A DNA stretch of 64,000 bases from Candidatus Manganitrophus morganii (lineage in GTDB: Bacteria; Nitrospirota; Nitrospiria; SBBL01; Manganitrophaceae), in NCBI GenBank assembly GCA_021651055.1, contig JAJHOH010000001.1:4096001-4160000 (forward strand). The letters run 5' to 3'. Below, in pieces: positions 1-64,000 of this stretch. The position numbers and the translations under genes are program-made. The notes below the pieces were generated by a model that did no database searches, was not told the origin of the DNA, and worked only from the letters and a program-made list of their open reading frames with translations. Position 1 is the first letter of the stretch, and every line of letters starts with the position of its first letter.

Positions 1-2
1 GA

Positions 3-608
3 AAACTCAATTCACTTGGAAACTTGCATTATCTTGGAGAGCTGATCAACAAAGGCGAGGATCCGGCGTGCCTGGTCAAAATCGTCATCAACTCGGAAAA
101 TGCCTCCGGTGAATTGATCGATTCCAAATTTACCTACGTTCATGGATCAACCCTTTCGATCCATTCTGCTGAAACCGATTCCTGTTTGGGACCTGGCGAG
201 GTCGGCGGGTTTCAGATTAACACATCTCTCGAATCGATTCCCGCATCGGCTTCTGTCGTCATTAGTTGGGATGTCGATACGGCGTCGGTCCCAAGGGTCC
301 CTTCTTCACAGGTCATGCTCGTCGGATCTGTCACTGAAGCGATCGACTTTTTTGGTGAGGTGACCCTTCGGGGGCTGATTAAGAATGACTCGGTTTACCC
401 GTTAATCTCCGTTAAAATAAGCTTTGTCGCGATAAAGGACGGGCTTGTGGTAGGAACGTATTTCGCCTCTGTAAAGGGTTCAAGCTGCGACGCGACCAAC
501 ACGTGTCTCTTGCCTGAGGGATCTGGACTGTTCGAAGCCGGCTTGAATCTGCCGCCGTCCGAGTTGGACAGCTATTATTATAAAATAAATTATAGTATCG
601 CTGAATAA
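3..608 (+). CDS. Secreted/envelope protein with FxLYD-like repeats, 5' end outside window
   Basis: The frame is open to the left edge (no stop from base 3), and the first possible start, a TTG at 24, lacks a ribosome binding site, so this is probably the C-terminal part of a longer protein. About 200 residues are visible. Two similar units can be seen. The first has a glycine-leucine start, a valine-rich strand, then 'TDSCLGPGEVGGF'. The second begins near 'FFGEVTLRGLIKND' and ends with 'NTCLLPEGSGLF'. This alternation of beta strands with a late Cys-Leu-Pro-Gly turn resembles FxLYD domains found on bacterial extracytoplasmic proteins. Each unit has one cysteine before the turn. No enzyme motif is present. 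The family assignment is tentative; a generic secreted beta-sandwich protein is the alternative. Confidence 0.6.
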   Translation, partial: KLNSLGNLHYLGELINKGEDPACLVKIVINSENASGELIDSKFTYVHGSTLSIHSAETDSCLGPGEVGGFQINTSLESIPASASVVISWDVDTASVPRVPSSQVMLVGSVTEAIDFFGEVTLRGLIKNDSVYPLISVKISFVAIKDGLVVGTYFASVKGSSCDATNTCLLPEGSGLFEAGLNLPPSELDSYYYKINYSIAE

Positions 609-674
609 ATGAGGGGGCACTGAACTGAGGAAGACGTTTTCTGAAGATGAAATCTTCGTTTGGGGTAATTAGGA

Positions 675-767
675 TTACTTATCTTTCGGATCTGTCGGAG
701 GTTTACAGGCAATGGCTGCAACGAAAAGAACAAATATTCCCGCCAGCGCCAGCACTAAATTTCCCAT
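675..767 (-). CDS. Possible 30-residue membrane/lipoprotein peptide
   Basis: An ATG at 767 preceded by a purine-rich GGGGGTG opens 30 codons ending in TAA at 675. The peptide starts MGNLVLALAG, continues as one hydrophobic helix, passes through 'AIAC', and ends in a polar tail (KPPTDPKDK). That shape, a hydrophobic N-terminus, a cysteine at the end of the helix and a charged tail, is typical of small single-pass proteins or mini-lipoproteins such as entericidin-like peptides. No homologue is recognised. The overlapping plus-strand frames show no comparable organisation. It is an isolated gene between the FxLYD-like protein and degP. Reality is uncertain because it is so short. Confidence 0.45.
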   Translation of the reverse strand: MGNLVLALAGIFVLFVAAIACKPPTDPKDK

Positions 768-1060
768 CAATGCACCCCCTGCCGTTGTCTATTTGCCTTG
801 GAAACGTATGCGCAACGCATGATCCGCTTTCGCTCACGATGTGATCAGCGGTGATACGCATTTTTCATTTAAAGATTCCCCGCGGCGGGGAGCTTCAACC
901 CTTGTCTGCTACCTTATCTCAGAAGGTCTGATCATATCAATCAAAAAAGATGTCTTTACAAAGCCGAATGGATACTTGTAATAGTTTACCATTTCATATA
1001 AAATGTTTTACTATATAGCACGTTCTTCCCCACCTTTTTACTTCCTTGAAAGGAGAATTT
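768..1060. other. Intergenic region upstream of degP
   Basis: With the short gene at 675-767 set aside, this stretch holds no credible coding frame. It contains the compact palindrome at 872-895 and, from about 940 on, an AT-rich block. In that block TTGTAA at 976-981 and TATAAA at 997-1002 (15-base spacer) could serve as a degP promoter, with weak alternatives a few bases downstream. Nothing resembling a sigma-E promoter could be identified with confidence. Confidence 0.4.
872..895. repeat. REP-like palindrome
   Basis: The stretch reads AAG-AT-TCCCC-GCGGC-GGGGA-G-CTT: a TCCCC/GGGGA stem with a five-base loop, flanked by further AAG/CTT pairing. It resembles the short GC-rich palindromes often scattered between genes in environmental Gram-negative genomes, but only one copy was noticed in this window. 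There is no run of T after it, so it is a poor terminator. Confidence 0.45.
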
Positions 1061-2446
1061 ATGTTCAGGAGAGTGACTATCTTCGCTCTGGTAATTTTGC
1101 TGCTTCCAGGAATGACCGTCCTGGCTGCGCCAAAAGACAGCCCTGATGCCGGGATAAAGCTACTGGAGGATTTCCAGAATATATTCATCACCCTTGCCGA
1201 TCGAGTGAAACCGACGGTGGTGAATATTGCTCCTCAAACAGGGGCCCCTCCCGCTCGTCCTGATGAAGGGCCTCGGGAATCGCCGCGTGAAAGAGCGCCG
1301 GAAGCTCCTCCCGGCTCTGGATCGGGTGTGATTGTCGATAAACGGGGATTTATCGTAACAAATAATCATGTCGTGGGGGATGCAGACGAAGTCGAGGTCC
1401 GGCTCTCCGATAAGACCAAGTTTACCGGGAAGGTGGTCGGAAAAGATCCCGATACCGATCTTGCGTTGGTCAAGATCGAAGCGACAAAAGATCTCCCCTT
1501 TGCCACGCTGGGTGACTCCACCAAAATCAAGGTGGGACAATGGGTGATTGCCGTCGGAAATCCCTTTGGGTTGGATCGAACAGTGACGGTCGGCGTGGTG
1601 AGCGCCCTCGGAAGAGAAAATGTCAACCTCTCCCGATATGAGGATTTCATCCAGACCGACGCCTCGATTAATCCGGGCAACTCGGGCGGACCGTTGTTCA
1701 ATATCCGCGGCGAGGTCATCGGAATCAACACCGCCATCATCAACTTCGCCCAGGGAATCGGATTTGCCATTCCCTCCAACATGGTCCAATCGATTACAGA
1801 GCAGTTGATGGACAAGGGAAAGGTGACGCGCGGCTGGTTGGGCGTCGGGATCCAACCCCTCACCCCGGAGTTGGCGAGCAAGTTCGGCGTGAAAGAGAAC
1901 GAAGGGGTTCTGGTGAATGAAGTTTTCGACGGAGACCCGGCGAGCAGGGCGGGAATTCTGCCGGGCGATATCATCCTCAGGGTCGAAAATTTGCCGGTCG
2001 ATACCCCCAATTCGTTGGCGCGCGTGATCGCCGGATTAATCCCGGGGAGAAAAGCCAACATCGAGATCATGCGGGACGGAAAGAAGAAAATCGTCACGAT
2101 CGAGTTGATCGAGCGAAAAGACGAGGCGGTTACGGCGGCCATTCCGAGGCGGCCCGAAGTCTTTCTTGGATTGAATGTTCAAGACCTTACCCCGGAAATC
2201 GCCGAGCGTTTTAAGCTTAAAGAAGAAAAAGGGGTCATCGTCACGAAGGTCGAGCCCGGAAGCGCCGCGGAGGCGGAAGGTCTGAAGGAAGGGGACCTGA
2301 TCAAGGAAGTGAATCGCGAGAAGGTCGACAGCACCGACGAGTTCAAGAAAATCATGGAAAAGACCAAAAAGACGGAAGCGGTTCTCCTTCGAATCAGCCG
2401 GGAGAATCGGGCATTCTTTATTGTCTTAAAGCCGAGCGAGAAATAA
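1061..2446 (+). CDS. degP: Periplasmic serine endoprotease DegP/HtrA-like
   Basis: HtrA-family protease and chaperone that degrades misfolded envelope proteins. The start is set at ATG 1061 because AGGAGA lies five bases upstream; a TTG at 1046 in frame would include that site. A signal peptide covers about residues 1-23 (hydrophobic 'LVILLLPG', cleavage after LAA). The trypsin-like domain has the full triad: His103 in 'TNNHVV', Asp133 in 'DTDLALVKI' and Ser208 in 'GNSGGPLF'. Two PDZ domains follow (about 250-340 and 365-455), with carboxylate-binding-like loops. At 461 residues it has the usual length for DegP/DegQ. A Pro/Arg-rich loop precedes the protease core (about 62-83). It is monocistronic, closed by the strong hairpin at 2461-2500. 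Confidence 0.93.
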   Translation: MFRRVTIFALVILLLPGMTVLAAPKDSPDAGIKLLEDFQNIFITLADRVKPTVVNIAPQTGAPPARPDEGPRESPRERAPEAPPGSGSGVIVDKRGFIVTNNHVVGDADEVEVRLSDKTKFTGKVVGKDPDTDLALVKIEATKDLPFATLGDSTKIKVGQWVIAVGNPFGLDRTVTVGVVSALGRENVNLSRYEDFIQTDASINPGNSGGPLFNIRGEVIGINTAIINFAQGIGFAIPSNMVQSITEQLMDKGKVTRGWLGVGIQPLTPELASKFGVKENEGVLVNEVFDGDPASRAGILPGDIILRVENLPVDTPNSLARVIAGLIPGRKANIEIMRDGKKKIVTIELIERKDEAVTAAIPRRPEVFLGLNVQDLTPEIAERFKLKEEKGVIVTKVEPGSAAEAEGLKEGDLIKEVNREKVDSTDEFKKIMEKTKKTEAVLLRISRENRAFFIVLKPSEK

Positions 2447-2460
2447 CAAGCGCACCTTTC

Positions 2461-2500
2461 AACGAAAACGGCCCTCCCCTTTTGGGAGGGCCGTTTTCGT
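2461..2500. terminator. Bidirectional rho-independent terminator
   Basis: A long perfect inverted repeat (AACGAAAACGGCCCTCCC with its complement) surrounds a short T-rich loop, with A-rich and T-rich sides. It lies between the converging degP and receiver-kinase genes and can end transcription from both. Confidence 0.9.
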
Positions 2501-2538
2501 TTCCCTTTCTTACTTTATTATCGAAGAGCGGCTTGGGT

Positions 2539-3747
2539 CTACTGATCGACGGAGGGAGCAGGTGACGCGCGGTCCGATTTTCTCCGGTTGAATTCGGTTA
2601 AATTGACCGGTAGATGGATGGTCATGGTCGTTCCTTTGCCGAGTTCCGAATGGACATCGATGCTGCCGCGGTGTTCTTCAATAATATGATGGCACATCAT
2701 CAATCCGAGGCCGGTTCCTTCATTTTGTTTTGTCGTGAAGAAAGGATTGAATAGCTTTTGAATGTTTTCTTCGGCGATGCCGACACCGGTGTCTTCAACG
2801 GCCACATGGAAGAAGGCGTGGTCTTTTTTATCGAAGTCGGCGGATGTTTTTACCCGAATGTAGCCCTCATGGGTCGCCTGGATGGCATTCAGAAGGATAT
2901 TTAAAAACACCTGCCGTATCTTTTCCCGATCAACATAACAGAGAGGAAGATCGGGCTCGAAGTCTTGCCGAATCGTCAGCCCTTTCTTTTTTGCTTCATT
3001 ATCAATAAAGGTGATGGTTTCATAAAGAAGATCGTTGATATTCACCCCGTTTAATTTCAGCCCCTCTTCTTCGGGGGTTTTCGAATAGTGAAGAAGCTGA
3101 CTGATCAGCATCTGAATCCGATGGGTTTCGCCCAGTGCGACGGCATAAAATTTATCCCAAAACTCCTCGTCTTTCACCTCTTCGTCATATTTTTTAGGAA
3201 TCATCTGAAGAAAGGTATTAATCGCGACCAAGGGGTTGTTGATTTCGTGCGCCATGCCGGCCGCCAGAATCCCGATCGCCGTCAGCCGATTGGCTTGAGC
3301 CATTTTTTTGAATGTTTCTATTTTTTCGGCATAAAGGCGGTCCCGCTCTTTCACCAAGTAGTAGCGCTCGATCCCCTGCTTTAGGGTTTGTTTTAATTCT
3401 TCTTCGTTGTAGGGCTTGGTGATGTATCGATATACTTTTCCGCGGTTGATTGCGTCGATCACCAATTCTATCTCGGTATAAGCGGTGATCAGCATCCGAA
3501 TGAGGTTGGGCCTCTTCACCGAAATACGCCGGAGCAATTCAATGCCGGTCATATCCGGCATGCGTTGGTCCGAAACGATCAACGCCAACTCGGGATGCCT
3601 TTCGATGAGCTCGAGCGCAGCTTCCCCGCTTCCGGCCGTATGGATCGTAAATTCTTTTTTGAAAAGATTTTTGAAGGTGACGAGGGCCATCTCTTCGTCG
3701 TCAACAAAGAGAATCGGATAGTCTTTATATCGGAGCGCTTCCGGCAT
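2539..3747 (-). CDS. Response regulator-histidine kinase fusion
   Basis: Cytoplasmic signalling protein with an N-terminal receiver domain and a C-terminal kinase. Receiver (about 10-125): acidic pair 'VDDEE', phosphoacceptor Asp60 in 'VSDQRMPD', and Lys111 in 'ITKPYN'. A short coiled segment leads to HisKA (about 155-225) with His167 in 'GMAHEINNP', the NtrB/AtoS-like H-box. The ATPase domain (about 270-390) shows an N box (NILLNAIQAT), G1 (DTGVGI) and G2 (GTGLGL). The gene overlaps the end of the preceding hybrid kinase by 23 bases, so the two are translationally coupled. Since this protein carries a receiver in front of its own kinase, a phosphorelay from the hybrid kinase to Asp60 is the obvious inference. 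No DNA-binding output domain is present, so the final target is unknown. Confidence 0.9.
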   Translation of the reverse strand: MPEALRYKDYPILFVDDEEMALVTFKNLFKKEFTIHTAGSGEAALELIERHPELALIVSDQRMPDMTGIELLRRISVKRPNLIRMLITAYTEIELVIDAINRGKVYRYITKPYNEEELKQTLKQGIERYYLVKERDRLYAEKIETFKKMAQANRLTAIGILAAGMAHEINNPLVAINTFLQMIPKKYDEEVKDEEFWDKFYAVALGETHRIQMLISQLLHYSKTPEEEGLKLNGVNINDLLYETITFIDNEAKKKGLTIRQDFEPDLPLCYVDREKIRQVFLNILLNAIQATHEGYIRVKTSADFDKKDHAFFHVAVEDTGVGIAEENIQKLFNPFFTTKQNEGTGLGLMMCHHIIEEHRGSIDVHSELGKGTTMTIHLPVNLTEFNRRKSDRASPAPSVDQ

Positions 3748-6700
3748 AGAGCCCTTTCCCCGCTTTTTCCGTCGGGACGCCGGGTTGCGTCAGCGGAAGA
3801 GAAATGACGACCTCCGTTCCCGAACCGACTTTGCTCTTCACGTCGATCTTTCCGTGGTGGTTTTCGATAATCTTGTAGGTGATGGTCATCCCCAGCCCCG
3901 TTCCCTTGCCCACCTCCTTGGTGGTAAAAAACGGATCAAAGATATGGATAAGGTCCTTCTCGGAAATACCCGAGCCGGTATCCCGGACGGAGATCCGAAC
4001 GCGGTCCCCTTCCTGCTCCGTTTTGATGTACACCTCTCCTTGATCGGGAATCGACTGAACCGCGTTCTGAAGGACATTCATGAAGGCCTGGTTGATTTGT
4101 CCAGGAATCGCCTCAACGGATGGTACTTTTCCATATTCCCGTCGGATCGTAATTCGATGGGCGATCTCGTGTTGAAAGAGTTGAAGGGTTGATTCAAGCC
4201 CCTCGTGAAGATCGAAGGGCTTCAGAACCTCTTCATCTTTTCTTACAAAGGTTTTTAGGCTTTTAATGATATTCTCGGTGCGGTCGAGCCCGTTTTTGAT
4301 CACTTGAACGGAGATGTCGATATCCTCGAACAGCTCTGTTCTTTCAGCGGGATTCAGTCGATCCGCAACCTTGATCTGTTCCAACGAGCGCCGGACAATG
4401 GCAAGACTCCCCTTGGCGAAGCTGATCGGGTTGTTGATTTCATGGGCCACCCCTGCGACCAACAGGCCCAAGGCCGCCATTTTCTCCGATTGAACCAGCT
4501 GGCTTTGCGTTTCCTTGAGCTCTCGCAGCGTCTCTTCCAATTGATGATTCCGAATCTGGATCTCACGCTCTAATTTTCTGAGATTGATCAGAGAACGAAC
4601 GCGGGCGCGCAATTCTTGCGAGTTGAAAGGCTTCGTGAGATAGTCGTCCGCGCCGTGTTCCAATCCTTCGATCTTTGTCGTAATGCCGGTTTTCGCCGTG
4701 AGAAGAATGATTGGAATGTGGCAGGTGCGCGGCTCTTCTTTGATTTCACGGCAAAGCTGATAGCCGTCTTTATACGGCATCATCACATCCGAGATCACCA
4801 GGTCGGGAACCTCGGACATTGCCCGCTCGACCCCCTCTCTTCCATCTTTAGCGAAGAGAAGTTGATATTCGTCCTTTAATTGCGATGCGATATAACTGAG
4901 CATGTTCGGGTTATCTTCGACCAGGAGGAGGCGATGCCGGCTGTCGGTACGGCTTGTCTCTTCCGGAAGAGGGGCCGCCTCCCTTACGATGTCTGCCGTG
5001 ACATAATCCGCCTGGGTTTCGAGAGATTTGGTCCAATCTTCTTCTCTCCTCTTTTCCGGGACGGGAACGATCTCGGTTCGGCGGTCCAAGGCCCCGGGGA
5101 CATCTTCCAACCGGGTATAGATGGGGATGGTAAACAAAAAAGTCGTCCCCCTCCCCTCTTCGCTTTCCGCCCAAATTTTTCCATGATGAAGCTCGACCAG
5201 CTCCCGAGAGAGCGCCAGGCCGATGCCGGTTCCTTCATATTTTCGGCTGGCGGAGCTGTCCGCTTGGGAGAATCTGCTGAAGAGCTTCGGCATATGTTCT
5301 TTCGGTATCCCGATTCCGCTGTCGGCCACCTTGACAAGCACATCGTTTTCCTGCCGTGAACAGGAAACGGTGATCTCCCCTTTGTCAGTGAACTTCAGCG
5401 CATTAAATACGAGGTTGAGAATGACCTTCTCGATCTTATCGGCGTCAAAGAAGAATTCAGGAATCGTTTCTTCAGACGTAAATCGAAGGTCCAACGATTT
5501 TTTCTCCGCCATCGGGCTGACGGAGAAGACGACGTCGTTGACATACTTGGCAAAATCGGCTCGATTGTAATAAAGCTCCATCTTGCCGGCGTCCACCTTC
5601 GCCAGATCCAGCAGGTTATTGATCAACTTTAATAAGCGCAAGGAGTTCGTTTGCATGATGGTGAGATATTTTTCCTGATCTTTCGTGAGCTTTCCTAAAT
5701 TTCGGCTGAGCATCATTTCGGTGGGGGCAAGAATCAGCGTAATCGGCGTCCGCAATTCATGGCTGATATTGGCGAAAAACTTTGATTTGATTTGATCGAG
5801 CTCTTGAAGTTTCTGGTAGGATTCCTCGAGCTGGTGCTTGCTTTCCGCTAATTCCCGGGTCCGTTCATCTACTTTATGTTCCAGCTCGCCCGCCCATTGT
5901 CGAAGCTCCTCCGACATCTTGCTGACGTCGTCATAGAGAAGGGAGTTGCTCAGGGCGATCGACGCTTCGGCGCGGAGGTTTGAAAGAAAATCGAGATCCA
6001 TGTTGGAGAAAGATTTAAGATTATCTTTTTCTCCGATGTTGACGATACCGATGAGCTTTCCGTCATGAATAAGAGGAAGAGCGACTTTCGCATCAAAGGT
6101 TTTGAAGTATGATTTTGCTATTTGACGTATCGGTTCAAGTTTGGGATCGAGTTCTATTTCTTCCAATTCTACAACTTGATCTTCTTCTTTCATCCAAGAA
6201 AGAAAAGGGTGATCCGGGGTAATCTGCCCATGACCGGGAGTTATTTCCCCTCTTACCACTTTGAATTTCTGCTCTTTATCGTTCCACAGAACCAGTATAA
6301 TTCTTGAAACGTAAAGTGCTCCCTGAATGGTTGTGGCTAATTTGGTGATTAAGTCATCCAAATTTTTAAGTGCTGCGAGCTCTTTGACCATTCCCTGTAG
6401 AATCTTCTGCATATCATATTGGCGACGCTGAAAAAGATGATCGATACGCGGCTGAATAAATTTGGTGTAAGGGATTAAAAAGGCGACACCAAATGAGATA
6501 AGGAATGCAAATTTTGAAGTAGATAAGGATGTTAAATAGTCTTTTGTAAAATACAGACCGCTGATAAGCGGTAATAGAATGATTGACGACATCGCCAACC
6601 AGCTTAATGTCTTATGAAATACTGTACGTATATCTAAAAACCGATATTGAATAATCGTATAAGCAACAATAACAGTATATACAGCAACAAAATAAATTCC

Positions 6701-7285
6701 ATACGGAAACAATGGCAAATTAAAAACAGGAAAGAAGGCTGTAGAGCCTCCACAAAATCCAATGGTAACACCAATGAAGAGTAACTTGAGCTGGTTATGA
6801 ATTTGACCCGTGGTGTTCTTGTATGCATTAAAAAGTAATTTATGAGAATAAGTGACTAAAGTTATAAAAAAGATGACAAAGAGAAAATAAAAGGTGCCCG
6901 GTTTTGTATAATAATTAAAAGGTGCGAGGGGAGCAGGATAAGCCAATAAGTTGCTTAAATTAATAATCTCTAAGAGCCCGGCGGCTGAGTAAGAAATAAA
7001 TAGAATTTCCTTACGGACCTGATTAATCAACCTGAAAACAAAATCCATAAAAAAAGGGCCGATTAAGATGGCGCCAAAATAGTGTATCCGGATCCATAAT
7101 TGAGCGGATTCGATATTTGTTGAGGAGGTCATCATCCCGAGTCCCAAACTCCAGATGGCGACGCTTAGACAAAAAAGGGCCCATGCTCTATTAAGGGGTG
7201 CTTTCCAATTTTTTAGATAGACAAATAGGCCGATTAGAAAGCTAACGGTGGCGGTTCCGATGCAAGAAATGTCAAAAGAGGTCAT
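3725..7285 (-). CDS. Giant membrane hybrid sensor kinase (7TM-GAF-HK-REC-HK)
   Basis: An 1186-residue sensor. Residues 1-290 contain about eight hydrophobic helices resembling the 7TM histidine-kinase input module. A GAF-like domain (about 300-450) and a coiled coil (about 455-500) follow. The first kinase core has '[11 protein letters not shown]' (about 510) and an ATPase domain with '[10 protein letters not shown]' and 'GTGIGLALS'. A receiver follows (about 785-905; 'LVEDNPN', 'VISDVMMP', 'LTKPFN'). A second kinase core has 'GVAHEINNP', 'DTGSGI' and 'GTGLGM'. Two complete kinase cores flanking one receiver is unusual. The start codon overlaps the PilZ-reductase stop as ATGA. The first third is much AT-richer than the rest, suggesting a chimera. 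The ligand of the 7TM part cannot be read from sequence. Confidence 0.9.
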
Positions 7286-8952
7286 TTAATGGGCCTTTTC
7301 TGTTTTCTGCCGTATGTCCTGTGAGCATTTACAAATTTACCATTCGCGACATTGGCACAAACAGCAAGCTCTCCTGCCAGTGATGTGGCGGCCGCGATTT
7401 CTGAAAATTTTTCCACCTTTCCATTTCCGTAACAGTCAATGAGTTCGAGACATTCTCTCTGGCTTGCCAACTCCGCTCCACCACCCACAGTTCCAACGAA
7501 GAGGTTAGGCAATTTAAGGCTTAAATATAAGTCTCCTCCATCCGTTTCCTCAAAGTTGCTTACTCCAACGTGAGAATCGACGACGTTTGCCACATCTTGT
7601 CCGCACGCAATAAAAAGAGCCGTTAAACCATTTGCAACATGTCCATTCATCCCTATCATTCCGGCATTGACACTTGATAACATTGCGGTATGAAAGTAGG
7701 TTGTGATATCCTTTGGAGTGATTTCGAAAATTCTTTTAACAATCTTATTCGGTACGATCGCCTCACAAATAACACTTTTTCCGATGCCAAATGAAAAGTT
7801 GTGTGCAGAAATCTTCTTGATAGATGAAAAGTTTGAACGCATGTAGAAGCGCTTAGGCTTTACAATTGGCACAATAAATTTACATGCGGCTTCTGTCGCA
7901 AAATTAATCATATTTAAGCCCATTGCATCGCCGGTCGAATAGCAAAATTTTACGGTAATATTTTTGTCATAGATAATAGGCTCTATTTTCAAAAGTTTAC
8001 CGTATCTTGTTGTTGCTTCAGCGTGCTTTTTTATTAACTCGAAATTGGCTTGTAACCAATAACAGAATTGATGGGCCTGATTTAGAGTATTAAAGGTAAA
8101 CAGTGGAGAAATGTGCGTTTCATCTTTAATGATCCTCGTCGTGACGCCTCCTGACATATGCAGAATTTGCATGCCGATCGAGTATGTATAAACCAATGCG
8201 CCTTCCGTGGTGGCAAGAGGAATATAAAAATCCCCTTTTGCAAATTGACCATTTATTTTGAGCGGACCTGCGACGCCAATAGGAACCTGGGTAATGCCTA
8301 TAAAGTTTTCGATGTTTCCCTGTAGGTTTTTTGGATTTTCACTGAATACGCCGATATGATTAAATTCCACACCGGTCTTGGCGCTTAACCATTCTCTTCG
8401 TGCTTTTGCGGCAGCAACCGTATAATCAATGTCTTTTCGTTTCGGAACGAGATCCGTTTTTCTGAGATCGGCGCTCTTTCCATTATTGGCTTCCATGTGC
8501 CAGAGATCTGTAATTCGGCGGATCATTTTTCTATTATTTTTATCAGAAACAGGTTCGGCCGGTTTTTCCTCACTCAGCCTTCGATTCTTTTCCTTTCCTC
8601 TTCTATCAGGAATCGATGAATTAGAGCTCCTGATGAACTTTTCCCAGCCTCCCAGCTGATTATCAACTGAATGAATGAACTCAATGCCATACTGCTGTTT
8701 CTCATCGTTTCCCCATTTAAATTTTATTCTGGCTTGTACGGGCTCTAGAGGATCAGGCAAGCTAATCTCAATAATACCTTTATCAATTCGGGGGAGAGTA
8801 TGATCGGTTGAAACGGAGAGACCGGCCAGTCCAATATCGATTGCCGTGCCTGTGAAGATTTTCTTTTTGCGAGTATCGGACTCTCTCAGTATGAGTCGTA
8901 TTTCTAGTATCTCTCTGACTCGAAAATACGTTCTGCGATCGTGTTTATTCAT
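7282..8952 (-). CDS. PilZ domain fused to class I HMG-CoA reductase
   Basis: Residues 5-95 form a PilZ domain: an RxxxR-type motif 'RTYFR' (7-11), a DxGxxG variant 'DIGLAG' of the usual DxSxxG (39-44), and a 'YGIEF' strand. A polar Arg/Lys-rich linker (105-175) leads to HMG-CoA reductase, which reduces HMG-CoA to mevalonate with NAD(P)H. Signatures: 'ENFIG...PIGVAGPL', Glu250 in 'ATTEGAL', 'GDAMGLNM', Lys392 in 'GIGKSVICEA', Asp453 in 'ACGQDVAN', 'GTVGGGAELASQ' and His544 in 'NAHRTYGR'. All four catalytic residues (human Glu559, Lys691, Asp767, His866) are present, and the motifs match class I better than class II. It is the first gene of an operon with two sensor kinases. Control of the reductase by cyclic-di-GMP is inferred; the DxSxxG serine is replaced by Gly. 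Confidence 0.9.
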   Translation of the reverse strand: MNKHDRRTYFRVREILEIRLILRESDTRKKKIFTGTAIDIGLAGLSVSTDHTLPRIDKGIIEISLPDPLEPVQARIKFKWGNDEKQQYGIEFIHSVDNQLGGWEKFIRSSNSSIPDRRGKEKNRRLSEEKPAEPVSDKNNRKMIRRITDLWHMEANNGKSADLRKTDLVPKRKDIDYTVAAAKARREWLSAKTGVEFNHIGVFSENPKNLQGNIENFIGITQVPIGVAGPLKINGQFAKGDFYIPLATTEGALVYTYSIGMQILHMSGGVTTRIIKDETHISPLFTFNTLNQAHQFCYWLQANFELIKKHAEATTRYGKLLKIEPIIYDKNITVKFCYSTGDAMGLNMINFATEAACKFIVPIVKPKRFYMRSNFSSIKKISAHNFSFGIGKSVICEAIVPNKIVKRIFEITPKDITTYFHTAMLSSVNAGMIGMNGHVANGLTALFIACGQDVANVVDSHVGVSNFEETDGGDLYLSLKLPNLFVGTVGGGAELASQRECLELIDCYGNGKVEKFSEIAAATSLAGELAVCANVANGKFVNAHRTYGRKQKRPIK

Positions 8953-9261
8953 ACAGTTAATCCTTAATGCTCAAACTGATTTCAGCAAGAATAGTTCCAC
9001 TTCAGGAACATCATCTTGAATTAAATCCATATAAATAAATAGCTTTACTAATACATCGGTATCTTAAGTTTGATAAGAACATAGGCTATGAGGATTGTAG
9101 GATTGTAAATTTAAGAATTGAAAGAAAGAAATAAATAAATGCGAAGGAAGTGTTGGTCTTGATATGCTTGTTGCCCTTGTTTCTGCGTTGTTATTCAATC
9201 TTCAACTCCAGACAAGGTCGCAAAAACAATCAGATACCGGAGGAAACTATACAATAAGTTG
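8953..9261 (-). other. About 300-base AT-rich leader of the PilZ-reductase operon
   Basis: Between the candidate promoter at 9262-9289 and the reductase start there is a long AT-rich untranslated stretch. No sizeable gene is present. A 19-codon frame starting near 9032 (MDLIQDDVPE...) ends just before the reductase, but lacks a ribosome binding site. I see no known riboswitch pattern. It may be a regulatory leader or decayed sequence. Confidence 0.4.
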
Positions 9262-9289
9262 AATATACATTAAAAAAGCCGATTGTCAA
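9262..9289 (-). promoter_or_regulatory. Candidate sigma-70 promoter for the PilZ-HMGR operon
   Basis: On the minus strand TTGACA (complement of 9284-9289) is followed after 16 bases by TATATT (complement of 9262-9267), preceded by TG. It faces the reductase gene and implies a leader of about 300 bases. Confidence 0.6.
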
Positions 9290-9419
9290 ATTAAAATATC
9301 ATTAAATTTTTTCTTAGAACGCTAATGAATACGACATTTTCGGCGTTTTTTTCGGGGTATAAAAGACAAAAAACAACTGAGTACTAATTGGGAGAAAATG
9401 CGAAGTGATTTGAGGGGCG

Positions 9420-9495
9420 TGGTGAGCCGCCTGGGATTCGAACCCAGGACACCCGCCTTAAAAGGGCGGTGCTCTACCAACTGAGCTAGCGGCTC
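9420..9495 (-). tRNA. tRNA-Lys (anticodon UUU)
   Basis: A full cloverleaf is visible on the minus strand: acceptor stem GAGCCGC pairs with GCGGCTC, the D-arm contains AGTTGGTAGA, and the anticodon stem CCGCC/GGCGG encloses loop CTTTTAA, giving anticodon TTT. The T-arm is CTGGG-TTCGAAT-CCCAG, and the 3' CCA is encoded (complement of 9420-9422). It is 76 bases long. Its 3' end points into the AT-rich tract containing the PilZ-reductase operon. No integrase or repeated tRNA end was found nearby. Confidence 0.97.
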
Positions 9496-9609
9496 GCTTC
9501 GTATGCTATGAATGACAAGGCGATCTCTTCGGTCTGAAAAGATCGGAAAAGTGAAGATCTTTTTTAACATTTCTCGGAACCGGTGTCAACTTCTATCGTT
9601 CAAGTCGGT

Positions 9610-9638
9610 TTGAAATTTCCAGTCAGATCGACTATGAT
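9610..9638 (+). promoter_or_regulatory. Sigma-70-type promoter for the spermidine-synthase-like gene
   Basis: TTGAAA at 9610-9615, a 17-base spacer and TATGAT at 9633-9638 give a near-consensus promoter. The predicted transcription start is near 9645, about 25 bases before the gene's TTG start. Confidence 0.65.
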
Positions 9639-9670
9639 AAGGGGCTCATTTTTGGGGGGAGGCATCCAAC

Positions 9671-12600
9671 TTGGTTTCTATTCTCTTCTTTTTCTCCGGC
9701 GTCACCGCGCTGATCTACCAGATGGTCTGGATGCGCGAATTGGTCTTGGTTTTTGGCGCATCGATGTTTGCGATCTCCACCCTCCTGACCGCATTCATGG
9801 GGGGGCTGGCGCTGGGGAGCGATTTCTTCGGCCGGCGCGCCGACCGCTATTCAAATCCCCTGCGCATCTACGGCTTTCTTGAGCTTGGCATCGGAGGATA
9901 CGCTCTTCTCGTTCCGTTCCTCCTCTCCTCGCTGATTCCGATCTATCAGTATCTCCACGGTCTCTTTCACTTCTCGTTCTATATTTTCAGCTTGGTCCGG
10001 TTTGTCATGGCTGTGCTTGTCCTCCTTCTTCCGACCGCCTTAATGGGAGGAACCCTCCCTGTGCTCGCCCGCCTCTATAAAAATAATGCCGAGGTCGGAA
10101 AAGGGGTCGGACTTCTTTATGCCTTTAATACGTTGGGGGCGGTGATCGGGGTTTTGGGGGCCGGGTTTGTCCTCCTTCCCGCTTTGGGTCTGAACAAAAC
10201 GGTACTTCTTGCGGCGGCGCTCAATGGCGCGGTCGGTCTTCTTGCGATCTGGCGCGGAAAACATCGAATCGTCCCTGTCGAGACCTCCGCCGAAAGGACG
10301 CCGGTCTCCGCGCCGAAACATCCGCAATCACCGCGGCGGATTTTATTGATCACCTTCGCCCTTTCCGGGTTTGCGGCGATGATTTATGAGGTGGTTTGGA
10401 CGCGCATCTTGACCCTGATCCTCGGGTCGACCCTCTACTCCTTTGCAACCATGCTCGCCACCTTTCTCATGGGGCTTGCGATCGGGAGCTTTCTCTTTTC
10501 CCTCTTCTTGAAGCGGTTTTCGCGCCCCCTTCTTTTGCTGGCCCTCGTACAAGGGGGGATCGCGCTGTTTGCTTTCGGGGGGGAATTTCTTTTTCCCCTC
10601 CTCCCCGTTCTCTTCTTCAAGCTCCTTGAAATCTTCCACTCGGAGGGGGGAATTATTTCCGTCTCCAAATTCTTCATTGTCGCCGCCGTGATGCTGATCC
10701 CGACCGTTCTGATGGGAGGGGTTTTCCCGCTGGTGATCCATCTTCTGACCCGGGGAGAGAGTTCCTCTCGAGAGCCTAAACGAAAAAACCAACCGATGAT
10801 CGATACCGGGTTGGGGTCGATCGTCGGCCGCGCCTATGCCATTAATACGGTCGGAACGATCGTCGGTTCCTTCTCGGTCGGATTTATCCTCCTCCCGGCG
10901 CTCGGCATTCAGAAAAGCCTCCACGTTGCCATCTTCACCAACGCCATTTTAAGCCTTCTTCTCTGGATGCAGATGCGCGAAATCGGAGAGGCGCGCCTTT
11001 GGGCGGTCGGCGGGGTCGGCGCGTTTCTCGTTGTCGTCGGCTTCTCGACCCCGGCCTGGAACCCGCTGCAGATGTCGAGCGAGCTCTTCGGGAAATTATC
11101 GACCCTCGATCTTCTTTTCTATAAAGAGGGAATCTCGTCCACCGTCACGGTGGTTCAGCACCCGACCCTGGCGAAGCACCCTCATCTCACCCTGGCGATC
11201 GACGGCAAGGCGAATGCCTCCACCACCGGCGACATGAAGACGCAGCTGCTTGTCGGCCATCTCCCGATGCTCCTTGCGCCGGAGGCAAAGGAGGTCATCT
11301 CGATCGGACACGGTTCCGGGATCACGACCGGCGCCATCGCGACCCATCCCCTCTCGAAGCTTGTCACCCTGGAAATCGAGCCGGCGGTCGTCGAGGCGTC
11401 GCGCTTCTTCGATCCGTTCAACGGAAGTGTCCTCGAGGACCCGCGCGTTCAAATCGTGGTCGACGACGCGCGCAACTACCTCATCCTCTCGAAAGAGCGC
11501 TTCGACGTGATCGTTTCCGAGCCGTCGCATCCCTGGCGAAGCGGCTCCTCCAAACTCTTTACGGAGGAGTTTTTTCGTCTGGGCCGATCGCGTTTACGTC
11601 CGGGGGGAATTTTCGCTCAGTGGATTCATTTTTACGGCATCCGGGCGCCGGAACTGAAGGCGGTGATCCGGACCTTCCATTCCGTTTTTCCGCACGTCTT
11701 TATTTTTTATACAGACGCCGGCGATCTGATCCTGATCGGCTCCGATCGCGAAATCGTCATTGACCGGGAGGAGATCGCCCGGCGGATGGCGGTCCATGCC
11801 GTTGCAAACGATCTCGCGCGGGCCGAGGTCTACTCTCCTTATGATCTCTGGGCTTATTTTCTTCTCGGGCCCGGCGAGATCGAGCGTTACACCGGCGACG
11901 GGATCTTCAACACCGACGATTATACCGTCGTCGAGTTCCAAACGCCGAAGTCGCTTTTCGAAGATACCCTCTCGATTCATATGGCCGACATGAAAGGGGC
12001 GTCGCGCGGCGGCGAGCTTTATCTGATTGATCCGGCGGAATCCAACAGCGCAAAGGGAGAAGCGTTTTTCGCCATCGCCAAGGCGCTCCTTCGGAATGGA
12101 AAAGAGAGCAACGCCCGCGACATGATCCAAAAGGGGCTTCTTCTCCATCCGTCCGCCGAGGGGGATTGGCTGATGGGCTCGCTTTTTCAGAAACAGGAAG
12201 ATCGCGACAGCGCCTTCCGCGCCTGGCAGGCCGCTCTGAAAAAGGATCCCTCGCATGCGGAGGCCTCCCTGAGTCTGGCCAAGTTGTACCAGGAGCAAGG
12301 GGCGTTTGATCAAGCCGAGCCGCTTCTGTCTCGCCTACGCAAGGACCATCCGGAAAAGCGGATCGCCGCCTTTTATCATGGCGTCAATCTCTACTATCTC
12401 GGCCAGTATCAGAGGGCGCTGGATGAGCTCGAGCAAGGAAGGGTCTTCTCGGAGCCGTTCGTCTACTACTATCAGAGTCTCGTTTTTGGTAAGCTGAAAA
12501 AAGAAGCAGAGGCCAGCCAGGCGCTGGGCCGATTTATCACGAGTCTCAACGATTGGCGAAAGGATCTGGAGATGGAGCCGAAGCGCTTCTCCACCCTCCC

Positions 12601-12979
12601 TTATGCCAAGCAGATCGAATGGCGAAAGAAAAATGGAATCGAGATTCCGGAGGAAGAGCGAATGGCGCTCCTTTTCAACAGATTGGTGGCAACCCCGTTG
12701 AGCCATCTCTACAGCGGAACGGGTCTCTTCATTTTGGGAATGTTCGAGCCGGCCAGCGTCGAGCTGGAGAAAGCGGCGGAGCAACTTGGGAATCAGGCCT
12801 CCGGAAGCATGGTGCAGTATTATCTCGGTCTGGCTTATCAAGAGAGGGGGCAAACGGCTTCGGCCCGGCAGGCACTGGAAACATTCATTTCGCACTCTCC
12901 GCTCGACCCGAAAGATATCCGGATTGAGGCGGCCAAGCGCACCCTCGATCGGTTAAAACAGCCGAAGGGGGTCTCTTAA
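9671..12979 (+). CDS. Fused membrane/spermidine-synthase-like/TPR protein
   Basis: An 1102-residue protein of the MFS-fused spermidine-synthase-like family. The start is TTG at 9671 with a G-rich GGGGGGAGG eight bases upstream. Residues 1-460 are membrane helices built as two related halves: 'GVTALIYQMVWMRELVLVFG' near the N-terminus recurs as 'GFAAMIYEVVWTRILTLILG' near residue 240. Residues about 480-720 form a Rossmann methyltransferase-fold domain of the polyamine synthase type, with 'GHGSGITTG' as the nucleotide loop, 'TLEIEPAVVEAS' and 'VDDARNYL'. The later 'SEPSHPW' replaces the usual acidic substrate loop, so polyamine synthesis is not assured. Residues about 760-1100 are TPR-like helical pairs. 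The M14 gene follows without a gap, implying an operon. The natural substrate is unknown. Confidence 0.85.
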   Translation: MVSILFFFSGVTALIYQMVWMRELVLVFGASMFAISTLLTAFMGGLALGSDFFGRRADRYSNPLRIYGFLELGIGGYALLVPFLLSSLIPIYQYLHGLFHFSFYIFSLVRFVMAVLVLLLPTALMGGTLPVLARLYKNNAEVGKGVGLLYAFNTLGAVIGVLGAGFVLLPALGLNKTVLLAAALNGAVGLLAIWRGKHRIVPVETSAERTPVSAPKHPQSPRRILLITFALSGFAAMIYEVVWTRILTLILGSTLYSFATMLATFLMGLAIGSFLFSLFLKRFSRPLLLLALVQGGIALFAFGGEFLFPLLPVLFFKLLEIFHSEGGIISVSKFFIVAAVMLIPTVLMGGVFPLVIHLLTRGESSSREPKRKNQPMIDTGLGSIVGRAYAINTVGTIVGSFSVGFILLPALGIQKSLHVAIFTNAILSLLLWMQMREIGEARLWAVGGVGAFLVVVGFSTPAWNPLQMSSELFGKLSTLDLLFYKEGISSTVTVVQHPTLAKHPHLTLAIDGKANASTTGDMKTQLLVGHLPMLLAPEAKEVISIGHGSGITTGAIATHPLSKLVTLEIEPAVVEASRFFDPFNGSVLEDPRVQIVVDDARNYLILSKERFDVIVSEPSHPWRSGSSKLFTEEFFRLGRSRLRPGGIFAQWIHFYGIRAPELKAVIRTFHSVFPHVFIFYTDAGDLILIGSDREIVIDREEIARRMAVHAVANDLARAEVYSPYDLWAYFLLGPGEIERYTGDGIFNTDDYTVVEFQTPKSLFEDTLSIHMADMKGASRGGELYLIDPAESNSAKGEAFFAIAKALLRNGKESNARDMIQKGLLLHPSAEGDWLMGSLFQKQEDRDSAFRAWQAALKKDPSHAEASLSLAKLYQEQGAFDQAEPLLSRLRKDHPEKRIAAFYHGVNLYYLGQYQRALDELEQGRVFSEPFVYYYQSLVFGKLKKEAEASQALGRFITSLNDWRKDLEMEPKRFSTLPYAKQIEWRKKNGIEIPEEERMALLFNRLVATPLSHLYSGTGLFILGMFEPASVELEKAAEQLGNQASGSMVQYYLGLAYQERGQTASARQALETFISHSPLDPKDIRIEAAKRTLDRLKQPKGVS

Positions 12980-13789
12980 ATGGGGTCGATTGCGCCGACA
13001 CATAAAGTCCGCTCTTATTCGGAAACGATCGAGCGGATGCTCCGGTCGGTAAAGGAGACAAAAGGGATAGAGGCCCATCTCCTCGGAACGGTTCGCGCCA
13101 ATCCTCATCGGTATCCTTTTTGGATGGTTTCGACCCCCGAGGGTCGGGGGAAAAAAAAGATCTGCCTTTCCGGAGGGATTCATGGCGATGAGCCGGCCGG
13201 CGTCGAGGCGATCCTCGCCGTCATCGAAATGATCCGGAACCGGCCGGCGCTTCTTGGCCGGTTTCAGTTTATCCTTTTTCCCTGCATCAACCCGTTCGGG
13301 TATGAGCACCACACACGTGAGAACGGGTCTCGAATAGATCTCAACCGGCAGTATGTCCGGAAGCGGCCCGCCGCAGAAATACGCTTCGTCAAAAAGGTCA
13401 TCGATGGGAAGAGGTTTGATCTCGATGTCGAGTTCCATGAGGATATCGACACGCCGGGATTTTATATGTACGAGGTTTTTCGCAGTCCGGCCCAAGCGGT
13501 CGGCCGGAAGATCATCCGGCGGGTGGCGAAGAAATATCCGATCAATCTTCAGACCGAAATCGAAGGGGCCCCGGCCGAAAAGGGATTAATCAGCCCCGAT
13601 GTTTCCTCTGATTTTTTTAAACGGCGCTTCGCTCGGAAGCGGCAGTGGCCGCAGGCGCTCTACTTCTACATGAACGGCACCTCCCACGTCATCACCTCCG
13701 AGACCCCGGTGCATCTTAAAATGCAGGAGCGGGTCGAGATCCATCTCATCGCCCTTAAAACGGCGCTGGAGAGATTACTCTCCGCGTGA
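12980..13789 (+). CDS. M14-family zinc carboxypeptidase/desuccinylase-like hydrolase
   Basis: A 269-residue zinc hydrolase of the succinylglutamate desuccinylase/aspartoacylase branch of family M14. The first two zinc ligands are His68 and Glu71 in 'GGIHGDEPAG'. 'DLNRQY' follows as the substrate-binding Asn-Arg motif, the third ligand is the His in 'DVEFHED', and a late Glu in 'VITSETP' matches the catalytic glutamate. There is no signal peptide, so it acts in the cytoplasm. The ATG starts immediately after the TAA of the preceding gene, so the two are probably coupled. Cleavage of an amide or acyl-amino acid made or used by the neighbouring synthase-like protein is only inference. Confidence 0.85.
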   Translation: MGSIAPTHKVRSYSETIERMLRSVKETKGIEAHLLGTVRANPHRYPFWMVSTPEGRGKKKICLSGGIHGDEPAGVEAILAVIEMIRNRPALLGRFQFILFPCINPFGYEHHTRENGSRIDLNRQYVRKRPAAEIRFVKKVIDGKRFDLDVEFHEDIDTPGFYMYEVFRSPAQAVGRKIIRRVAKKYPINLQTEIEGAPAEKGLISPDVSSDFFKRRFARKRQWPQALYFYMNGTSHVITSETPVHLKMQERVEIHLIALKTALERLLSA

Positions 13790-13853
13790 TCTCTGACTTC
13801 CTGCTTCTCTCCTTAATTACTCCGTAATCCGCATTCGCCATGCCGCATTGCCC

Positions 13854-16046
13854 CTAAAAGATGCTGGCAAACTTCCGCGATCCGGTGGCCCCCAGCCCTT
13901 TCAAGGTGAACATGAATGAGAACTCGTTTCGGGTGCGGAGGTCCAGGTAAGTGACCGTGATTCCCCAGCACTGGTCTTCGTATTGGAGGCCGTAGGCGAT
14001 TTCGACGAACTTGCTTGTTTCGGCGTCGAAGTAGGCGCGGCTGGCAAGGCTGACCCCCCAGGGGGTTCGGATCACGATCTTCTCCGTCCAGAACTGAATG
14101 CGGGGGGCCGCCTCCTCATCGCCGAGATAGAGCGGATTGAAGAGGTCTCCCCGCTGCGGAAGGGTCCCTCCCCGCGTGTAGCGCTGTCCAAGGGAGGCGA
14201 TCAGATATGGGGGGAGGTTGATCGTCAGATCGGTGTTCCAGAAGGAGAAGCGACGATCGTAGAGGTCATAGAAGGCGTCGAAACCGAGAGAGAGATAATC
14301 GGTGAAGTGAACCACCGCCTCGCCGCGAAAATCGGAGAAGGGATCCGTGTCTTCTTCATCCGACCGGGCGTCCCGCAGGTTGTAGGTCTCGGTGAATCGA
14401 AGGTAGATTCTTTCTTGCATCACTCCCTTCACGTCCCGCCGCATAAAACGCTGCGTCACCGAAGCGGTCACCGCGTTGCGGTCTTGGAGCTGGTCGAGTT
14501 CGTCGAATTGTGGAACGTCGGGGTGGTCCTCCACCGGGATATACTCATACATGAGTGACGGGCTCAACAGGTGAACGCTCCCTCCCCGCTCTTTGGAAAG
14601 GTGCTCTTCCCAATGAAGGCCGGTTGGAAAAATCTCCCGGCTGACCGGCTCCTCGGTCGTTCCCCGGCTGTACCAGGTCTCCCGGATCCCGGCCCAGGGG
14701 GTCAGTGTTCCGGCCCCGGAAAGGGAAATCGGGGCGGAAAGCTTTGGATAAAGATCGACCCGCTGGGTGGTCAGTCCCTCCGAGCGCCAGAAGTTCACGG
14801 CGTTGCTCTCAAAGTTGAAGTAGACCGGTGATTGGCCGAGACGATGCTCAATCAGGCTGTAGCCGACCTCTGGAAGACGCTGCGCGGTGGTGCTGTTGCT
14901 CGGCGTCGTCAGGTCTTGGGTATACCGGCCGAGAAGATAGGTGAACGATTCGTCCCCGCGATAGGTGACGAAGAGGTTCGATTCGATATTCTGCTGCGCC
15001 CGCTCGTCGGTGGCGTCCGAGAGCTCCTGGAAAAAATCCTGTTGGTTGACGTAGTGAACATCGATCTTGGCGTTGATCCGATCGGTAAAACGCTGTTCGT
15101 GGTTGTAGCGGATTTCCCATTTTCCGACTTGGTCTTCTTTATCGTAAAAATAATTCGTTTCTAGGTGCCCCCGCGAGAACTTCGATAAGACGTAGCGGTA
15201 CTCCAGTCCCACGCCGTCCCCCCGGGCGCCGCGGTGATCGAGATTGAACGTCACGTCCTGGCTTTTTGAAATGGCCCAGAAGAAGTCTTGGTTGTAGCGG
15301 AACCCGTCGCGAGAGCTGTACCCCATTCGCGGAATCAACAGACCGGTTTGGCGTTCGGTCTTCGCCGGATAGAGGAGATACGGAAGATAGAGAATCGGAA
15401 CCTCGTTTGCGTAGAAGACGACATTGCGCGCCGTTATATAGCCGTCGATCTGAAGCCGGAGGCGCTGCGCGCGGATGTGCCAATCGGGGTCCTCGATGCA
15501 GTCACAGGCGGTAAAATAGGCATTCTCAAGGAGGTAGCGATCGAGTGCGTGACGCTCGGCTTTGTCCGCTTCGATGTGATAGTTTTCGACCTCGATGAAG
15601 ATTTCGGCATTGTGGAGGACGCCGAGTTGTGTGTTGACATCGAGTTCGACCCGTGAGGCGTCGATACGGTCGTCACCGTCGGTGAAGCGGACGTTTCCCT
15701 CGGCGATCAGTCGGCCGGTCCGATTATCGAGTCTGATGGCGTCGGCCTCGATCCGAAGCGGTCCCTGGATCGCGACCACCGATCCCTCGGCGATGAAAAG
15801 ATCTTCCTCCCGCCGATATTCAAGACGGTCGGCGTCGAGTTGAATCGGCTCGTTTGCTTCCGGGCGACCCAACACGGCTTCGTTCATTTCTTGGGGAAGC
15901 CCCCAAGCCGTCGCGGGAAGGAGAAAACCGATCACCAGCAGGATCAGGGAGAAGGACTTTGATGGGAAGCCGAAAAGTCCAAAAAACCAAATGAGTGCGC
16001 TTCCCCTGTAAAGGGAACGAAGCAGTTCTCCGGAGCGAGGGATCAT
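13854..16046 (-). CDS. lptD: LPS-assembly protein LptD (OstA)
   Basis: Outer-membrane translocon that inserts lipopolysaccharide into the outer leaflet with LptE. The 730-residue protein has an N-terminal hydrophobic signal (about 28-50, cleavage near TAWG). An OstA/LptA-like jelly-roll follows (about 65-180), with the repeated pattern 'IQLDADRLEYRREEDLFIAEG...IEADAIRLDNRTGRLIAEG'. Then comes a long alternating beta-barrel domain to the C-terminus, which ends in Phe as expected for outer-membrane barrels. Length fits the family. Cysteines 'CDC' near residue 183 are the main ones visible, so the two-disulfide pattern of E. coli LptD is not evident. It overlaps folC by ATGA and follows it in the same transcript. 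This gene shows the host has an LPS-bearing outer membrane. Confidence 0.9.
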   Translation of the reverse strand: MIPRSGELLRSLYRGSALIWFFGLFGFPSKSFSLILLVIGFLLPATAWGLPQEMNEAVLGRPEANEPIQLDADRLEYRREEDLFIAEGSVVAIQGPLRIEADAIRLDNRTGRLIAEGNVRFTDGDDRIDASRVELDVNTQLGVLHNAEIFIEVENYHIEADKAERHALDRYLLENAYFTACDCIEDPDWHIRAQRLRLQIDGYITARNVVFYANEVPILYLPYLLYPAKTERQTGLLIPRMGYSSRDGFRYNQDFFWAISKSQDVTFNLDHRGARGDGVGLEYRYVLSKFSRGHLETNYFYDKEDQVGKWEIRYNHEQRFTDRINAKIDVHYVNQQDFFQELSDATDERAQQNIESNLFVTYRGDESFTYLLGRYTQDLTTPSNSTTAQRLPEVGYSLIEHRLGQSPVYFNFESNAVNFWRSEGLTTQRVDLYPKLSAPISLSGAGTLTPWAGIRETWYSRGTTEEPVSREIFPTGLHWEEHLSKERGGSVHLLSPSLMYEYIPVEDHPDVPQFDELDQLQDRNAVTASVTQRFMRRDVKGVMQERIYLRFTETYNLRDARSDEEDTDPFSDFRGEAVVHFTDYLSLGFDAFYDLYDRRFSFWNTDLTINLPPYLIASLGQRYTRGGTLPQRGDLFNPLYLGDEEAAPRIQFWTEKIVIRTPWGVSLASRAYFDAETSKFVEIAYGLQYEDQCWGITVTYLDLRTRNEFSFMFTLKGLGATGSRKFASIF

Positions 16047-17344
16047 CCTCGTAGCAGGGAGGGAACGGTTCCGGAATAAACCGCCTTGGCCTCCCCGACG
16101 GTATAGAGCGATCCGGTGATGACGAGGGTATCCTCCGGACGCAGGTTCGACTCGACGTAGTCGATCGCGTCGGGCACCCGCTCTCGGACGGTTTGAACCG
16201 GCGACCCCTTCTCAATGGAGGCGATCAGGAGATCGGGCTCGGCCGCCCGATCGATGTCGGGCCGGGTCAGGACGATCTCATCGACCCAGGGGAGAAGCGG
16301 GTTCAGAATGTCGCGGATATTTTTGTCACGCATGATTCCGGCGATCAGCCAGTGTTTTCCGCGCCGCGAGGAATCGACCTCTCTGAGAAAGTCGGCCAGC
16401 GCCCTCGCTCCCGCCGGGTTATGGGCGCCGTCGAGAAGAATGAGCGGCCGCCGCCGGATCACTTCCAGCCGTCCGGTCCACTCCACCTCTCGGATTCCTT
16501 CGAGGATCGCCTCCTCTGAAAGAGCGATGCCCTTCGCTTGAAGCTGCTCGATCATCCCCAGGGCGACCGCCGTGTTCCGCACCTGGTGCCGTCCAAGCAG
16601 TGGAGAGTGGACCGTTCTCGCGCGCTCTCCCCGATATACAAAACCCTCCGGGCGGTCCCCTTCCACGTTGATTTCGTGATCAAGGCGGAGGAGCGGCGCC
16701 CCCTTCAATCGGGCCGCTTGCTCAAAGAGGGCGAGGACCTCGGGCTGGGCGGCCCCGGTGATCAGAGGGACCTCCATTTTGATAATCCCGGCTTTTTCAG
16801 ACGCGATTTGAACGATCGTCACCCCCAGGTAACGTTCATGATCGAGATCGATATGGGTGATGGCGGTCACCAACGGCACCAGGAGGTTGGTTGCATCGAA
16901 TCGTCCCCCGAGACCGACCTCCACCACCGCCAGATCGACCTTCGCCTCCGCAAAGTAGAGGAAGGCGATCGCGGTGGTGAACTCAAAAAAGGTCAAGGAA
17001 AGGGCCAGCTCGGGCTCTTCTTCCTCGATTCGTTTTCTTAAGAGGTTCGTCAGTCGAACGATTTGGTCCGGTTCAATCGGCTTTCCCGAGATGCGAATCC
17101 GTTCCGAGAAGTCGATCAGATGGGGGGAAGTGTAGAGGCCGACGCGGTATCCTCCCCGTTTCAGAATGGAAGCGACGGTCGCGGCGGTCGAGCCCTTCCC
17201 GTTCGTTCCGCCGATATGGACGGAGCGATATTTTCGCTCGGGATGATCGATCAGACGGAGAAGGCGCTCCATCCGCTCCAGGCCCGGGCGGATGCCGTGC
17301 CACTGCAGGCGGTAGAGGTAGTCGAGTGCATCGGTATAAGACAT
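16043..17344 (-). CDS. folC: Dihydrofolate/folylpolyglutamate synthase
   Basis: Mur-ligase-family ATP enzyme that adds glutamate to dihydropteroate and to folates in the cytoplasm. The 433-residue protein starts MSYTDALDYL and has the ATP loop 'GGTNGKGST' at about 44-52. 'TSPHL', 'ERIRI' and 'TFFEFTTAIAF' follow. The central Mur-like 'VEVGLGGRFDATN' and 'ITHIDLDHERYLG' segments are present, as are the C-terminal 'LLDGAHNPAGARAL' and 'GSLYTVGEA'. All hallmark motifs are intact and length is normal. It is the upstream gene of lptD, linked by a four-base overlap; this pairing is not metabolic and probably just shares a promoter. An AT-rich TTATGATAAAT about 18 bases upstream of the start could be its -10 region. 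Confidence 0.93.
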   Translation of the reverse strand: MSYTDALDYLYRLQWHGIRPGLERMERLLRLIDHPERKYRSVHIGGTNGKGSTAATVASILKRGGYRVGLYTSPHLIDFSERIRISGKPIEPDQIVRLTNLLRKRIEEEEPELALSLTFFEFTTAIAFLYFAEAKVDLAVVEVGLGGRFDATNLLVPLVTAITHIDLDHERYLGVTIVQIASEKAGIIKMEVPLITGAAQPEVLALFEQAARLKGAPLLRLDHEINVEGDRPEGFVYRGERARTVHSPLLGRHQVRNTAVALGMIEQLQAKGIALSEEAILEGIREVEWTGRLEVIRRRPLILLDGAHNPAGARALADFLREVDSSRRGKHWLIAGIMRDKNIRDILNPLLPWVDEIVLTRPDIDRAAEPDLLIASIEKGSPVQTVRERVPDAIDYVESNLRPEDTLVITGSLYTVGEAKAVYSGTVPSLLRG

Positions 17345-17579
17345 GATTCCCCACGTGGATTGGCCTTCTTATTTATCATAACCGCGCGCCGAATTCAAGA
17401 AGACTCCGGGTGTCATCGGCTTCCATCCAGCCGGGAGAGAGCGTCTTCATCCCTCTGTTCCGACGATTCCTCTAGACTCCGACCGGCTCTTTTGGTATGG
17501 TCATTATCCAAAATCATTTTGTTTCTGTGTCGGACGGTGGATCGTCGTTTTCGTATCGGTATTCGGTGAAGGAGGGTCG

Positions 17580-18128
17580 ATGGGTCAGTTTGTAGATCGG
17601 ATGATTCGCGCAGCGCAGCTCGATGAGAATCTCTATGAAGAGGTGGAAGCCGACAAGGGAGCGATGAAACAGGCGATCGGGGTCGTGGTCCTCTCCAGCC
17701 TGGCGGCCGGAATCGGAACGATGAGTCAGGGGGGAGGAATCGGGCGGCTGGCGCTCGGCACGGTGGCGGCCCTCATCGGCTGGTATATTTGGGCCTTTCT
17801 GATCTATGTGATCGGGACGAAGATGCTTCCGGAGCCGCAGACCAGGGCGGACCATGGAGAGCTGCTCCGGACCCTCGGATTCGCCAGCGCCCCCGGCCTG
17901 CTCCGGGTATTGGGCTTCCTCCCTGCCGTCAGCGGCATTGTTTTGATGGGGTCTTCGATCTGGATGCTGATCGCCATGGTGGTGGCGGTAAGACAGGCCC
18001 TTGATTATCAGAGCACCCTGCGCGCCGTCGGCGTCTGCGTCGTCGGGTGGGTGATTCAGATTGCGGTCCTCATTTTTGTCATGGTCGTCGGCGGCGGGGT
18101 CGCCAGTCAGACAGGACCCACGCCGTAG
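17580..18128 (+). CDS. Yip1-family membrane protein
   Basis: A 182-residue integral membrane protein. A polar amphipathic N-terminus (MGQFVDRMIRAAQLDENLYEEVEADK) is followed by about four to five hydrophobic helices with glycine-rich stretches. The pattern 'ALIGWYIWAFLIYVIGTKMLPE', 'LLRTLGFASAPGLLRVLGF' and 'AVRQALDYQSTLRAVGV' is characteristic of bacterial Yip1-domain proteins. The start is supported by AAGGAGGG six bases before the ATG. The family has no established biochemical role in bacteria. It stands alone, converging with the SDR gene six bases away. Confidence 0.8.
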   Translation: MGQFVDRMIRAAQLDENLYEEVEADKGAMKQAIGVVVLSSLAAGIGTMSQGGGIGRLALGTVAALIGWYIWAFLIYVIGTKMLPEPQTRADHGELLRTLGFASAPGLLRVLGFLPAVSGIVLMGSSIWMLIAMVVAVRQALDYQSTLRAVGVCVVGWVIQIAVLIFVMVVGGGVASQTGPTP

Positions 18129-18134
18129 CTAAAG

Positions 18135-18968
18135 TTATCCGGACGGGAGAAGGGCGCCTAACCCTTCCCGATAAGAAGGGTATTTCAAGTCGATTTGGAA
18201 ATACTCCTTCATTTTCTGGTTTCGGCATCTCCGACTGGCCGCCGGTTCATCGGACGAATTCCAGAGAGGAGCGAAATCGGAAATGCCGAGCCGTTTTGCA
18301 AGAAAAGCATAGTAATCCCCCCGCCGGACCGGATGATCGTCGGAGAAAAGATAACACTCTCCCGTTTTTGTTAAGGGGGCCGTCGCCAGGAGCAGCGGAA
18401 TCAGGTCGTCGAGATGGATCAAATTCAGGTAACTTTCGGGTCGGCCGCGGAGGGTCCCCCGTTTTAGAACTTGATCGCGTCCGGGAATTCGATTCGGTCC
18501 GTAGATTCCGGAGAGCCGGACGACCACCCCCGGAAACTGCGCTTCTTCGACGGCGGTAAAGAGCGTATCCTCCGTTTCGATCAGACGCGCCCCGGCGGGA
18601 TGTTTTGCGCGGCGCAGAGACGATTCATCGACCCACCCGTTGGAGTAATCTCCATAAACGCCGGTGCTGCTGGTGTAGATAAACCGACTGGGCCGGTTTT
18701 CCAGGAGCGCGGCGATCGTATGGGTCATGGCGCGGGGAAGGGTCTCCTCCTGCGATCCCGACACCAGGAAATAAACCCAGTCGGCCTGCGGGAGTCGAAA
18801 AGGAGGTTTTAAGAGATCGACGACGATCGGCTCGATCCCCTCTCTCCTGAGAAGATCGGCTTTTTCAACTCTCCGGGTCGTGCCGTAGACCCTGAAACCT
18901 TTTTCGATCCACCCCTTTGCCAACGGCAACCCGACATATCCGCATCCGATAATGAGGACAGATTCGAT
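18135..18968 (-). CDS. NAD(P)-dependent epimerase/dehydratase-like SDR, apparent ATC start
   Basis: An atypical short-chain dehydrogenase of the YeeZ/YbjT type, about 277 residues. The Rossmann motif 'IIGCGYVGLPLAKGW' lies at the extreme N-terminus, then 'YTSSTGVYGDY' supplies the active-site Ser/Tyr, and 'VRLSGIYGP' and 'NLIHLDDLI' follow. The first ordinary start codon (TTG at 18929) would remove the nucleotide-binding glycines. Upstream in frame there is no ATG, GTG or TTG, but AAGGAGGT sits four bases before an ATC at 18968, exactly where family members have Met (predicted start [M]ESVLIIGCG). I therefore place the start at this ATC. Substrate is unknown; the gene stands alone. Confidence 0.75.
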   Translation of the reverse strand: MESVLIIGCGYVGLPLAKGWIEKGFRVYGTTRRVEKADLLRREGIEPIVVDLLKPPFRLPQADWVYFLVSGSQEETLPRAMTHTIAALLENRPSRFIYTSSTGVYGDYSNGWVDESSLRRAKHPAGARLIETEDTLFTAVEEAQFPGVVVRLSGIYGPNRIPGRDQVLKRGTLRGRPESYLNLIHLDDLIPLLLATAPLTKTGECYLFSDDHPVRRGDYYAFLAKRLGISDFAPLWNSSDEPAASRRCRNQKMKEYFQIDLKYPSYREGLGALLPSG

Positions 18969-19109
18969 AGCGACCTCCTTGTTGTCCCGTCCATTCCGAT
19001 CTTTTCAACGGTCAGAGCGTAACGCTTTCGAGGACGCGCGTCAATGAGTATGCCTGGGAGGATGCCTGGCGGTATTCACGGCGGTATGCCGGGTAAACAA
19101 TATATCATA

Positions 19110-20435
19110 TCATTGGACCGGAAGGGCTTTTACAAAGACAAAACCATTTTCAATCCAGGCGGCATAGAGCCGTTGGCCCGAAGCGGCAAGCGAGGTGGAC
19201 CAAGAAAAAGAGCCGGAGGTTTCATTCAGGGGCTCCCCCTTCCGGGTCCACGCGGTGCCGTTCCAACGCCAAACTTCCACACTCGATCCGCCGAAGGCGA
19301 GGGTCGGTTCCCCTTTGACTTCCATCAACGCGGGATCAACGCCCTCTTCGGAGAGGGGTGAGCCGAGGGTGACCCAGGCCTCCCCATTCCATTGTCTTGC
19401 CTGAATTCCCCCCTGCTGAAACGCAAGGGTTGGAATGTCTTGAACGAAGGCGAGGGAGAAGGTGGAGGAGAAAAAAGTCAGCGGATCATTGGCCGGGCCG
19501 CCGGCGGAAAGCCAACTCTCCCCGGTGCGATGAAAAAGGGCCAATTCGATCCCTTCCGAAGCGGCGTTCTGCATCAGAACGGCAAGGGAGAGGTTCTGAT
19601 CGTCGGCGCCGAGCGCATACTTCCTTGGCGAGGGGGCATCGGCGTAGTGTGATCCGACCCCGCCGAGATCGACCCATGCGCCGGCCCATTGCTGGACCCG
19701 CGTGCTGGCGTATCGGCTGTCGCTGCAGAAGGAATCCCATGCGACGGTCGGAACCCCCTGACGAACATTCAAGGCGGCATTGGCCGGACCGCAACCGTCC
19801 TGATACGTTTGAACGGCGACGGTCGACCAGGCACCCTCCTCTCGTCTGACCAGATAGAGCGACCTTCCTTCAATCCAGGTGAGGAAGAGCCGCTCTCCGT
19901 CGGATGCGAGGGAGGGAAGCGTGGCGGCTTCATTGGGGTTCACATTCAAGGGGCCTTCCACGTCCCATTCGGTGCCGTTCCAAAAACCGGTGTAAATTTT
20001 TCCGTCTTCTTCCCAGGACACGACCGGAGCGTTTTCGATTGTCGCGAGGGTCAACCAGACGGCCACTCCCCGTTGCGCCGCGTTCACACGGGCCCCCAGC
20101 GCCTGCCACCGAGCGTCTCCGTCGGATGGGCCGCCCCCTGCGTCTTCAGTCACCGGATCGGTTTCCGGGGCGGGATCGGCGATCGGGACCGATGGAGCGA
20201 CCGGAACCGCCGTCGCCGTCGAGGCCGGAGTCGCTGTCGGGGTGGCCCCTTCCGTTGGGGGCTGCTCCCCTGTCGATGCGGGGGTGGCGGGGGGTGTTTC
20301 ATTGGAGAGGGAAGAAGGGGTTGCAGGGTCCTTCTCCGAATTGGAACCGCCGCTGGACCCGCAGGAAATGAGGGTAGGAATAATAAGGACGACTGCAAAA
20401 TAACGGACTGCTTGTTTTATAAAACCTTTTTTCAT
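19110..20435 (-). CDS. Lipoprotein with Pro/Thr-rich stalk and propeller-like repeats
   Basis: A 441-residue secreted lipoprotein. The start at ATG 20435 is preceded by GGGAGGAGG. The signal peptide ends in lipobox 'LISC' (Cys about 25). The next 75 residues are a low-complexity Pro/Thr/Ala/Glu stalk with repeated 'TPAST' and 'TAVPVAPS'. From about residue 105 the protein consists of roughly 45-residue repeats: 'LASDGERLFLTWIEGRSLYLVRRE', 'GVPTVAWDSF', 'DIPTLAFQQGGIQARQWNGEAWVTLG', 'WNGTAWTRKG', 'LYAAWIENGFVFVKAL'. This Trp-Asn-Gly plus 'AWIE' pattern suggests a BNR/sialidase-like beta-propeller. It shares this architecture with the lipoprotein at 34966-36957. Ligand unknown. Confidence 0.75.
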   Translation of the reverse strand: MKKGFIKQAVRYFAVVLIIPTLISCGSSGGSNSEKDPATPSSLSNETPPATPASTGEQPPTEGATPTATPASTATAVPVAPSVPIADPAPETDPVTEDAGGGPSDGDARWQALGARVNAAQRGVAVWLTLATIENAPVVSWEEDGKIYTGFWNGTEWDVEGPLNVNPNEAATLPSLASDGERLFLTWIEGRSLYLVRREEGAWSTVAVQTYQDGCGPANAALNVRQGVPTVAWDSFCSDSRYASTRVQQWAGAWVDLGGVGSHYADAPSPRKYALGADDQNLSLAVLMQNAASEGIELALFHRTGESWLSAGGPANDPLTFFSSTFSLAFVQDIPTLAFQQGGIQARQWNGEAWVTLGSPLSEEGVDPALMEVKGEPTLAFGGSSVEVWRWNGTAWTRKGEPLNETSGSFSWSTSLAASGQRLYAAWIENGFVFVKALPVQ

Positions 20436-20673
20436 TGATCCTCCTCCCGACTGTACTTCTTTTAGGTAACAGTGCAACCTATGTACCTTTGATAAAGGGA
20501 CGAACTGGGGGATGGAGAGCCCTTTCGAGGTCATGACGAAATTGCAGCGGATTGCAGAATTGATTACATCTTTTACATATCGGTGAACGGTAGAGAAAGA
20601 GATGTGCAAAAAAGGATCACTTCTATTGCAAATAGGAGGAACCCTGGATCGGATGGGCATCAGGTGGACGAAA

Positions 20674-20682
20674 TGTTATAAT
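20674..20682 (+). promoter_or_regulatory. Extended -10 promoter, possibly giving a leaderless mRNA
   Basis: TGTTATAAT is a perfect extended -10 element. The expected transcription start, seven or eight bases downstream (20689-20690), coincides with the ATG at 20690. No good -35 element is visible. Confidence 0.5.
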
Positions 20683-20689
20683 GCTCATT

Positions 20690-22621
20690 ATGAACGATAT
20701 CATTTGGACCCCCTCCGACGAGATCATCCGGCAATCGAACGTCTGGCGATTAATGCAGCGCCATGGTCTTTCTTCATATGAAGCGCTCATTCGCTGGTCG
20801 ATCGAGGATATCGGCCGATTTTGGGATGCGGTTTCGAAGGACCTCGGAATCCGATGGAGCCGGCCCTATCGCCAGGTCTACGACACCTCCGCCGGCCTTC
20901 CCTGGACGAAGTGGTTCATCGGCGGCCAGACGAATCTGGTGATGAACTGCATCGATCGCCATCTCCCTGCCCGCGCGAATGAGATCGCCCTTCTTTGGGA
21001 AGGAGAAGATAAAAAAGTCCGCTCCTGGACGTACGATCAACTCTCCCGGGAGGTCTCCCGCCTGGCGGACGCCCTTCGGCGGGAAGGGATCGGTCCCGGT
21101 GATACGATCGGAATCTACATGCCGATGTCGCTGGAGATGGTGGCGGTCCTCTACGCCTCCTTCAAGATCGGTGCGATTTGCATCCCGATTTTCTCCGGGT
21201 TTGCCGCCGGCCCCCTCGCCGTCCGTCTCGCGCACGCCGAGGCGAAGATCCTCTTCACCGCCGACGGCTCTCTCCGGCGTGGAAAAATCATTGAGATCAA
21301 GCGGTCGGCCGATGAGGCCGCCGCTCAAATTCCGACGTTGCGGAAGAAAGTCATTCTGCGCCGCCTTGGAAATGAAATCGATTGGGATTCGTCGCGTGAT
21401 TGCTGGTACACCGAATTTGTCGCGGGAAAGTCGGAGCGGGTCGCCACCGAATCGCTCGACGCCGAAGCCCCCGCCTTGATCCTCTACACTTCCGGGACCA
21501 CCGGCCGGCCGAAAGGGACCGTCCACACGCACGGCGGCTGTTTGATGCAGATCGGGAAGGAACTGGCGTATCACTTCGACGTTAAACCGGAGGACCGCTT
21601 TTTCTGGTTGACCGACATCGGCTGGATGATGGGCCCCTGGATGATCATCGGCGTTCACTTGCAGGGAGGATGCGTCTTCCTTTATGAGGGGGCGCCGAAC
21701 CACCCGGCCCCCGATCGCCTCTGGGAGATGATCGACCGTCATCGGCTCACCCATCTTGGAATCTCCCCGACCGCCGTCCGTCTCTTGATCCGCGCGGGGG
21801 AAGCCCCCGTCGCGCAGCATGACCTCGCATCGCTTCGAATGCTCGGCTCCACCGGCGAGCCGTGGGATCAGGAAAGTTATCTCTGGTTCTTCGAGAAGAT
21901 CGGAAAAAGAAAGCTTCCGATCATGAACATCTCCGGCGGCACGGAGATCATCGGCTGTTTTCTCGCGCCCCTTCCGATCACCCCGCTGAAGCCGTGCACC
22001 CTGGGGGGACCGGGGCTCGGGATGGATGTCGATGTCTTCGACGATCATGGAAAGCCGGTCCGTGGGGAAACCGGACACTTGGTCTGTAAAAAGCCGGCCC
22101 CGTCGATGACACGGGGTTTCTGGAAGGATCGCGACCGGTATCTCGCCACCTACTGGTCACGATGGCCGAATATCTGGTTTCACGGCGACTGGGCCCGGAT
22201 CGATGACGAGGGGTACTGGTTCCTCCATGGACGGTCGGACGATACGATGAAGATTGCCGGCCGCCGTGTCGGCCCCGCCGAAATCGAGTCGGTCCTCATC
22301 TCACACCCCGCCGTCTCCGAGGCGGCGGCGATCGGCGTCCCCGATCCGATCAAGGGAGAGGCGATCGTTTGTCTCGTCGTGTTGAAGCCGGGCCAATCGG
22401 CCGATGAACAAAGCCTTGCAGACCAAGTGACCGAGGCGATGGGAAAAGCGCTCCGCCCCAAAGCAATCCGCATCGTCTCCGATCTTCCCAAAACCCGATC
22501 GGCCAAAATCGTCCGCCGTGTCATCCGGGCAAAGCTTCTCGGACAATCTCTGGGAGATCTCACCTCGATTGAAAATCCCGCCGCAATCGAAGAAATCGCT
22601 GCGCTATCAAAAGAAAAATAA
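20690..22621 (+). CDS. Acetyl-CoA-synthetase-like AMP-forming acyl-CoA ligase
   Basis: ANL-superfamily adenylating enzyme that forms acyl-CoA from a carboxylate, ATP and CoA in the cytoplasm. About 643 residues, close to acetyl-CoA synthetase. Motifs: N-terminal ACS-like region (SNVWRLMQRHG), 'LYTSGTTGRPKGTVHTHGG' as the ATP loop, 'WLTDIGWMMGPW', 'ISGGTEIIGC', 'GDWARIDDEGYWFLHGRSDD' and the C-terminal Lys in 'KTRSAKIVRR' needed for adenylation. Acetate versus propionate or another acid cannot be settled. ATG 20690 is preferred over ATG 20681 because the latter lies inside the -10 box; neither has a proper Shine-Dalgarno. It stands alone between a lipoprotein and the Rieske gene. Confidence 0.85.
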   Translation: MNDIIWTPSDEIIRQSNVWRLMQRHGLSSYEALIRWSIEDIGRFWDAVSKDLGIRWSRPYRQVYDTSAGLPWTKWFIGGQTNLVMNCIDRHLPARANEIALLWEGEDKKVRSWTYDQLSREVSRLADALRREGIGPGDTIGIYMPMSLEMVAVLYASFKIGAICIPIFSGFAAGPLAVRLAHAEAKILFTADGSLRRGKIIEIKRSADEAAAQIPTLRKKVILRRLGNEIDWDSSRDCWYTEFVAGKSERVATESLDAEAPALILYTSGTTGRPKGTVHTHGGCLMQIGKELAYHFDVKPEDRFFWLTDIGWMMGPWMIIGVHLQGGCVFLYEGAPNHPAPDRLWEMIDRHRLTHLGISPTAVRLLIRAGEAPVAQHDLASLRMLGSTGEPWDQESYLWFFEKIGKRKLPIMNISGGTEIIGCFLAPLPITPLKPCTLGGPGLGMDVDVFDDHGKPVRGETGHLVCKKPAPSMTRGFWKDRDRYLATYWSRWPNIWFHGDWARIDDEGYWFLHGRSDDTMKIAGRRVGPAEIESVLISHPAVSEAAAIGVPDPIKGEAIVCLVVLKPGQSADEQSLADQVTEAMGKALRPKAIRIVSDLPKTRSAKIVRRVIRAKLLGQSLGDLTSIENPAAIEEIAALSKEK

Positions 22622-22729
22622 CGGGAAGCGGTAAGCCGTCCTCCCCTGTTTTGAACTCAAACCTCTATTGAAAAAGGAAAGTGATAAAGGTAAACTATCG
22701 CATTAGTGATGTGTGGAGATGGAGGAAGA

Positions 22730-23320
22730 ATGACGGCGGAGTTCGTCAAGGTGGCTCGGCTTCAAGAGATTCCGATGGAAAAAGGGAAGGTCATCCAGGT
22801 AGAGGGAAAGGAGATCGCGCTCTTTCGATCGGATGGATCGGTCTATGCAATCGATAATCTCTGCCTGCATGAGGGGGGGCCGCTCGGTCACGGACCGGTG
22901 AAGGATGGAGTCGTCACCTGCCCCTGGCACCTCTGGCGGTTTGATGTTCGAACCGGCGCGATGGTTGAAGCGCCGTCGATGAAGGTCGATTGCTTCGCCG
23001 TCAAAGTCGAAGGGGAAGAGGTTTACCTCGATGTCTCCTCCTTGACCGCTCCGGTCCGAAGAAACCAGACGATCCTGCGGCGATTGGTCGCCGGAGAGAC
23101 GGCGGAGACATTGGCGAAGGAGTACCACCTTGTTCCGGAAGAGATCGAGCGGATTGCAAAACAGGCCCGGATCGGAGAGCGTTTGGTTTGGCTCGGCGAG
23201 CTCTTCCAGCGTCAGGGGGCGATCTACAGTCAAGATCTGCTCCGGATTCCGTATCGAGATCTGGAAGGAATCTCCTACGGGGCGCAGGAAAAACTCGACG
23301 AGTTGATCGAATTGCTTTGA
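22730..23320 (+). CDS. Rieske [2Fe-2S] protein with C-terminal helical/HTH-like domain
   Basis: About 196 residues; start at ATG 22730 directly after GGAGGAAGA (an earlier in-frame ATG at 22706 lacks such a site). The first 100 residues are a small Rieske ferredoxin: 'CLHEGGPLG' and 'CPWHLWRFDVRTG' give the Cys-x-His and Cys-x2-His cluster ligands. It most resembles the ferredoxin subunit of nitrite reductase or dioxygenase systems. Residues about 115-196 are an additional helical region ('QTILRRLVAGETAETLAKEYHL', 'IERIAKQARIGERLVWLGELF') resembling a winged-helix or DUF433-type module. No oxygenase gene is adjacent. The VOC protein follows 11 bases later, so the two are probably cotranscribed. 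Confidence 0.85.
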   Translation: MTAEFVKVARLQEIPMEKGKVIQVEGKEIALFRSDGSVYAIDNLCLHEGGPLGHGPVKDGVVTCPWHLWRFDVRTGAMVEAPSMKVDCFAVKVEGEEVYLDVSSLTAPVRRNQTILRRLVAGETAETLAKEYHLVPEEIERIAKQARIGERLVWLGELFQRQGAIYSQDLLRIPYRDLEGISYGAQEKLDELIELL

Positions 23321-23331
23321 GAGGAAATGAG

Positions 23332-23748
23332 ATGTCCGAAGAGAATCGTCCGCTCCCGCTCAGAGGGTTGAGACACTTGGCGCTGAAGGTCACCGATATC
23401 GGAAAATCGCGCCGGTTTTACGAGGGAATTCTTGGGATGCGCATCGTCTGGGAGCCCGATCCTGAGAATCTCTATCTGAGCTTCGGGTCGGACAATCTGG
23501 CGCTTCATCAGATTCCGCCGGGAGAGACGCCGCCGGCGGAAATGGGACAGCGTCTCGACCATTTCGGTTTCATTGCGGAGAACGAGTCGATCGTCGATGC
23601 CATGGTCGAAAAAATGGAGACGGCCGGTGTTCCGATCGTCAAACCGGTGAAGCGGCACCGAGACGGGAGCTATTCTTTTTACATGGCGGACCCGGACGGA
23701 AATGTGATTCAAGTTCTGTATGAGCCGCATATCAGCCCGCTTCCATAG
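23332..23748 (+). CDS. VOC-family (glyoxalase/dioxygenase fold) protein
   Basis: A 138-residue single VOC module. The start ATG at 23332 is preceded by GAGGAAATGAG; a longer open frame to 22990 is only the shadow of the Rieske gene. Two beta-alpha-beta-beta-beta halves are visible. The first holds 'LRHLALKVTDIGKSRRFYEGILGMRIV' with a metal-ligand His, the second 'RLDHFGFIAEN' with another His, and 'ADPDGNVIQVLYEP' carries the terminal Glu ligand. The ligand set suggests a metal-dependent lyase or dioxygenase; the substrate is unknown. Pairing with a Rieske protein hints at a small redox or aromatic-compound function (inference). Confidence 0.85.
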   Translation: MSEENRPLPLRGLRHLALKVTDIGKSRRFYEGILGMRIVWEPDPENLYLSFGSDNLALHQIPPGETPPAEMGQRLDHFGFIAENESIVDAMVEKMETAGVPIVKPVKRHRDGSYSFYMADPDGNVIQVLYEPHISPLP

Positions 23749-23791
23749 AGGAGAAGCTTTTTAAAGAATTCTTTTTTTGTATTTTCTTCTC

Positions 23792-23820
23792 TTGACCTCT
23801 TTTAAAATTCAGTATATATT
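23792..23820 (+). promoter_or_regulatory. Sigma-70 promoter of the HU gene
   Basis: TTGACC (23792-23797), a 17-base spacer and TATATT (23815-23820) form a near-consensus promoter. Its transcript would carry a leader of about 168 bases before the HU start. Confidence 0.7.
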
Positions 23821-23826
23821 CTCACG

Positions 23827-23994
23827 ATCTTATCTGGTGGGAGGGTGAAGGGGCCCCCCTCCCGACTGAGGAGTTCATTCAGTCTTAAAGAAAGACGCGT
23901 GGCCCGCTCCGATGGTTGTCACAGCCAAGGCAGGAGGCGCCCGCCTTGGCAAGATTGGATCAATCGTACTTCTACCTATAAGGAGGATGAACGT
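23827..23994 (+). promoter_or_regulatory. Structured 5' leader of the HU gene
   Basis: The leader contains two GC-rich hairpins. GGGAGGG (23839-23845) pairs with CCCTCCC (23857-23863), and GCCAAGGC (23924-23931) pairs with GCCTTGGC (23943-23950). AAGGAGG precedes the HU ATG. A frame running in from 23845 has no start signal and is not taken as coding. Leader-based control is inferred. Confidence 0.4.
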
Positions 23995-24282
23995 ATGGCC
24001 AAAGCCATGACCAAGTCTCAGATCGCCGACACCCTTTCAAAGAAGACCAGTCTCCCGAAGAAAACAGCGGTTCAATTTCTCGATGAATTGGCCGGGCTCG
24101 CCTACCGGGAAGCGAAGAACACCTTTACCCTTCCCGGAATCGGGAAGCTTGTTCTGGTCAATCGTAAGGCGAGAATGGGACGGAACCCGCAGACGGGCGA
24201 GGCGATCAAGATCCCGGCGAAGCGCGTGGTGAAATTCCGTGTTGCGAAGGCGGCGAAAGACTCGATCTTAGGAAAGAAATAG
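23995..24282 (+). CDS. HU-family DNA-binding protein
   Basis: Small histone-like protein that bends and compacts DNA as a dimer. The 95-residue product starts at ATG 23995, six bases after AAGGAGG. The HU fold is evident: helical N-terminus (MTKSQIADTLSKKTSLPKKTAVQFLDEL), the turn 'FTLPGIGKLVLVNRKARMGRNPQTGE' containing the beta arm with the conserved 'GRNPxTGE', and 'IPAKRVVKFRVAKAAKDSI' at the end. This version (LPGIGKLV, KKTAVQFLDEL) is the divergent HU type common outside gammaproteobacteria. It is monocistronic, with its own promoter, a long structured leader and a hairpin terminator. Confidence 0.93.
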   Translation: MAKAMTKSQIADTLSKKTSLPKKTAVQFLDELAGLAYREAKNTFTLPGIGKLVLVNRKARMGRNPQTGEAIKIPAKRVVKFRVAKAAKDSILGKK

Positions 24283-24301
24283 TTCCACAGTTTGCATTTC
24301 T

Positions 24302-24343
24302 GTAGGGGCACGACATCACGACCTGTCGTGCCCCTATTTTTTT
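24302..24343. terminator. Rho-independent terminator after HU
   Basis: GTAGGGGCACGAC and its complement GTCGTGCCCCTAT enclose a ten-base loop and are followed by seven to eight T. It lies between the convergent HU and etfA genes. The T-run favours ending HU transcription. Confidence 0.9.
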
Positions 24344-24344
24344 G

Positions 24345-25337
24345 TCACCCCTCGGCCGTCATTTTTTTGACGGCCTCGGTTAGAAGCGGAAGGATCTCAA
24401 AAATATCTCCGACGATGCCGTAGGTGGCGATCTTGAAGATCGGGGCGTTCGGGTCTTTGTTGATGGCGACAATATATTTGGAAGAGGACATTCCGGCCTG
24501 ATGCTGAATCGCCCCGGAGATGCCGCATGCCACGTAGAGAACGGGCGAGACCGTCTTTCCCGTCAAGCCGACCTGATAAGCGTGCGGCTTCCATCCGGCA
24601 TCGACGGCGGCGCGGGACGCCCCCACCGCCGCGCCGAGCGCCTCGGCGAGCTCTTCAACCAGCTTGAAGTTTTCGGGCGCCTTCAATCCCCGCCCCCCGG
24701 AAACGATGATCCGGGCTTCCGTTAACTCGACTTTTGATCCGACCGTCGTAACGACCTCTTTTACCTTATCGCTCAATTTTGCAAGATCGATGGGGGGGGC
24801 AACCTTTTCGATGACCGGCTCGCGGGCGGGATCGGGCGAATGGACCGGAAAGACATTCGGCCGGAGCGTGGCCACTTGAAGGGTCGGCTGCCGGCTCGTC
24901 AGTCTTGAGAGGAGCTTCCCTGCATAGATCGGGCGGGTCGCCGTCGCAACGCCCCCCTCTCTGATTTCCAATCCGACACAATCTCCCATGAAGGGACCTT
25001 TGAGTTTGGCCGCCAGTTTGGGGCCGAGATCTTTTCCCATCGCGGTCGCTCCCATGAGGATGAGCGAGGGTTGGATTCTTTTCGCCACGTCGGCGAGGAT
25101 GGAGGCATACCCTTCCGACGAGTAGAGCCGCAGCTCGGGCGTTTCAGCCAGATAGACTTTATCGGCTCCGCCGGCAGCCAAGCCTTTCGCCTCCGATGCG
25201 ATCCGATCTCCGATCAACACCACCTCTACCTCTCCGCCGGCCTTTTGAATGAGCCGACGGGCGGCGCCGAGCGCTTCCAATCCGACCCGTTTGACCTTGC
25301 CGTCCCGTTGTTCCGCAAAAACCAAAATCCCTGCCAT
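24345..25337 (-). CDS. etfA: Electron transfer flavoprotein subunit alpha
   Basis: The FAD-binding subunit of ETF, which takes electrons from acyl-CoA dehydrogenase and hands them to the quinone pool. The start at ATG 25337 is backed by AAGGAGG; a codon further up lacks support. The 330-residue protein has domain I ([26 protein letters not shown]) and the full C-terminal FAD domain: 'IIVSGGRGL', '[14 protein letters not shown]', '[29 protein letters not shown]' and '[13 protein letters not shown]'. It is the last gene of the beta-oxidation operon and is separated from etfB by a patatin gene. It is complete, unlike the short alpha-like gene at 27344. Confidence 0.95.
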
Positions 25338-25354
25338 GGTGCCTCCTTCAATCG

Positions 25355-26503
25355 TCACGGTTCCTTGAACTTGTCGAGCGTTACCTCAATTTGATGCCGA
25401 TTCAAGCAATCCTTGTAGTAAGCGAATTCCTCTCGCAGCGCCTGCATGGTGGAATGGTAACCGTACCGGAGGACCTGAGCGCGGGTGTTATAGCTGACCG
25501 CGTGGTGCGCGAACATGAAGGCCTCCGACGGTTTGGGCTGGGTTAAAATAAACTGTTTTGCCGGATGTTCGGAAATATAACGTTTCATCGCCAGGTACAT
25601 GCGGGTCGATGTGTTGACCCGCATCGCCTGATCGTAGATGTACGTGAGCCCCTTCTCCCTGATCCCGACCGCTTTTCCGTCGGCGGAAAGCGACGGCAGG
25701 CGGACCCGGTTTCGGTCGTTGACGATATACTGGACCGGATTGATGATCCACATCATCTCGGCGCCGTGGTTCATGGCGATATCCATATAGGCGACGCGCC
25801 CCACCCCGCCGTCGATGTAATCTTTCCCTCGAATCTGAATCGGCTGAAAAAGAATCGGCATGGCGGAAGAGGCGATGACCGCCTGGGAAATCGGCACGTC
25901 ATCAAATCCCTCTTCACCGAATACGTCATATCGTCCCACATCGACATCGACCGCCGGAATGTAAAGCGCTCTCCTCAGTTTTCTAAAATCGTTGGTGTAT
26001 CCCTCTTGGGAGAAGAAATTGGAAAGGTAGAGATCAAAATTCTTCAACGTAAAGATTCCCGAAGGGAGACTCTCCTGCAGGAACTCCAAAAGGTCGAGGA
26101 TCGAAACCTTTCGACCGCTTTTGATATAGTACCGAAAGATCGGGTAAAGCGATTTTAGGAACTTCTTGATGATATGCGATGTTTCTTGATAGCCGAAGCT
26201 GTAGATGTCCCGCCGGGCGAAGTTGAACGGCGTCTTTCGGTCGTTCTTGATATCGTCGTAGATCATCCGCGGCTTGACGCCGTTTGCGATCAGCGCGGCG
26301 ACGGCGGCCCCGGCGCTGGTTCCGACATAAATATCGAACTCATTCACCGAGAAGCCGTCGAAGAAATCGTCGAGCGCCGTCAGGCATCCGATTTCATACA
26401 TCCAGCCGGGAATCCCGCCGCCGGCCAGGACCAGCGCCCTTTTGGCTCGGCCCTGCTTTTCCGCTCCCCCGGTTTGGGAATCCTGGACGTTTTCTTGCGC
26501 CAT
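25355..26503 (-). CDS. Patatin-like phospholipase
   Basis: Serine-aspartate lipid acyl hydrolase, about 382 residues. Motifs: 'RALVLAGGGIPG' (oxyanion-hole glycines), nucleophile elbow 'GTSAG' in 'IYVGTSAGAAVAAL', and the catalytic Asp in 'YIDGGVG'. The C-terminal half carries 'FILTQPKPSEAFMFAHHAVSY', helices typical of the larger bacterial patatins. There is no signal peptide. The start is uncertain: ATG 26503 is used, but no clear ribosome binding site precedes it, and a TTG at 26527 is possible. It sits between etfB and etfA, an unusual place that suggests it supplies fatty acids from lipid to the operon. Confidence 0.85.
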   Translation of the reverse strand: MAQENVQDSQTGGAEKQGRAKRALVLAGGGIPGWMYEIGCLTALDDFFDGFSVNEFDIYVGTSAGAAVAALIANGVKPRMIYDDIKNDRKTPFNFARRDIYSFGYQETSHIIKKFLKSLYPIFRYYIKSGRKVSILDLLEFLQESLPSGIFTLKNFDLYLSNFFSQEGYTNDFRKLRRALYIPAVDVDVGRYDVFGEEGFDDVPISQAVIASSAMPILFQPIQIRGKDYIDGGVGRVAYMDIAMNHGAEMMWIINPVQYIVNDRNRVRLPSLSADGKAVGIREKGLTYIYDQAMRVNTSTRMYLAMKRYISEHPAKQFILTQPKPSEAFMFAHHAVSYNTRAQVLRYGYHSTMQALREEFAYYKDCLNRHQIEVTLDKFKEP

Positions 26504-26533
26504 ACACTTTTTACCAGCCGAGATCAAACCCGA

Positions 26534-27328
26534 TTAGAGGACCTTGATCTCCTCGTGTAACACCCGAACCAGTTCGGCCACCGCTTGGGCCGGCTCCCCT
26601 TCGATGATTTTCCCGTCCGAGCGAACCGGAGGAGATTCGATCTTTTCCACGACCAGCTTCGCTCCGTTCGATCCGACCTGGCCCGGATCAAGGCCAAGGT
26701 CGGTCAGCGTCAGCACCATGAGCGGTTTCTGCTTCGCTTTCATGATGCCGGGAAGTGATGCGTACCGCGGCTCGTTTAACCCCTTCTGGCAGGTGAAGAT
26801 GGCCGGAAGGGTCACCTCCACCACCTCGATCGCCCCTTCAATCTGCCGGTGGGCGACCGCCTTTTTTGCTTGGGAATCGATTTCCAGTTTGTTGATCCCG
26901 GCGACGTGCGGAAGCCCCATCATCTCGGCGACGTGAATTCCGACCGCGCCGGCGTCGTCATCGATGGCCTGACGCCCGAAGAAGAGAATATCGTACGGAT
27001 TTCGCTTCAGCGCGGCCGCCAGCGCCACGGCGGTGGTGTAAGCATCGCCCCCGTCCAAACCGAGATCTTTGAGATGGACCGCTTGATCGGCTCCGACGGC
27101 GAGACAGGTCCGGAGCGCCTCCGCGGCCTTTTCAGGACCGAGGGTGAAGACGGTCACCTGGCCGGTCTTGAGACGCTCTTTGATTCTCAACGCCTCTTCG
27201 ACGCCGAATTCATCATACGGATTGACGACGTAGGTGAGTCCGGTTCGATCGATGTCTTTTCCGTCCGCCGACGGCTTCACCTTCGATTCCGAGGCCGGAA
27301 CCTGCTTGATGCAGACGGCAATATTCAT
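26534..27328 (-). CDS. etfB: Electron transfer flavoprotein subunit beta
   Basis: The AMP-binding subunit of ETF. The 264-residue protein starts MNIAVCIKQVPASESKVK. It has the family motifs 'YVVNPYDEFGVEEALRIKE', 'VFTLGPEKAAEALRTCLAVGADQAVHL', 'LFFGRQAIDDDAGAVGIHVAEMMGLPHV' and 'LPAIFTCQKGLNEPRYASLPGIMKAKQK', the last being the ETF-beta signature. Length is normal. It pairs with the complete etfA further down the operon despite the intervening patatin gene. It follows a truncated alpha-like gene by about 15 bases. Confidence 0.95.
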   Translation of the reverse strand: MNIAVCIKQVPASESKVKPSADGKDIDRTGLTYVVNPYDEFGVEEALRIKERLKTGQVTVFTLGPEKAAEALRTCLAVGADQAVHLKDLGLDGGDAYTTAVALAAALKRNPYDILFFGRQAIDDDAGAVGIHVAEMMGLPHVAGINKLEIDSQAKKAVAHRQIEGAIEVVEVTLPAIFTCQKGLNEPRYASLPGIMKAKQKPLMVLTLTDLGLDPGQVGSNGAKLVVEKIESPPVRSDGKIIEGEPAQAVAELVRVLHEEIKVL

Positions 27329-27343
27329 CTTTTCTCCTTCATC

Positions 27344-27922
27344 TTAATTCGATATCTCCTCAATCTGTCCTTCTCTGTATGGGTCTGCAAATCCTTCCGG
27401 GAAGGCGCCGGCGGCCAAGGTCGCCATCTGCGGACGGCGCGCCGGCCAGGTATACTCTTCAAAAAGTTTTCCATCAAAAAGAGGCCGCGTGGCGAGGAGT
27501 CGTCGCTCGGTTAAATCAAGGGCCATTCCCGTGCAGCCGGTCACGAGGCCGGTTCGAAAATGGTGTGCGACACGGGCCGCCAGTGGGGTTGTTCGCTCGT
27601 TCGAGGGAAAGAGGACGATCTCCGGTCGTTTTGTTTCAATCAAGTGGGTCAACCGGGCTTTCTCGCCAAGCAAGCGATCGGCCGGGGAGGCTTCCGAAGG
27701 AGAGGGTGTTCGAAAGACGAGGTCTGCGCCGTAGGAGATGATCTCTTTTGCGTTGTCCGGGGGAAACGGCCGGGGATATACCATCAGCCAGACTCCGAGT
27801 TGGTCGGCCAATTCCCGCCCCTTGCCAAGGATCTCCTTTGAGGCCTGGGTCAGCCGGCCGGATTCAGCTTCTACGATGACTAAAAGATGCGTCCAGGTTT
27901 CATCAACACTGATGTCATTCAT
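27344..27922 (-). CDS. ETF alpha domain-I protein lacking the FAD domain
   Basis: A 192-residue protein equivalent to the N-terminal domain of ETF alpha: 'LLVIVEAESGRLTQASKEILGKGREL', a flavodoxin-like core with 'KRPEIVLFPSNERTTPLAARVAHHFRTGLVTGCTGMALD', and 'LLATRPLFDGKLFEEYTWPARRPQMATL', which matches the 'tRPiyaGk...t...P.m.Tl' end of domain I. It stops where the linker to the FAD-binding domain should start. Immediately upstream is a divergent ETF-beta gene, so the two may form a heterodimer that holds no FAD in the usual site. No frameshift or leftover FAD domain follows: the etfB start comes 15 bases later. A role as an alternative electron-transfer or regulatory partner is inference. 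Confidence 0.8.
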   Translation of the reverse strand: MNDISVDETWTHLLVIVEAESGRLTQASKEILGKGRELADQLGVWLMVYPRPFPPDNAKEIISYGADLVFRTPSPSEASPADRLLGEKARLTHLIETKRPEIVLFPSNERTTPLAARVAHHFRTGLVTGCTGMALDLTERRLLATRPLFDGKLFEEYTWPARRPQMATLAAGAFPEGFADPYREGQIEEISN

Positions 27923-27974
27923 CAGTATAACACCTTCTTGATGAGCGTCAATTTTTCGAAGTGTTTTGGGTCAA

Positions 27975-28673
27975 TTAAGCGCTGTCCGGAGTGAAGGATC
28001 GTACGCGCTCCATCCCGGATGCGCCGGAGCCGACTTTGTCCGCCGTTAAGCCGAGATCGGCGGGGGGCCATCGAAGGATCTCTTTTTTGGCGGCCTTCAT
28101 GATTTTGATTGCATTGGCAATCCGGGGGGTATTGCTTCCCGCGATGACTGAAGCAAGGAGAGGAGGAGAAGCATCGATCGTCTCCTCCCCGTTTTGTTTC
28201 TTGGACAGGAGCTTCAACGCGCCTTGATCGAATGAAATCCCGCTGATGGAATGAACCGAGGGGAGGTTCATCTCCTCCGCGACCCGGTGACCCATCGCCC
28301 CTTCGCCGCATAAAACGAGATCGGCTTTCAGTTTGGCCGCCGCTTGCCCCAGGGCCGACGCGGCGGCGGTTCCATCCCCCGCTAAAAAAGCAGTGTCGGA
28401 GAGGATGACCGCGCGATCGGCTTCCAGCGCGAGTGTCTCTTTCAGAATTCCCTCGGATTCCGACGGAGCAAGCATGAGGGTGGTGATCTCCACCTGACCA
28501 CCGGTCGCCTTCCACTCGGCTGCTTTTTCTTTGATTTGAAGCGCAAACTCCAGCGCGTTTCGGTCCGCCGGGTTCATGACGCGCGGTCCCTTTTCGATGA
28601 GAAGCGCTTGGCTTTTACTGACGCTGGCCTTGGAGAGATCGGGAACCGGCTGGATGAGGACGACGATTTGGAT
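27975..28673 (-). CDS. Divergent ETF beta-like protein, apparent ATC start
   Basis: About 232 residues related to ETF beta: 'VVLIQPVPDLSK', then 'RVMNPADRNALEFALQIKEKAAEW', 'ILKETLALEADRAVILSD', 'LVLCGEGAMGHRVAEEMNLPSVHSI' and 'ASPPLLASVIAGSNTPRIANAIKIMKAAKKEI'. The last piece is the ETF-beta signature region with the 'lnePRyp' core altered to 'NTPRIAN'. The first ATG (28577) would remove the first strand of the fold. In frame upstream the only fitting start is an ATC at 28673, six bases after GGGAGG and overlapping the acyl-CoA dehydrogenase stop as TAATC. It pairs with the short alpha-like gene downstream. Confidence 0.75.
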   Translation of the reverse strand: MQIVVLIQPVPDLSKASVSKSQALLIEKGPRVMNPADRNALEFALQIKEKAAEWKATGGQVEITTLMLAPSESEGILKETLALEADRAVILSDTAFLAGDGTAAASALGQAAAKLKADLVLCGEGAMGHRVAEEMNLPSVHSISGISFDQGALKLLSKKQNGEETIDASPPLLASVIAGSNTPRIANAIKIMKAAKKEILRWPPADLGLTADKVGSGASGMERVRSFTPDSA

Positions 28674-29833
28674 TAAAATCCTCCCTTTTTCAGGACATCT
28701 TCGGCGATGACCAGCCGTTGGATTTCATTGGTCCCTTCGAAGATTCGGTTGATCCGGGAGTCCCGATAGAAGCGCTCCACCGGGTGTTCTCCCATGAAGC
28801 CGTTTCCGCCGTGGATTTGAACCGCTTTGTCGACGATCCGATCGAGCGCCTCCGTGCAGAACAACTTACAGATCGCCCCTTCCCGGGGGATCTTCTTTCC
28901 TTGATCATACATCCAGGCGGTCCGGTAGACGACCGATTCCATCAGGTAGACCTCGGTGGTCATCTCCGCGATCATGAATTGGATCGCCTGGAAATGAGCG
29001 ATCGGCTGTCCGAAAGCGACCCGCTTCTTGGCGAAGTCGGCCGACATCGAGATCACTTCTTTCGCCGCCCCGATGCAGCCGGCGGCGAGCGAGAGCCGCG
29101 ATTCATCCAGGGTCTGCATCGCGATGATGAAGCCTTTGCCGATTTCGCCCAGAATGTTCTCCTTCGGGACGCGAACATCCTGAAAAACCAGCTCGGCGGT
29201 TGCCGAGCCGCGCAGGCCCATCTTGTCTTGAATCCGGTTGGCGGAGAAACCGGGCGTGGTTGTTTCGACAATAAAAGCGGTGATCCCCCCCCGGGCCTTG
29301 AGCGCCGGGTCGGTGACGGCATAGACGACCACGATATCTGCGATATCGCCGTTGGTGATCCAGAGTTTGGTGCCGTTTAAGATGTAGTGGTCGCCGTCCC
29401 GCTTGGCGGAGAGCTGTATGTTCGCCGCATCCGATCCGGCTCCCGGCTCGGTGAGCGCATAGGCGCCCATCTTCTGTCCTTGCGCCAAAGGGATGAGATA
29501 TTTTTGTTTCTGCTCTTCGGTCCCGCCCAGGAGGATCGATGTTCCCGCCAGCCCGATATGCGCGCCGAACGTCACGCAGGTGGAGGCGCATCCGCGAGAG
29601 AGCTCTTCGAGAAGGATGCAATATCCAAGCTCGCCGAACCCGGCGCCGCCGTATTGCTCCGGAAAAGGAATCCCGCAGAGTCCCAGCTCGGCCCCTTTCT
29701 TGAAGATTCCCTTCACGAGATCGACATTGTGCTCTTTGTCGATCCGCTGGGCGACCGGCTTGACCTCATTGTCGGTAAATTTCCGGACCATATCGCGGAG
29801 CATGGTCTGTTCTTCGCTGAAGTTAAATTCCAT
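28673..29833 (-). CDS. Acyl-CoA dehydrogenase
   Basis: FAD enzyme that introduces the 2,3 double bond into acyl-CoA, passing electrons to ETF. The 386-residue protein begins MEFNFSEEQTMLRD and has the conserved 'YALTEPGAGSDAANI' flavin-contact segment, 'LNGTKLWITNGDIAD', 'MGLRGSATAELVFQDVRVP', 'QTLDESRLSLAAGCIG' and 'RVAFGQPIAHFQAIQF'. The end is 'QIHGGNGFMGEHPVERFYRDSRI...IFEGTNEIQRLVIA', where the Glu of 'FEGT' is the catalytic base position of short/medium-chain enzymes. It is complete. It lies mid-operon, and its stop is overlapped by the ATC start of the ETF-beta-like gene. Confidence 0.95.
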   Translation of the reverse strand: MEFNFSEEQTMLRDMVRKFTDNEVKPVAQRIDKEHNVDLVKGIFKKGAELGLCGIPFPEQYGGAGFGELGYCILLEELSRGCASTCVTFGAHIGLAGTSILLGGTEEQKQKYLIPLAQGQKMGAYALTEPGAGSDAANIQLSAKRDGDHYILNGTKLWITNGDIADIVVVYAVTDPALKARGGITAFIVETTTPGFSANRIQDKMGLRGSATAELVFQDVRVPKENILGEIGKGFIIAMQTLDESRLSLAAGCIGAAKEVISMSADFAKKRVAFGQPIAHFQAIQFMIAEMTTEVYLMESVVYRTAWMYDQGKKIPREGAICKLFCTEALDRIVDKAVQIHGGNGFMGEHPVERFYRDSRINRIFEGTNEIQRLVIAEDVLKKGGF

Positions 29834-29871
29834 TGTTCCTCCAAAGGATACGGGGTAAGGAGCTCACCTGT

Positions 29872-30651
29872 TCACTGATCTTGAAACTTCGGCTGCCTCT
29901 TTTCGATAAAAGCCGAGATCCCCTCTTTCATGTCGCTGGTGTCGCAGATCTGTCCGAAGAGCTTCGCCTCCAGGGTCAGCCCTTGGGACAACGGCTGCGT
30001 GGTTCCCTCTTGAATGGCGCTCATCGCGGCGGCAATCGCCTTCATTCCTTTTGAAGCGATCTTCTTGGCCAATCCGACCGCCTGCTTCAGCACCTCCCCT
30101 TCCGGAACCACTTTGTTCACCAGACCGAGCGCCTTCGCCTCCTGGGCGTTGATCATGTCGCCTGTCAGGATGATTTCCATCGCCTTCGCTTTGCCGACCA
30201 GACGCGACAGGCGTTGCGTTCCTCCGAATCCCGGGATGATTCCTAAATTGATCTCCGGCTGTCCCATCCGGGCGCGATCCCCCGCGATCCGCATATGACA
30301 GGCCATCGCCAGCTCCATTCCTCCCCCCAAACAGAAACCGGTGATGGCCGCAATGACCGGCTTCCGCATCTGCTCGATCTTATTGAAGACAGCTTGTCCC
30401 ATGAGGGCGAGATCTTCCCCTTGCTTCGAGGAGGAGATCGAGCCGATCTCTTTAATATCGGCTCCTGCGACGAAGAGCGTTCCCGATCCGGTCAAAATGA
30501 TGACTTTCGCATCGTTGTTCCCGGAAAGCTCATCAAAAACTTTATCTAATTCTTTTACAAGAGGGGTTGTCAGAACATTCGCCGGGGGATTGCTGATTGT
30601 CACCGTCGCGACGCGATCTTCCAGAGTGTAGTTGATGAATTGGTTCGCCAA
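29872..30651 (-). CDS. Enoyl-CoA hydratase
   Basis: Crotonase-fold enzyme that hydrates 2-enoyl-CoA to 3-hydroxyacyl-CoA. It is 259 residues; the start is TTG at 30651 behind AAGGAGG. Motifs: 'VTISNPPANVLTTPLVKEL', oxyanion-hole segments 'LFVAGADIKEI' and 'GFCLGGGMELAMACHMRIAGDRARMGQPEINLGIIPGFGGTQRL' (containing a conserved catalytic Glu), and 'AMEIILTGDMINAQEAKALGLVNKVVPE' with the second Glu. It follows the hydroxyacyl-CoA dehydrogenase by 11 bases and precedes the acyl-CoA dehydrogenase, so the order matches the pathway. Confidence 0.95.
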   Translation of the reverse strand: MANQFINYTLEDRVATVTISNPPANVLTTPLVKELDKVFDELSGNNDAKVIILTGSGTLFVAGADIKEIGSISSSKQGEDLALMGQAVFNKIEQMRKPVIAAITGFCLGGGMELAMACHMRIAGDRARMGQPEINLGIIPGFGGTQRLSRLVGKAKAMEIILTGDMINAQEAKALGLVNKVVPEGEVLKQAVGLAKKIASKGMKAIAAAMSAIQEGTTQPLSQGLTLEAKLFGQICDTSDMKEGISAFIEKRQPKFQDQ

Positions 30652-30662
30652 GCCGGCCTCCT

Positions 30663-31877
30663 TTATGTATAAGTAAAAAATCCCTTTCCCGATTTCACAC
30701 CGAGATAACCCCCCATCACCATCCGTTTCAGCATCGGCGCCGGCCAGAACCGGGGGCCGAGTTCTTTTGTGAGGGCTTGTAATTCGGAGAGAACGACATC
30801 GATGCCGATCTGATCTGCATAATGAAGCGGTCCTCCTTTATCTTGCGGAAACCCCGTGCCGGCCATCATGGCGATGTCGATGTCGCCTGCCGTGGCCACC
30901 CCCTCTTGCAGCGAGATGACCGCCTCATTGATCATCGGCATCATCAGACGGTTGACCGAGAAGCGGGTCCCCTTCTTTCCGGTCTGCTTCTGGAGTTTGG
31001 CGATGATCGCATCCAGGCTCTCTTTTTTCTCTTCACCATATTCGTAGAACCCGGAGCCGCTCTTCGTCCCGTAGCGCTTCGCCTCGTAAAGCGCCGTCCA
31101 AATTTCCGCCGGCGTGACGCGAGGGCCGTAGGCATCGTAGAGAATGTCGGCGACCTTCACCGCAACGTCGATTCCGATCATATCGGAGAGGGTAAAGGGC
31201 CCCATCGGCATCCCGAAGGCGACGATCGCTTCATCGATCTGTTTTGCCGGGGCCGACCCTTCCTGCAGCGCCAGGGCCGCTTCATTGAGATAAGGCATCA
31301 GGAGACGGTTCACCAGAAACCCGGCGCACTCCTGCACCCGGATCGGAATTTTCCGGAGGCTTTCGGTAAAGGCGACCACATCATCCATCGTTTCCTGAGA
31401 AGTGCCGAGGCCGGGGATCACCTCCACCAGCTTCATCACCGGGGCCGGGTTGAAGAAGTGCATCCCGATCACCTTCTCCGGTCGCTTCGTTCCTGCTGCA
31501 ATGGCGGAGATTGGAAGCGAAGAGGTATTGCTGGCGAAGATCGTGCTCTCGGGGCAAACCGTTTCCAATTCCTGGAAGAGTTTTCGTTTTACCTCGAGAT
31601 CTTCGAAGATCGCCTCAATGACGATATCGACATCGGAGAATCCGGAGTAGTCGGTCGCGCCGGTGACCAGCATCATCTTCTGTTCCAGCTCCGAGGCGGT
31701 CATCTTTCCCTTGTCGACCCGGCTCCGATAGATCTTCCGGATTGCCTCGATTCCTCTGTCGACTGATTTTTGATCAACATCTTTCAGAACGACGGGCAAA
31801 CCGGAGTAGGTAATCACCTGCGCGATGCCCGATCCCATCGCTCCTGCACCAATCACTGCCGCTTTATAGATGTACAT
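30663..31877 (-). CDS. 3-hydroxyacyl-CoA dehydrogenase with duplicated C-terminal domain
   Basis: NAD enzyme that oxidises 3-hydroxyacyl-CoA to 3-ketoacyl-CoA. The 404-residue protein starts MYIYKAAVIGAGAMGSGIAQ (GxGxxG dinucleotide site), with 'IEAIFEDLEVKRKLFQELE' and 'IGMHFFNPAPVMKLVEVI' holding the catalytic His. The first C-terminal domain reads 'GFLVNRLLMPYLNEA...GMPMGPFTLSDMIGIDVA'. A second, related domain reads 'RFSVNRLMMPMINEAVISLQEGVA...GTGFPQDKGGPLHYADQIGIDVV'. The tandem C-terminal domains replace the homodimer interface seen in shorter enzymes. It sits between thiolase and enoyl-CoA hydratase. Confidence 0.95.
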   Translation of the reverse strand: MYIYKAAVIGAGAMGSGIAQVITYSGLPVVLKDVDQKSVDRGIEAIRKIYRSRVDKGKMTASELEQKMMLVTGATDYSGFSDVDIVIEAIFEDLEVKRKLFQELETVCPESTIFASNTSSLPISAIAAGTKRPEKVIGMHFFNPAPVMKLVEVIPGLGTSQETMDDVVAFTESLRKIPIRVQECAGFLVNRLLMPYLNEAALALQEGSAPAKQIDEAIVAFGMPMGPFTLSDMIGIDVAVKVADILYDAYGPRVTPAEIWTALYEAKRYGTKSGSGFYEYGEEKKESLDAIIAKLQKQTGKKGTRFSVNRLMMPMINEAVISLQEGVATAGDIDIAMMAGTGFPQDKGGPLHYADQIGIDVVLSELQALTKELGPRFWPAPMLKRMVMGGYLGVKSGKGFFTYT

Positions 31878-31903
31878 TGTTCGCTCCCGCTGTTCTGATC
31901 CGG

Positions 31904-33094
31904 TTATTTTCTCTCCAATACCATCGCCGATCCGAGGCCGCCGCCGACGCAGAGGGAGGCGACGCCGAGGGTGAGATTCCGGCGCTTCATCTCTTTTAGT
32001 AATGTGATGATCAGGCGCGTCCCGCTCATCCCGACCGGGTGGCCCAATGCGATGGCGCCGCCGTTGACATTGGTGATCTCCCGCTTGTTCCCGAGGACCC
32101 GCTCCACCGCAAGATATTGGACGGCGAACGCTTCGTTCACCTCGATCAGTTGAATATCGGAGAGGGAGAGGTTTGCTTTTTTGAGCGCCTTGGGGATGGC
32201 GAGCGCCGGGCCGATTCCCATCCGCTGCGGCTCGACGCCGACTGAAGCGTAGGATCGAACATAACCGAGCGGTGTTAATCCGAGCGCTTGGGCCTTCTCC
32301 TTCGACATCATCAAAAGGGCGGCCGCGCCGTCGCTGATGGGACAGGCATTGCCGGGGGTCACCGTCCCACCCTCCTTGAAGACGGTCGGATAGAGGGAGA
32401 GCATCTGTTCACTCAAGGCAACGTTGGGTCCTTCATCCTGTGCGAAGAGCTCCGGCGTGACCTCTTTTCCGGCGACCTTTTTGGGGATGGAGACCGGAAC
32501 GATCTCATCTTTTAATTTTCCTTCGCGGGTGGCGCGGAAAGCCTTTTTGTGGCTTTCAACCGCGTATTTGTCCTGCTCTTGGCGCGAAATCTTAAACTCT
32601 TCGGCGAGATTCTCCGCCGTATAGCCCATGATCTGGCCGCAGAACCCGTCGGTCAACCCCTCCCAGATCGAGTCGATCATGACAGAGTGTTTCAGCCGAT
32701 GCCCGAAGCGCATGTCGCGCGAGACAAACGGCGCCAGGCTCATATTTTCGACCCCCCCGGCGATCTGAACATCGGCGTCGCCGGCGAGGATGTTCTGGCA
32801 GGCGTTTATGACCGCCTGCATCCCCGAGGCGCAATTTCGCGCCACGGTGTAGGCCGGTGTGGTGATCGGCAAGCCGGACATCAGGGTGATCACGCGGGCG
32901 AGGTTGGTCGCGTCGCTGTATTGTCCGACGCAGCCGAAGATCACCTCTTCGACCAGGGTCGGATCGATCCCCGTCCGCTTCACCACTTCCCGGACGACCA
33001 GCTCCCCCATCTTATGGTTCGTGATTTCTTTCAGCGCCCCGCCCATATTCCCGATCGGTGTTCGGACGCCGTCGATAATCGCAATTTCTTTCAT
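31904..33094 (-). CDS. Acetyl-CoA acetyltransferase (thiolase)
   Basis: Cleaves 3-ketoacyl-CoA with CoA (or condenses acetyl-CoA). It has 396 residues, starting MKEIAIIDGVRTPIGNMGG. The nucleophile is Cys in 'VARNCASGMQAV', the catalytic His is in 'GGAIALGHPVGMSGTR', and the second Cys is in 'ASLCVGGGLGSAMV'. Full length and all three catalytic residues are present. Its ATG overlaps the fadD stop by four bases (ATGA), so the two are translationally coupled. Degradative use is favoured by the operon; substrate chain length is not evident. Confidence 0.95.
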   Translation of the reverse strand: MKEIAIIDGVRTPIGNMGGALKEITNHKMGELVVREVVKRTGIDPTLVEEVIFGCVGQYSDATNLARVITLMSGLPITTPAYTVARNCASGMQAVINACQNILAGDADVQIAGGVENMSLAPFVSRDMRFGHRLKHSVMIDSIWEGLTDGFCGQIMGYTAENLAEEFKISRQEQDKYAVESHKKAFRATREGKLKDEIVPVSIPKKVAGKEVTPELFAQDEGPNVALSEQMLSLYPTVFKEGGTVTPGNACPISDGAAALLMMSKEKAQALGLTPLGYVRSYASVGVEPQRMGIGPALAIPKALKKANLSLSDIQLIEVNEAFAVQYLAVERVLGNKREITNVNGGAIALGHPVGMSGTRLIITLLKEMKRRNLTLGVASLCVGGGLGSAMVLERK

Positions 33095-34770
33095 TTGGAC
33101 TCCTTCAGTTTCTTCATTTCTTCATCAATCAAGACGCGCCGCAGGACTTTGCCGATAATCGTCTTCGGCAGCTCCTTCCGAAATTCGATTTCCTGCGGAA
33201 CTTTAAACTTTGAGAGCTCCGTTCTGCAGAAGGTTAAAACCTCCTCGGCGGTCGCGTTCTCTCCTTCTTTTAGAATCAGATAGGCTTTAATCTTCTCCCC
33301 GGAAAAGGAATCTGGCAACCCGACGACGACTGCATCTTTTACTTTCGGGTGGCGGAAGAGAACCTCTTCGACCTCGCGCGGGTAGACGTTTTCTCCACGT
33401 GTCTTAATCATATCCTTTTTTCGATCGACGATAAAGAAGTAGCCTTCTTCGTCCATCTTCGCCATGTCTCCGGTATGCAGCCAACCGTTGCGGAGGACGG
33501 CATTTGTTTCTTCCGATTTCTGCCAGTAGCCTTGCATCACCTGACGGCCTTGGACGATCAACTCCCCGACCTCTCCGATTGGGAGCGGCTGGGTGCCGGT
33601 TTCGATATCGACCACCTTGACCTCGGTGTCTGGAAACGGCAGGCCGATGCTCCCCGGCTTCCGTTTGCCATGAATCGGGTTTGCATGGGTGACCGGTGCG
33701 GCCTCCGAGAGACCGTACCCCTCGACCAGCTTTCCGCCGGTGAGCGCTTCAAACTGCCGTTGCACCTCAACGTGCAGCGGTCCCGCCCCGGAGATGCAAA
33801 CTTTAATGGAGGAGAGATCGTATTTCTTCACGTCGGGGAAGTTGTTGATGGCGACATACATCGCCTGCACCCCCATGAAGATCGTCGACCGCGTTTTTTG
33901 AATGGCGTGGAGCACGTCTTTTGTAACGAATCGCGGAAGAAGGACCAGCGTCGTTCCGAGATAGATCGACAGATTCATACAGGCCGACATGCCGTACACG
34001 TGAAAGAACGGGACAACGGCGAGGAAGACTTCATTCCCTTCTTCAAGGGTCGGCATCCAGTGACGGCACTGGAGCGCATTTGCGACCATGTTTTTATGGG
34101 TCAGCATCACTCCTTTGGGAATACCGGTTGTTCCGCCGGTGTATTGAAGGAGTGCCAGATCGGTCTCTGTAACTTGGACATCCGGCGGACTCGACGGCGC
34201 CTGCCGCATGATCTCAATCATATCGTAGATGGGCGGGGTCTTTTCAACGTGAATCCACTGCCCCTCTTTTTTCGCCTTGATCGGATAGAGGAGGCTGAGG
34301 AGCCAGGGAAGTTTGTCCCGGACGGAGGTGAGGATGATGTTTTTGAGAGCGGTCCCCTGCTTCGCCTTCTCGATCCGAGGATAGAAGAAGTCAAGCGCGA
34401 CGATCGTTTCGGCCCCCGAATCGGCGAGCTGAATTTGAAGCTCCCGTTCGACATAGAGCGGATTGGTCATGACGACGATCGCGCCGATCTTCAACGCGCC
34501 GTAATAGGCAATGACGCACTGAGGAACGTTCGGCAGCATCACCGCGACCCGATCTCCCTTTCGAACCCCGAGTTTCTGGAGCGCCTGCGCGAACCGATTG
34601 GTCTCTTCATCCAGCTCGCGATAGGTCATCCCCTTTCCATAAAAGAGGATTGCGTTTTGATTGGGGTATTTTTTGGTCGATTCGATTAAGAGTTGGTGAA
34701 GAGGGACGGGTGGATACTGGAGATTTGCAGGGACGGAAGGCTCATAAAATTTCAGCCAAGGTCGATCCAT
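33091..34770 (-). CDS. fadD: Long-chain fatty acid-CoA ligase
   Basis: AMP-forming ligase that activates fatty acids for beta-oxidation. The 559-residue protein has ATP loop 'LLQYTGGTTGIPKGVMLTHKNM', then 'GYGLSEAAPVTHANP', 'GWLHTGDMAKMDEEGYFFIVDRKKDMIKTRGENVYPREVEEVL' (a FadD-like fatty-acid signature) and the C-terminal Lys in 'KTIIGKVLRR'. The start is supported by GAGG upstream. It is the first gene of the ten-gene operon and has a promoter about 90 bases upstream overlapped by a palindrome, suggesting repressor control by a fatty-acid-responsive factor (inference). Confidence 0.95.
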   Translation of the reverse strand: MDRPWLKFYEPSVPANLQYPPVPLHQLLIESTKKYPNQNAILFYGKGMTYRELDEETNRFAQALQKLGVRKGDRVAVMLPNVPQCVIAYYGALKIGAIVVMTNPLYVERELQIQLADSGAETIVALDFFYPRIEKAKQGTALKNIILTSVRDKLPWLLSLLYPIKAKKEGQWIHVEKTPPIYDMIEIMRQAPSSPPDVQVTETDLALLQYTGGTTGIPKGVMLTHKNMVANALQCRHWMPTLEEGNEVFLAVVPFFHVYGMSACMNLSIYLGTTLVLLPRFVTKDVLHAIQKTRSTIFMGVQAMYVAINNFPDVKKYDLSSIKVCISGAGPLHVEVQRQFEALTGGKLVEGYGLSEAAPVTHANPIHGKRKPGSIGLPFPDTEVKVVDIETGTQPLPIGEVGELIVQGRQVMQGYWQKSEETNAVLRNGWLHTGDMAKMDEEGYFFIVDRKKDMIKTRGENVYPREVEEVLFRHPKVKDAVVVGLPDSFSGEKIKAYLILKEGENATAEEVLTFCRTELSKFKVPQEIEFRKELPKTIIGKVLRRVLIDEEMKKLKESK

Positions 34771-34859
34771 GGACCATCCTCGTTGATGATCTTGTAGGGG
34801 ATAAAAATGAAAGTTTCATATAGACAAGTGCTTGCTTTGAAAAGAGAAAGACAAATAAA

Positions 34860-34888
34860 ACTTTACCTGATTGACAGTGAGATGTCAA
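34860..34888 (-). promoter_or_regulatory. fadD-operon promoter with overlapping palindromic operator
   Basis: On the minus strand TTGACA (complement of 34883-34888), a 17-base spacer and TAAAGT (complement of 34860-34865) form a near-consensus promoter. The -35 box is also one arm of a perfect inverted repeat, TTGACA-N6-TGTCAA (34871-34888), the layout expected of a dimeric repressor site. The regulator is not in the window. The rest of the 34771-34965 gap shows nothing else. Confidence 0.65.
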
Positions 34889-34965
34889 GGTAACGATCTG
34901 AAATGAAATGTAAGGAAGTGTCGACGGATAAAAAATGAATCTGTCGGGAACGAAAAGGGAGTCGG

Positions 34966-36957
34966 TTATTCTAACCGCTTTACGTAAAGTTGGGAAACAT
35001 TTGTATTATTCTGGCCGCATCCATTATTGACAAGGCAAGAGCCTTTTTCTATCCAGGCAACGTAGGGGGTTCCCCCAGAAAATCCAATCGCAGAGGTAAT
35101 CGTCTGGAACCCTCCCCCACCGGTCATGTTTAACGCGCCACCCCCTTCTGTAACCCACTGTGTGCCGTCCCATTTTTTAACGAAGAGGTGCGGTCCCTGA
35201 TTTGCCGTGGCATTGCTGTTATCGACGAGGGTGATGAAGGGAACCTGTGAACCGGTTGCAGCAGATCCAAATGCGGCGTTTGATGAAGTCGAAACGACGG
35301 TGGAAATGGTTCCGACCGAGACGAAGGTATTTCCCTGCTCTTTCCGAGCATAAACACTCGCATTCTCATGCCATACAACGTGCAGGACTTGGTTTATAAA
35401 GCCGAGCGAAACATCATTGGGGCGAGAAGGAAGACCGGGATCGCCCGCCTTTAAGGAGGTAGGGTTCGCGGGTGTCCACGTAGAACCGGTTGAATCCCAG
35501 GCTTTCACATAGAGCTGGCAGTCGTTTAAATTCGGGATGCATTCCGTCCAGGAAGCCTTAATCGCTGACCCGTTGATTGCGATTGCCGGATTAGATCCGT
35601 TTTTTGCTGCATCGACATTCAGGCTGCCCCCATCTTGGACCCAATTCGATCCATTGAAATGGCTGACATAAATCTGATTGATGCCCGATCCATCCGGCTC
35701 GACCCAAATAACGTAGGGCGTGCCGCTTCCATCAAATGCAATGGCGCTGTCGGCGGCGGATTTGGTTCCATCCACATTGATCTCCCCGCCAACGAGATCC
35801 CAGGTGTTGCCTCCCGCATTCCACTTTTTAACGTAAACTTTGCAATTCGCTCCTCCGCTGTCACACTCGGTATATGTAATGTAAGCAACGGGAGTGGCAG
35901 CGCCGTTAGAGGCGATCTTAGGTTGAAGGGCGTGATTTCCAACCGTATTGATTTTGGTTTCGGTGGACCATGTTTCGGAGATGGTATCAAACGTTTTAAC
36001 GTAGACATCTGCCGGCGTATTTCCTTCCCACCAAGCTAAGTAAGGGGTACTTCCAACAATTGCAATAGACGGATCGCGCGCATCTTTACTTGAGTTTTTA
36101 TTTAAGCTGGTTCCTAACGAAACAAAAACTCCGAATGTCGTTGCCGATTCCTGGACCGTGTTGCCGTCGAGCAGATTGACTTGGTCCTTCGCCCGGACGA
36201 CGAAATAGTACTGGGTGTTGCTGTTTAATCCGGTGACTCCCAATGTGAGTCGGTCGTCCTCTGTTTGTGTGAGTTGCCCGGCCGCTATTTCACTGATGAC
36301 CACATTTCCCCCTGTTGCCGGGAAGGGATCGACTGTGCAATCTGTTGAAACAGTCGACCGGCAAACGACGTACAGAAGCTGACTTGAAAGCGTGGTGTTG
36401 TCACTGGCCTTTACCCACTCGAGTGAAATTGAGTTTGAACTGGTGGCTTGAGCGATGAGTTGAGGATCATTTCCTGGAAAAGAAGGAGGGGAATTATCGA
36501 TTGCGGCGCCGGTTGTGAATGACCAGGAAAAGGTTTCATCCATCGGGTTTCCGGCCTGGTCTGTCAGCGAAGTTGTAATATTCACTACGTAGGATGTATC
36601 GATTCCCATGAGGCCGGACGGTGTGAAGGAGGCCGTTTTCGTCTCATCGGTGTAGACGACTTCTCCCGAAACGGTTGCTCCGCTCGAGGCGTTTATTACG
36701 AAAAACGTATTCTTGGAAACGGTGTCCGGATCGAGTGATTCGCTGAAAGTGGCGCTGATGATGATATTCAGGGGGACCTGATTGGTTCCATTCGCCGGTG
36801 AGGTCGAAGAAACAATCGGCGGAGTGGTATCGTCGCTCGGCGCTTCACCCGTGTTTGACCGGCCGCCGTTGCTGCCTCCGCAACCGTTTAAAATGAAAGC
36901 CAAAGAAACAATGAGGGAGAAAATAACCAATAGCTGTCGATAATTAAACTTCCTCAC
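34966..36957 (-). CDS. Lipoprotein with Ig-like, FN3-like and propeller-like repeats
   Basis: A 663-residue lipoprotein. GTG 36957 is chosen as start because GGAG lies five bases upstream and the signal peptide follows at once, with lipobox 'LNGC'. After a short Gly/Ser linker there is an SbsA-type bacterial Ig-like domain ('TPPIVSSTSPANGTNQVPLN...FTPSGLMGIDTSYVVNI...FSWSFTTG'), then a fibronectin-III-like domain ('SISLEWVKASDNTTLSSQLLY...NTQYYFVVRAKDQ'). The remainder is repeats of 'TPYLAWWEG', 'TPVAYITYTE', 'TPYVIWVEPDG' and 'TPYVAWIEKG' with 'LYVKAWD/LYVKRLE', matching the lipoprotein at 19110-20435. It has its own promoter region, downstream of the array terminator. Function unknown. Confidence 0.8.
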   Translation of the reverse strand: MRKFNYRQLLVIFSLIVSLAFILNGCGGSNGGRSNTGEAPSDDTTPPIVSSTSPANGTNQVPLNIIISATFSESLDPDTVSKNTFFVINASSGATVSGEVVYTDETKTASFTPSGLMGIDTSYVVNITTSLTDQAGNPMDETFSWSFTTGAAIDNSPPSFPGNDPQLIAQATSSNSISLEWVKASDNTTLSSQLLYVVCRSTVSTDCTVDPFPATGGNVVISEIAAGQLTQTEDDRLTLGVTGLNSNTQYYFVVRAKDQVNLLDGNTVQESATTFGVFVSLGTSLNKNSSKDARDPSIAIVGSTPYLAWWEGNTPADVYVKTFDTISETWSTETKINTVGNHALQPKIASNGAATPVAYITYTECDSGGANCKVYVKKWNAGGNTWDLVGGEINVDGTKSAADSAIAFDGSGTPYVIWVEPDGSGINQIYVSHFNGSNWVQDGGSLNVDAAKNGSNPAIAINGSAIKASWTECIPNLNDCQLYVKAWDSTGSTWTPANPTSLKAGDPGLPSRPNDVSLGFINQVLHVVWHENASVYARKEQGNTFVSVGTISTVVSTSSNAAFGSAATGSQVPFITLVDNSNATANQGPHLFVKKWDGTQWVTEGGGALNMTGGGGFQTITSAIGFSGGTPYVAWIEKGSCLVNNGCGQNNTNVSQLYVKRLE

Positions 36958-36978
36958 GTCAACTCCGATCAGGGATAG

Positions 36979-36998
36979 CCTATAATTGTCTTTATAGG
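36979..36998. promoter_or_regulatory. 20-base palindrome in the lipoprotein promoter region
   Basis: CCTATAA-N6-TTATAGG is a perfect 7-base inverted repeat, 22 bases before the GTG start. A TTGACA lies upstream (complement of 37018-37023); the best-spaced -10 (TAACCT) is weak. It could be an operator or a leader hairpin. Confidence 0.4.
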
Positions 36999-37120
36999 TT
37001 ACCACGAGCGGGCGTATTGTCAATAAAGTCTATAGATTCTGTGTAAAAATTTAGAAAACGGAGAGGGACAAAAAATAGAACCATGTTATCTCTTGTAGTA
37101 TCAAAGTCAAAAATAAAGGC

Positions 37121-37157
37121 AAAAAAAAGAGGAGAGGTCGTTTGACCTCTCCTCTTT
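37121..37157 (-). terminator. Rho-independent terminator closing the secreted-family array
   Basis: On the minus strand AAAGAGGAGAGGTC and its complement enclose a four-base loop and run into eight T (complement of 37121-37128). It lies about 25 bases after the last array gene. Confidence 0.92.
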
Positions 37158-37180
37158 GGCGAAGATGATTCTATATGTTG

Positions 37181-38203
37181 TTACGGAACGGCATCGAAGT
37201 CCATCGTTTCGCCCACGGGGGCGGCAACGCCGATGCTCCTTTCGGTTTGCGTCCTTCCGCTTGGATACTGAGCGGAAACCGCATCGGCGGTAGCGTGGTA
37301 GACGAAGCTTCCGGCAATGTTCTGCGTGAACGATCCGGCCCCCGTTCCGGACTGATCCGGATCGGAGATATTCTGCGTCCAGTTCACGGTTAGACTGGCG
37401 GGATTTGATGCCGGGTTATTCGAGGAAGGGTTTGCCGGTGTGGTCGCCCAGTCGGCGGTGATCTCGACAAGCTGGTCTCCGGTTCCGGGCGCCGCTTGGG
37501 TCCCGATATTGGCTGTTTTGACCGCAGTGACCTGCCGCATGCTCTGGGAGCCGGTTATTTCAGAAGTCGTTCCTCCCAGACGTTTGAAGTTGAAGTCGTT
37601 TGTGACATTGAACCCGGTATGGGCCGCGATGACTTGCGCTGGCGTTCCTCCCCCATCCGAACAATCGGTCGGCGCGCCGGCGGGCCCGGGGCAGAAATCG
37701 GCGACAAATTGGCTGTTCATGTCCAACCCTGCCACAGGCGTTACAAGGGTGTTTGCATCTGTGGTAAGTGTGGTTTGACCTTGCGTGCTTGGATTAAATC
37801 GAAGGTCGCCGCAGTTTAAGCCAGCCAATGAGGCATTGGTGATCACTCCGCAGGCAGTTACAGGAATTGGCGTTCCACTGGCATCTTGCCCGGAAATAAT
37901 CCCGAACATGTTATCGGTTACCGCTCCCGGACCGAGGCTTGGGAAGACTGTCTGAAGGTTGTCCGGATCCAGCAAGGCAAGCGCACTTGAATCCACTACT
38001 AAGGCACCGCCGCAAACTCCGGCCGTGCGTGTTCCGCCCCTACAGGGGTTAAATCCCGGGTTGTTATTGGTCCCATCGGAACGAAGGTCGGTGAGTTGGG
38101 TATTTATATTGAAGTCAACTGCCTGAGCTTCTGTTCCGGCCACGGTCAGCATTCCCGCCAGCAGGAGGGGCAGCACCGCTGAAACCTTTTTAATGATAGT
38201 CAT
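37181..38203 (-). CDS. Secreted protein of the six-gene array (copy A)
   Basis: A 340-residue protein of unknown function; last gene of the array. Signal peptide about 1-28 (cleavage after TEAQA). Family marks: 'NNPGFNPCRGG', 'LGPGAVTDNMFGII', 'LNCGDLRFNPSTQGQT', 'SMRQVTAV', 'ADWATTPA', 'NWTQNISDPDQSG', 'NIAGSFVYHA' and 'AQYPSGRTQTE'. The end is 'GETMDFDAVP'. Cysteines fall in and around the N-terminal half, suggesting disulfides after export. There is no lipobox, membrane anchor, known enzyme motif or sorting signal. It follows copy B by 24 bases and is closed by the terminator at 37121. It might be an extracellular or periplasmic beta-rich protein; nothing in the sequence shows its partner. 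Confidence 0.85.
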   Translation of the reverse strand: MTIIKKVSAVLPLLLAGMLTVAGTEAQAVDFNINTQLTDLRSDGTNNNPGFNPCRGGTRTAGVCGGALVVDSSALALLDPDNLQTVFPSLGPGAVTDNMFGIISGQDASGTPIPVTACGVITNASLAGLNCGDLRFNPSTQGQTTLTTDANTLVTPVAGLDMNSQFVADFCPGPAGAPTDCSDGGGTPAQVIAAHTGFNVTNDFNFKRLGGTTSEITGSQSMRQVTAVKTANIGTQAAPGTGDQLVEITADWATTPANPSSNNPASNPASLTVNWTQNISDPDQSGTGAGSFTQNIAGSFVYHATADAVSAQYPSGRTQTERSIGVAAPVGETMDFDAVP

Positions 38204-38227
38204 GTTCTTACCTCCTTATTTCTTAAA

Positions 38228-39235
38228 TTATGGAATGGCTTCATCCGGTGATCCGCCGCCACCTGCACGGATCGTGAAGCTCTCCCCATTTGGATACGCC
38301 GTCGCAGTGAAGGAGCCTCCGTTGTATAAAAAGCTGCCCGAAAGTGTTTGATCGAAGGTGCCCCCTCCAATCATTTCGCTTTGGACGATTCTGCTTTCCC
38401 AGTTGACCGTCGGGGCGGTTCCCATCACACCTGCTGCAGAGTTGGTTGTCGCCCAATCGGTCGCCAGGCTGACGACCACCGTGGTGGTTGTGCCAAGCGC
38501 GGTCGTTTCGATCATGGAGGCTTGTCCGCAGACAGCGGGGTTCGCGGCGCTTCCCGCGGCGCAGGTTTTGGCTGCAGGCGCTGCAATGATTGTCGGCATG
38601 TTGGCGGTATTGACCGGAAGGTTCACCGTGGAGCCGGTTGGATTCCAAACAAAGGCGTCTTCTACCTGAGAGCGATGCAGCGAAGCATTGTTGGCGCAGG
38701 CGCCCATTGTCGATCCCGCCCCGCAAGAAGTCATGTCAATCGGGGTGTTGACGGCCATGGCGCCGGTAAGATTCGTCCCTGAGGTTGGGATCGTCTGATC
38801 CTGCGTTGAAGGATCAAATTTTCCATCGCCGCAGTTTAGCGATCCGACGCCGCCGGCAAGGACACCTGCCCCCTGGGCTCCGCAGGTAAGCGGACTTGCA
38901 GGGCGCTCAACAATTCCGAACATGTTGTCTGTAATGGCGCCGGGTCCGGTCTTTTCGAAGAGGCCGGCTGTGTTTGTTCCGCTATCCCCGAGGTTCAACG
39001 CATCCAATAAGGGTTCCGAACCGCCCGGAGCGCCGGAGCATTCTGTGGTTAGCTGAGTGGTCCCACCGGCGCAGGGATTGAAGCCGGGTGCGCCATCGCT
39101 TCCACTGGAGCGCAGGTCGAGCGATTGTGTGTTGCTGAAAAAGTCCAGCGCTTGGGCGTAAGCGCCCTGGACCGAAAATGCCAGGATGCCGATGCCCAGG
39201 AAAAACAGGGTAATCTTTTTTATAGAGCGGTTCAT
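38228..39235 (-). CDS. Secreted protein of the six-gene array (copy B)
   Basis: A 335-residue member starting at ATG 39235, behind AGGAGGAAAC; a start 27 bases earlier lacks support. Signal peptide to about residue 30 ('GAYAQA'). Marks: 'LDFFSNTQSLDLRSSG', 'PGFNPCAGG', 'TGPGAITDNMFGIV', 'LNCGDGKFDPSTQDQT', 'LATDWATTNSA', 'TLSGSFLYNGG' and 'AYPNGESFTI'. The 'WxQxIxDPD' strand is changed to 'NWESRIVQSEMIG', so this copy has diverged there. It ends 'GGGGSPDEAIP', similar to copy A's acidic-Ala-Val-Pro end. An AT-rich gap of about 145 bases precedes it, where a separate promoter is possible but not clear. Function unknown. Confidence 0.85.
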   Translation of the reverse strand: MNRSIKKITLFFLGIGILAFSVQGAYAQALDFFSNTQSLDLRSSGSDGAPGFNPCAGGTTQLTTECSGAPGGSEPLLDALNLGDSGTNTAGLFEKTGPGAITDNMFGIVERPASPLTCGAQGAGVLAGGVGSLNCGDGKFDPSTQDQTIPTSGTNLTGAMAVNTPIDMTSCGAGSTMGACANNASLHRSQVEDAFVWNPTGSTVNLPVNTANMPTIIAAPAAKTCAAGSAANPAVCGQASMIETTALGTTTTVVVSLATDWATTNSAAGVMGTAPTVNWESRIVQSEMIGGGTFDQTLSGSFLYNGGSFTATAYPNGESFTIRAGGGGSPDEAIP

Positions 39236-39380
39236 TGTTTCCTCCTGATTAAAAAATACCATTTAATCTGCCTCTAAGCTTAGCCGCTTTTTATATCCCT
39301 GTAAAGTATAAAAGTAAGAAATGACATAAAAAAGTTCAGTAAAAAATCAATTGGTAAATATTCTATTTCTGTATGCTCTA

Positions 39381-40682
39381 TCACGGGCTTGTTGCTCCGT
39401 TGATGATGCCAAAAGATGCCTGTGGTCCGAGCGGATAGCTGGTCGGAGTGGTGCTGACGGCATCCCCATCACGGACGAAGTAACCTTCCGAAACGTCCAG
39501 GAATCCGTATCCGGAGGCCACCCCCCGGCAGCTGTTCGGACCGGCATTCGGATCATACGCGCCGATGATTTTACAGGGGGAGTCCTCGTAGCTCGAATAC
39601 CAATGGACACAAATCTTCCCTCCTGTCGTTTGGGCGACACCATGGATCGGATTACCGCAAGTGGCTGCGCCCGAGGCCGCTCCGGCAGGATCAATATTTT
39701 TAGTAGACCAGACAAAGGCCCATTCGGCATGAGAGGTGCCGTTCTCTGTTTGGGTTTCCTGGATGAGACTCTGTTTCGCGCAGGTTGTGTCTCCCGTGTC
39801 GGAACGGCAAACAACTCCCCTGCTGAATGAGAACTCATTGTGTAGCCCATTCGGGATTCCTGTAAACGGGCCCGCTGTCCAGTCGCTTCCGGTCGGAAAG
39901 ACATTTGAAGTAAATGCGTGGGGCGCTGCATTAAAGTCGACTAAATCGCATCCCTCCCCTGTATCGTTTGCGCGAGGAGGATCGGTTGCGAGGACACACG
40001 GGGTCCCCGAGCTCGATGTCAGCGTCATTGTTGTAAGGCTTGTCATCGTCTGACCTGTTGAAAGGGTGTTGTTCCCTGATGGGAGTGATAGTCCTTGAGT
40101 AGACGGGTTGTGCCGAAGATAGCCACAGTTTAGGCCTGAACGCACGCCGGGATCGATCGATGGGTCAAACGTTCCGTCCGCGGCGGTATTGCCGCATTTG
40201 GCAGGATCACGGCTTCCCATGCCGAAGGCAGGTGTCCCGGCCGTGACCTCCGCAGCGGTTCGGGTCGGGTCCGAAACCACATTGAACATATTGTCGGTGA
40301 CGGCGCCGGGGCCGGTCATCGCGAAAAGCGGGCTTACCTTCACTTCCAGTTTCGAATCATTTGTCGGATTGCTTGGCGTCCCCACGCAGATCGATATGCA
40401 AACCTGGGGACCGACCAACCCAACTTGCGTCACGTTGAGAGCGCCATCGACGAGCGTCTGGCGAAGCAGTCCATTCCCATTGCAAGTCGTTCCACCGATC
40501 GTAGACCCGTTACACGGATTAAACCCGGGACAATTCGCACAATCATTTGCATCCCCCGAGCTTTTGAAACGGCTGTTGGCGGTTGACGTGGAGCTGAAGA
40601 AGTCATTCGATTGAGCATAGGAGATCTGTTCTGTCAGGAGGATTGTACAGAAAATACCGAGTATTAAATATAAGAGCTTCAT
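39381..40682 (-). CDS. Secreted protein of the six-gene array (copy C)
   Basis: A 433-residue member. Start at ATG 40682 with AGGAAAACAG upstream; the open frame extends further but without a signal peptide. Signal peptide about 1-24 ('ISYAQ'). Marks: 'NDFFSSTSTANSRFKSSG', 'NCPGFNPCNG', 'TGPGAVTDNMFNVV', 'LNCGYLRHNPSTQGLSLP' and 'SLIQETQTENGTSHAEWAFVW'. The C-terminal strand reads 'WSTKNIDPAGAAS' in place of 'WxQxIxDPD', and 'TSYPLGPQASFG' replaces the SQT motif. It has more cysteines than copies A and B, including 'CVLATDP' and 'GCDLV' inserts absent from the shorter members. It begins eight bases upstream of the next gene's stop-side boundary, so it is cotranscribed with copy D. Confidence 0.83.
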   Translation of the reverse strand: MKLLYLILGIFCTILLTEQISYAQSNDFFSSTSTANSRFKSSGDANDCANCPGFNPCNGSTIGGTTCNGNGLLRQTLVDGALNVTQVGLVGPQVCISICVGTPSNPTNDSKLEVKVSPLFAMTGPGAVTDNMFNVVSDPTRTAAEVTAGTPAFGMGSRDPAKCGNTAADGTFDPSIDPGVRSGLNCGYLRHNPSTQGLSLPSGNNTLSTGQTMTSLTTMTLTSSSGTPCVLATDPPRANDTGEGCDLVDFNAAPHAFTSNVFPTGSDWTAGPFTGIPNGLHNEFSFSRGVVCRSDTGDTTCAKQSLIQETQTENGTSHAEWAFVWSTKNIDPAGAASGAATCGNPIHGVAQTTGGKICVHWYSSYEDSPCKIIGAYDPNAGPNSCRGVASGYGFLDVSEGYFVRDGDAVSTTPTSYPLGPQASFGIINGATSP

Positions 40683-40690
40683 CTGTTTTC

Positions 40691-42079
40691 CTAGTTCGGG
40701 TCGGTCCCGATTAAGAAGTCGGGATCTCCCCGCGTTTGGCTTTCCCCGGTCGGCGCATTGACCGCCGGGAAGGTTTGGTTGCAGGTGGTCCAAACGTCTC
40801 GGTTGCACATCTCAAAAGAGCCGGCCATTGTTGCGCTGAATGCCGCTGGCTGGTTAGGATCGATCGCTCCGGCCACATCCGGATCGGTGATATGCTGCGC
40901 CCAATTGACCGTGATCATCGGCGGGATAGGATCACCCCCGCCACGAAAGGCGGCAGGCGTGTGAGAGTTCGTGAGAGAAAGCGTGTTTCCGGTGGCGGGA
41001 TTAATGTTCGAGGCATGGCAGTCATTGTTTCCCCCTACCCCGCTTGAGGAGCCGATACAATCCGCATTCGTAACGTGGAAATAGGCCCCTATCTCAGTAT
41101 GTTGATCCGGAAAACCGGTTTCGAGCTGGGTTTCCATAATGATTCCCATGACGCTGCAGGTAAGATCTGTTGTCGTTTGCACCGTGGCCAACCGGGGATC
41201 TTTTCCGCAATTAAATGTTCCGGCAGAGGGTGCACGTCTGAAAGTAAAATCGCTTGAAAAGCCGGTCCCAATACCGGCAAAAAACAGCGGGCCCTGGCAG
41301 GGAGTCTTGAGATTGGGGTCATTCGGCACGGCTACGCCGGACTCCGAGACGGTGGGCGCCGTGTACCCGCAAAAACTGGTCCGATCGGGTGTTGCGATAA
41401 TAGGCGATCCGGAAGGACTTCCGAATAGGTCGTAGTCCGCAACACCATCGGCATCTAGGTCCTTGTCTTCGGAAACGACCTCCAGTGAGAAGAATCGCCG
41501 CAAAGGAAAATTAACCGAGTGGAAATTATTCGAGCCGATGGGGATCTGCATCTCCTGTCGCACCGGGTTATAGCGGAGGTTCCCGCAATTTTGGCCTGTC
41601 ACGACCCCGGTGTCGAACGCAGGATCTCCGCAAAGCGTCGGATCATCGTCTGCGTTATCACAAATGTTGTCTGGACCACAGGTTTTGGAGACCGCGCCGA
41701 ACATATTATCGGTGACGGCTCCGTAACTGGTTGCATGGAAGAAGCCGCCTTGTCTGTTGTTATCATCGTTCGTGGCACCGCCGACGTTTCTGGCCGAGAG
41801 GAGTGGAATCGTGCCCGATGCGGGGTTTGTCTCTCCATCACATCTTGCACCGCTTTGAATGCCGGTCGGGCTTAAACAGGGATCAAAACCTGGATTGTTC
41901 CTGGCGAAATTAGTCGGACTGGATGCACTCCCGGCACGCCGCTGGGCTATGCTGCTTGAGTTAATATTAAAGTCAGTTGCACCTGACTGTTGTGCCCCAA
42001 CCTCCCCTACGATCGAAAACAGGAGGAAGAGCGCCATTAAAGTGTTAAAGAGAAATTTATTCGTTTTAAGATAACTCAT
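40691..42079 (-). CDS. Secreted protein of the six-gene array (copy D)
   Basis: A 462-residue member whose ATG (42079) overlaps the stop of copy E as ATGA. Signal peptide about 1-30 ('VGEVGAQ'). Marks: 'TDFNINSSSIAQRRAGS', 'NNPGFDPCLSP', 'SYGAVTDNMFGAVS' (GPG changed to SYG), 'QNCGNLRYNPVRQEMQIP', 'IGTGFSSDFTFRR', 'IIMETQLETG', 'NWAQHITDPDVAG', 'MAGSFEMC' and 'APTGESQTRGD'. A region 'EDKDLDADGVADYDLFG' (about 210-226) resembles a calcium-binding DxDxDG loop (thrombospondin-3/dockerin type), the only ligand-binding hint in the array. Function unknown. Confidence 0.85.
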   Translation of the reverse strand: MSYLKTNKFLFNTLMALFLLFSIVGEVGAQQSGATDFNINSSSIAQRRAGSASSPTNFARNNPGFDPCLSPTGIQSGARCDGETNPASGTIPLLSARNVGGATNDDNNRQGGFFHATSYGAVTDNMFGAVSKTCGPDNICDNADDDPTLCGDPAFDTGVVTGQNCGNLRYNPVRQEMQIPIGSNNFHSVNFPLRRFFSLEVVSEDKDLDADGVADYDLFGSPSGSPIIATPDRTSFCGYTAPTVSESGVAVPNDPNLKTPCQGPLFFAGIGTGFSSDFTFRRAPSAGTFNCGKDPRLATVQTTTDLTCSVMGIIMETQLETGFPDQHTEIGAYFHVTNADCIGSSSGVGGNNDCHASNINPATGNTLSLTNSHTPAAFRGGGDPIPPMITVNWAQHITDPDVAGAIDPNQPAAFSATMAGSFEMCNRDVWTTCNQTFPAVNAPTGESQTRGDPDFLIGTDPN

Positions 42080-43365
42080 GGACAAGTGCCTTCTGTATTT
42101 CCAGTCGACGGATCATAAGACAAGCAGCTTTTGAAATCGCCGATCGTCTGGCTGGTTCCGGTCGGATAAATTGCATCGGGGAGGACGACAGAGAAACAGG
42201 GATCCCCCGAGTTGTTGTGGGCGCCATGGCAATAGGTGAATGCACCATTCATTTCATCATCATAACCGGAAAGACCGGAAAAGTTCGGGTCTTTGATCGT
42301 TTGTTGCCAGGCAATTCTCGGATTTATACCGGTCGCTTGCGTGGCAGCATTTCCAGGTGTGGTATAAGTGTCATCATTATTTTTAGCAGACCAGCCGAGG
42401 ACATTAATGTGAACGACTTGATCACCCGGTCCGGGATTGGCCCGTGTTCCAATCCCGAGGTCGGAATCAAGCGCAGTGACCTGCTCAACGCTTTGGGCGG
42501 CGTGGGTACAGGGGGAAGTATGCTGAACCATCCCGGTTCGATTTTGATTACAGGTTGCTAGCGTATTTTGGTCCATCCACTTGAAACTGACATCGAATTT
42601 GAATCCAGCATGTTCGATAGCTCCTGGGAAGAAATCGTCATTTCTGGCAAATTGCTCGGAAAAGCCATGGAAGCCGTCGGCGGAAGTCATCCCGGCTGTA
42701 TTGCTTCCATTTCCGGTGGGATTCGTGCAATCTTCGGCTGGATTAGGATCTCCGGTTCCTGTCGGAGAGGAGGCATTAAATATTCCGACACAAGGGGCGT
42801 TATCATCCTGACTTTTAGGATTGTATTTCTCAATACCCAAGTTAAGGTTCCCCACTCCCGCACAAAGTTCGCTGGAAGGGTCCGCTGAAGAGATCTCTTT
42901 GCAAATACTTCCATTCACCCCTTGTATACGACCATGCATATTGCCTGTGGCTTCCCCCGGTCCCAAGTGTATGAAGAGTTCGAGCGCGCCATCGGCGGGA
43001 GCAGGACAATTTGTTTGGAGGTCGGGACAGTTTATGGGTGTGTTCAAGCCGGAGCTGATGTTCCGTGTTGGGTCGTACCCACGACAACTAAAAATATTGA
43101 TGGTACAAGCCGGCTGACTTGAGTTAAATCGTTCGCATTGAGCTTCAGAGGCGGAGCTACAAGCAGGGAACCGTTGGTCCTGGGTTTTAGTGAAGATGAC
43201 GAATTCCTGCGCATTTGCAGATTGTTCAGAAGCTAAAAATACCAATAGTGTGAATCCGAGAAGGATAAGGGCCCCCAAAAGAGCATCGGCACAGGAGGAG
43301 TATCCACTCTTTTTTCGTTTTGAGGAGTGAAATAGAGAAGATGTGAGTTTATCAACGGCGCTCAT
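42076..43365 (-). CDS. Secreted protein of the six-gene array (copy E)
   Basis: A 429-residue member of the second subfamily. The N-terminus is long and basic before the hydrophobic stretch (about 27-50, 'LLGFTLLVFLASEQSANAQ'), so signal cleavage is near 52. Marks: 'QEFVIFTKTQDQRF', 'CRGYDPTRN', 'LGPGEATGNMHGRIQ', 'VGNLNLGIEKYNPKSQ', 'FKWMDQNTLATC', 'SVEQVTALDSDLGIGTRANPGPGDQVVHINVLGWSA', 'AWQQTIKDPNFSG', 'MNGAFTYCHG' and 'YPTGTSQTIGD'. It starts one base after the stop of copy F and overlaps copy D. The cysteine content is the highest of the array. Function unknown. Confidence 0.85.
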   Translation of the reverse strand: MSAVDKLTSSLFHSSKRKKSGYSSCADALLGALILLGFTLLVFLASEQSANAQEFVIFTKTQDQRFPACSSASEAQCERFNSSQPACTINIFSCRGYDPTRNISSGLNTPINCPDLQTNCPAPADGALELFIHLGPGEATGNMHGRIQGVNGSICKEISSADPSSELCAGVGNLNLGIEKYNPKSQDDNAPCVGIFNASSPTGTGDPNPAEDCTNPTGNGSNTAGMTSADGFHGFSEQFARNDDFFPGAIEHAGFKFDVSFKWMDQNTLATCNQNRTGMVQHTSPCTHAAQSVEQVTALDSDLGIGTRANPGPGDQVVHINVLGWSAKNNDDTYTTPGNAATQATGINPRIAWQQTIKDPNFSGLSGYDDEMNGAFTYCHGAHNNSGDPCFSVVLPDAIYPTGTSQTIGDFKSCLSYDPSTGNTEGTCP

Positions 43366-44487
43366 TCAATCTCCTCCCAGGGTACTAAAGGTTCCGTTTC
43401 GTTGACTGTCACCGGAAGTATAAGATGTCTCGGGTACATTGCTTGCCTCACAGGGCCCTCCAGGGGCATGCGATCCTTGACAGTATGTAAATGATCCAGA
43501 TGTCAGTTCATCGAACCCTTCCAGAGCAACGCCTGAGAAATCAGGATCGGTGATTTGCTGTGTCCATGCAATTGTTGGAGAGGTAAATTTTAAATCACCC
43601 TTGGCTTGTACGGACCATGCGGCCACATTATTGACAACAACTTGGTCCCCTGCGCCAGGCGCGCTGAAAGATCCTGTGCCAAGATCGTTAAACACACCGG
43701 TTACTTGTTCCACCGTCTGGCTGCTGTTAACGCAAGTCCACCCGGCAGGAGCCGTGCACGGGACGAGTGTTTTCGGGGAAGTGGTCCCGCCAGGAACCGC
43801 TTCAAAACTAATAATACTATCGAAGCCAACATGGATTAATTGGAAAGGAAAGAAGTCTCCCTGCGTGACAAAATTGTTGTGCAGGTAACCGGCTGTGTCG
43901 TTTGCGGGGCAGTCGATCTGGGCAAATGGCGGAGGATTGCTAAAACTACTCGGGCTGCTTGATTCCGTGATTTCCACGTCTGGATTGGGACCTGTATCGA
44001 AACAGGGTCCCGTGCTTGGCGGGATATCTCTTTGTGTTGCCGTGTTAAATTTTGCACGGCCCAGGCTGATATTATTTAGACCCTGGCATTCATGTCCTAT
44101 CGGACCACCCATCTCGCTACAGATGGTGCTGGTCTTATCGAGCAATTGGCCGAATGGATTTCCTGTGATCTCTCCAGGACCGAGAACAACGAAAAGCTCG
44201 AGGGCGCTATCGATTGCAGCGGTCCCCCCTATCTCTCCTGGGAAGCTGTGGGTCAGGAGTTTCGAGGGATCAAAACCAGGTGCGAGGCGATCAGTGGGAG
44301 TGGTCCGCGACTGGGTGCAGCGGGTCTGGGTCACACTATCGGGTTTTGTGAGGGAGCCGATCAGATTACAGACGCCCTCTGCCTTTTCAGGTAAAAGTAG
44401 GAAAACCCCAAGTAACGCTAGAAGGAGGTTCCCAACATAAAAATAATGACCCTTGATTGCAGACGTTTTTGTTAGATCATCTCGCAC
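43366..44487 (-). CDS. Secreted protein of the six-gene array (copy F)
   Basis: A 373-residue member and first gene of the array. GTG 44487 follows AGGAG by about six bases. A hydrophobic segment at about 17-34 ('VGNLLLALLGVFLLLPEKAEG') is the likely signal. Marks: 'APGFDPSKLL', 'LGPGEITGNPFGQLL', 'LNNISLGRAKFNTATQRDIP', 'SQTVEQVTGVFNDLGTGSFSAPGAGDQVVVNNVAAWSV', 'AWTQQITDPDFSG', 'LTSGSFTYCQG' and 'TSYTSGDSQRNG'. It is clearly closest to copy E. Only 63 bases separate it from the moaA stop, without an obvious terminator, so the array may be read from the moaA promoter. Function unknown. Confidence 0.85.
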   Translation of the reverse strand: MRDDLTKTSAIKGHYFYVGNLLLALLGVFLLLPEKAEGVCNLIGSLTKPDSVTQTRCTQSRTTPTDRLAPGFDPSKLLTHSFPGEIGGTAAIDSALELFVVLGPGEITGNPFGQLLDKTSTICSEMGGPIGHECQGLNNISLGRAKFNTATQRDIPPSTGPCFDTGPNPDVEITESSSPSSFSNPPPFAQIDCPANDTAGYLHNNFVTQGDFFPFQLIHVGFDSIISFEAVPGGTTSPKTLVPCTAPAGWTCVNSSQTVEQVTGVFNDLGTGSFSAPGAGDQVVVNNVAAWSVQAKGDLKFTSPTIAWTQQITDPDFSGVALEGFDELTSGSFTYCQGSHAPGGPCEASNVPETSYTSGDSQRNGTFSTLGGD

Positions 44488-44550
44488 GCTTTCTCCTAAA
44501 TTGCAGGAGAATGCTTCCGAAAATTAACTAACGAAGCAACTGGGACGGAA

Positions 44551-45546
44551 TCAGCCGCCTAAGTTGACCATCGTGGTCAGTTTTTTCTCTTCCGGAAGCA
44601 TGTCCAGCTCGTGGTACTCTGGCTTTACATAGAGGACCTGGTCGAGGAGTCCTTCTATTTCTTCATCGCTGCAACCGTTTCGAAGAGCATCACGAAAATC
44701 GACGGCAATTTCAGAAAAGAGACAGGGCCGAATTTTCCCATCTGCCGTCAATCGAACGCGATTGCAGGTATCGCAGAAGTCATGGCTCACGGCATGGATA
44801 AAGCCGACCACGCCCGGAGCGCCGGGAATCCTAAAATTCTCAGCTGGCCCATTGTCATTTTCATTGGAACCGCCAACAGGAACCAATTTTCCGAATTGTG
44901 TTTCCACTTCATCAACCACTGCAGAAAACGGCTTGTACGTTTTTACCCAAGTGTCCCAATTTGCGCAAGGCATGTATTCGATGAAACGAATATGGTAGGG
45001 TTTTCGCAACGTGAGTCGAACAAAATCCATGACTTCGTGGTCATTCACCCCCTGCTGAAGAACGCAGTTGATTTTAATCGGTTCGAATCCGACGCGCTCC
45101 GCCTCTTCGATCCCTTCCCAGACTTTCGGGAAGATGTCTCTGCGAACGACTTGAGCAAAGGTTTTTGGGTTAAGCGAATCAAGGCTGATGTTAATTCTTC
45201 TTAATCCCGCTTTATATAAGTCGGCTGAAAGTTCCTTAAGGAAGACTCCATTCGTGGTTAACGCCAATTCTTTTAACCCCGGAACACGACTTAATTGTTC
45301 TACAAACCCAACGACGCCCTTTCTCACAAGCGGCTCACCTCCTGTGATACGCACCTTCCGAAGTCCCCTTTTTGCAGCGACGGTGATAATTCGTGTGAGT
45401 TCATCATAAGTCAGTATTTCGTCTGTCGGAGTCCATTCCAGCCCTTCCTCCGGCATACAGTAGACACACCTAAGGTTGCAGCGATCGGTGATGGAAACTC
45501 GCATGTAAGAAACCGTCCTCTTATAGCTGTCAACAAGGGGATTCAT
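44551..45546 (-). CDS. moaA: GTP 3',8-cyclase MoaA (molybdenum cofactor synthesis)
   Basis: Radical-SAM enzyme that performs the first step of molybdopterin synthesis, acting with MoaC (gene at 54317). The 331-residue protein has the SAM cluster motif Cys-x3-Cys-x2-Cys in 'CNLRCVYCMPEEG', 'RITGGEPLVRKG', 'LTTNGVFL' and 'RINISLDSLNPKTF'. The C-terminal cluster ligands are 'CDTCNRVRLTADGKIRPCLF' (Cys-x2-Cys-x13-Cys), and the C-terminal Gly-Gly tail 'NLGG' is required in this family. ATG 45546 follows AAGGAGG. It has its own TTGACA/TATAAA promoter and may be cotranscribed with the secreted array that follows. Confidence 0.96.
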   Translation of the reverse strand: MNPLVDSYKRTVSYMRVSITDRCNLRCVYCMPEEGLEWTPTDEILTYDELTRIITVAAKRGLRKVRITGGEPLVRKGVVGFVEQLSRVPGLKELALTTNGVFLKELSADLYKAGLRRINISLDSLNPKTFAQVVRRDIFPKVWEGIEEAERVGFEPIKINCVLQQGVNDHEVMDFVRLTLRKPYHIRFIEYMPCANWDTWVKTYKPFSAVVDEVETQFGKLVPVGGSNENDNGPAENFRIPGAPGVVGFIHAVSHDFCDTCNRVRLTADGKIRPCLFSEIAVDFRDALRNGCSDEEIEGLLDQVLYVKPEYHELDMLPEEKKLTTMVNLGG

Positions 45547-45568
45547 CAGACCTCCTTAAATATATAAA

Positions 45569-45683
45569 GTTATGGTGGGAATTATGTACACGCAACTCGG
45601 GTTAAGTTTATAGAGAATGGGGATCACGTGTCAACAGAAAAAGTACAACACTTTTGTCTGAAGAAGGCATTTCCCACCATAAC
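45569..45683. promoter_or_regulatory. 13-base inverted repeat flanking the moaA promoter
   Basis: GTTATGGTGGGAA (45569-45581) and its exact complement TTCCCACCATAAC (45671-45683) lie 89 bases apart. One arm is in the moaA leader, the other about 70 bases upstream of its transcription start, with the promoter between them. This could be a pair of regulator sites that loop the DNA, or the ends of a tiny element. The remaining bases to 45933 are AT-rich with no gene or signal that I can support. Confidence 0.55.
45607..45634 (-). promoter_or_regulatory. Sigma-70 promoter of moaA
   Basis: Minus strand TTGACA (complement of 45629-45634), a 16-base spacer and TATAAA (complement of 45607-45612). 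The predicted transcript starts near 45600, leaving a leader of about 50 bases. Confidence 0.65.
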
Positions 45684-45933
45684 ATATTCACTGTTCACCT
45701 ATAACAAGGACGAGTTTGTTGACTATTATTTTGCTCTCTGCACTTTGAATATCCGTAACCATTCATAGGCTAACTTTATCATTAGCGATCAATAAAAACC
45801 GGGTTTGGAGATCGATCTTGATTTATTTCCCGATTTCTTACCCTCAACCTGAACTTAATATACCATAGAAGTGTAGTATGTCAATGTTTCCGACTAAGAA
45901 TTTTAGGCCATATTACAATGATGTCGGAAAGGT

Positions 45934-46932
45934 TTAGAAGTAAAATCGAAGCATGCCGGTAACTTGAAAACCGTTTAGCTCTAATTCGAGAGGTCGACCC
46001 GCTGGATTCCCTCTACCATGCTGAGAACAGGTATCTGGATCGATGTTTCCATCTTCAGTCGTTGCGGGGGGGTCACAAAAATCGCTGATGTTTTGAGTTT
46101 CAATGCGAGCCCAGCGTAATGTTTCTCCGTTTTCGGGGACAGGTGGAACATTCTGCAGGTTGGTTGTTTCGGGTGGCGGGGGAGGAATGTCGAAGAAACT
46201 TGAACGGAAATGCTTCTCTACTTTAAGTTTTGCGCTGCTTCCAATGACATAATTCGCGTTCAAGCCAAAAGAAAGCCAGGGAGTAATAAAGTACTCTCCT
46301 CCGATGCCGATTCTTGAAGTAAATGCAATTCCCTCTGCCTCGGTGGAACTGACCGATGCGAAATTAAGGTCGGGGCTATTCACCCGTACGACCGAATCGA
46401 TCATCAAATTGGTAATCGAGATTCCGATCAATCCGACATTGATGAAAAAGCGTCCATGATCGGGGTCTTGATAGAGGTTATATTTCCAACCAAGCCAGAT
46501 CTGAGTTACGGATAGGTTATAGGAGGCTGTTCTGGGTGCCGAAACAGGAGGAAGATCCTGCCGGAGGAAAGTAGTGATGACATCTTCCGCCGTCGATTCA
46601 CCCTGCCAGAGCGAGAGGGTTGCGACCAATGAAAACTTATCGGTTGCTTCCCACTGGACCTCCGCGCCATAGTTGGTTTTTCCTTTTATTTCAGGAGCGA
46701 CGATGTTTCTGACTTCGGCCGGGAGAAGTCGGTTGCGTGGAAGGAGGTAATTAGGATCTTGAAGGATCGCAAGGTGAGGATCCCCGAGGATCTTATTTAA
46801 CGATTTAAGAGAAGGCTGATAAACACCGGTTGTATAGGCGATGCTTAAACGGGACTCTTGCCCGAAGCTGAGATGTGGAAGAAGAGTGAAACTTGCTGCG
46901 ATGATAAGAATCCAAAACCATCTGCCTTTCAC
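45934..46932 (-). CDS. Outer-membrane beta-barrel protein
   Basis: A 332-residue protein with a signal peptide (about 1-24, 'LSFGQ'). Alternating hydrophobic beta strands run throughout: 'FSLVATLSLWQG', 'SYNLSVTQIWLGWKYNLY', 'RFFINVGLIGISITNLM', 'IGIGGEYFITPWLSFGLNANYVIG'. The last strand is 'FQVTGMLRFYF', ending in Phe as outer-membrane barrels do. A proline-rich loop ('IPPPPPETTN', about 240) and a Cys-containing loop are probably surface-exposed. It begins 36 bases after the RND gene and is likely its outer-membrane partner or an accessory. The family resembles OmpW/opacity-type small barrels, but I do not name it. Confidence 0.75.
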   Translation of the reverse strand: MKGRWFWILIIAASFTLLPHLSFGQESRLSIAYTTGVYQPSLKSLNKILGDPHLAILQDPNYLLPRNRLLPAEVRNIVAPEIKGKTNYGAEVQWEATDKFSLVATLSLWQGESTAEDVITTFLRQDLPPVSAPRTASYNLSVTQIWLGWKYNLYQDPDHGRFFINVGLIGISITNLMIDSVVRVNSPDLNFASVSSTEAEGIAFTSRIGIGGEYFITPWLSFGLNANYVIGSSAKLKVEKHFRSSFFDIPPPPPETTNLQNVPPVPENGETLRWARIETQNISDFCDPPATTEDGNIDPDTCSQHGRGNPAGRPLELELNGFQVTGMLRFYF

Positions 46933-46968
46933 TCTACACGTCTCCCAAAGTCAAGGAGCCGAATCGTT

Positions 46969-49530
46969 TTACTTGACGGTCGGTTTTAGCGCAAGCGGCA
47001 CCTCCTGACCGTCGAAAACAAATTTCGGCTTGAAAATGATGACCAAAGCAGGAAGGATGGTCAGTGCGCCAAGGCTGCTGGTCAACATTGCCAGAGGCAC
47101 CAAAATTCCTTCCATATGAAGATAAAACCCGGTAAAAGCAAGAAGCCCATATCCGGCTGATACCGCAATGGCAACAAAAATAATCGCCTTTCCGGATGTT
47201 TGCAAAGTGGTCCGGATCGCCTCTTCGATGTTTTTGCTTTTCTTAAACTCCTCCCTGAGGCGAAAAATGAGATAAATTTCATAATCCGCGCCGATACCGA
47301 CCGCCATGGCGGTAATCGCCGCGGTCCCAATCCCGAGTGTGATCCCACTGAGTCCCATTATACCAAAATTAATTAATACCGAGAGGGCGAGCGGAATAAT
47401 AACAAAGAAGCCGCCTAAGAGCGATCGTCGTACTAATGCGGTCATTAAGAAGGTAATCGCGGCGATTTGAATGATGTTCAGCGCCTTTCCTCTGATCATC
47501 TCTTCGTTGAGGGCGACCACAACGGGGGAGCTTCCTGCCACACCTAAAGAGACTTGATGAGGGGTAAAGTCAGCGTCACGCGCCTGTTCGACGATCTGAA
47601 TCAACTCTTCCGCCAAACGGGTATCGTCGCTTTTTAGAAAAACCCAGATCACCGCCTCTTCCTGTTGCGGGCGCATTAATCGGGCGAAATCGGCCGGATT
47701 CCCCGAGACCGAATAAAGGAAAAGAAACTGCGCGATCTGATCCTGTGCATTCGGGACCTTATTAAAGGCCGGATCGCCGCCGTTTAATGTTTGATTCATC
47801 TGTTTCACATAGTCGACGTACGATTCCGTTTTCCCAACCTCCGGCACACTCTCCAGGCGGCGCTGGAGTCGGTCCACCGCCCCGGCCACGATAGGGTTTT
47901 TAAGGGCAGATTCTTTTTTTGCTTCCAGAAGAATATAAAAGGTAGAGGTGCCGGCGAACTTTTCGTTAAGGGCCCGCTCATCTTGCCGAAGGAGGGTCGA
48001 TTCAAAAAATTGGGAGCGGTTGCTGTTGCTGACTTGGACCCGAAGCGTTCCGATGACCGAAATGACAAAAAAGAGGGCGGCGCCGGTCAGAATAATCGTC
48101 CGCCCGCTTCCGGTCACTTGCGAAGCAAGACTGCTCAAAAACCGGTCGAGTAGATCGGGTCCCCTAACGACTCGCTTTTTACGGGAGGGACGGAGCACGG
48201 AACGGATAGCCGGGATAAAGGTCAATTCCAAAACAAGGGCGCTCAAGATGCCGAAGGCAGTGAACAACCCAAACGACTGGAACGTTTTTAGCTTGAACGT
48301 AATCAACGATGCAAAGCTGGCTGAGGCGATCACGCCGGCGGTCACCATCGCCAATCCAACCTGCGTCGTCGATTCGATCACCGCCTGTTTCGAATCGCCG
48401 AGCCGTTCATATTCCTCATAGTAACGCTTTAAGATTTGGACCGAATGGCCCGCTGCAATCGCTAAAATAAGGATCGGGGTCATCGCATTCCACGGATCAA
48501 GCGGGGTACGGGTCAGGCCCATCATCCCCATCGCCCAGGCAACCGCCAGCAAAGAAGTGACGAGTGGAATAAACAAACCCTGCCAGGTTCGAAAGGCAAT
48601 ATAGTGAAGAATGCCGATGATCAAAATGGCGATCGGAAAGAGAACCGCGAGCATCCTGAAAGAATCGGCCTCGAAATAGGAGAGAACAATCGGCATCCCG
48701 CCGAGATAGATCTGGTGGTCGGCATCGCTGTATTTTGCGGTGATGTCCTGAAGTTGGCAATGGATTAATGAATCGGCCAGCCACTTTCCCGGCTCACTCT
48801 TCTGCCATGCGCCGCAGGCTGAATTTGATTCACTCCCCTGCCACTTCTTCCATCCTTCTTCTTTCTCTACTGTTTGCTGGGGAGCAGCTTGCGATTGCTT
48901 TGGCTCTCCTGTCGAGACGCTCCCTTCCCCTTTTTGCCATTGCTGCCAGTTTTCTCCTCCGGACGCTGCGCCTGCGGCGCCCCCCTCCCCTTCCCACTCT
49001 CCAGGGACGATGGGGCCAAAGTCGACGATCACGGCAGCGGCCGTCCCATCTTTCGAGACCAGGCTGTTGAGGAAAAGATCGTTTGAGTAAACCCTTTTCT
49101 TTAGCTCGGAAAGCCCTTCCGGTGTCGTCGGGACCTCTCCATTCATGAGTTGAGTTATCTCGATCTGATCTTCGGTTCCGACCACATATTTGATTTTTCG
49201 ATCTGCGATGCTGACGACATTCTCTTCCTTAATCCCGGCGATCTTCTTCACATCGTCCGTGATTCCCTTCACCTTCGAGAGGGTCGCCGGATTAAAGATA
49301 TCCCCCTTCTTGTTATGGATACCGATCACCACCACGCGGCTGCCGCCGAATGCCTCTTCGATTTTGTTGTTTAGCTGAACGTAAGGGTGATTCTGAGGAA
49401 GGATCGATTTTGGATCGAACATCATCTGGAGGTTTCGAAATTGAGTGAAGAAGAAAAGAGTAATGAGAAGAACGGAGAAAATGACCAGGTAAGGATGGCC
49501 GACGATTTTCTCTACATAGCGTTTCATCAT
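46969..49530 (-). CDS. MMPL/RND (HAE3-type) transporter with Trp-rich periplasmic insert
   Basis: An 853-residue inner-membrane exporter. It has an initial helix (about 11-30), a large periplasmic loop to about 290, a five-helix sterol-sensing-like block (about 290-440), a second helix and periplasmic loop (about 475-690), and a second five-helix block (about 690-830). 'GADYEIYLIFRLREE' carries the conserved RND Gly-Asp. Such proteins move lipids, for example hopanoids, out of the inner membrane. An insert at residues about 178-250 is low-complexity and Trp-rich (Trp at 179, 195, 198, 227, 230, 242, 250), matching the tail of the neighbouring ABC ATPase. Two Cys flank its end. It lies downstream of a LolA-like gene, the usual partner of this family. 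Confidence 0.88.
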   Translation of the reverse strand: MMKRYVEKIVGHPYLVIFSVLLITLFFFTQFRNLQMMFDPKSILPQNHPYVQLNNKIEEAFGGSRVVVIGIHNKKGDIFNPATLSKVKGITDDVKKIAGIKEENVVSIADRKIKYVVGTEDQIEITQLMNGEVPTTPEGLSELKKRVYSNDLFLNSLVSKDGTAAAVIVDFGPIVPGEWEGEGGAAGAASGGENWQQWQKGEGSVSTGEPKQSQAAPQQTVEKEEGWKKWQGSESNSACGAWQKSEPGKWLADSLIHCQLQDITAKYSDADHQIYLGGMPIVLSYFEADSFRMLAVLFPIAILIIGILHYIAFRTWQGLFIPLVTSLLAVAWAMGMMGLTRTPLDPWNAMTPILILAIAAGHSVQILKRYYEEYERLGDSKQAVIESTTQVGLAMVTAGVIASASFASLITFKLKTFQSFGLFTAFGILSALVLELTFIPAIRSVLRPSRKKRVVRGPDLLDRFLSSLASQVTGSGRTIILTGAALFFVISVIGTLRVQVSNSNRSQFFESTLLRQDERALNEKFAGTSTFYILLEAKKESALKNPIVAGAVDRLQRRLESVPEVGKTESYVDYVKQMNQTLNGGDPAFNKVPNAQDQIAQFLFLYSVSGNPADFARLMRPQQEEAVIWVFLKSDDTRLAEELIQIVEQARDADFTPHQVSLGVAGSSPVVVALNEEMIRGKALNIIQIAAITFLMTALVRRSLLGGFFVIIPLALSVLINFGIMGLSGITLGIGTAAITAMAVGIGADYEIYLIFRLREEFKKSKNIEEAIRTTLQTSGKAIIFVAIAVSAGYGLLAFTGFYLHMEGILVPLAMLTSSLGALTILPALVIIFKPKFVFDGQEVPLALKPTVK

Positions 49531-49643
49531 TTTCGTTCCTTTGGTTTGATGATGTCAGTCTACCCAAATTACCTAAAATACAATCAAGGTAGAGGATATC
49601 GGCGTAGAAGATCACATCTTGGTGGATAACAGTCTGGAGAGTA

Positions 49644-49687
49644 AGCCTCCCGGCGCGCGGTGATTATCGAACTGGTGCCGGGAGGCT
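49644..49687. repeat. Inverted repeat between LolA-like and RND genes
   Basis: AGCCTCCCGGC (49644-49654) pairs exactly with GCCGGGAGGCT (49677-49687) across 22 bases. No T-run follows on the minus strand, so it may lower rather than stop read-through, or stabilise the upstream mRNA. Confidence 0.5.
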
Positions 49688-49712
49688 CTTCAAATGACGG
49701 ACAGAATGGACC

Positions 49713-50537
49713 CTATTTCCGTATGCCGGTTTTTAGCGAGCGTTCTGTAAAATCTTCATCCTCAAGTCCTCCGTTGACCTGGAGATCACTGACCTCAAAG
49801 ATGGTTCGATGTCCGTTCTGAACGTTGGTCACCTCCGTTTTTTTCCAGACACTGAAATTATCGAGCGACTGCCATTCGATCGTTTGTCTTTTAAGAAGCT
49901 TTGAATTGCGATCATAGTAGTCTATTTTCAAGACCGTCCAGCTGTCCTTCGAGATCCAGGAGACCTTTTTACTGTAAATACTCGTTTTCTCCTTCGGAAC
50001 GCTCTCGACGACATAGGTCTGGGTGCCGAGATAACCTTCTTCCCGCAATAGCTTATGTTCATCTTCGTCGAGCCGGCGCTGTCCCATGTCCCCGAAGGTC
50101 AGATCCGACCCGAGGAAAGCGTCATTTTGATCTTGCGCGGAGATCCGCCGGACCATCCTAAGCGCTGGCAGATAAAGCCAGAGATCGTCGGTCTTGTTCT
50201 CCTGGGAGTAATCCCAGATGAGGAAAGAGATTCCGCGCGAGTCGGGAGGAAAATCGGTCACCAGGAGCATCTTGCTGTCCAAACCTTCCTTCGCCCGATA
50301 GTTCTTCCAATAGCGGCTGGCCTCGATCTTTTTCTTGGTTCCGTCTTTCTCGATCAGATGAAGGATCACCTTGTTCTTTTGGTCTCCGATTTGGTAAATC
50401 AATTCTCTCGATTTTTTGATGATCTCGGTTCCATCCAAAGGATTGGAAGAAGCGGGCGCCTCTTCCGCAGAGACGACGCGAAGGCCTCCCAGGATGATGT
50501 AAAGGGACAATACGATATAGATTGTTTTTCGAATCAT
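49713..50537 (-). CDS. LolA-like outer-membrane lipoprotein-sorting protein
   Basis: A 274-residue periplasmic protein of the LolA-like group that accompanies HAE3 RND transporters. ATG 50537 is chosen because AGGAG lies eight to nine bases upstream and a signal peptide follows (about 1-25, 'GLRVVSAEE'). The unclosed-barrel sequence is clear: 'DGTEIIKKSRELIYQ', 'KVILHLIEKDGTKKKIEASRYW', 'KMLLVTDFPPDSRGISFLIWDYS', 'DDLWLYLPALRMVRRISAQDQNDAFLGSDLTFGDM', 'YLGTQTYVVESVP' and 'ISKDSWTVLKIDYYDRNSKLLKRQTIEW'. It probably binds the hydrophobic cargo of the exporter. It begins 17 bases after the methyltransferase gene. Confidence 0.88.
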   Translation of the reverse strand: MIRKTIYIVLSLYIILGGLRVVSAEEAPASSNPLDGTEIIKKSRELIYQIGDQKNKVILHLIEKDGTKKKIEASRYWKNYRAKEGLDSKMLLVTDFPPDSRGISFLIWDYSQENKTDDLWLYLPALRMVRRISAQDQNDAFLGSDLTFGDMGQRRLDEDEHKLLREEGYLGTQTYVVESVPKEKTSIYSKKVSWISKDSWTVLKIDYYDRNSKLLKRQTIEWQSLDNFSVWKKTEVTNVQNGHRTIFEVSDLQVNGGLEDEDFTERSLKTGIRK

Positions 50538-50554
50538 AACCGTTACTCCTGACG

Positions 50555-51625
50555 TTATGGTTTCTCTCCGACTAAAACGGTGAAGGGACTCGGGGAAGGG
50601 AGGGGAACCGGTTTGATCTTCCTGAATCCGACCCCCTTCATCCAATCGGCGAGCTCTTTCTCCGAGTAGGCCGCGCCTCCCGGCGTATGGACCAGCTGGT
50701 TGACCCCGATCAGCGCCGACAGCATCGGGCCGGTCTTATCCCGATTAAGCATCTGATCTTGGATGAGGATCATCCCCTTTTGATCGAGCGCTTCATAGGC
50801 TTTTCGGAAGATCTCTTTGATCACTTGAGGGGACTCCTGATTGAACATCGAGGAGAGGAGCAGAGCGTCGTATCCTTTTCCAAAAGAATCCTCAAGGTAG
50901 TTGCCCGGTTTGAGGGTAACCCGGTCGAGCATCCCGAACGAGCCGACGATTTCGCGCGTGACTTCCAACGTCTGCGGAAGATCGAAGACCGTCGCGGAAA
51001 GTTTCGGATTTCGCTCGCAGAACTTCATGCAGAAGGTGCCGGGCCCCCCGGCGATGTCGATCAACTGGCGTCTTCCCGAAAAATCGATCTTGCGCGCCAG
51101 CAGATCCCCTTGGGCGATGGCGCGGTAGTGCATTCCATAGATATAGCTCCGGAGCGCTTCCGGGCCCTGGTCGTGCGGTTTGTCGACCACCGGCTTGCCG
51201 GTCAGGACGGCCTGATCAAGATCGCCCCAGGCGCCGTACCAGCTGTCGAACATCGAAACGATTCCCCCCTGGTATCGGGGGCTTCCGCTGACCAGGAAGG
51301 TTTTCGCGAAAGGGGTGTTTCGGTACTTCTCCTTTTTCCGGTCGAGCAGGCCCATCGACGTCGCCGCGATGAGGAGGATGTCCAATCCGCGCGGATCGGC
51401 CGGTATCTCGGCCGCCAATTCCGTCGCCGTCGCCGACCGATCCTTCAGCCGGGTGAAGATGTTCAATCGTTGGGCGGTGTGGAGGATCTTCGACTGCCAG
51501 TAGGCCGAGCTGATGCTCATCACCTTCATCGGGTCGAAGGTTTCTTTACTCTTTTTGCGGGAAGGCGTTGCCTTACTCTTCTCCGTTTTTTTTCGGGTTG
51601 TTTTTTTCTTCACGGTTCTCCTCAT
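50555..51625 (-). CDS. SAM-dependent O-methyltransferase (acetylserotonin-MT type)
   Basis: A 356-residue methyltransferase of the plant-like O-methyltransferase family. ATG 51625 has GGAG upstream. The first 30 residues are a very basic Lys/Thr tail, not part of the fold. A winged-helix dimerisation domain follows ('ISSAYWQSKILHTAQRLNIFTRL...ATELAAEIPADPRGLDILLIAATSMGLLDRK'). The SAM domain has 'LIDIAGGPGTFCMKFCERNP' as the glycine loop, 'VFDLPQTLEVTREIV', 'DRVTLKPGNYLED' and 'ILIQDQML'. The catalytic His of plant enzymes is not evident ('MFNQESPQV'). This family methylates hydroxyls on quinones, carotenoids and polyketides; here it may modify the exported compound (inference). Confidence 0.85.
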   Translation of the reverse strand: MRRTVKKKTTRKKTEKSKATPSRKKSKETFDPMKVMSISSAYWQSKILHTAQRLNIFTRLKDRSATATELAAEIPADPRGLDILLIAATSMGLLDRKKEKYRNTPFAKTFLVSGSPRYQGGIVSMFDSWYGAWGDLDQAVLTGKPVVDKPHDQGPEALRSYIYGMHYRAIAQGDLLARKIDFSGRRQLIDIAGGPGTFCMKFCERNPKLSATVFDLPQTLEVTREIVGSFGMLDRVTLKPGNYLEDSFGKGYDALLLSSMFNQESPQVIKEIFRKAYEALDQKGMILIQDQMLNRDKTGPMLSALIGVNQLVHTPGGAAYSEKELADWMKGVGFRKIKPVPLPSPSPFTVLVGEKP

Positions 51626-51629
51626 CGAG

Positions 51630-52250
51630 TCACTCCGGTCGGAGCGAAAAAAAGACCAAGTTGGGCCAACTGGCCGTATAATCAATCTGTGTTAACGAGC
51701 AGGAACCGACCACGAGCCGTTTTTGATTTTCAAGCGCCATCCCGAGCGCCGCGGCGACGATCATCCGAATCGGTCCGACGTGCGTCACCAGGAGGACCGT
51801 CTGGCCCGCATGGCGCGCTAATAGGGTCTGAATCGTCTCATCGACCCGCTTGGCAAAACCGACAAGCGACTCCCCTCCCGCCGTTGTGAAATGGAGCGGG
51901 TCTTTCTTCCAGGCTGACCACTCCTCCGGGAAGCGTTGTTGAATGACCTCGTTCGTCAGCCCGTCCCACGATCCGAAGGTCCGCTCTCGGAGTCCTTCAG
52001 TAGTTTCAATCTTCAATCCGAGCCGATCGGCGGTCGGCCGGGCCGTCTCTTGTGTCCTGCGCGAGGGGCTGACATAAAGCGCGGCAATCGATTTTCCTTG
52101 AAGCCGATCGGGCCAGCCGGCGGCCTGTTTCAGGCCGACCGGATTGAGCGCCGGATCTTCCACCGAATCACAATAATATCGATTCTCCGGAAAATCGGTG
52201 GCTCCATGGCGGAGGAATAAAAACGATGTCGCTTGTTCTTTTGTCCTCAT
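51630..52250 (-). CDS. Histidine phosphatase (phosphoglycerate-mutase-like)
   Basis: A 206-residue cytoplasmic phosphatase. The start is ATG 52250; a longer frame lacks a site. The phospho-acceptor His is in 'FLFLRHGATDFPE'. 'LYVSPSRRTQETARPTADRLGL' supplies the second Arg, 'LRERTFGSWDGLTNEVIQQRFPEEW' the Glu, and 'VLLVTHVGPIRMIVAAALG' the second His. This is the CobC/PhoE-like layout; substrates range from alpha-ribazole phosphate to sugar phosphates, and none is indicated here. It lies between the ABC permease and the methyltransferase with gaps of only a few bases, so it belongs to the export operon. Confidence 0.87.
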   Translation of the reverse strand: MRTKEQATSFLFLRHGATDFPENRYYCDSVEDPALNPVGLKQAAGWPDRLQGKSIAALYVSPSRRTQETARPTADRLGLKIETTEGLRERTFGSWDGLTNEVIQQRFPEEWSAWKKDPLHFTTAGGESLVGFAKRVDETIQTLLARHAGQTVLLVTHVGPIRMIVAAALGMALENQKRLVVGSCSLTQIDYTASWPNLVFFSLRPE

Positions 52251-52257
52251 TAAAATT

Positions 52258-53082
52258 CTAAGAGCGATCCTGACTAAAGATGGAAACGGCTGAGATGACT
52301 GAAACGAATGTAAACAGGCCGAGCACCGCCATGCTGATGAAAAAGGAGGCGTCAAAAACGCCCCGATACGAGGCGCGGACCGCTTCCACTCCATAAGTGG
52401 CCGGATTGATCCGGCTGACCATCTGCATCCAAACCGGCATGAAATCGGTCGGCACCAGCGCCGGGGAGAAGAAAAGGAGGGGGAGCGTCAACATGTTTCC
52501 CATCACGACCAACGGCTCTTCTTTTTTCAGGATCATCGCGAGCGCATTCGAGACGGCGGAAAAGCCGATCGCAAGGAGAAGCACGGCAACCCAGATCCAG
52601 AAGAGACCCGCTCCGCGGGGAAAGCCGGCCCCAAGCAAGGCGGCCACGCCGACCAAGAGAAAAACCTGGATGACGACCGTCAGCCCCGCATGCAACAGAC
52701 GGCTCAAAACAATGGCGGTCCGGGAGATCGGGGCGACCAGAAGTTTTTCCATGATTCCAAAAGTCAGGTCTCGAAGCAGGTTCACCCCCGACCAGGAAGA
52801 GCCGAACAACACGGTCATGACGATCACCCCCGGTGCGAGGAACTGGATGTAATCGGCTTCTGGGAAGCCGGGAAGGCGCGAGAGGTTCTTGAACAATTGA
52901 CCGAAGATGATCAACCAGAGAAGCGGCTGGACCAGTCCGAAGAAGGTCCAGATCGGCATCCGCCATGTCATCAGAAGATATTTTTTGAGGAGGGCTGCAG
53001 TATCGGCCACCAGCCATTTCACCGGCATTCCTGACGCCGGAACCGGGGTCGATGTTGGGGCGACAACTATTTTTTGTTCCAT
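52258..53082 (-). CDS. ABC-2 type transporter permease
   Basis: A 274-residue inner-membrane permease (DrrB/NodJ-like). The start at ATG 53082 lies inside the end of the ATPase gene (16-base overlap), behind GGATCAAGG. After a 40-residue cytoplasmic start come six hydrophobic helices: 'PIWTFFGLVQPLLWLIIFGQLF', 'FLAPGVIVMTVLFGSSWSG', 'AGLTVVIQVFLLVGVAALLG', 'LFWIWVAVLLLAIGFSAVSNALAM', 'MLTLPLLFFSPALVP' and a final one ('MAVLGLFTFVSVISAVSIF'). 'KLLVAPISRTAIVLSRLL' and 'INPATYGVEAVRASYRG' are hallmarks of the ABC-2 family. With the ATPase upstream it would export a hydrophobic molecule or polysaccharide. Confidence 0.92.
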   Translation of the reverse strand: MEQKIVVAPTSTPVPASGMPVKWLVADTAALLKKYLLMTWRMPIWTFFGLVQPLLWLIIFGQLFKNLSRLPGFPEADYIQFLAPGVIVMTVLFGSSWSGVNLLRDLTFGIMEKLLVAPISRTAIVLSRLLHAGLTVVIQVFLLVGVAALLGAGFPRGAGLFWIWVAVLLLAIGFSAVSNALAMILKKEEPLVVMGNMLTLPLLFFSPALVPTDFMPVWMQMVSRINPATYGVEAVRASYRGVFDASFFISMAVLGLFTFVSVISAVSIFSQDRS

Positions 53083-54320
53083 CCTTGATCCTTCTTCCAC
53101 TCGCCCTGGGGCCACTCCCCTTGCGGCCACTTTTTCTCGGAGGGTTCTTCAGGTTTCGCCGGGGCATCGGCCGCGGGATCCTTCGGTTCCGGCTGTTTCC
53201 ATTGGTTGCCCCACTCTTTTTCCGAGCCGGTTTCTTTCTTCTTCCACTCGCTTCCCCACTCTTTGCCCGACTCCCCCGATTCCCCTTCCTTCTGCCATTT
53301 CTTAGCCCACTCGTTTTCGCCGGAATTGTTGTCCCATTTTTTCCCCCAGGAGCCCCATCCGGCGGAGTCGTTTTCTTTTTTGTCTTCGTCCGCGAAATTT
53401 TTGCCGGTGTATTTTAAAAAGACATCATCGAAAGTGGGACGGGTTAAAACGACGGTCTCCGCAGTCAAGCCGAGTTCGTCCACACACTGGAGCAGACGGG
53501 GAAGAAGTCCTTTCCCGTTCTCCAGGTAGAGGCGAAGCTGATTTTCCTGGCGGATAACTTCTTTGATCCATTCCTTTTGGCGAAAGGAGGCGACGACCGA
53601 TTCGGAAAGGGGCTGTTTGAAAGTGAGGTGAACGCAGTCCGCGCCGAGACTATCTTTGAGCTGATCGGGGGTTCCGATCGTTTGAACCCTTCCGTGATTT
53701 AAAATCCCAACCCGGTGGGCCAGCTGATCGACTTCGTCAAGGTAATGCGTTGTTAAAAAGAGGGTGACCCCCTGTTCCCGGTTCAGCCGGCGGAGATAAC
53801 TCCAAAGGTCGGATCGGCTTTGTGGATCGAGTCCCAACGTCGGCTCATCGAGGAAGAGGAGTTTGGGTTCGTGAATCAGCGCGGTGGCGATATCCAACTT
53901 CCGCTTCATCCCGCCCGACAAGGCCCCCACCCAGAGATCGATCGTCCCTTTCATATCAAGCAGATCGAGCAAAAAGATCATTCTTTCCTGGAGAGAAGAT
54001 GCGGGGAGGTGGTAGAGTTTTCCTTGAAGAAGAAGATTTTCGCGGACCGTCATCGCCGGATCGACGCCGCTTTGCTGACCGACATACCCGAACGACATTC
54101 GAACCGCCAGCGGATTTTCGACGACATCATAGCCGGCCACCCGGACCGTCCCGGAGGTGGGTCGGAGAAGGGTCGTCAAGATTTTGATGGTGGTCGTTTT
54201 TCCGGCCCCGTTGGGGCCGAGGAAGCCGAAGACTTCGCCTGAGGGAACTTGAAAGCTGATATCGTCGACTGCTTTTCGTCCGGAGGCGTATTCTTTTATC
54301 AGGTGCTCGATCTGGATCAT
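53067..54320 (-). CDS. ABC-2 transporter ATPase with Trp-rich C-terminal tail
   Basis: A 417-residue DrrA-type ATPase: Walker A '[10 protein letters not shown]' (about 35-44), Q-loop '[10 protein letters not shown]', signature '[12 protein letters not shown]' (about 134-145), Walker B '[12 protein letters not shown]' (about 154-165) and H-loop 'TTHYLDE'. Family members normally end near residue 310, after '[13 protein letters not shown]'. Here a further 110 residues (about 308-417) are low-complexity, rich in Trp, Lys, Glu and Gly, with 13 Trp at 322, 325, 329, 338, 342, 355, 359, 370, 374, 398, 403, 408 and 414. These fall mostly in pairs three to five apart ('EWAKKW', 'EWGSEW', 'EWGNQW'). 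It overlaps moaC by ATGA and the permease by 16 bases. Confidence 0.92.
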
Positions 54321-54826
54321 TTCGGGAAGGGCTCGGGACGGGTATAGGTTCCTGACTTGCCGCCGCTTTTGGAGAGAAGACCGATCTGACCGAAGCTGAT
54401 CCCCTTATCGATCGCCTTGCACATGTCGTAAATCGTCAGCGCGGTCACCGTGACGGCCGTGACCGCTTCCATCTCCACACCGGTCTGGCCGGAGGTTTTG
54501 ACGGTGGCGTTGATTTGGACGGCGGCCGGGCCCCCATTTTCCGCAGGATGGATTTCGAAATGAATATCGACATTGGTGAGAAGCAGAGGATGGCACATCG
54601 GGATCAGGTCGGGCGTCCGCTTGGCCCCCATGACGCCGGCCACCTGGGCCACGGCGAGGACATCGCCCTTCGCAATTTGTCCCGCTTGAATCCGGGCCAA
54701 GGTTTCGGGTTTCATATAAACCATGCCGGTCGCCACTGCCGTGCGATGGGTGTCGGCCTTTCCGGACACGTCGACCATTCGCGCCCGGCCTTCTTGATTA
54801 AAGTGGGTTAACTCGGTTTCCGCCAT
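54317..54826 (-). CDS. moaC: Cyclic pyranopterin monophosphate synthase MoaC
   Basis: Second enzyme of molybdenum-cofactor synthesis, converting the MoaA product to cyclic pyranopterin phosphate. It has 169 residues; ATG 54826 follows GGGAGG. Motifs: '[19 protein letters not shown]', '[26 protein letters not shown]' (with the conserved His of the active site), '[28 protein letters not shown]' and '[12 protein letters not shown]', which holds the catalytic Lys region. It is complete. It heads the ABC-transporter operon, overlapping the ATPase start by four bases, while moaA lies 9 kb away heading another transcript. Confidence 0.96.
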
Positions 54827-54996
54827 GTCAGCGCCTCCCGGAATCATTCCTTAAGATATAGATAAAGCAGCAGAAATTTCCGGCTGAGTCTAACATACGA
54901 TTCGGTGGGTGTCAATAAAGTCGGTACTGGAAAACACGAGGCATTTCTCGCTGAAATCTCTTCCCAATCAAGTGATTATGCGCTAGGGTGCTTTGG

Positions 54997-55025
54997 TTGA
55001 CAGAATAGGGACATTTAGATATCAT
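54997..55025 (+). promoter_or_regulatory. Sigma-70 promoter of the CBS-domain gene
   Basis: TTGACA (54997-55002), a 17-base spacer and TATCAT (55020-55025). The transcript would start near 55032, about 22 bases before the ATG, with GAAGGAGG as ribosome binding site. The divergent moaC gene starts at 54826; its promoter was not identified. Confidence 0.75.
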
Positions 55026-55053
55026 TCCGGACGATTGCCTGAAGGAGGACAAG

Positions 55054-55863
55054 ATGTCATTAAGGGAGCTGATTCACTCCGATATAAAAAAGACGGGTCC
55101 GACGACCACCCTGGTCGAGACGGCCCAAATGATGCGACGGTACAAAATCGGCTCCGTTTTTGTAGAAGACGGGGGACAATATATCGGCATCGTTACGGAG
55201 AGCGATCTGGTCCGGAAAGGGCTGACCAAGGAGGTTTCTCCCGAGACCCCGACCCGCTCCGTCATGCATGTGCCGTTGCTTGACATCGACGTTGAAAAAT
55301 CGCCGATCGAAGCGAATCATTTGATGCATCTGAACGGAATCCGGCATCTCGCCGTTTCAGAAAGTGGAAAGATCGTCGGAATGATCTCCGTCCGGGACCT
55401 GGTCCGGTATTTCTCGAACGACAAAAAAAGCCCCCTGCACGCCATGACCGATATCGTCAAACCGCTGACCGTTTTAGTCCGTCGTGACATTCAAACGGTT
55501 GACTCCTTTGCGACGGCCCAGGAAGCGGCGCGAAAAATGGATGAGAAGAAAATCGGTTCGTTGATGGTCGTTGACGAGAAACGGTACGTCGGAATCATCA
55601 CCGAGACCGATCTGGTCCGAAAGGTGATCGGTTACGGGCTGAGCGCCTCTAAAATCCCGGTCGGGGTGATCATGAATACGCCGGTTCTCGATATCGACCT
55701 TTCACGGACGATTCAAGAGGCCAACGAGATTATGGCGACGAAGGGGGTCCGGCACCTGGCCGTGACCGAGAGAGGAGAGATCATCGGCATTCTTTCCATC
55801 CGAGATCTGATCGGCATGATCTCGATCCGCGACCTTCCCCGTTTTTTTTCGAACCAAAAATAA
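55054..55863 (+). CDS. Quadruple CBS-domain protein
   Basis: A 269-residue cytoplasmic protein made of four CBS motifs, two Bateman modules. Each module repeats 'KKTGPTTTLVETAQMMRRYKIGSVFV...YIGIVTESDLVRK' and 'IEANHLMHLNGIRHLAVSESGKIVGMISVRDLVRYF'. The second copy reads 'TVDSFATAQEAARKMDEKKIGSLMVV...GIITETDLVRKVIG' and 'ANEIMATKGVRHLAVTERGEIIGILSIRDLIGM'. The 'GI(V/I)TExDLVRK' ends match adenosine-ligand pockets, so AMP, ATP or SAM sensing is likely. There is no effector domain. Glutamate dehydrogenase follows 52 bases later on the same strand, and control of it by the CBS protein is possible but unproved. Confidence 0.9.
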   Translation: MSLRELIHSDIKKTGPTTTLVETAQMMRRYKIGSVFVEDGGQYIGIVTESDLVRKGLTKEVSPETPTRSVMHVPLLDIDVEKSPIEANHLMHLNGIRHLAVSESGKIVGMISVRDLVRYFSNDKKSPLHAMTDIVKPLTVLVRRDIQTVDSFATAQEAARKMDEKKIGSLMVVDEKRYVGIITETDLVRKVIGYGLSASKIPVGVIMNTPVLDIDLSRTIQEANEIMATKGVRHLAVTERGEIIGILSIRDLIGMISIRDLPRFFSNQK

Positions 55864-55915
55864 GGCGGCCCGCCCCATCGGTCGGACCCCTCACTCAATC
55901 TGGGGACAAAACAGG

Positions 55916-57196
55916 ATGGACATCGAACAAGAAAAACGGCACGAGCCGGAGTATATGACCCCCATTTACCGGATGGCGGTGACGCAGTTTGACCAGGCGG
56001 CCGACCAGCTCAAGCTCGATCCGAACGTCCGGAAGCGTCTTGTGGTTCCGAAACGGGCGATCATGGTCTCCGTTCCGATTCGAATGGATGACTCACATAT
56101 CGAAGTGTTTCACGGCTATCGGGTCCATCACGACAATACCCTCGGCCCTTCCAAAGGAGGGATTCGGTATCATCCTGAAGTGAATCTCGGCGAGGTCTGT
56201 GCGCTGGCGATGTGGATGACCTGGAAATGCGCATTGATGGGCCTTCCCTTCGGCGGCGCCAAGGGAGGAATCAGCTGCGATCCAAACGCCTTTTCGCGAA
56301 ACGAGCTGCAGCGGCTGACCCGGCGATATACCGCGGAGATCATCCAGTTCATCGGGCCGGATGTGGATGTCCCCGCCCCGGATGTCGGCACCAACGAGCA
56401 GGTGATGGCCTGGATGATGGATACCTACAGCCAGTTCAAAGGCTACTCCATCCCGGAAATCGTCACCGGCAAGCCGATCGTCATCGGCGGCTCCCTCGGG
56501 CGGATCGAAGCGACCGGCCGCGGCGTGGTCTACTGCATCATGGAGGCGTTTAATCATCTCGGAACGAGACCGGAAGGGAAAAAGATCGTTGTTCAGGGGT
56601 TTGGGAATGTCGGATCGAACGTCGCGAAGGTCCTTCATCAAGAAGGGTGTCAGATTATTGCCGTCAGCGATGTCCGCTCCGGTGTTTACAATCCGAAGGG
56701 GCTCGATATCCCGGCCCTGCTTCAATATCTCTCGCACAGCCGGTTTATCGAGGGATTTCCCGGCGGAGAGCCGATCACGAACCGCGCGTTGCTGGAGCTC
56801 CCCTGTGATGTCCTGGTGCCGGCCGCCCTTTCGGGCCAGATCACGGAGGAGAACGCCGGGCGGATTTCATGCACCATTCTGGCGGAGGCGGCGAATGGGC
56901 CGACGACCCCCGCGGCCGATCTCATCCTTCAAGATCGAGGAATCTTTTTGATCCCCGACATCCTGGCCAATGCCGGCGGGGTGACGGTCTCTTACTTCGA
57001 ATGGGTACAGGATCTTCAGAACTTTTTCTGGAAGGAAAAAGAGATCAACGAAAAGCTGCGGGAGATCATGTCGAGCGCCTTCAACGCGGTTTTAACCCTC
57101 GCTCAAGAAGAAAAGGTCAGTATGCGAATGGCGGCGCTGATGCTCGCCATCCGTAAAATCGCCAGCGCCAAGCTGGCGCGCGGCGTTTTCCCCTGA
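55916..57196 (+). CDS. gdhA: Glutamate dehydrogenase
   Basis: Amino-acid dehydrogenase that interconverts glutamate and 2-oxoglutarate plus ammonium. The 426-residue length fits the hexameric class. Motifs: 'HNTLGPSKGGIRYHPEVNL' (first substrate Lys), 'MTWKCALMGLPFGGAKGGISCDP' (the substrate-binding and catalytic Lys), 'GPDVDVPAPDVGTNEQVMAWMMDTY', the NAD(P) loop 'VVQGFGNVGSNVAKVLHQEG', 'LPCDVLVPAALSGQIT' and 'DILANAGGVTVSYFEWVQDLQ'. The substrate Lys in the first motif favours glutamate over leucine. It is probably cotranscribed with the CBS gene. Confidence 0.93.
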   Translation: MDIEQEKRHEPEYMTPIYRMAVTQFDQAADQLKLDPNVRKRLVVPKRAIMVSVPIRMDDSHIEVFHGYRVHHDNTLGPSKGGIRYHPEVNLGEVCALAMWMTWKCALMGLPFGGAKGGISCDPNAFSRNELQRLTRRYTAEIIQFIGPDVDVPAPDVGTNEQVMAWMMDTYSQFKGYSIPEIVTGKPIVIGGSLGRIEATGRGVVYCIMEAFNHLGTRPEGKKIVVQGFGNVGSNVAKVLHQEGCQIIAVSDVRSGVYNPKGLDIPALLQYLSHSRFIEGFPGGEPITNRALLELPCDVLVPAALSGQITEENAGRISCTILAEAANGPTTPAADLILQDRGIFLIPDILANAGGVTVSYFEWVQDLQNFFWKEKEINEKLREIMSSAFNAVLTLAQEEKVSMRMAALMLAIRKIASAKLARGVFP

Positions 57197-57211
57197 GCAT
57201 TCCGTCGTGGG

Positions 57212-57559
57212 TCAATTCTGGAGTTTCTCCAAGCGTTTGATGTAAGCATAAAGGGCGGGGTTCTTCTTTTCCATATCGTGAAACTCCAGCCCGATGGCAT
57301 ATTGACCCGCTGCTTTAAGTGCAGTGGCCCAAACCACTTGACCGTAGAGCGATTCGTCGATCGCCTCCCCTTCTTCGGTCTTCACTGATATTTTCACGAG
57401 CAGCAGATCCCCCTTTTGGTAAGGACCTTTGACGTAAACCCCCATTCCATAGATCGAAACATCACGAATCATCGCATCGACCGTTTTTTGAAGACCGTGC
57501 GGTGTGATGCGGGCCACAGTCAGGAGCGGAACCCGCTTCTGTTTTCTGCGATTCTCCAT
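57212..57559 (-). CDS. Stand-alone PilZ-domain protein
   Basis: A 115-residue single PilZ domain. It starts MENRRKQKRV with the RxxxR motif (Arg4/5 to Arg9) and has a canonical 'DVSIYGMGVYV' (DxSxxG), 'GDLLLVKISV', 'GQVVWATALKAAGQYAIGLEFHDM' and a short C-terminal helix. Both cyclic-di-GMP contact motifs are intact, unlike the PilZ of the HMG-CoA reductase fusion. It would act as a small adaptor in the cytoplasm. It converges with glutamate dehydrogenase and sits 33 bases downstream of the phospholipase-like gene. Confidence 0.88.
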   Translation of the reverse strand: MENRRKQKRVPLLTVARITPHGLQKTVDAMIRDVSIYGMGVYVKGPYQKGDLLLVKISVKTEEGEAIDESLYGQVVWATALKAAGQYAIGLEFHDMEKKNPALYAYIKRLEKLQN

Positions 57560-57592
57560 GTCCTCGTCTTAATGATGGGGTCAGGTTGTTTT

Positions 57593-58588
57593 CTATGTTA
57601 GATGGATGTGACCCAAGGATTCGGAGCGCAGGGTGCCGACCGAGGAAGATACCTCGGAATGGGCGTGACAGCAAAAGAAGCTCTCGATCTCTGCGGGCGG
57701 ATCGAAGATATAGTCGGTCGGTTCTTTGCGATGAATCCGTTTTGAGAATTGACGCAATCTTTTTGCCTCGGCCAGGCGCTGACTCCCGATCGGATCATAC
57801 CGATAGCAGATCGAGTCTTCCGGATGGTTCAAAACATTGACGATCAAGTTGAGACATTTTCGGTTGAGTGACTGGACATATTGCTGAGGAACATCCCAAC
57901 GCGAGTTCCGCGAGACCAGAGAAACGGCCTGCTGGCGTTTCCCCAAGTCATACAGCTTGACGGCGTGGGTAAAGAGCTTTTTCTTCATATCGAATGAGAC
58001 CAGGTCTTTTTTGACGATCTCCTGGACGAAGCGGTCGCTCTGATCGTTGGCCCCCGAGAGGATATCGAGGACCTGCTTCCAATATTTTTGATCGGCGAAT
58101 TCGTCCGCGCGGAGCTCCCAATAAATATGGCCCAGTCGCGTGGTGGAAGAGGTCAGATAGAGCTGGTTCGGAACGTAAACGTTATGGGCGATGATGTCGG
58201 CGGCCAGGTGAGCGATGTAGCCGCACGCGAACGACTGCAAACGGGGATCGTCCGCCTGTTGGAGAAGCCGCCGGGCGGTCGACCAGTTGTGGCAATGATC
58301 GGCATGATATTTGGAACCTTTGCCGATAAAGATATCGGCGCTGACGCAGCCGTATAAGAAATCTCGCGGGAAGGCGCGCAAAACCTGAACCAATGATCCG
58401 GTCAGCCATTGAAGATTTTGCAGGAGGGTCGATCCATGCATCATGTGCATGCCGACCCCCCAGGCATAGGCCGCCTCATCCGAGAAGAGCAAAACAACGA
58501 ATGACAGAATCAGCGGCGTGATCCATCGTTTTCTCCGTCCGCTCGAACCTCTCCCTTCAGCGGTTTTCTTCCGCGTCGGTCCCCGCAT
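57593..58588 (-). CDS. Zinc-dependent phospholipase C-family protein
   Basis: About 331 residues. ATG 58588 is preferred (GAGGAAC seven bases upstream); earlier Met codons overlap the upstream gene. A hydrophobic segment (about 19-38, 'LILSFVVLLFSDEAAYA') is a signal peptide or anchor. Zinc-ligand pattern of the family: 'WGVGMHMMHG' with Trp at the mature N-terminus, 'LYGCVSADIFIGKG', 'HADHCHNWSTA' and 'FACGYIAHLAADIIAHNVYVP', where the His and Asp ligands lie. The remainder is helical with no recognised domain. It is widespread in bacteria as a predicted secreted phospholipase; activity is not established. It is cotranscribed with the nucleotidyltransferase-like gene. Confidence 0.8.
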   Translation of the reverse strand: MRGPTRKKTAEGRGSSGRRKRWITPLILSFVVLLFSDEAAYAWGVGMHMMHGSTLLQNLQWLTGSLVQVLRAFPRDFLYGCVSADIFIGKGSKYHADHCHNWSTARRLLQQADDPRLQSFACGYIAHLAADIIAHNVYVPNQLYLTSSTTRLGHIYWELRADEFADQKYWKQVLDILSGANDQSDRFVQEIVKKDLVSFDMKKKLFTHAVKLYDLGKRQQAVSLVSRNSRWDVPQQYVQSLNRKCLNLIVNVLNHPEDSICYRYDPIGSQRLAEAKRLRQFSKRIHRKEPTDYIFDPPAEIESFFCCHAHSEVSSSVGTLRSESLGHIHLT

Positions 58589-58599
58589 ATCGAAGTTCC

Positions 58600-59583
58600 T
58601 CATCCGCATGCTTCCGTTCGAAACGGACAAGCGCCCCCTTCTTGTCCTTGATTAAACTTTGCGAAAAATTCACGCCATTCTCGAAAGCGCGTGGAGAGGG
58701 TTCGATAACTGGCCTCGTCGTCGATATCCAAGGCAGCGCTGCCGATATTTGTTTCGACCACTTTGAAGCGGGTTCCCAGGAAGCGGCTTATTTCCCGCTC
58801 CACTTTGGAAAGAGCAAGGGACCGGCGGAATAGTGCGGCCAGTCCGGAACGGTTGGATTGCGCGAGGGAAACGGCCGCTTGAGCCAACAGGTAAGATTTC
58901 AATACGCTCGGCCATCCCGGCCGTTTTAAAATTTCGAGCATAATCCGGATTCGATTTCCGAGGTATTTCTGGTAACGATGATCATAGAGTTGTTGAATGT
59001 CCCGCCCCGCTCCGATGCGAAGCGGACGGGCCAGATGGAGATTATTCAGCCGATAGGCCTGCGTGCGTGTGTAGACGTAGGCCATCTTCATCCCAGGCTG
59101 GTCTGCTTTCGGATAGAAGGGGGTCAGCGCTTCTTCCGGTGTGACGCCGAGACAGTAATCCGATTCTTCCATATCCGCTTTGGAAATGAATTCCCGAATT
59201 TCAGCGGGCGTGATCAGAGGAATATCGGCGGGAAGGAAGAGGCCGGGCGGATCGCCGTGGTTCAGCCGATGAACGTCCATGCCGTCTTGATAACCTGGCA
59301 GGGAACGGCTGTAGGCGGCCAGGATATTCTCGATGAGACTGTTCTTTTGTTCAAGGACTTCGATTTTCTTGAAGAAGAGCGTATAGGGAAGGGCTTGTTC
59401 GATCTCTTCCATCATCTTTTTTTGGGGACCGATGAGATAGATACGGTCGATTTCAGCCACTTCATCCAAGGCTTTGAGAACATGAATGAAGAGAGGATAT
59501 CCCTCCAATTTAAGGAGAGCTTTGTTCGTTCCCAGGATCTGGTGGCTTGCCCCGCGGTCGCCCGCTAAAACAAATGCGTCCAT
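58600..59583 (-). CDS. MobA/GlmU-like nucleotidyltransferase-fold protein
   Basis: A 327-residue protein with an N-terminal NTP-transferase domain: 'MDAFVLAGDRGASHQILGTNKALLKLEGYPLFIHVLKAL' has the Gly-rich nucleotide loop and the Lys, although the usual GGxGTRM is changed to 'GDRGASHQILGTNK'. 'DGMDVHRLNHGDPPGLFLPADIPLITPAEIREFI' carries the metal Asp region ('PADIPLIT'). The C-terminal 120 residues are helical and unassigned. The family includes MobA-type and sugar nucleotidyl transferases; the substrate is not known. It shares a divergent promoter region with the phospholipase D gene and is upstream of the phospholipase C-like gene, so a lipid-related role is conceivable. Confidence 0.75.
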   Translation of the reverse strand: MDAFVLAGDRGASHQILGTNKALLKLEGYPLFIHVLKALDEVAEIDRIYLIGPQKKMMEEIEQALPYTLFFKKIEVLEQKNSLIENILAAYSRSLPGYQDGMDVHRLNHGDPPGLFLPADIPLITPAEIREFISKADMEESDYCLGVTPEEALTPFYPKADQPGMKMAYVYTRTQAYRLNNLHLARPLRIGAGRDIQQLYDHRYQKYLGNRIRIMLEILKRPGWPSVLKSYLLAQAAVSLAQSNRSGLAALFRRSLALSKVEREISRFLGTRFKVVETNIGSAALDIDDEASYRTLSTRFREWREFFAKFNQGQEGGACPFRTEACG

Positions 59584-59610
59584 TTTCCATCCGTTGCGTC
59601 GTTGGAAAGT

Positions 59611-59697
59611 ATCTTAACATAGTCGCATGGGTTTGTCGATTTGGTTCATCTCTATGAAATGAAAGCTTAAATTGAGGTTGTTGACTATGTTAAAATA
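59611..59697. promoter_or_regulatory. Divergent promoter pair with inverted 11-base repeat
   Basis: TTAACATAGTC (59614-59624) and GACTATGTTAA (59683-59693) are exact complements. Read towards each gene, both give GACTATGTTAA(A/G)AT, an extended -10 of TGN-TAAAAT or TGN-TAAGAT. The rightward one ends five bases before the phospholipase D ATG, predicting an almost leaderless transcript. The shared outer bases may also be a regulator site. Confidence 0.55.
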
Positions 59698-59701
59698 AGG
59701 C

Positions 59702-60859
59702 ATGCAGAAATTATCCACCTTCCTCAAATCGAGACCCCGCGCCTGGATTTCCGGGAACAAAGTTCAGATTCTCAAAGACGGTTCCGAAATCTTTCCGGAG
59801 ATGCTCAAAGCAATCAAAGAGGCCGAGGAAACGATCCATCTGGAGACCTACATCTTCCGGAGCGATCGTGTCGGATGGCGATTTGCGGAAGCCCTTTCCG
59901 AAAAAGCACGAGAAGGGGTCTACGTCCAACTTATTTATGACTCTCTCGGCTCACTGACCACCGACCCAGCGCTCTTCCGTTTTATGGAAGAGGCGGGAGT
60001 GGAACTCTTCGAGTATCACCCGATTGCTCCATGGAAATGGGGGTGGAACCTAAAGTGGAACTTGAAGCGGCGCGATCATCGAAAAATCTTGGTGGTGGAC
60101 GGCCGCTGCGGTTTCGTCGGGGGGATCAACATCGGAGAAGAATACGCCGATCCTGCGGAAGGGGGCGGAGGGTGGCGCGACACCCATTTGAAGCTGGAAG
60201 GGCCGGCGGTTTTAAAACTCCAACAGATCTTTCTCACGACCTGGTTTAAGAACAAAAAAAGGCGCCTGAAACCCGATACAACTTACTATCCGGAAGTCTC
60301 TTCCTCGGGGAGGCTGGGGGTATCGATTGTTGCATCGAACGGTCTTCGAGGCCGAAATCAGATCAAGAAGGCCTATCTCAGGGCGATCCTTCGCGCCAGA
60401 AAAAGAGTCTGCATCACCAACTCTTACTTCGTCCCCCCGCATTGGTTTTTGACCGCTCTGAAGAAAGCCTGTCGAAGGGGGGTCGAGGTGATGATCCTCG
60501 TCCCCAAGCGGTCCGATGTCCGGATCATCGATTATGCCACCCGCGCCCTCTATAGCCGGCTTCTGAAATGGGGGGTCCGTATTTTTGAGTGGGAAGGACC
60601 GGTCTTGCACGCCAAGACGGCGGTCGTCGACGGGCGATGGAGCACCATCGGTTCGTCCAACATCGATCAGCTCAGCTTCTTCTACAATCTTGAAGTGAAC
60701 GTGGTGGTACTCGGCGCTACTTTTGGCGACAAAATGGAGGGGATGTTTTGGGACGATTTGAAGTGCTCGCGTGAGATCCGCGCCACGGAATGGACCCGCC
60801 GGAATTGGCTCCAGCGTCTCTTGGAGAATACGTTTTATTATATCGTCGGATGGATCTGA
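59702..60859 (+). CDS. Phospholipase D-family cardiolipin synthase
   Basis: A 385-residue protein with two HKD active sites: His126/Lys128/Asp133 in 'DHRKILVVDG' and His303/Lys305/Asp310 in 'LHAKTAVVDG', each followed by a Gly/Ser-Asn turn ('FVGGINIG', 'IGSSNID'). No N-terminal membrane helices precede them, so it is closest to ClsB-type cardiolipin synthases, which join phosphatidyl groups at the membrane surface. 'NSYFVPPHW' and 'VEVMILVPKRSDV' are conserved in that group. The C-terminus is amphipathic ('LLENTFYYIVGWI'). The ATG is five bases after the -10, with no proper Shine-Dalgarno. Confidence 0.9.
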   Translation: MQKLSTFLKSRPRAWISGNKVQILKDGSEIFPEMLKAIKEAEETIHLETYIFRSDRVGWRFAEALSEKAREGVYVQLIYDSLGSLTTDPALFRFMEEAGVELFEYHPIAPWKWGWNLKWNLKRRDHRKILVVDGRCGFVGGINIGEEYADPAEGGGGWRDTHLKLEGPAVLKLQQIFLTTWFKNKKRRLKPDTTYYPEVSSSGRLGVSIVASNGLRGRNQIKKAYLRAILRARKRVCITNSYFVPPHWFLTALKKACRRGVEVMILVPKRSDVRIIDYATRALYSRLLKWGVRIFEWEGPVLHAKTAVVDGRWSTIGSSNIDQLSFFYNLEVNVVVLGATFGDKMEGMFWDDLKCSREIRATEWTRRNWLQRLLENTFYYIVGWI

Positions 60860-60891
60860 TCGGTGCGGATTGGGGGGTGGAAGCCCGGCGA

Positions 60892-62163
60892 TTATCCCTT
60901 CTTGATCTCTGATGCTAAGATAATCGCCTCGGCGATTTCCCGCATCGTCTTCCGGGTGTTCATGCTTTGACGTTGAATCAGCCGGAACGATTCCTCCTCC
61001 GAGATCTTTCCCTGCTTCATCAAGATCCCCTTCGCTCGTTCCACCGCTTTGCGGGTCTCCAGCGCCTCTTGCATGGCGGACGACTGCTGGACGAGGGTCG
61101 TATTCTCGATGGCGACCGCCGCCTGATTGGCCACCGTCTGGAGGATGTTGATCTCCTCCGGGGTAAAGTGGTGCTCTTTGGAGGTGTAGCTGTTGATCAC
61201 CCCGATCACCCGATCTTTGATCATCATCGGGACCGACAGGAGAGAGAAAAGCCCTTCTTTTTTCGCCAACTCCGGAAATCGGAAGTGAGGATCGCCCGTG
61301 ACATCGAGAACCGTGATCGGCCGGCGCTCCTTCACCACCCGGCCGGAGACGCTCTCCCCGATCTTCACGTTCGCTTTTTGCCGATACTCTTCGCTCAGGC
61401 TTTGCGTCGCAACGATCTTCAACTCCCCTTTCTGCTCGTCGAGGAACATGATCGAGCAGATCTTCGAATTCATCATCCCCGCGGTCATCGTCACGATCAA
61501 ATTGAGAATCTCTTCAAGGTATCGATTGGAGGCGATCATCGTGCTCATCCGGGAGAGGGTATCGATCTGCATCGCCTTCCTTTTCATCTCTTCATAGAGC
61601 CGCGCGTTTTCGATCGCGCTGCCGACCTGATGACCGATCGTGGTCAACAGGGCGATCTCCCCGTCCGAATGATAGTGAGGCTTTTTGTGTTGAACGTTGA
61701 TCACGCCGATGATCTCCCCTTTGCTGATCACCGGCACCGAGAGGAAGGCGTGGTAGCGATCTTCGGGGAGATTATGGAACAGCGCAAAACGAGGATCCTC
61801 CGACGCGTCTTTGGCGATGGCGACCATCTTTTTTTCTTTGGCCACCCAGCCGGTGATCCCCTCCCCCAGTTCCAAGCGGATCCGGCCGATCAGCTTCGGA
61901 TGGGGATTTTTGGATGCGCGAAGGGTCAGCTCCTTTTGGGTTTCATCGAGGAGATAAAGAAGGCAGGCGTCGGCCTGCGTGATTTCGACGACCATTTCGA
62001 CGATTTCCTTAAGGACGACCTCGAGCTCCAGGTTTGAGCTGATCTGCTCCGTGATGCGATGAAGCACCCCGAGCTCTCGTGTCTTTTGCTCCAGGGCCCC
62101 TTTCGTCGCGGACCCTTTTTTCGTCGAAACGGTTTTCTGCGTGCGTGTCGGCATTGCGAACAT
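60892..62163 (-). CDS. GAF-GAF-ANTAR regulatory protein
   Basis: A 423-residue cytoplasmic sensor. After a basic start there are two GAF domains: about 35-195 ('LLYLLDETQKELTLRAS...GEGITGWVAKEKK...AFLSVPVISKGEIIGVINVQHK') and about 210-360 ('ICSIMFLDEQKGELKIVATQSL...GESVSGRVVKERRPI...SLLSVPMMIKDRVIGVINSYTSK'). The C-terminal 55 residues are an ANTAR RNA-binding domain ('ETRKAVERAKGILMKQGKISEEESFRLIQRQSMNTRKTMREIAEAII'), with the Ala/Arg/Lys pattern of that fold. ANTAR proteins bind paired RNA hairpins and prevent termination, so this is probably a ligand-controlled antiterminator. Its target leaders were not identified. ATG 62163 follows AAGGAGAAGG. Confidence 0.92.
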   Translation of the reverse strand: MFAMPTRTQKTVSTKKGSATKGALEQKTRELGVLHRITEQISSNLELEVVLKEIVEMVVEITQADACLLYLLDETQKELTLRASKNPHPKLIGRIRLELGEGITGWVAKEKKMVAIAKDASEDPRFALFHNLPEDRYHAFLSVPVISKGEIIGVINVQHKKPHYHSDGEIALLTTIGHQVGSAIENARLYEEMKRKAMQIDTLSRMSTMIASNRYLEEILNLIVTMTAGMMNSKICSIMFLDEQKGELKIVATQSLSEEYRQKANVKIGESVSGRVVKERRPITVLDVTGDPHFRFPELAKKEGLFSLLSVPMMIKDRVIGVINSYTSKEHHFTPEEINILQTVANQAAVAIENTTLVQQSSAMQEALETRKAVERAKGILMKQGKISEEESFRLIQRQSMNTRKTMREIAEAIILASEIKKG

Positions 62164-62351
62164 CCTTCTCCTTTGAACAGGCGGAGAAATATAGCATAAT
62201 TTAAGTGGTACGGCAATAAATTAAAGAGATCGAGGGTTTTGCGGGACGATCCATCCATGATCCGCGCTTGTTAAAGCCGGAACAAACTGTTCGATTTGAA
62301 CGGTTGTTTCAGCCTTTTCTCATCATTTCGGGATAGCCCTCTATAGGATTT

Positions 62352-63224
62352 TCACTTCTTCTCTCCGGTCACGCCGAACACCTTGATCAGCGCGGCGTAG
62401 TCTTCTTCTCCGAAATTCCTCCGCTGCGCTTCTTGAAAGAGACCGTCCAGGAGGCGCGAGATGGGCGCCTCGAATTCCTTTCGTTCCGATTCTTCCACCG
62501 CCAGGTGAACATCCTTGGCCATGTGCTTCAACGAAAAGAGCGGCTCGAAGTTTTCCTTCAGGACCGCTTCTCCTTTCAGTCGCAATAAGGGAGAAGCGAG
62601 CGCGCCGGAGGTCAAGACCTCCAGGATCGCTTCTCCGGAGAGGCCGCCCCGTTTTCCCAGGGTAAATCCTTCGAAGAAGGTCGCCATCGCCCCGGCCATC
62701 GACAAATTGTTGACCAGCTTCATCAACGATCCTTGCCCGATCGCTCCCATATGAACGATCTTTTTCGACATCGGCTGCAGGACCGGCCGGGCCCGTTCCA
62801 GGACCGTTGCGTCTCCTCCGACCATCAGGAGGAGCTCGCCGGCGGCGGCCGCCGGTTTGCTCCCGGTCATCGGCGCGTCGAGAAAGGCGACGCCCCGCTC
62901 GGCGCATGCGGCGCCGAGCTTTTTGGAGGTTTCCGGGGAGACGGTCGTCATATCGATGTAGAGGCTCCCTTTCTTCAATCCCTCCAGCAGGCCCCCTTTG
63001 AGGACCACCTGTTCAACAGAAGCCGGATCAGCCAGCATGGTGATCGCCGTGTCGGCCTCGGCTGCCGCTTCTTTCGGTGAGGTCGCCTCTTTGGCGCCCA
63101 TCTTTTTCAGCCCTTCGGCCTTTCCCGGTGTTCGGTTCCAGACGGTCAGTTCGAACCCGGCACGAATCAGACGCTCGGCCATCCGGCTCCCCATGATCCC
63201 CAATCCCAGAAATGCAATCTTCAT
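62352..63224 (-). CDS. 3-hydroxyisobutyrate dehydrogenase-family protein
   Basis: A 290-residue beta-hydroxyacid dehydrogenase. NAD(P) loop 'IAFLGLGIMGSRMAERLIRAG' at the N-terminus, 'VWNRTPGKAEGL' as the second strand (Asn-Arg suggests NADPH), 'FLDAPMTGSKPAAAAGELLLMVGG' as the substrate site, and 'GQGSLMKLVNNLSMAGAMATFFEG', which contains the catalytic Lys. The 'DVHLAVEE' end is characteristic of the glyoxylate/succinic-semialdehyde reductase branch, so this activity is as likely as 3-hydroxyisobutyrate oxidation. It stands alone with GGAGG before the ATG. The 188-base gap downstream holds no gene. Confidence 0.9.
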   Translation of the reverse strand: MKIAFLGLGIMGSRMAERLIRAGFELTVWNRTPGKAEGLKKMGAKEATSPKEAAAEADTAITMLADPASVEQVVLKGGLLEGLKKGSLYIDMTTVSPETSKKLGAACAERGVAFLDAPMTGSKPAAAAGELLLMVGGDATVLERARPVLQPMSKKIVHMGAIGQGSLMKLVNNLSMAGAMATFFEGFTLGKRGGLSGEAILEVLTSGALASPLLRLKGEAVLKENFEPLFSLKHMAKDVHLAVEESERKEFEAPISRLLDGLFQEAQRRNFGEEDYAALIKVFGVTGEKK

Positions 63225-63436
63225 CGGTTCCTCCTTGTCGAACCATCTATATCAGATCGAAAATCGGATGACAATCCCAATTTCTAACGTGTTGGCGCCT
63301 CGCTCGATCGGATTAATCTTATGAGTGAAATAGACAGCGCTCGGAAGAAAGGCTATTCTGTCGATGAAGATCATCGATCCGGGTGAGGGAGAAGACGGCC
63401 CGGTCCAACGAGTCCGTAATGAGATAAGGAGGTCCT

Positions 63437-64000
63437 ATGAAAGCGGTTGTGTTTCACGGTGTGGGTGATATTCGATACGAAGAGGTTCCCGATCCGCGGA
63501 TTGAGAAGCCGAACGATGCCGTCGTCCGTATTGTCGCAAGCGCCATCTGCGGGACCGACCTTCATATGATCCGGGGGACGATGCCGGGGATGAAACCGGG
63601 AACGATCTTGGGACATGAAGGGGTTGGAATCATCGAGGAGCTGGGACCCGATGTCCGCAATTTCAGCGTCGGCGACCGGGTCATTATCCCCTCCACGATC
63701 TCTTGCGGCTACTGTTCCTACTGTCGGGACGGATATACCTCTCAGTGCGACAACGCCAATCCCAACGGCCCGCTGGCCGGAACCGCTTTCTTCGGCGGTC
63801 CCGCGCAGACCGGCCCGATCAACGGGCTCCAGGCGGAACGGGCCCGCATTCCCTTCGCCAATTCGACGCTGGTTCTCGCGCCGGAAGGGCTGACCGATGA
63901 TGAAGCGATTCTACTTTCGGACATCTTCCCGACCGGCTACTTCGGCGCCCGGCTGGCGGAGATCGGTCCGGGAGATGCGGTCGCCGTTTTCGGCTGCGGT
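63437..64000 (+). CDS. Zinc-dependent alcohol dehydrogenase, 3' end outside window
   Basis: The start ATG at 63437 follows AAGGAGG. The 188 visible residues are the catalytic half of a medium-chain dehydrogenase: 'MKAVVFHGVGDIRYEEVPDP', catalytic-zinc ligands Cys in 'ASAICGTDLHMI' and His/Glu in 'ILGHEGVGIIEE', and the structural-zinc cysteines in 'CGYCSYCRDGYTSQC' (four Cys). 'LLSDIFPTGYFGA' follows, and the coenzyme domain begins at 'GDAVAVFGCG', cut by the window end. The insert around 'NPNGPLAGTAFFGGPAQTGPINGLQAERARIPFAN' is typical of the formaldehyde-dehydrogenase/threonine-dehydrogenase-like branch. The substrate is open. Confidence 0.92.
   Translation, partial: MKAVVFHGVGDIRYEEVPDPRIEKPNDAVVRIVASAICGTDLHMIRGTMPGMKPGTILGHEGVGIIEELGPDVRNFSVGDRVIIPSTISCGYCSYCRDGYTSQCDNANPNGPLAGTAFFGGPAQTGPINGLQAERARIPFANSTLVLAPEGLTDDEAILLSDIFPTGYFGARLAEIGPGDAVAVFGCG

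Follow-up and report, generated by a model that had tools for sequence, protein, structure and literature searches.

In Ralstonia, the phcBSRQ operon encodes the methyltransferase PhcB, which makes a fatty-acid methyl ester signal, the sensor kinase PhcS, the receiver-kinase PhcR and the receiver PhcQ (PMC8578825), and both phcB and phcS are under balancing selection (PMC6580516). In the ComQXPA system of Bacillus subtilis, polymorphism covers the signal-making genes and the receptor together, in one block (PMC4408185). The window analysed here, a stretch of 64,000 nucleotides from the genome of Candidatus Manganitrophus morganii (one 4.29-Mb contig), carries on its minus strand three genes in the order of phcBSR, i.e. 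a putative synthase, a sensor kinase and a receiver-kinase without output domain, and in both systems the synthase and kinase genes are polymorphic. The same genome contains a second locus (L109) where a PilZ-methyltransferase occurs in a like layout. However, whereas PhcB is a SAM methyltransferase, the enzyme of the window locus is an HMG-CoA reductase (HMGR)-like reductase with an N-terminal PilZ domain, a methyltransferase being found only at the second locus; and, compared with PhcS, the window sensor is of the 7TM-GAF type and its kinase is a kinase-receiver-kinase hybrid. Because the putative synthase belongs to another family and the likeness is one of layout, we do not class the locus as a phc operon. 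It is nevertheless probably a synthase-receptor signalling operon arranged like phcBSR, the PilZ-HMGR protein resembling the partner that makes the signal in a bacterial pair for signalling between cells.

The first gene of the operon (P0001; 7282..8952, minus strand) is an open reading frame of 1671 bases encoding 556 amino acids. The earlier note had read a PilZ domain and an HMG-CoA reductase fold in this one protein, and Pfam bears this out, with matches to PilZ at residues 5-99 (8656..8940, minus strand; 24.8 bits, E=3e-5, cut-off 22.5) and to HMG-CoA_red at residues 182-549 (7306..8409, minus strand; 365 bits, E=4e-109). The gene model is supported by an AAGGA sequence, similar to a ribosome-binding site, a few bases 5' of the ATG and by the fact that four bases are shared with the next gene. 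The latter (3725..7285, minus strand) encodes HK1, a hybrid histidine kinase of 1186 amino acids composed of HisKA_7TM (11-219), GAF (308-447), HisKA-HATPase, receiver (787-897) and second HisKA-HATPase domains, and itself overlaps the gene of a 402-amino acid receiver-HisKA-HATPase protein, HK2 (2539..3747, minus strand), PhcR-like in its architecture, so that the order is fusion gene, HK1, receiver-histidine kinase. No dedicated transcriptional output was identified, a point against a signalling role, and a PDB sequence search with the 7TM-GAF region of HK1 returned no match. Upstream of the fusion gene, a promoter-like site (TTGACA-16-TATATT; 9262..9289, minus strand) agrees with the consensus at 11 of 12 positions, a consensus match only, and such sites were no more numerous than in shuffled sequences; none of the small open reading frames inspected 5' of the gene was convincing. 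AlphaFold2 models of the whole fusion protein (3-row alignment, pLDDT 35) and of the PilZ domain alone (pLDDT 36) were discarded. Literature searches for PilZ with HMGR, c-di-GMP with HMGR and HMGR with autoinducers found nothing relevant in the collection of papers searched.

The fusion is not a misassembled join, a possibility raised by the earlier note and ruled out by the synteny of the gene across several genomes. Our sample of the genus comprises six genomes, two of them fragmentary, and two-domain orthologues occur in three of the five other than the window genome: G005 (70% identity), G002 (57%) and G004 (57%, with a frame broken near the C-terminus). Relatives of the protein were found in 6 of the 270 genomes of the class, namely the window genome, G002, G004, G005, G496 and G326, the last of which belongs to another family and has a PilZ-HMGR orthologue. 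The fusion genes of the window genome and G005 differ with a dN of 0.20 (dS is saturated) and those of G002 and G004 have a dN/dS of ~0.15. Together with the orthologues, these values indicate a conserved protein under purifying selection.

Nucleotide identities between genomes were compared in 250-base steps along 18 kb. Identity of the window genome is ~97% with G004 and ~93% with G002 except between ~6080 and ~9250, where both values fall to 46-65%; G002 and G004 are ~95% identical to each other within these limits. This block (6080..9250, minus strand) is an allelic cassette, exchanged as one piece between close relatives, which holds the sensor part of HK1, the entire fusion gene and its 5' region; a tRNA-Lys (TTT) gene lies just beyond its upstream edge (9420..9495, minus strand) and occupies the same place in G003. 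The identity of the window genome to G005 is even, ~72% over most of the stretch, both within and beyond the block, so that these two genomes have one allele in common while G002 and G004 carry another. Because G004 is nearer the window genome outside the block and nearer G002 inside it, recombination is the simplest cause of the exchange. At the protein level, the two alleles of HK1 are 22-46% identical over residues 1-250, 54-69% over residues 251-400 and mostly 90-100% (about 98%) over residues 401-1186, the drop in identity to the G002/G004 allele defining a swappable sensor part from residue 1 to ~400 (6085..7285, minus strand). The synthase-like gene and the sensor half thus vary together and the kinase half is conserved, as in ComQXPA, where the signal-output half of ComP is conserved. 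Unlike ComQXPA, loci of the window type have neither a peptide signal nor a prenyltransferase, and their enzymes are of the acyl-thioester or methyl-transfer type and carry PilZ. Both the operon and the recombination pattern point to signalling.

A third allele extends this pattern beyond homologous enzymes. G003 has no HMGR match; at the corresponding site, flanked by the same genes, it encodes a PilZ domain (E=6e-8, canonical motifs RSSTR and DLSENG) fused to an alpha-oxoamine synthase (E=1e-58), and the adjacent kinase is 30% identical to HK1 in its sensor and 85% in its kinase part. The alpha-oxoamine synthase superfamily includes BioF, Kbl, SPT and the CAI-1 synthase CqsA. The G003 enzyme hence belongs to the superfamily of the CqsA/LqsA alpha-hydroxyketone autoinducer synthases and, like these, lies beside a sensor kinase; it differs from them in its fusion to PilZ and in matching the BioF/Kbl/SPT models better than CqsA. 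Kinases related to HK1 (45-57%) are found elsewhere beside other PilZ fusions. At the second locus of the window genome (G000), a PilZ domain with a C-terminal class I SAM methyltransferase, assigned by sequence motif and homology as neither Pfam nor NCBIfam names it above cut-off, is followed by a MASE8-like sensor kinase and a receiver-kinase; this methyltransferase protein matches, over 465 amino acids, a Paraburkholderia protein encoded in a methyltransferase-kinase-response-regulator operon. G004 and G005 have PilZ-KASIII (FabH-like) proteins with 7TM sensor kinases, and in G002 such kinases accompany PilZ-TENA-like, PilZ-acyl-CoA dehydrogenase and PilZ-aldehyde dehydrogenase proteins (the PilZ of the last is weak, E=0.0035). 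Common flanks indicate that the second loci of G000, G002 and G004 occupy the same site; there, the kinase parts are 86-99% identical and the sensors, MASE8-like in G000 and 7TM-GAF in G002 and G004, do not align. The alternative enzymes that were inspected keep their catalytic residues. Other 7TM kinases of the window genome also have enzyme genes as neighbours: at L102 (2930-7904; G000:C1:1234001+), an acyl-ACP-reductase-like gene precedes a 7TM kinase and a receiver-GAF-HD-domain protein, possibly another acyl-signal circuit linked to c-di-GMP turnover, of which G001 (L100) has the first two genes; and at L101 (1757-7802), a 4HBT thioesterase is flanked by two 7TM kinases.

The PilZ domain is the element common to these fusions. 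Its canonical second motif is (D/N)xSxxG. For the window protein c-di-GMP binding is plausible: RxxxR is kept (R7-R11), and the second motif reads DIGLAG, with Gly for Ser. DIGLxG is common to all four orthologues of the genus, and Gly in this motif recurs in another PilZ protein of the window genome (NIGWGG). The PilZ domains of the fusion orthologues score 26-39 bits, and the G326 protein (38.9 bits) has canonical motifs, RHASR and NLSSGG. The weak match and the Gly for Ser count against a c-di-GMP-gated signal synthase. Searched against PDB sequences, the PilZ profile gave no match. The window genome has 19 further PilZ matches at E<=0.001, the fusion not counted, and is therefore rich in c-di-GMP-related proteins; one single-domain PilZ lies within the window (57260-57553, minus strand).

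The reductase part resembles class I HMG-CoA reductases (human HMGCR; archaeal 6hr7, the closest solved structure by sequence) in its fold, its catalytic tetrad, the DAMGxN NAD(P) motif and the ENxIG dimer motif. The earlier note had named E250, K392, D453 and H544 as catalytic; three of these stand, and the catalytic lysine is instead K379, which lies in the cis-loop 'IKK' and corresponds to human K691, K392 being the lysine of GxGK further on. Its description of a catalytically intact HMG-CoA reductase likewise holds for the catalytic residues and fails for those binding HMG. Human positions are numbered on an HMGCR sequence that agrees with the 6hr7 row, the G496 enzyme and the residue names in PMC9500038. 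In HMGCR, R590, S684 and D690 contact HMG and K735 forms a salt bridge (PMC9500038). All four are present in the human, 6hr7 and G496 enzymes; in the orthologues of the genus they become I, R/Q, I and T/A/L, respectively, and in G326 I, Q, I and A. R568 is replaced as well. The fusion protein scores 342 against the NCBIfam NADPH-HMGR cut-off of 441.8, which we did not use as evidence because the HMGR of the G496 mevalonate operon also falls below it. As the NADP-site and catalytic residues are kept, the natural reading is that the domain may be a redox enzyme for an acyl thioester other than HMG-CoA.

HMGR-like genes were also inspected in wider surroundings. The fusion protein falls in a clade of HMGR-like proteins (FastTree support 0.95), whose genes also adjoin a 7TM kinase in G326, G144 and G134, which represent three more genera; no second 7TM kinase was found in G144, and no other 7TM protein in G326. 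HMGR-like genes on plasmids (Vibrio, Alteromonas, Sinorhizobium and others) have no adjacent kinase with an HK1-like sensor; on the Sinorhizobium plasmid pMl1 (L057), the gene lies amid acyl-CoA carboxylase, biotin carboxylase and indolepyruvate ferredoxin oxidoreductase genes. In G156, two single proteins (L052, 1364-4063; L053, 1166-4144) join an HMGR-like domain to an EcKL/APH-type kinase domain after a short N-terminal region that resembles, by eye, a degenerate PilZ, and the gene that follows at L052 encodes a PPDK_N domain. At L007, L008, L048 and partly L049, UbiA, PPDK_N/PEP-utilizer and DUF3419 genes come after the HMGR-like gene, with CTP_transf and CDP-alcohol transferase also present at L007; these clusters apparently serve lipid synthesis.

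How should the fusion protein then be understood? The earlier note had proposed that a second messenger may gate mevalonate and isoprenoid formation. What survives of this is an input domain of the c-di-GMP type joined to an acyl-thioester reductase fold; the pathway is not supported. The strong HMG-CoA_red match and the catalytic tetrad would suit a c-di-GMP-gated HMG-CoA reductase supplying mevalonate for isoprenoids, but none of the nine searched genomes with such HMGR-like genes, the window genome included, has HMG-CoA synthase (PF08540), which was found only in a tenth, G496, and, by the same search, in four of the named control genomes. The window genome has GcpE of the MEP pathway, and DXR is present in eight of the nine genomes (the window genome and seven of the eight others). 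None of the three GHMP kinases of the window genome was identified as a mevalonate kinase: the first is an IspE-like gene beside a Prs-like gene, the second matches the family only in a general way and the third sits in a cobalamin-type cluster. G496 (Nitrospiria), on the contrary, has a mevalonate operon (L062) with HMGR, HMG-CoA synthase and mevalonate-kinase-like genes, as well as DXR, and its HMGR keeps R590, S684, D690 and K735. The search for other mevalonate genes, the MEP genes and the lost HMG contacts thus speak against a role in the mevalonate pathway; the fusion protein is probably not a mevalonate maker, and we regard this explanation as very improbable.

The main rival holds that fusion protein and sensor interact by direct contact: the PilZ-enzyme would be a cytoplasmic partner that, on sensing c-di-GMP and an acyl thioester, controls the sensor/GAF region of HK1. 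Contact would likewise explain the joint swap of gene and sensor, the GAF region lies within the swapped block and the gene overlap suggests equal dosage. We nonetheless find this reading unlikely: the alternative alleles are as diverse as alpha-oxoamine synthase, KASIII, methyltransferase, TENA-like, acyl-CoA dehydrogenase and aldehyde dehydrogenase, those inspected remain catalytically complete, the variable sensors are mostly transmembrane and the systems known to have a related operon layout are built on signal synthases. Alternatively, the enzyme could make a membrane or envelope lipid sensed by HK1 in its own membrane, with no signal passing between cells, as the UbiA/DUF3419 clusters with their HMGR-like genes might suggest. 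The relatives in these clusters have no PilZ and keep R590 and D690, and structural lipid synthesis predicts neither the replacement of an enzyme by a non-homologous one at the same site nor matched sensor swaps, which makes this idea quite improbable. A signal synthase is favoured by the block swap, the non-homologous replacement in G003 and the second locus of the same logic, as well as by the phcBSRQ parallel, the 7TM kinases beside HMGR-like genes of the same clade and the kept catalytic residues. From these sequence comparisons, we consider it fairly probable that the fusion protein is a signal synthase, probably gated by c-di-GMP, which acts on an acyl thioester and is paired with its receptor.

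We thus propose that the HMGR-like domain would act on an acyl thioester different from HMG-CoA and reduce it to a small signal of the alcohol or aldehyde type, probably lipophilic, and that the PilZ domain would tune this activity in response to c-di-GMP. The diffusible signal would be the ligand recognised by the 7TM-GAF region of HK1, and the kinase-receiver chain of HK1 and the receiver-kinase protein would relay it onward. More broadly, we lean towards the existence of a class of loci where PilZ places an exchangeable signal synthase (HMGR-like reductase, alpha-oxoamine synthase, KASIII, methyltransferase and others) under c-di-GMP control. Synthase and matching sensor would be exchanged together while the phosphorelay that they feed is conserved, and the HMGR-like enzyme would then be an undescribed kind of autoinducer synthase. 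If so, intracellular c-di-GMP and cell-to-cell chemical signals, usually studied apart, would be joined in single polypeptides, and quorum-type specificity would evolve through the exchange of entire enzyme classes. The enzyme-sensor pairs would also provide a set in which to look for new signals of the lipid type, in a lineage with manganese-oxidising autotrophs among its members.
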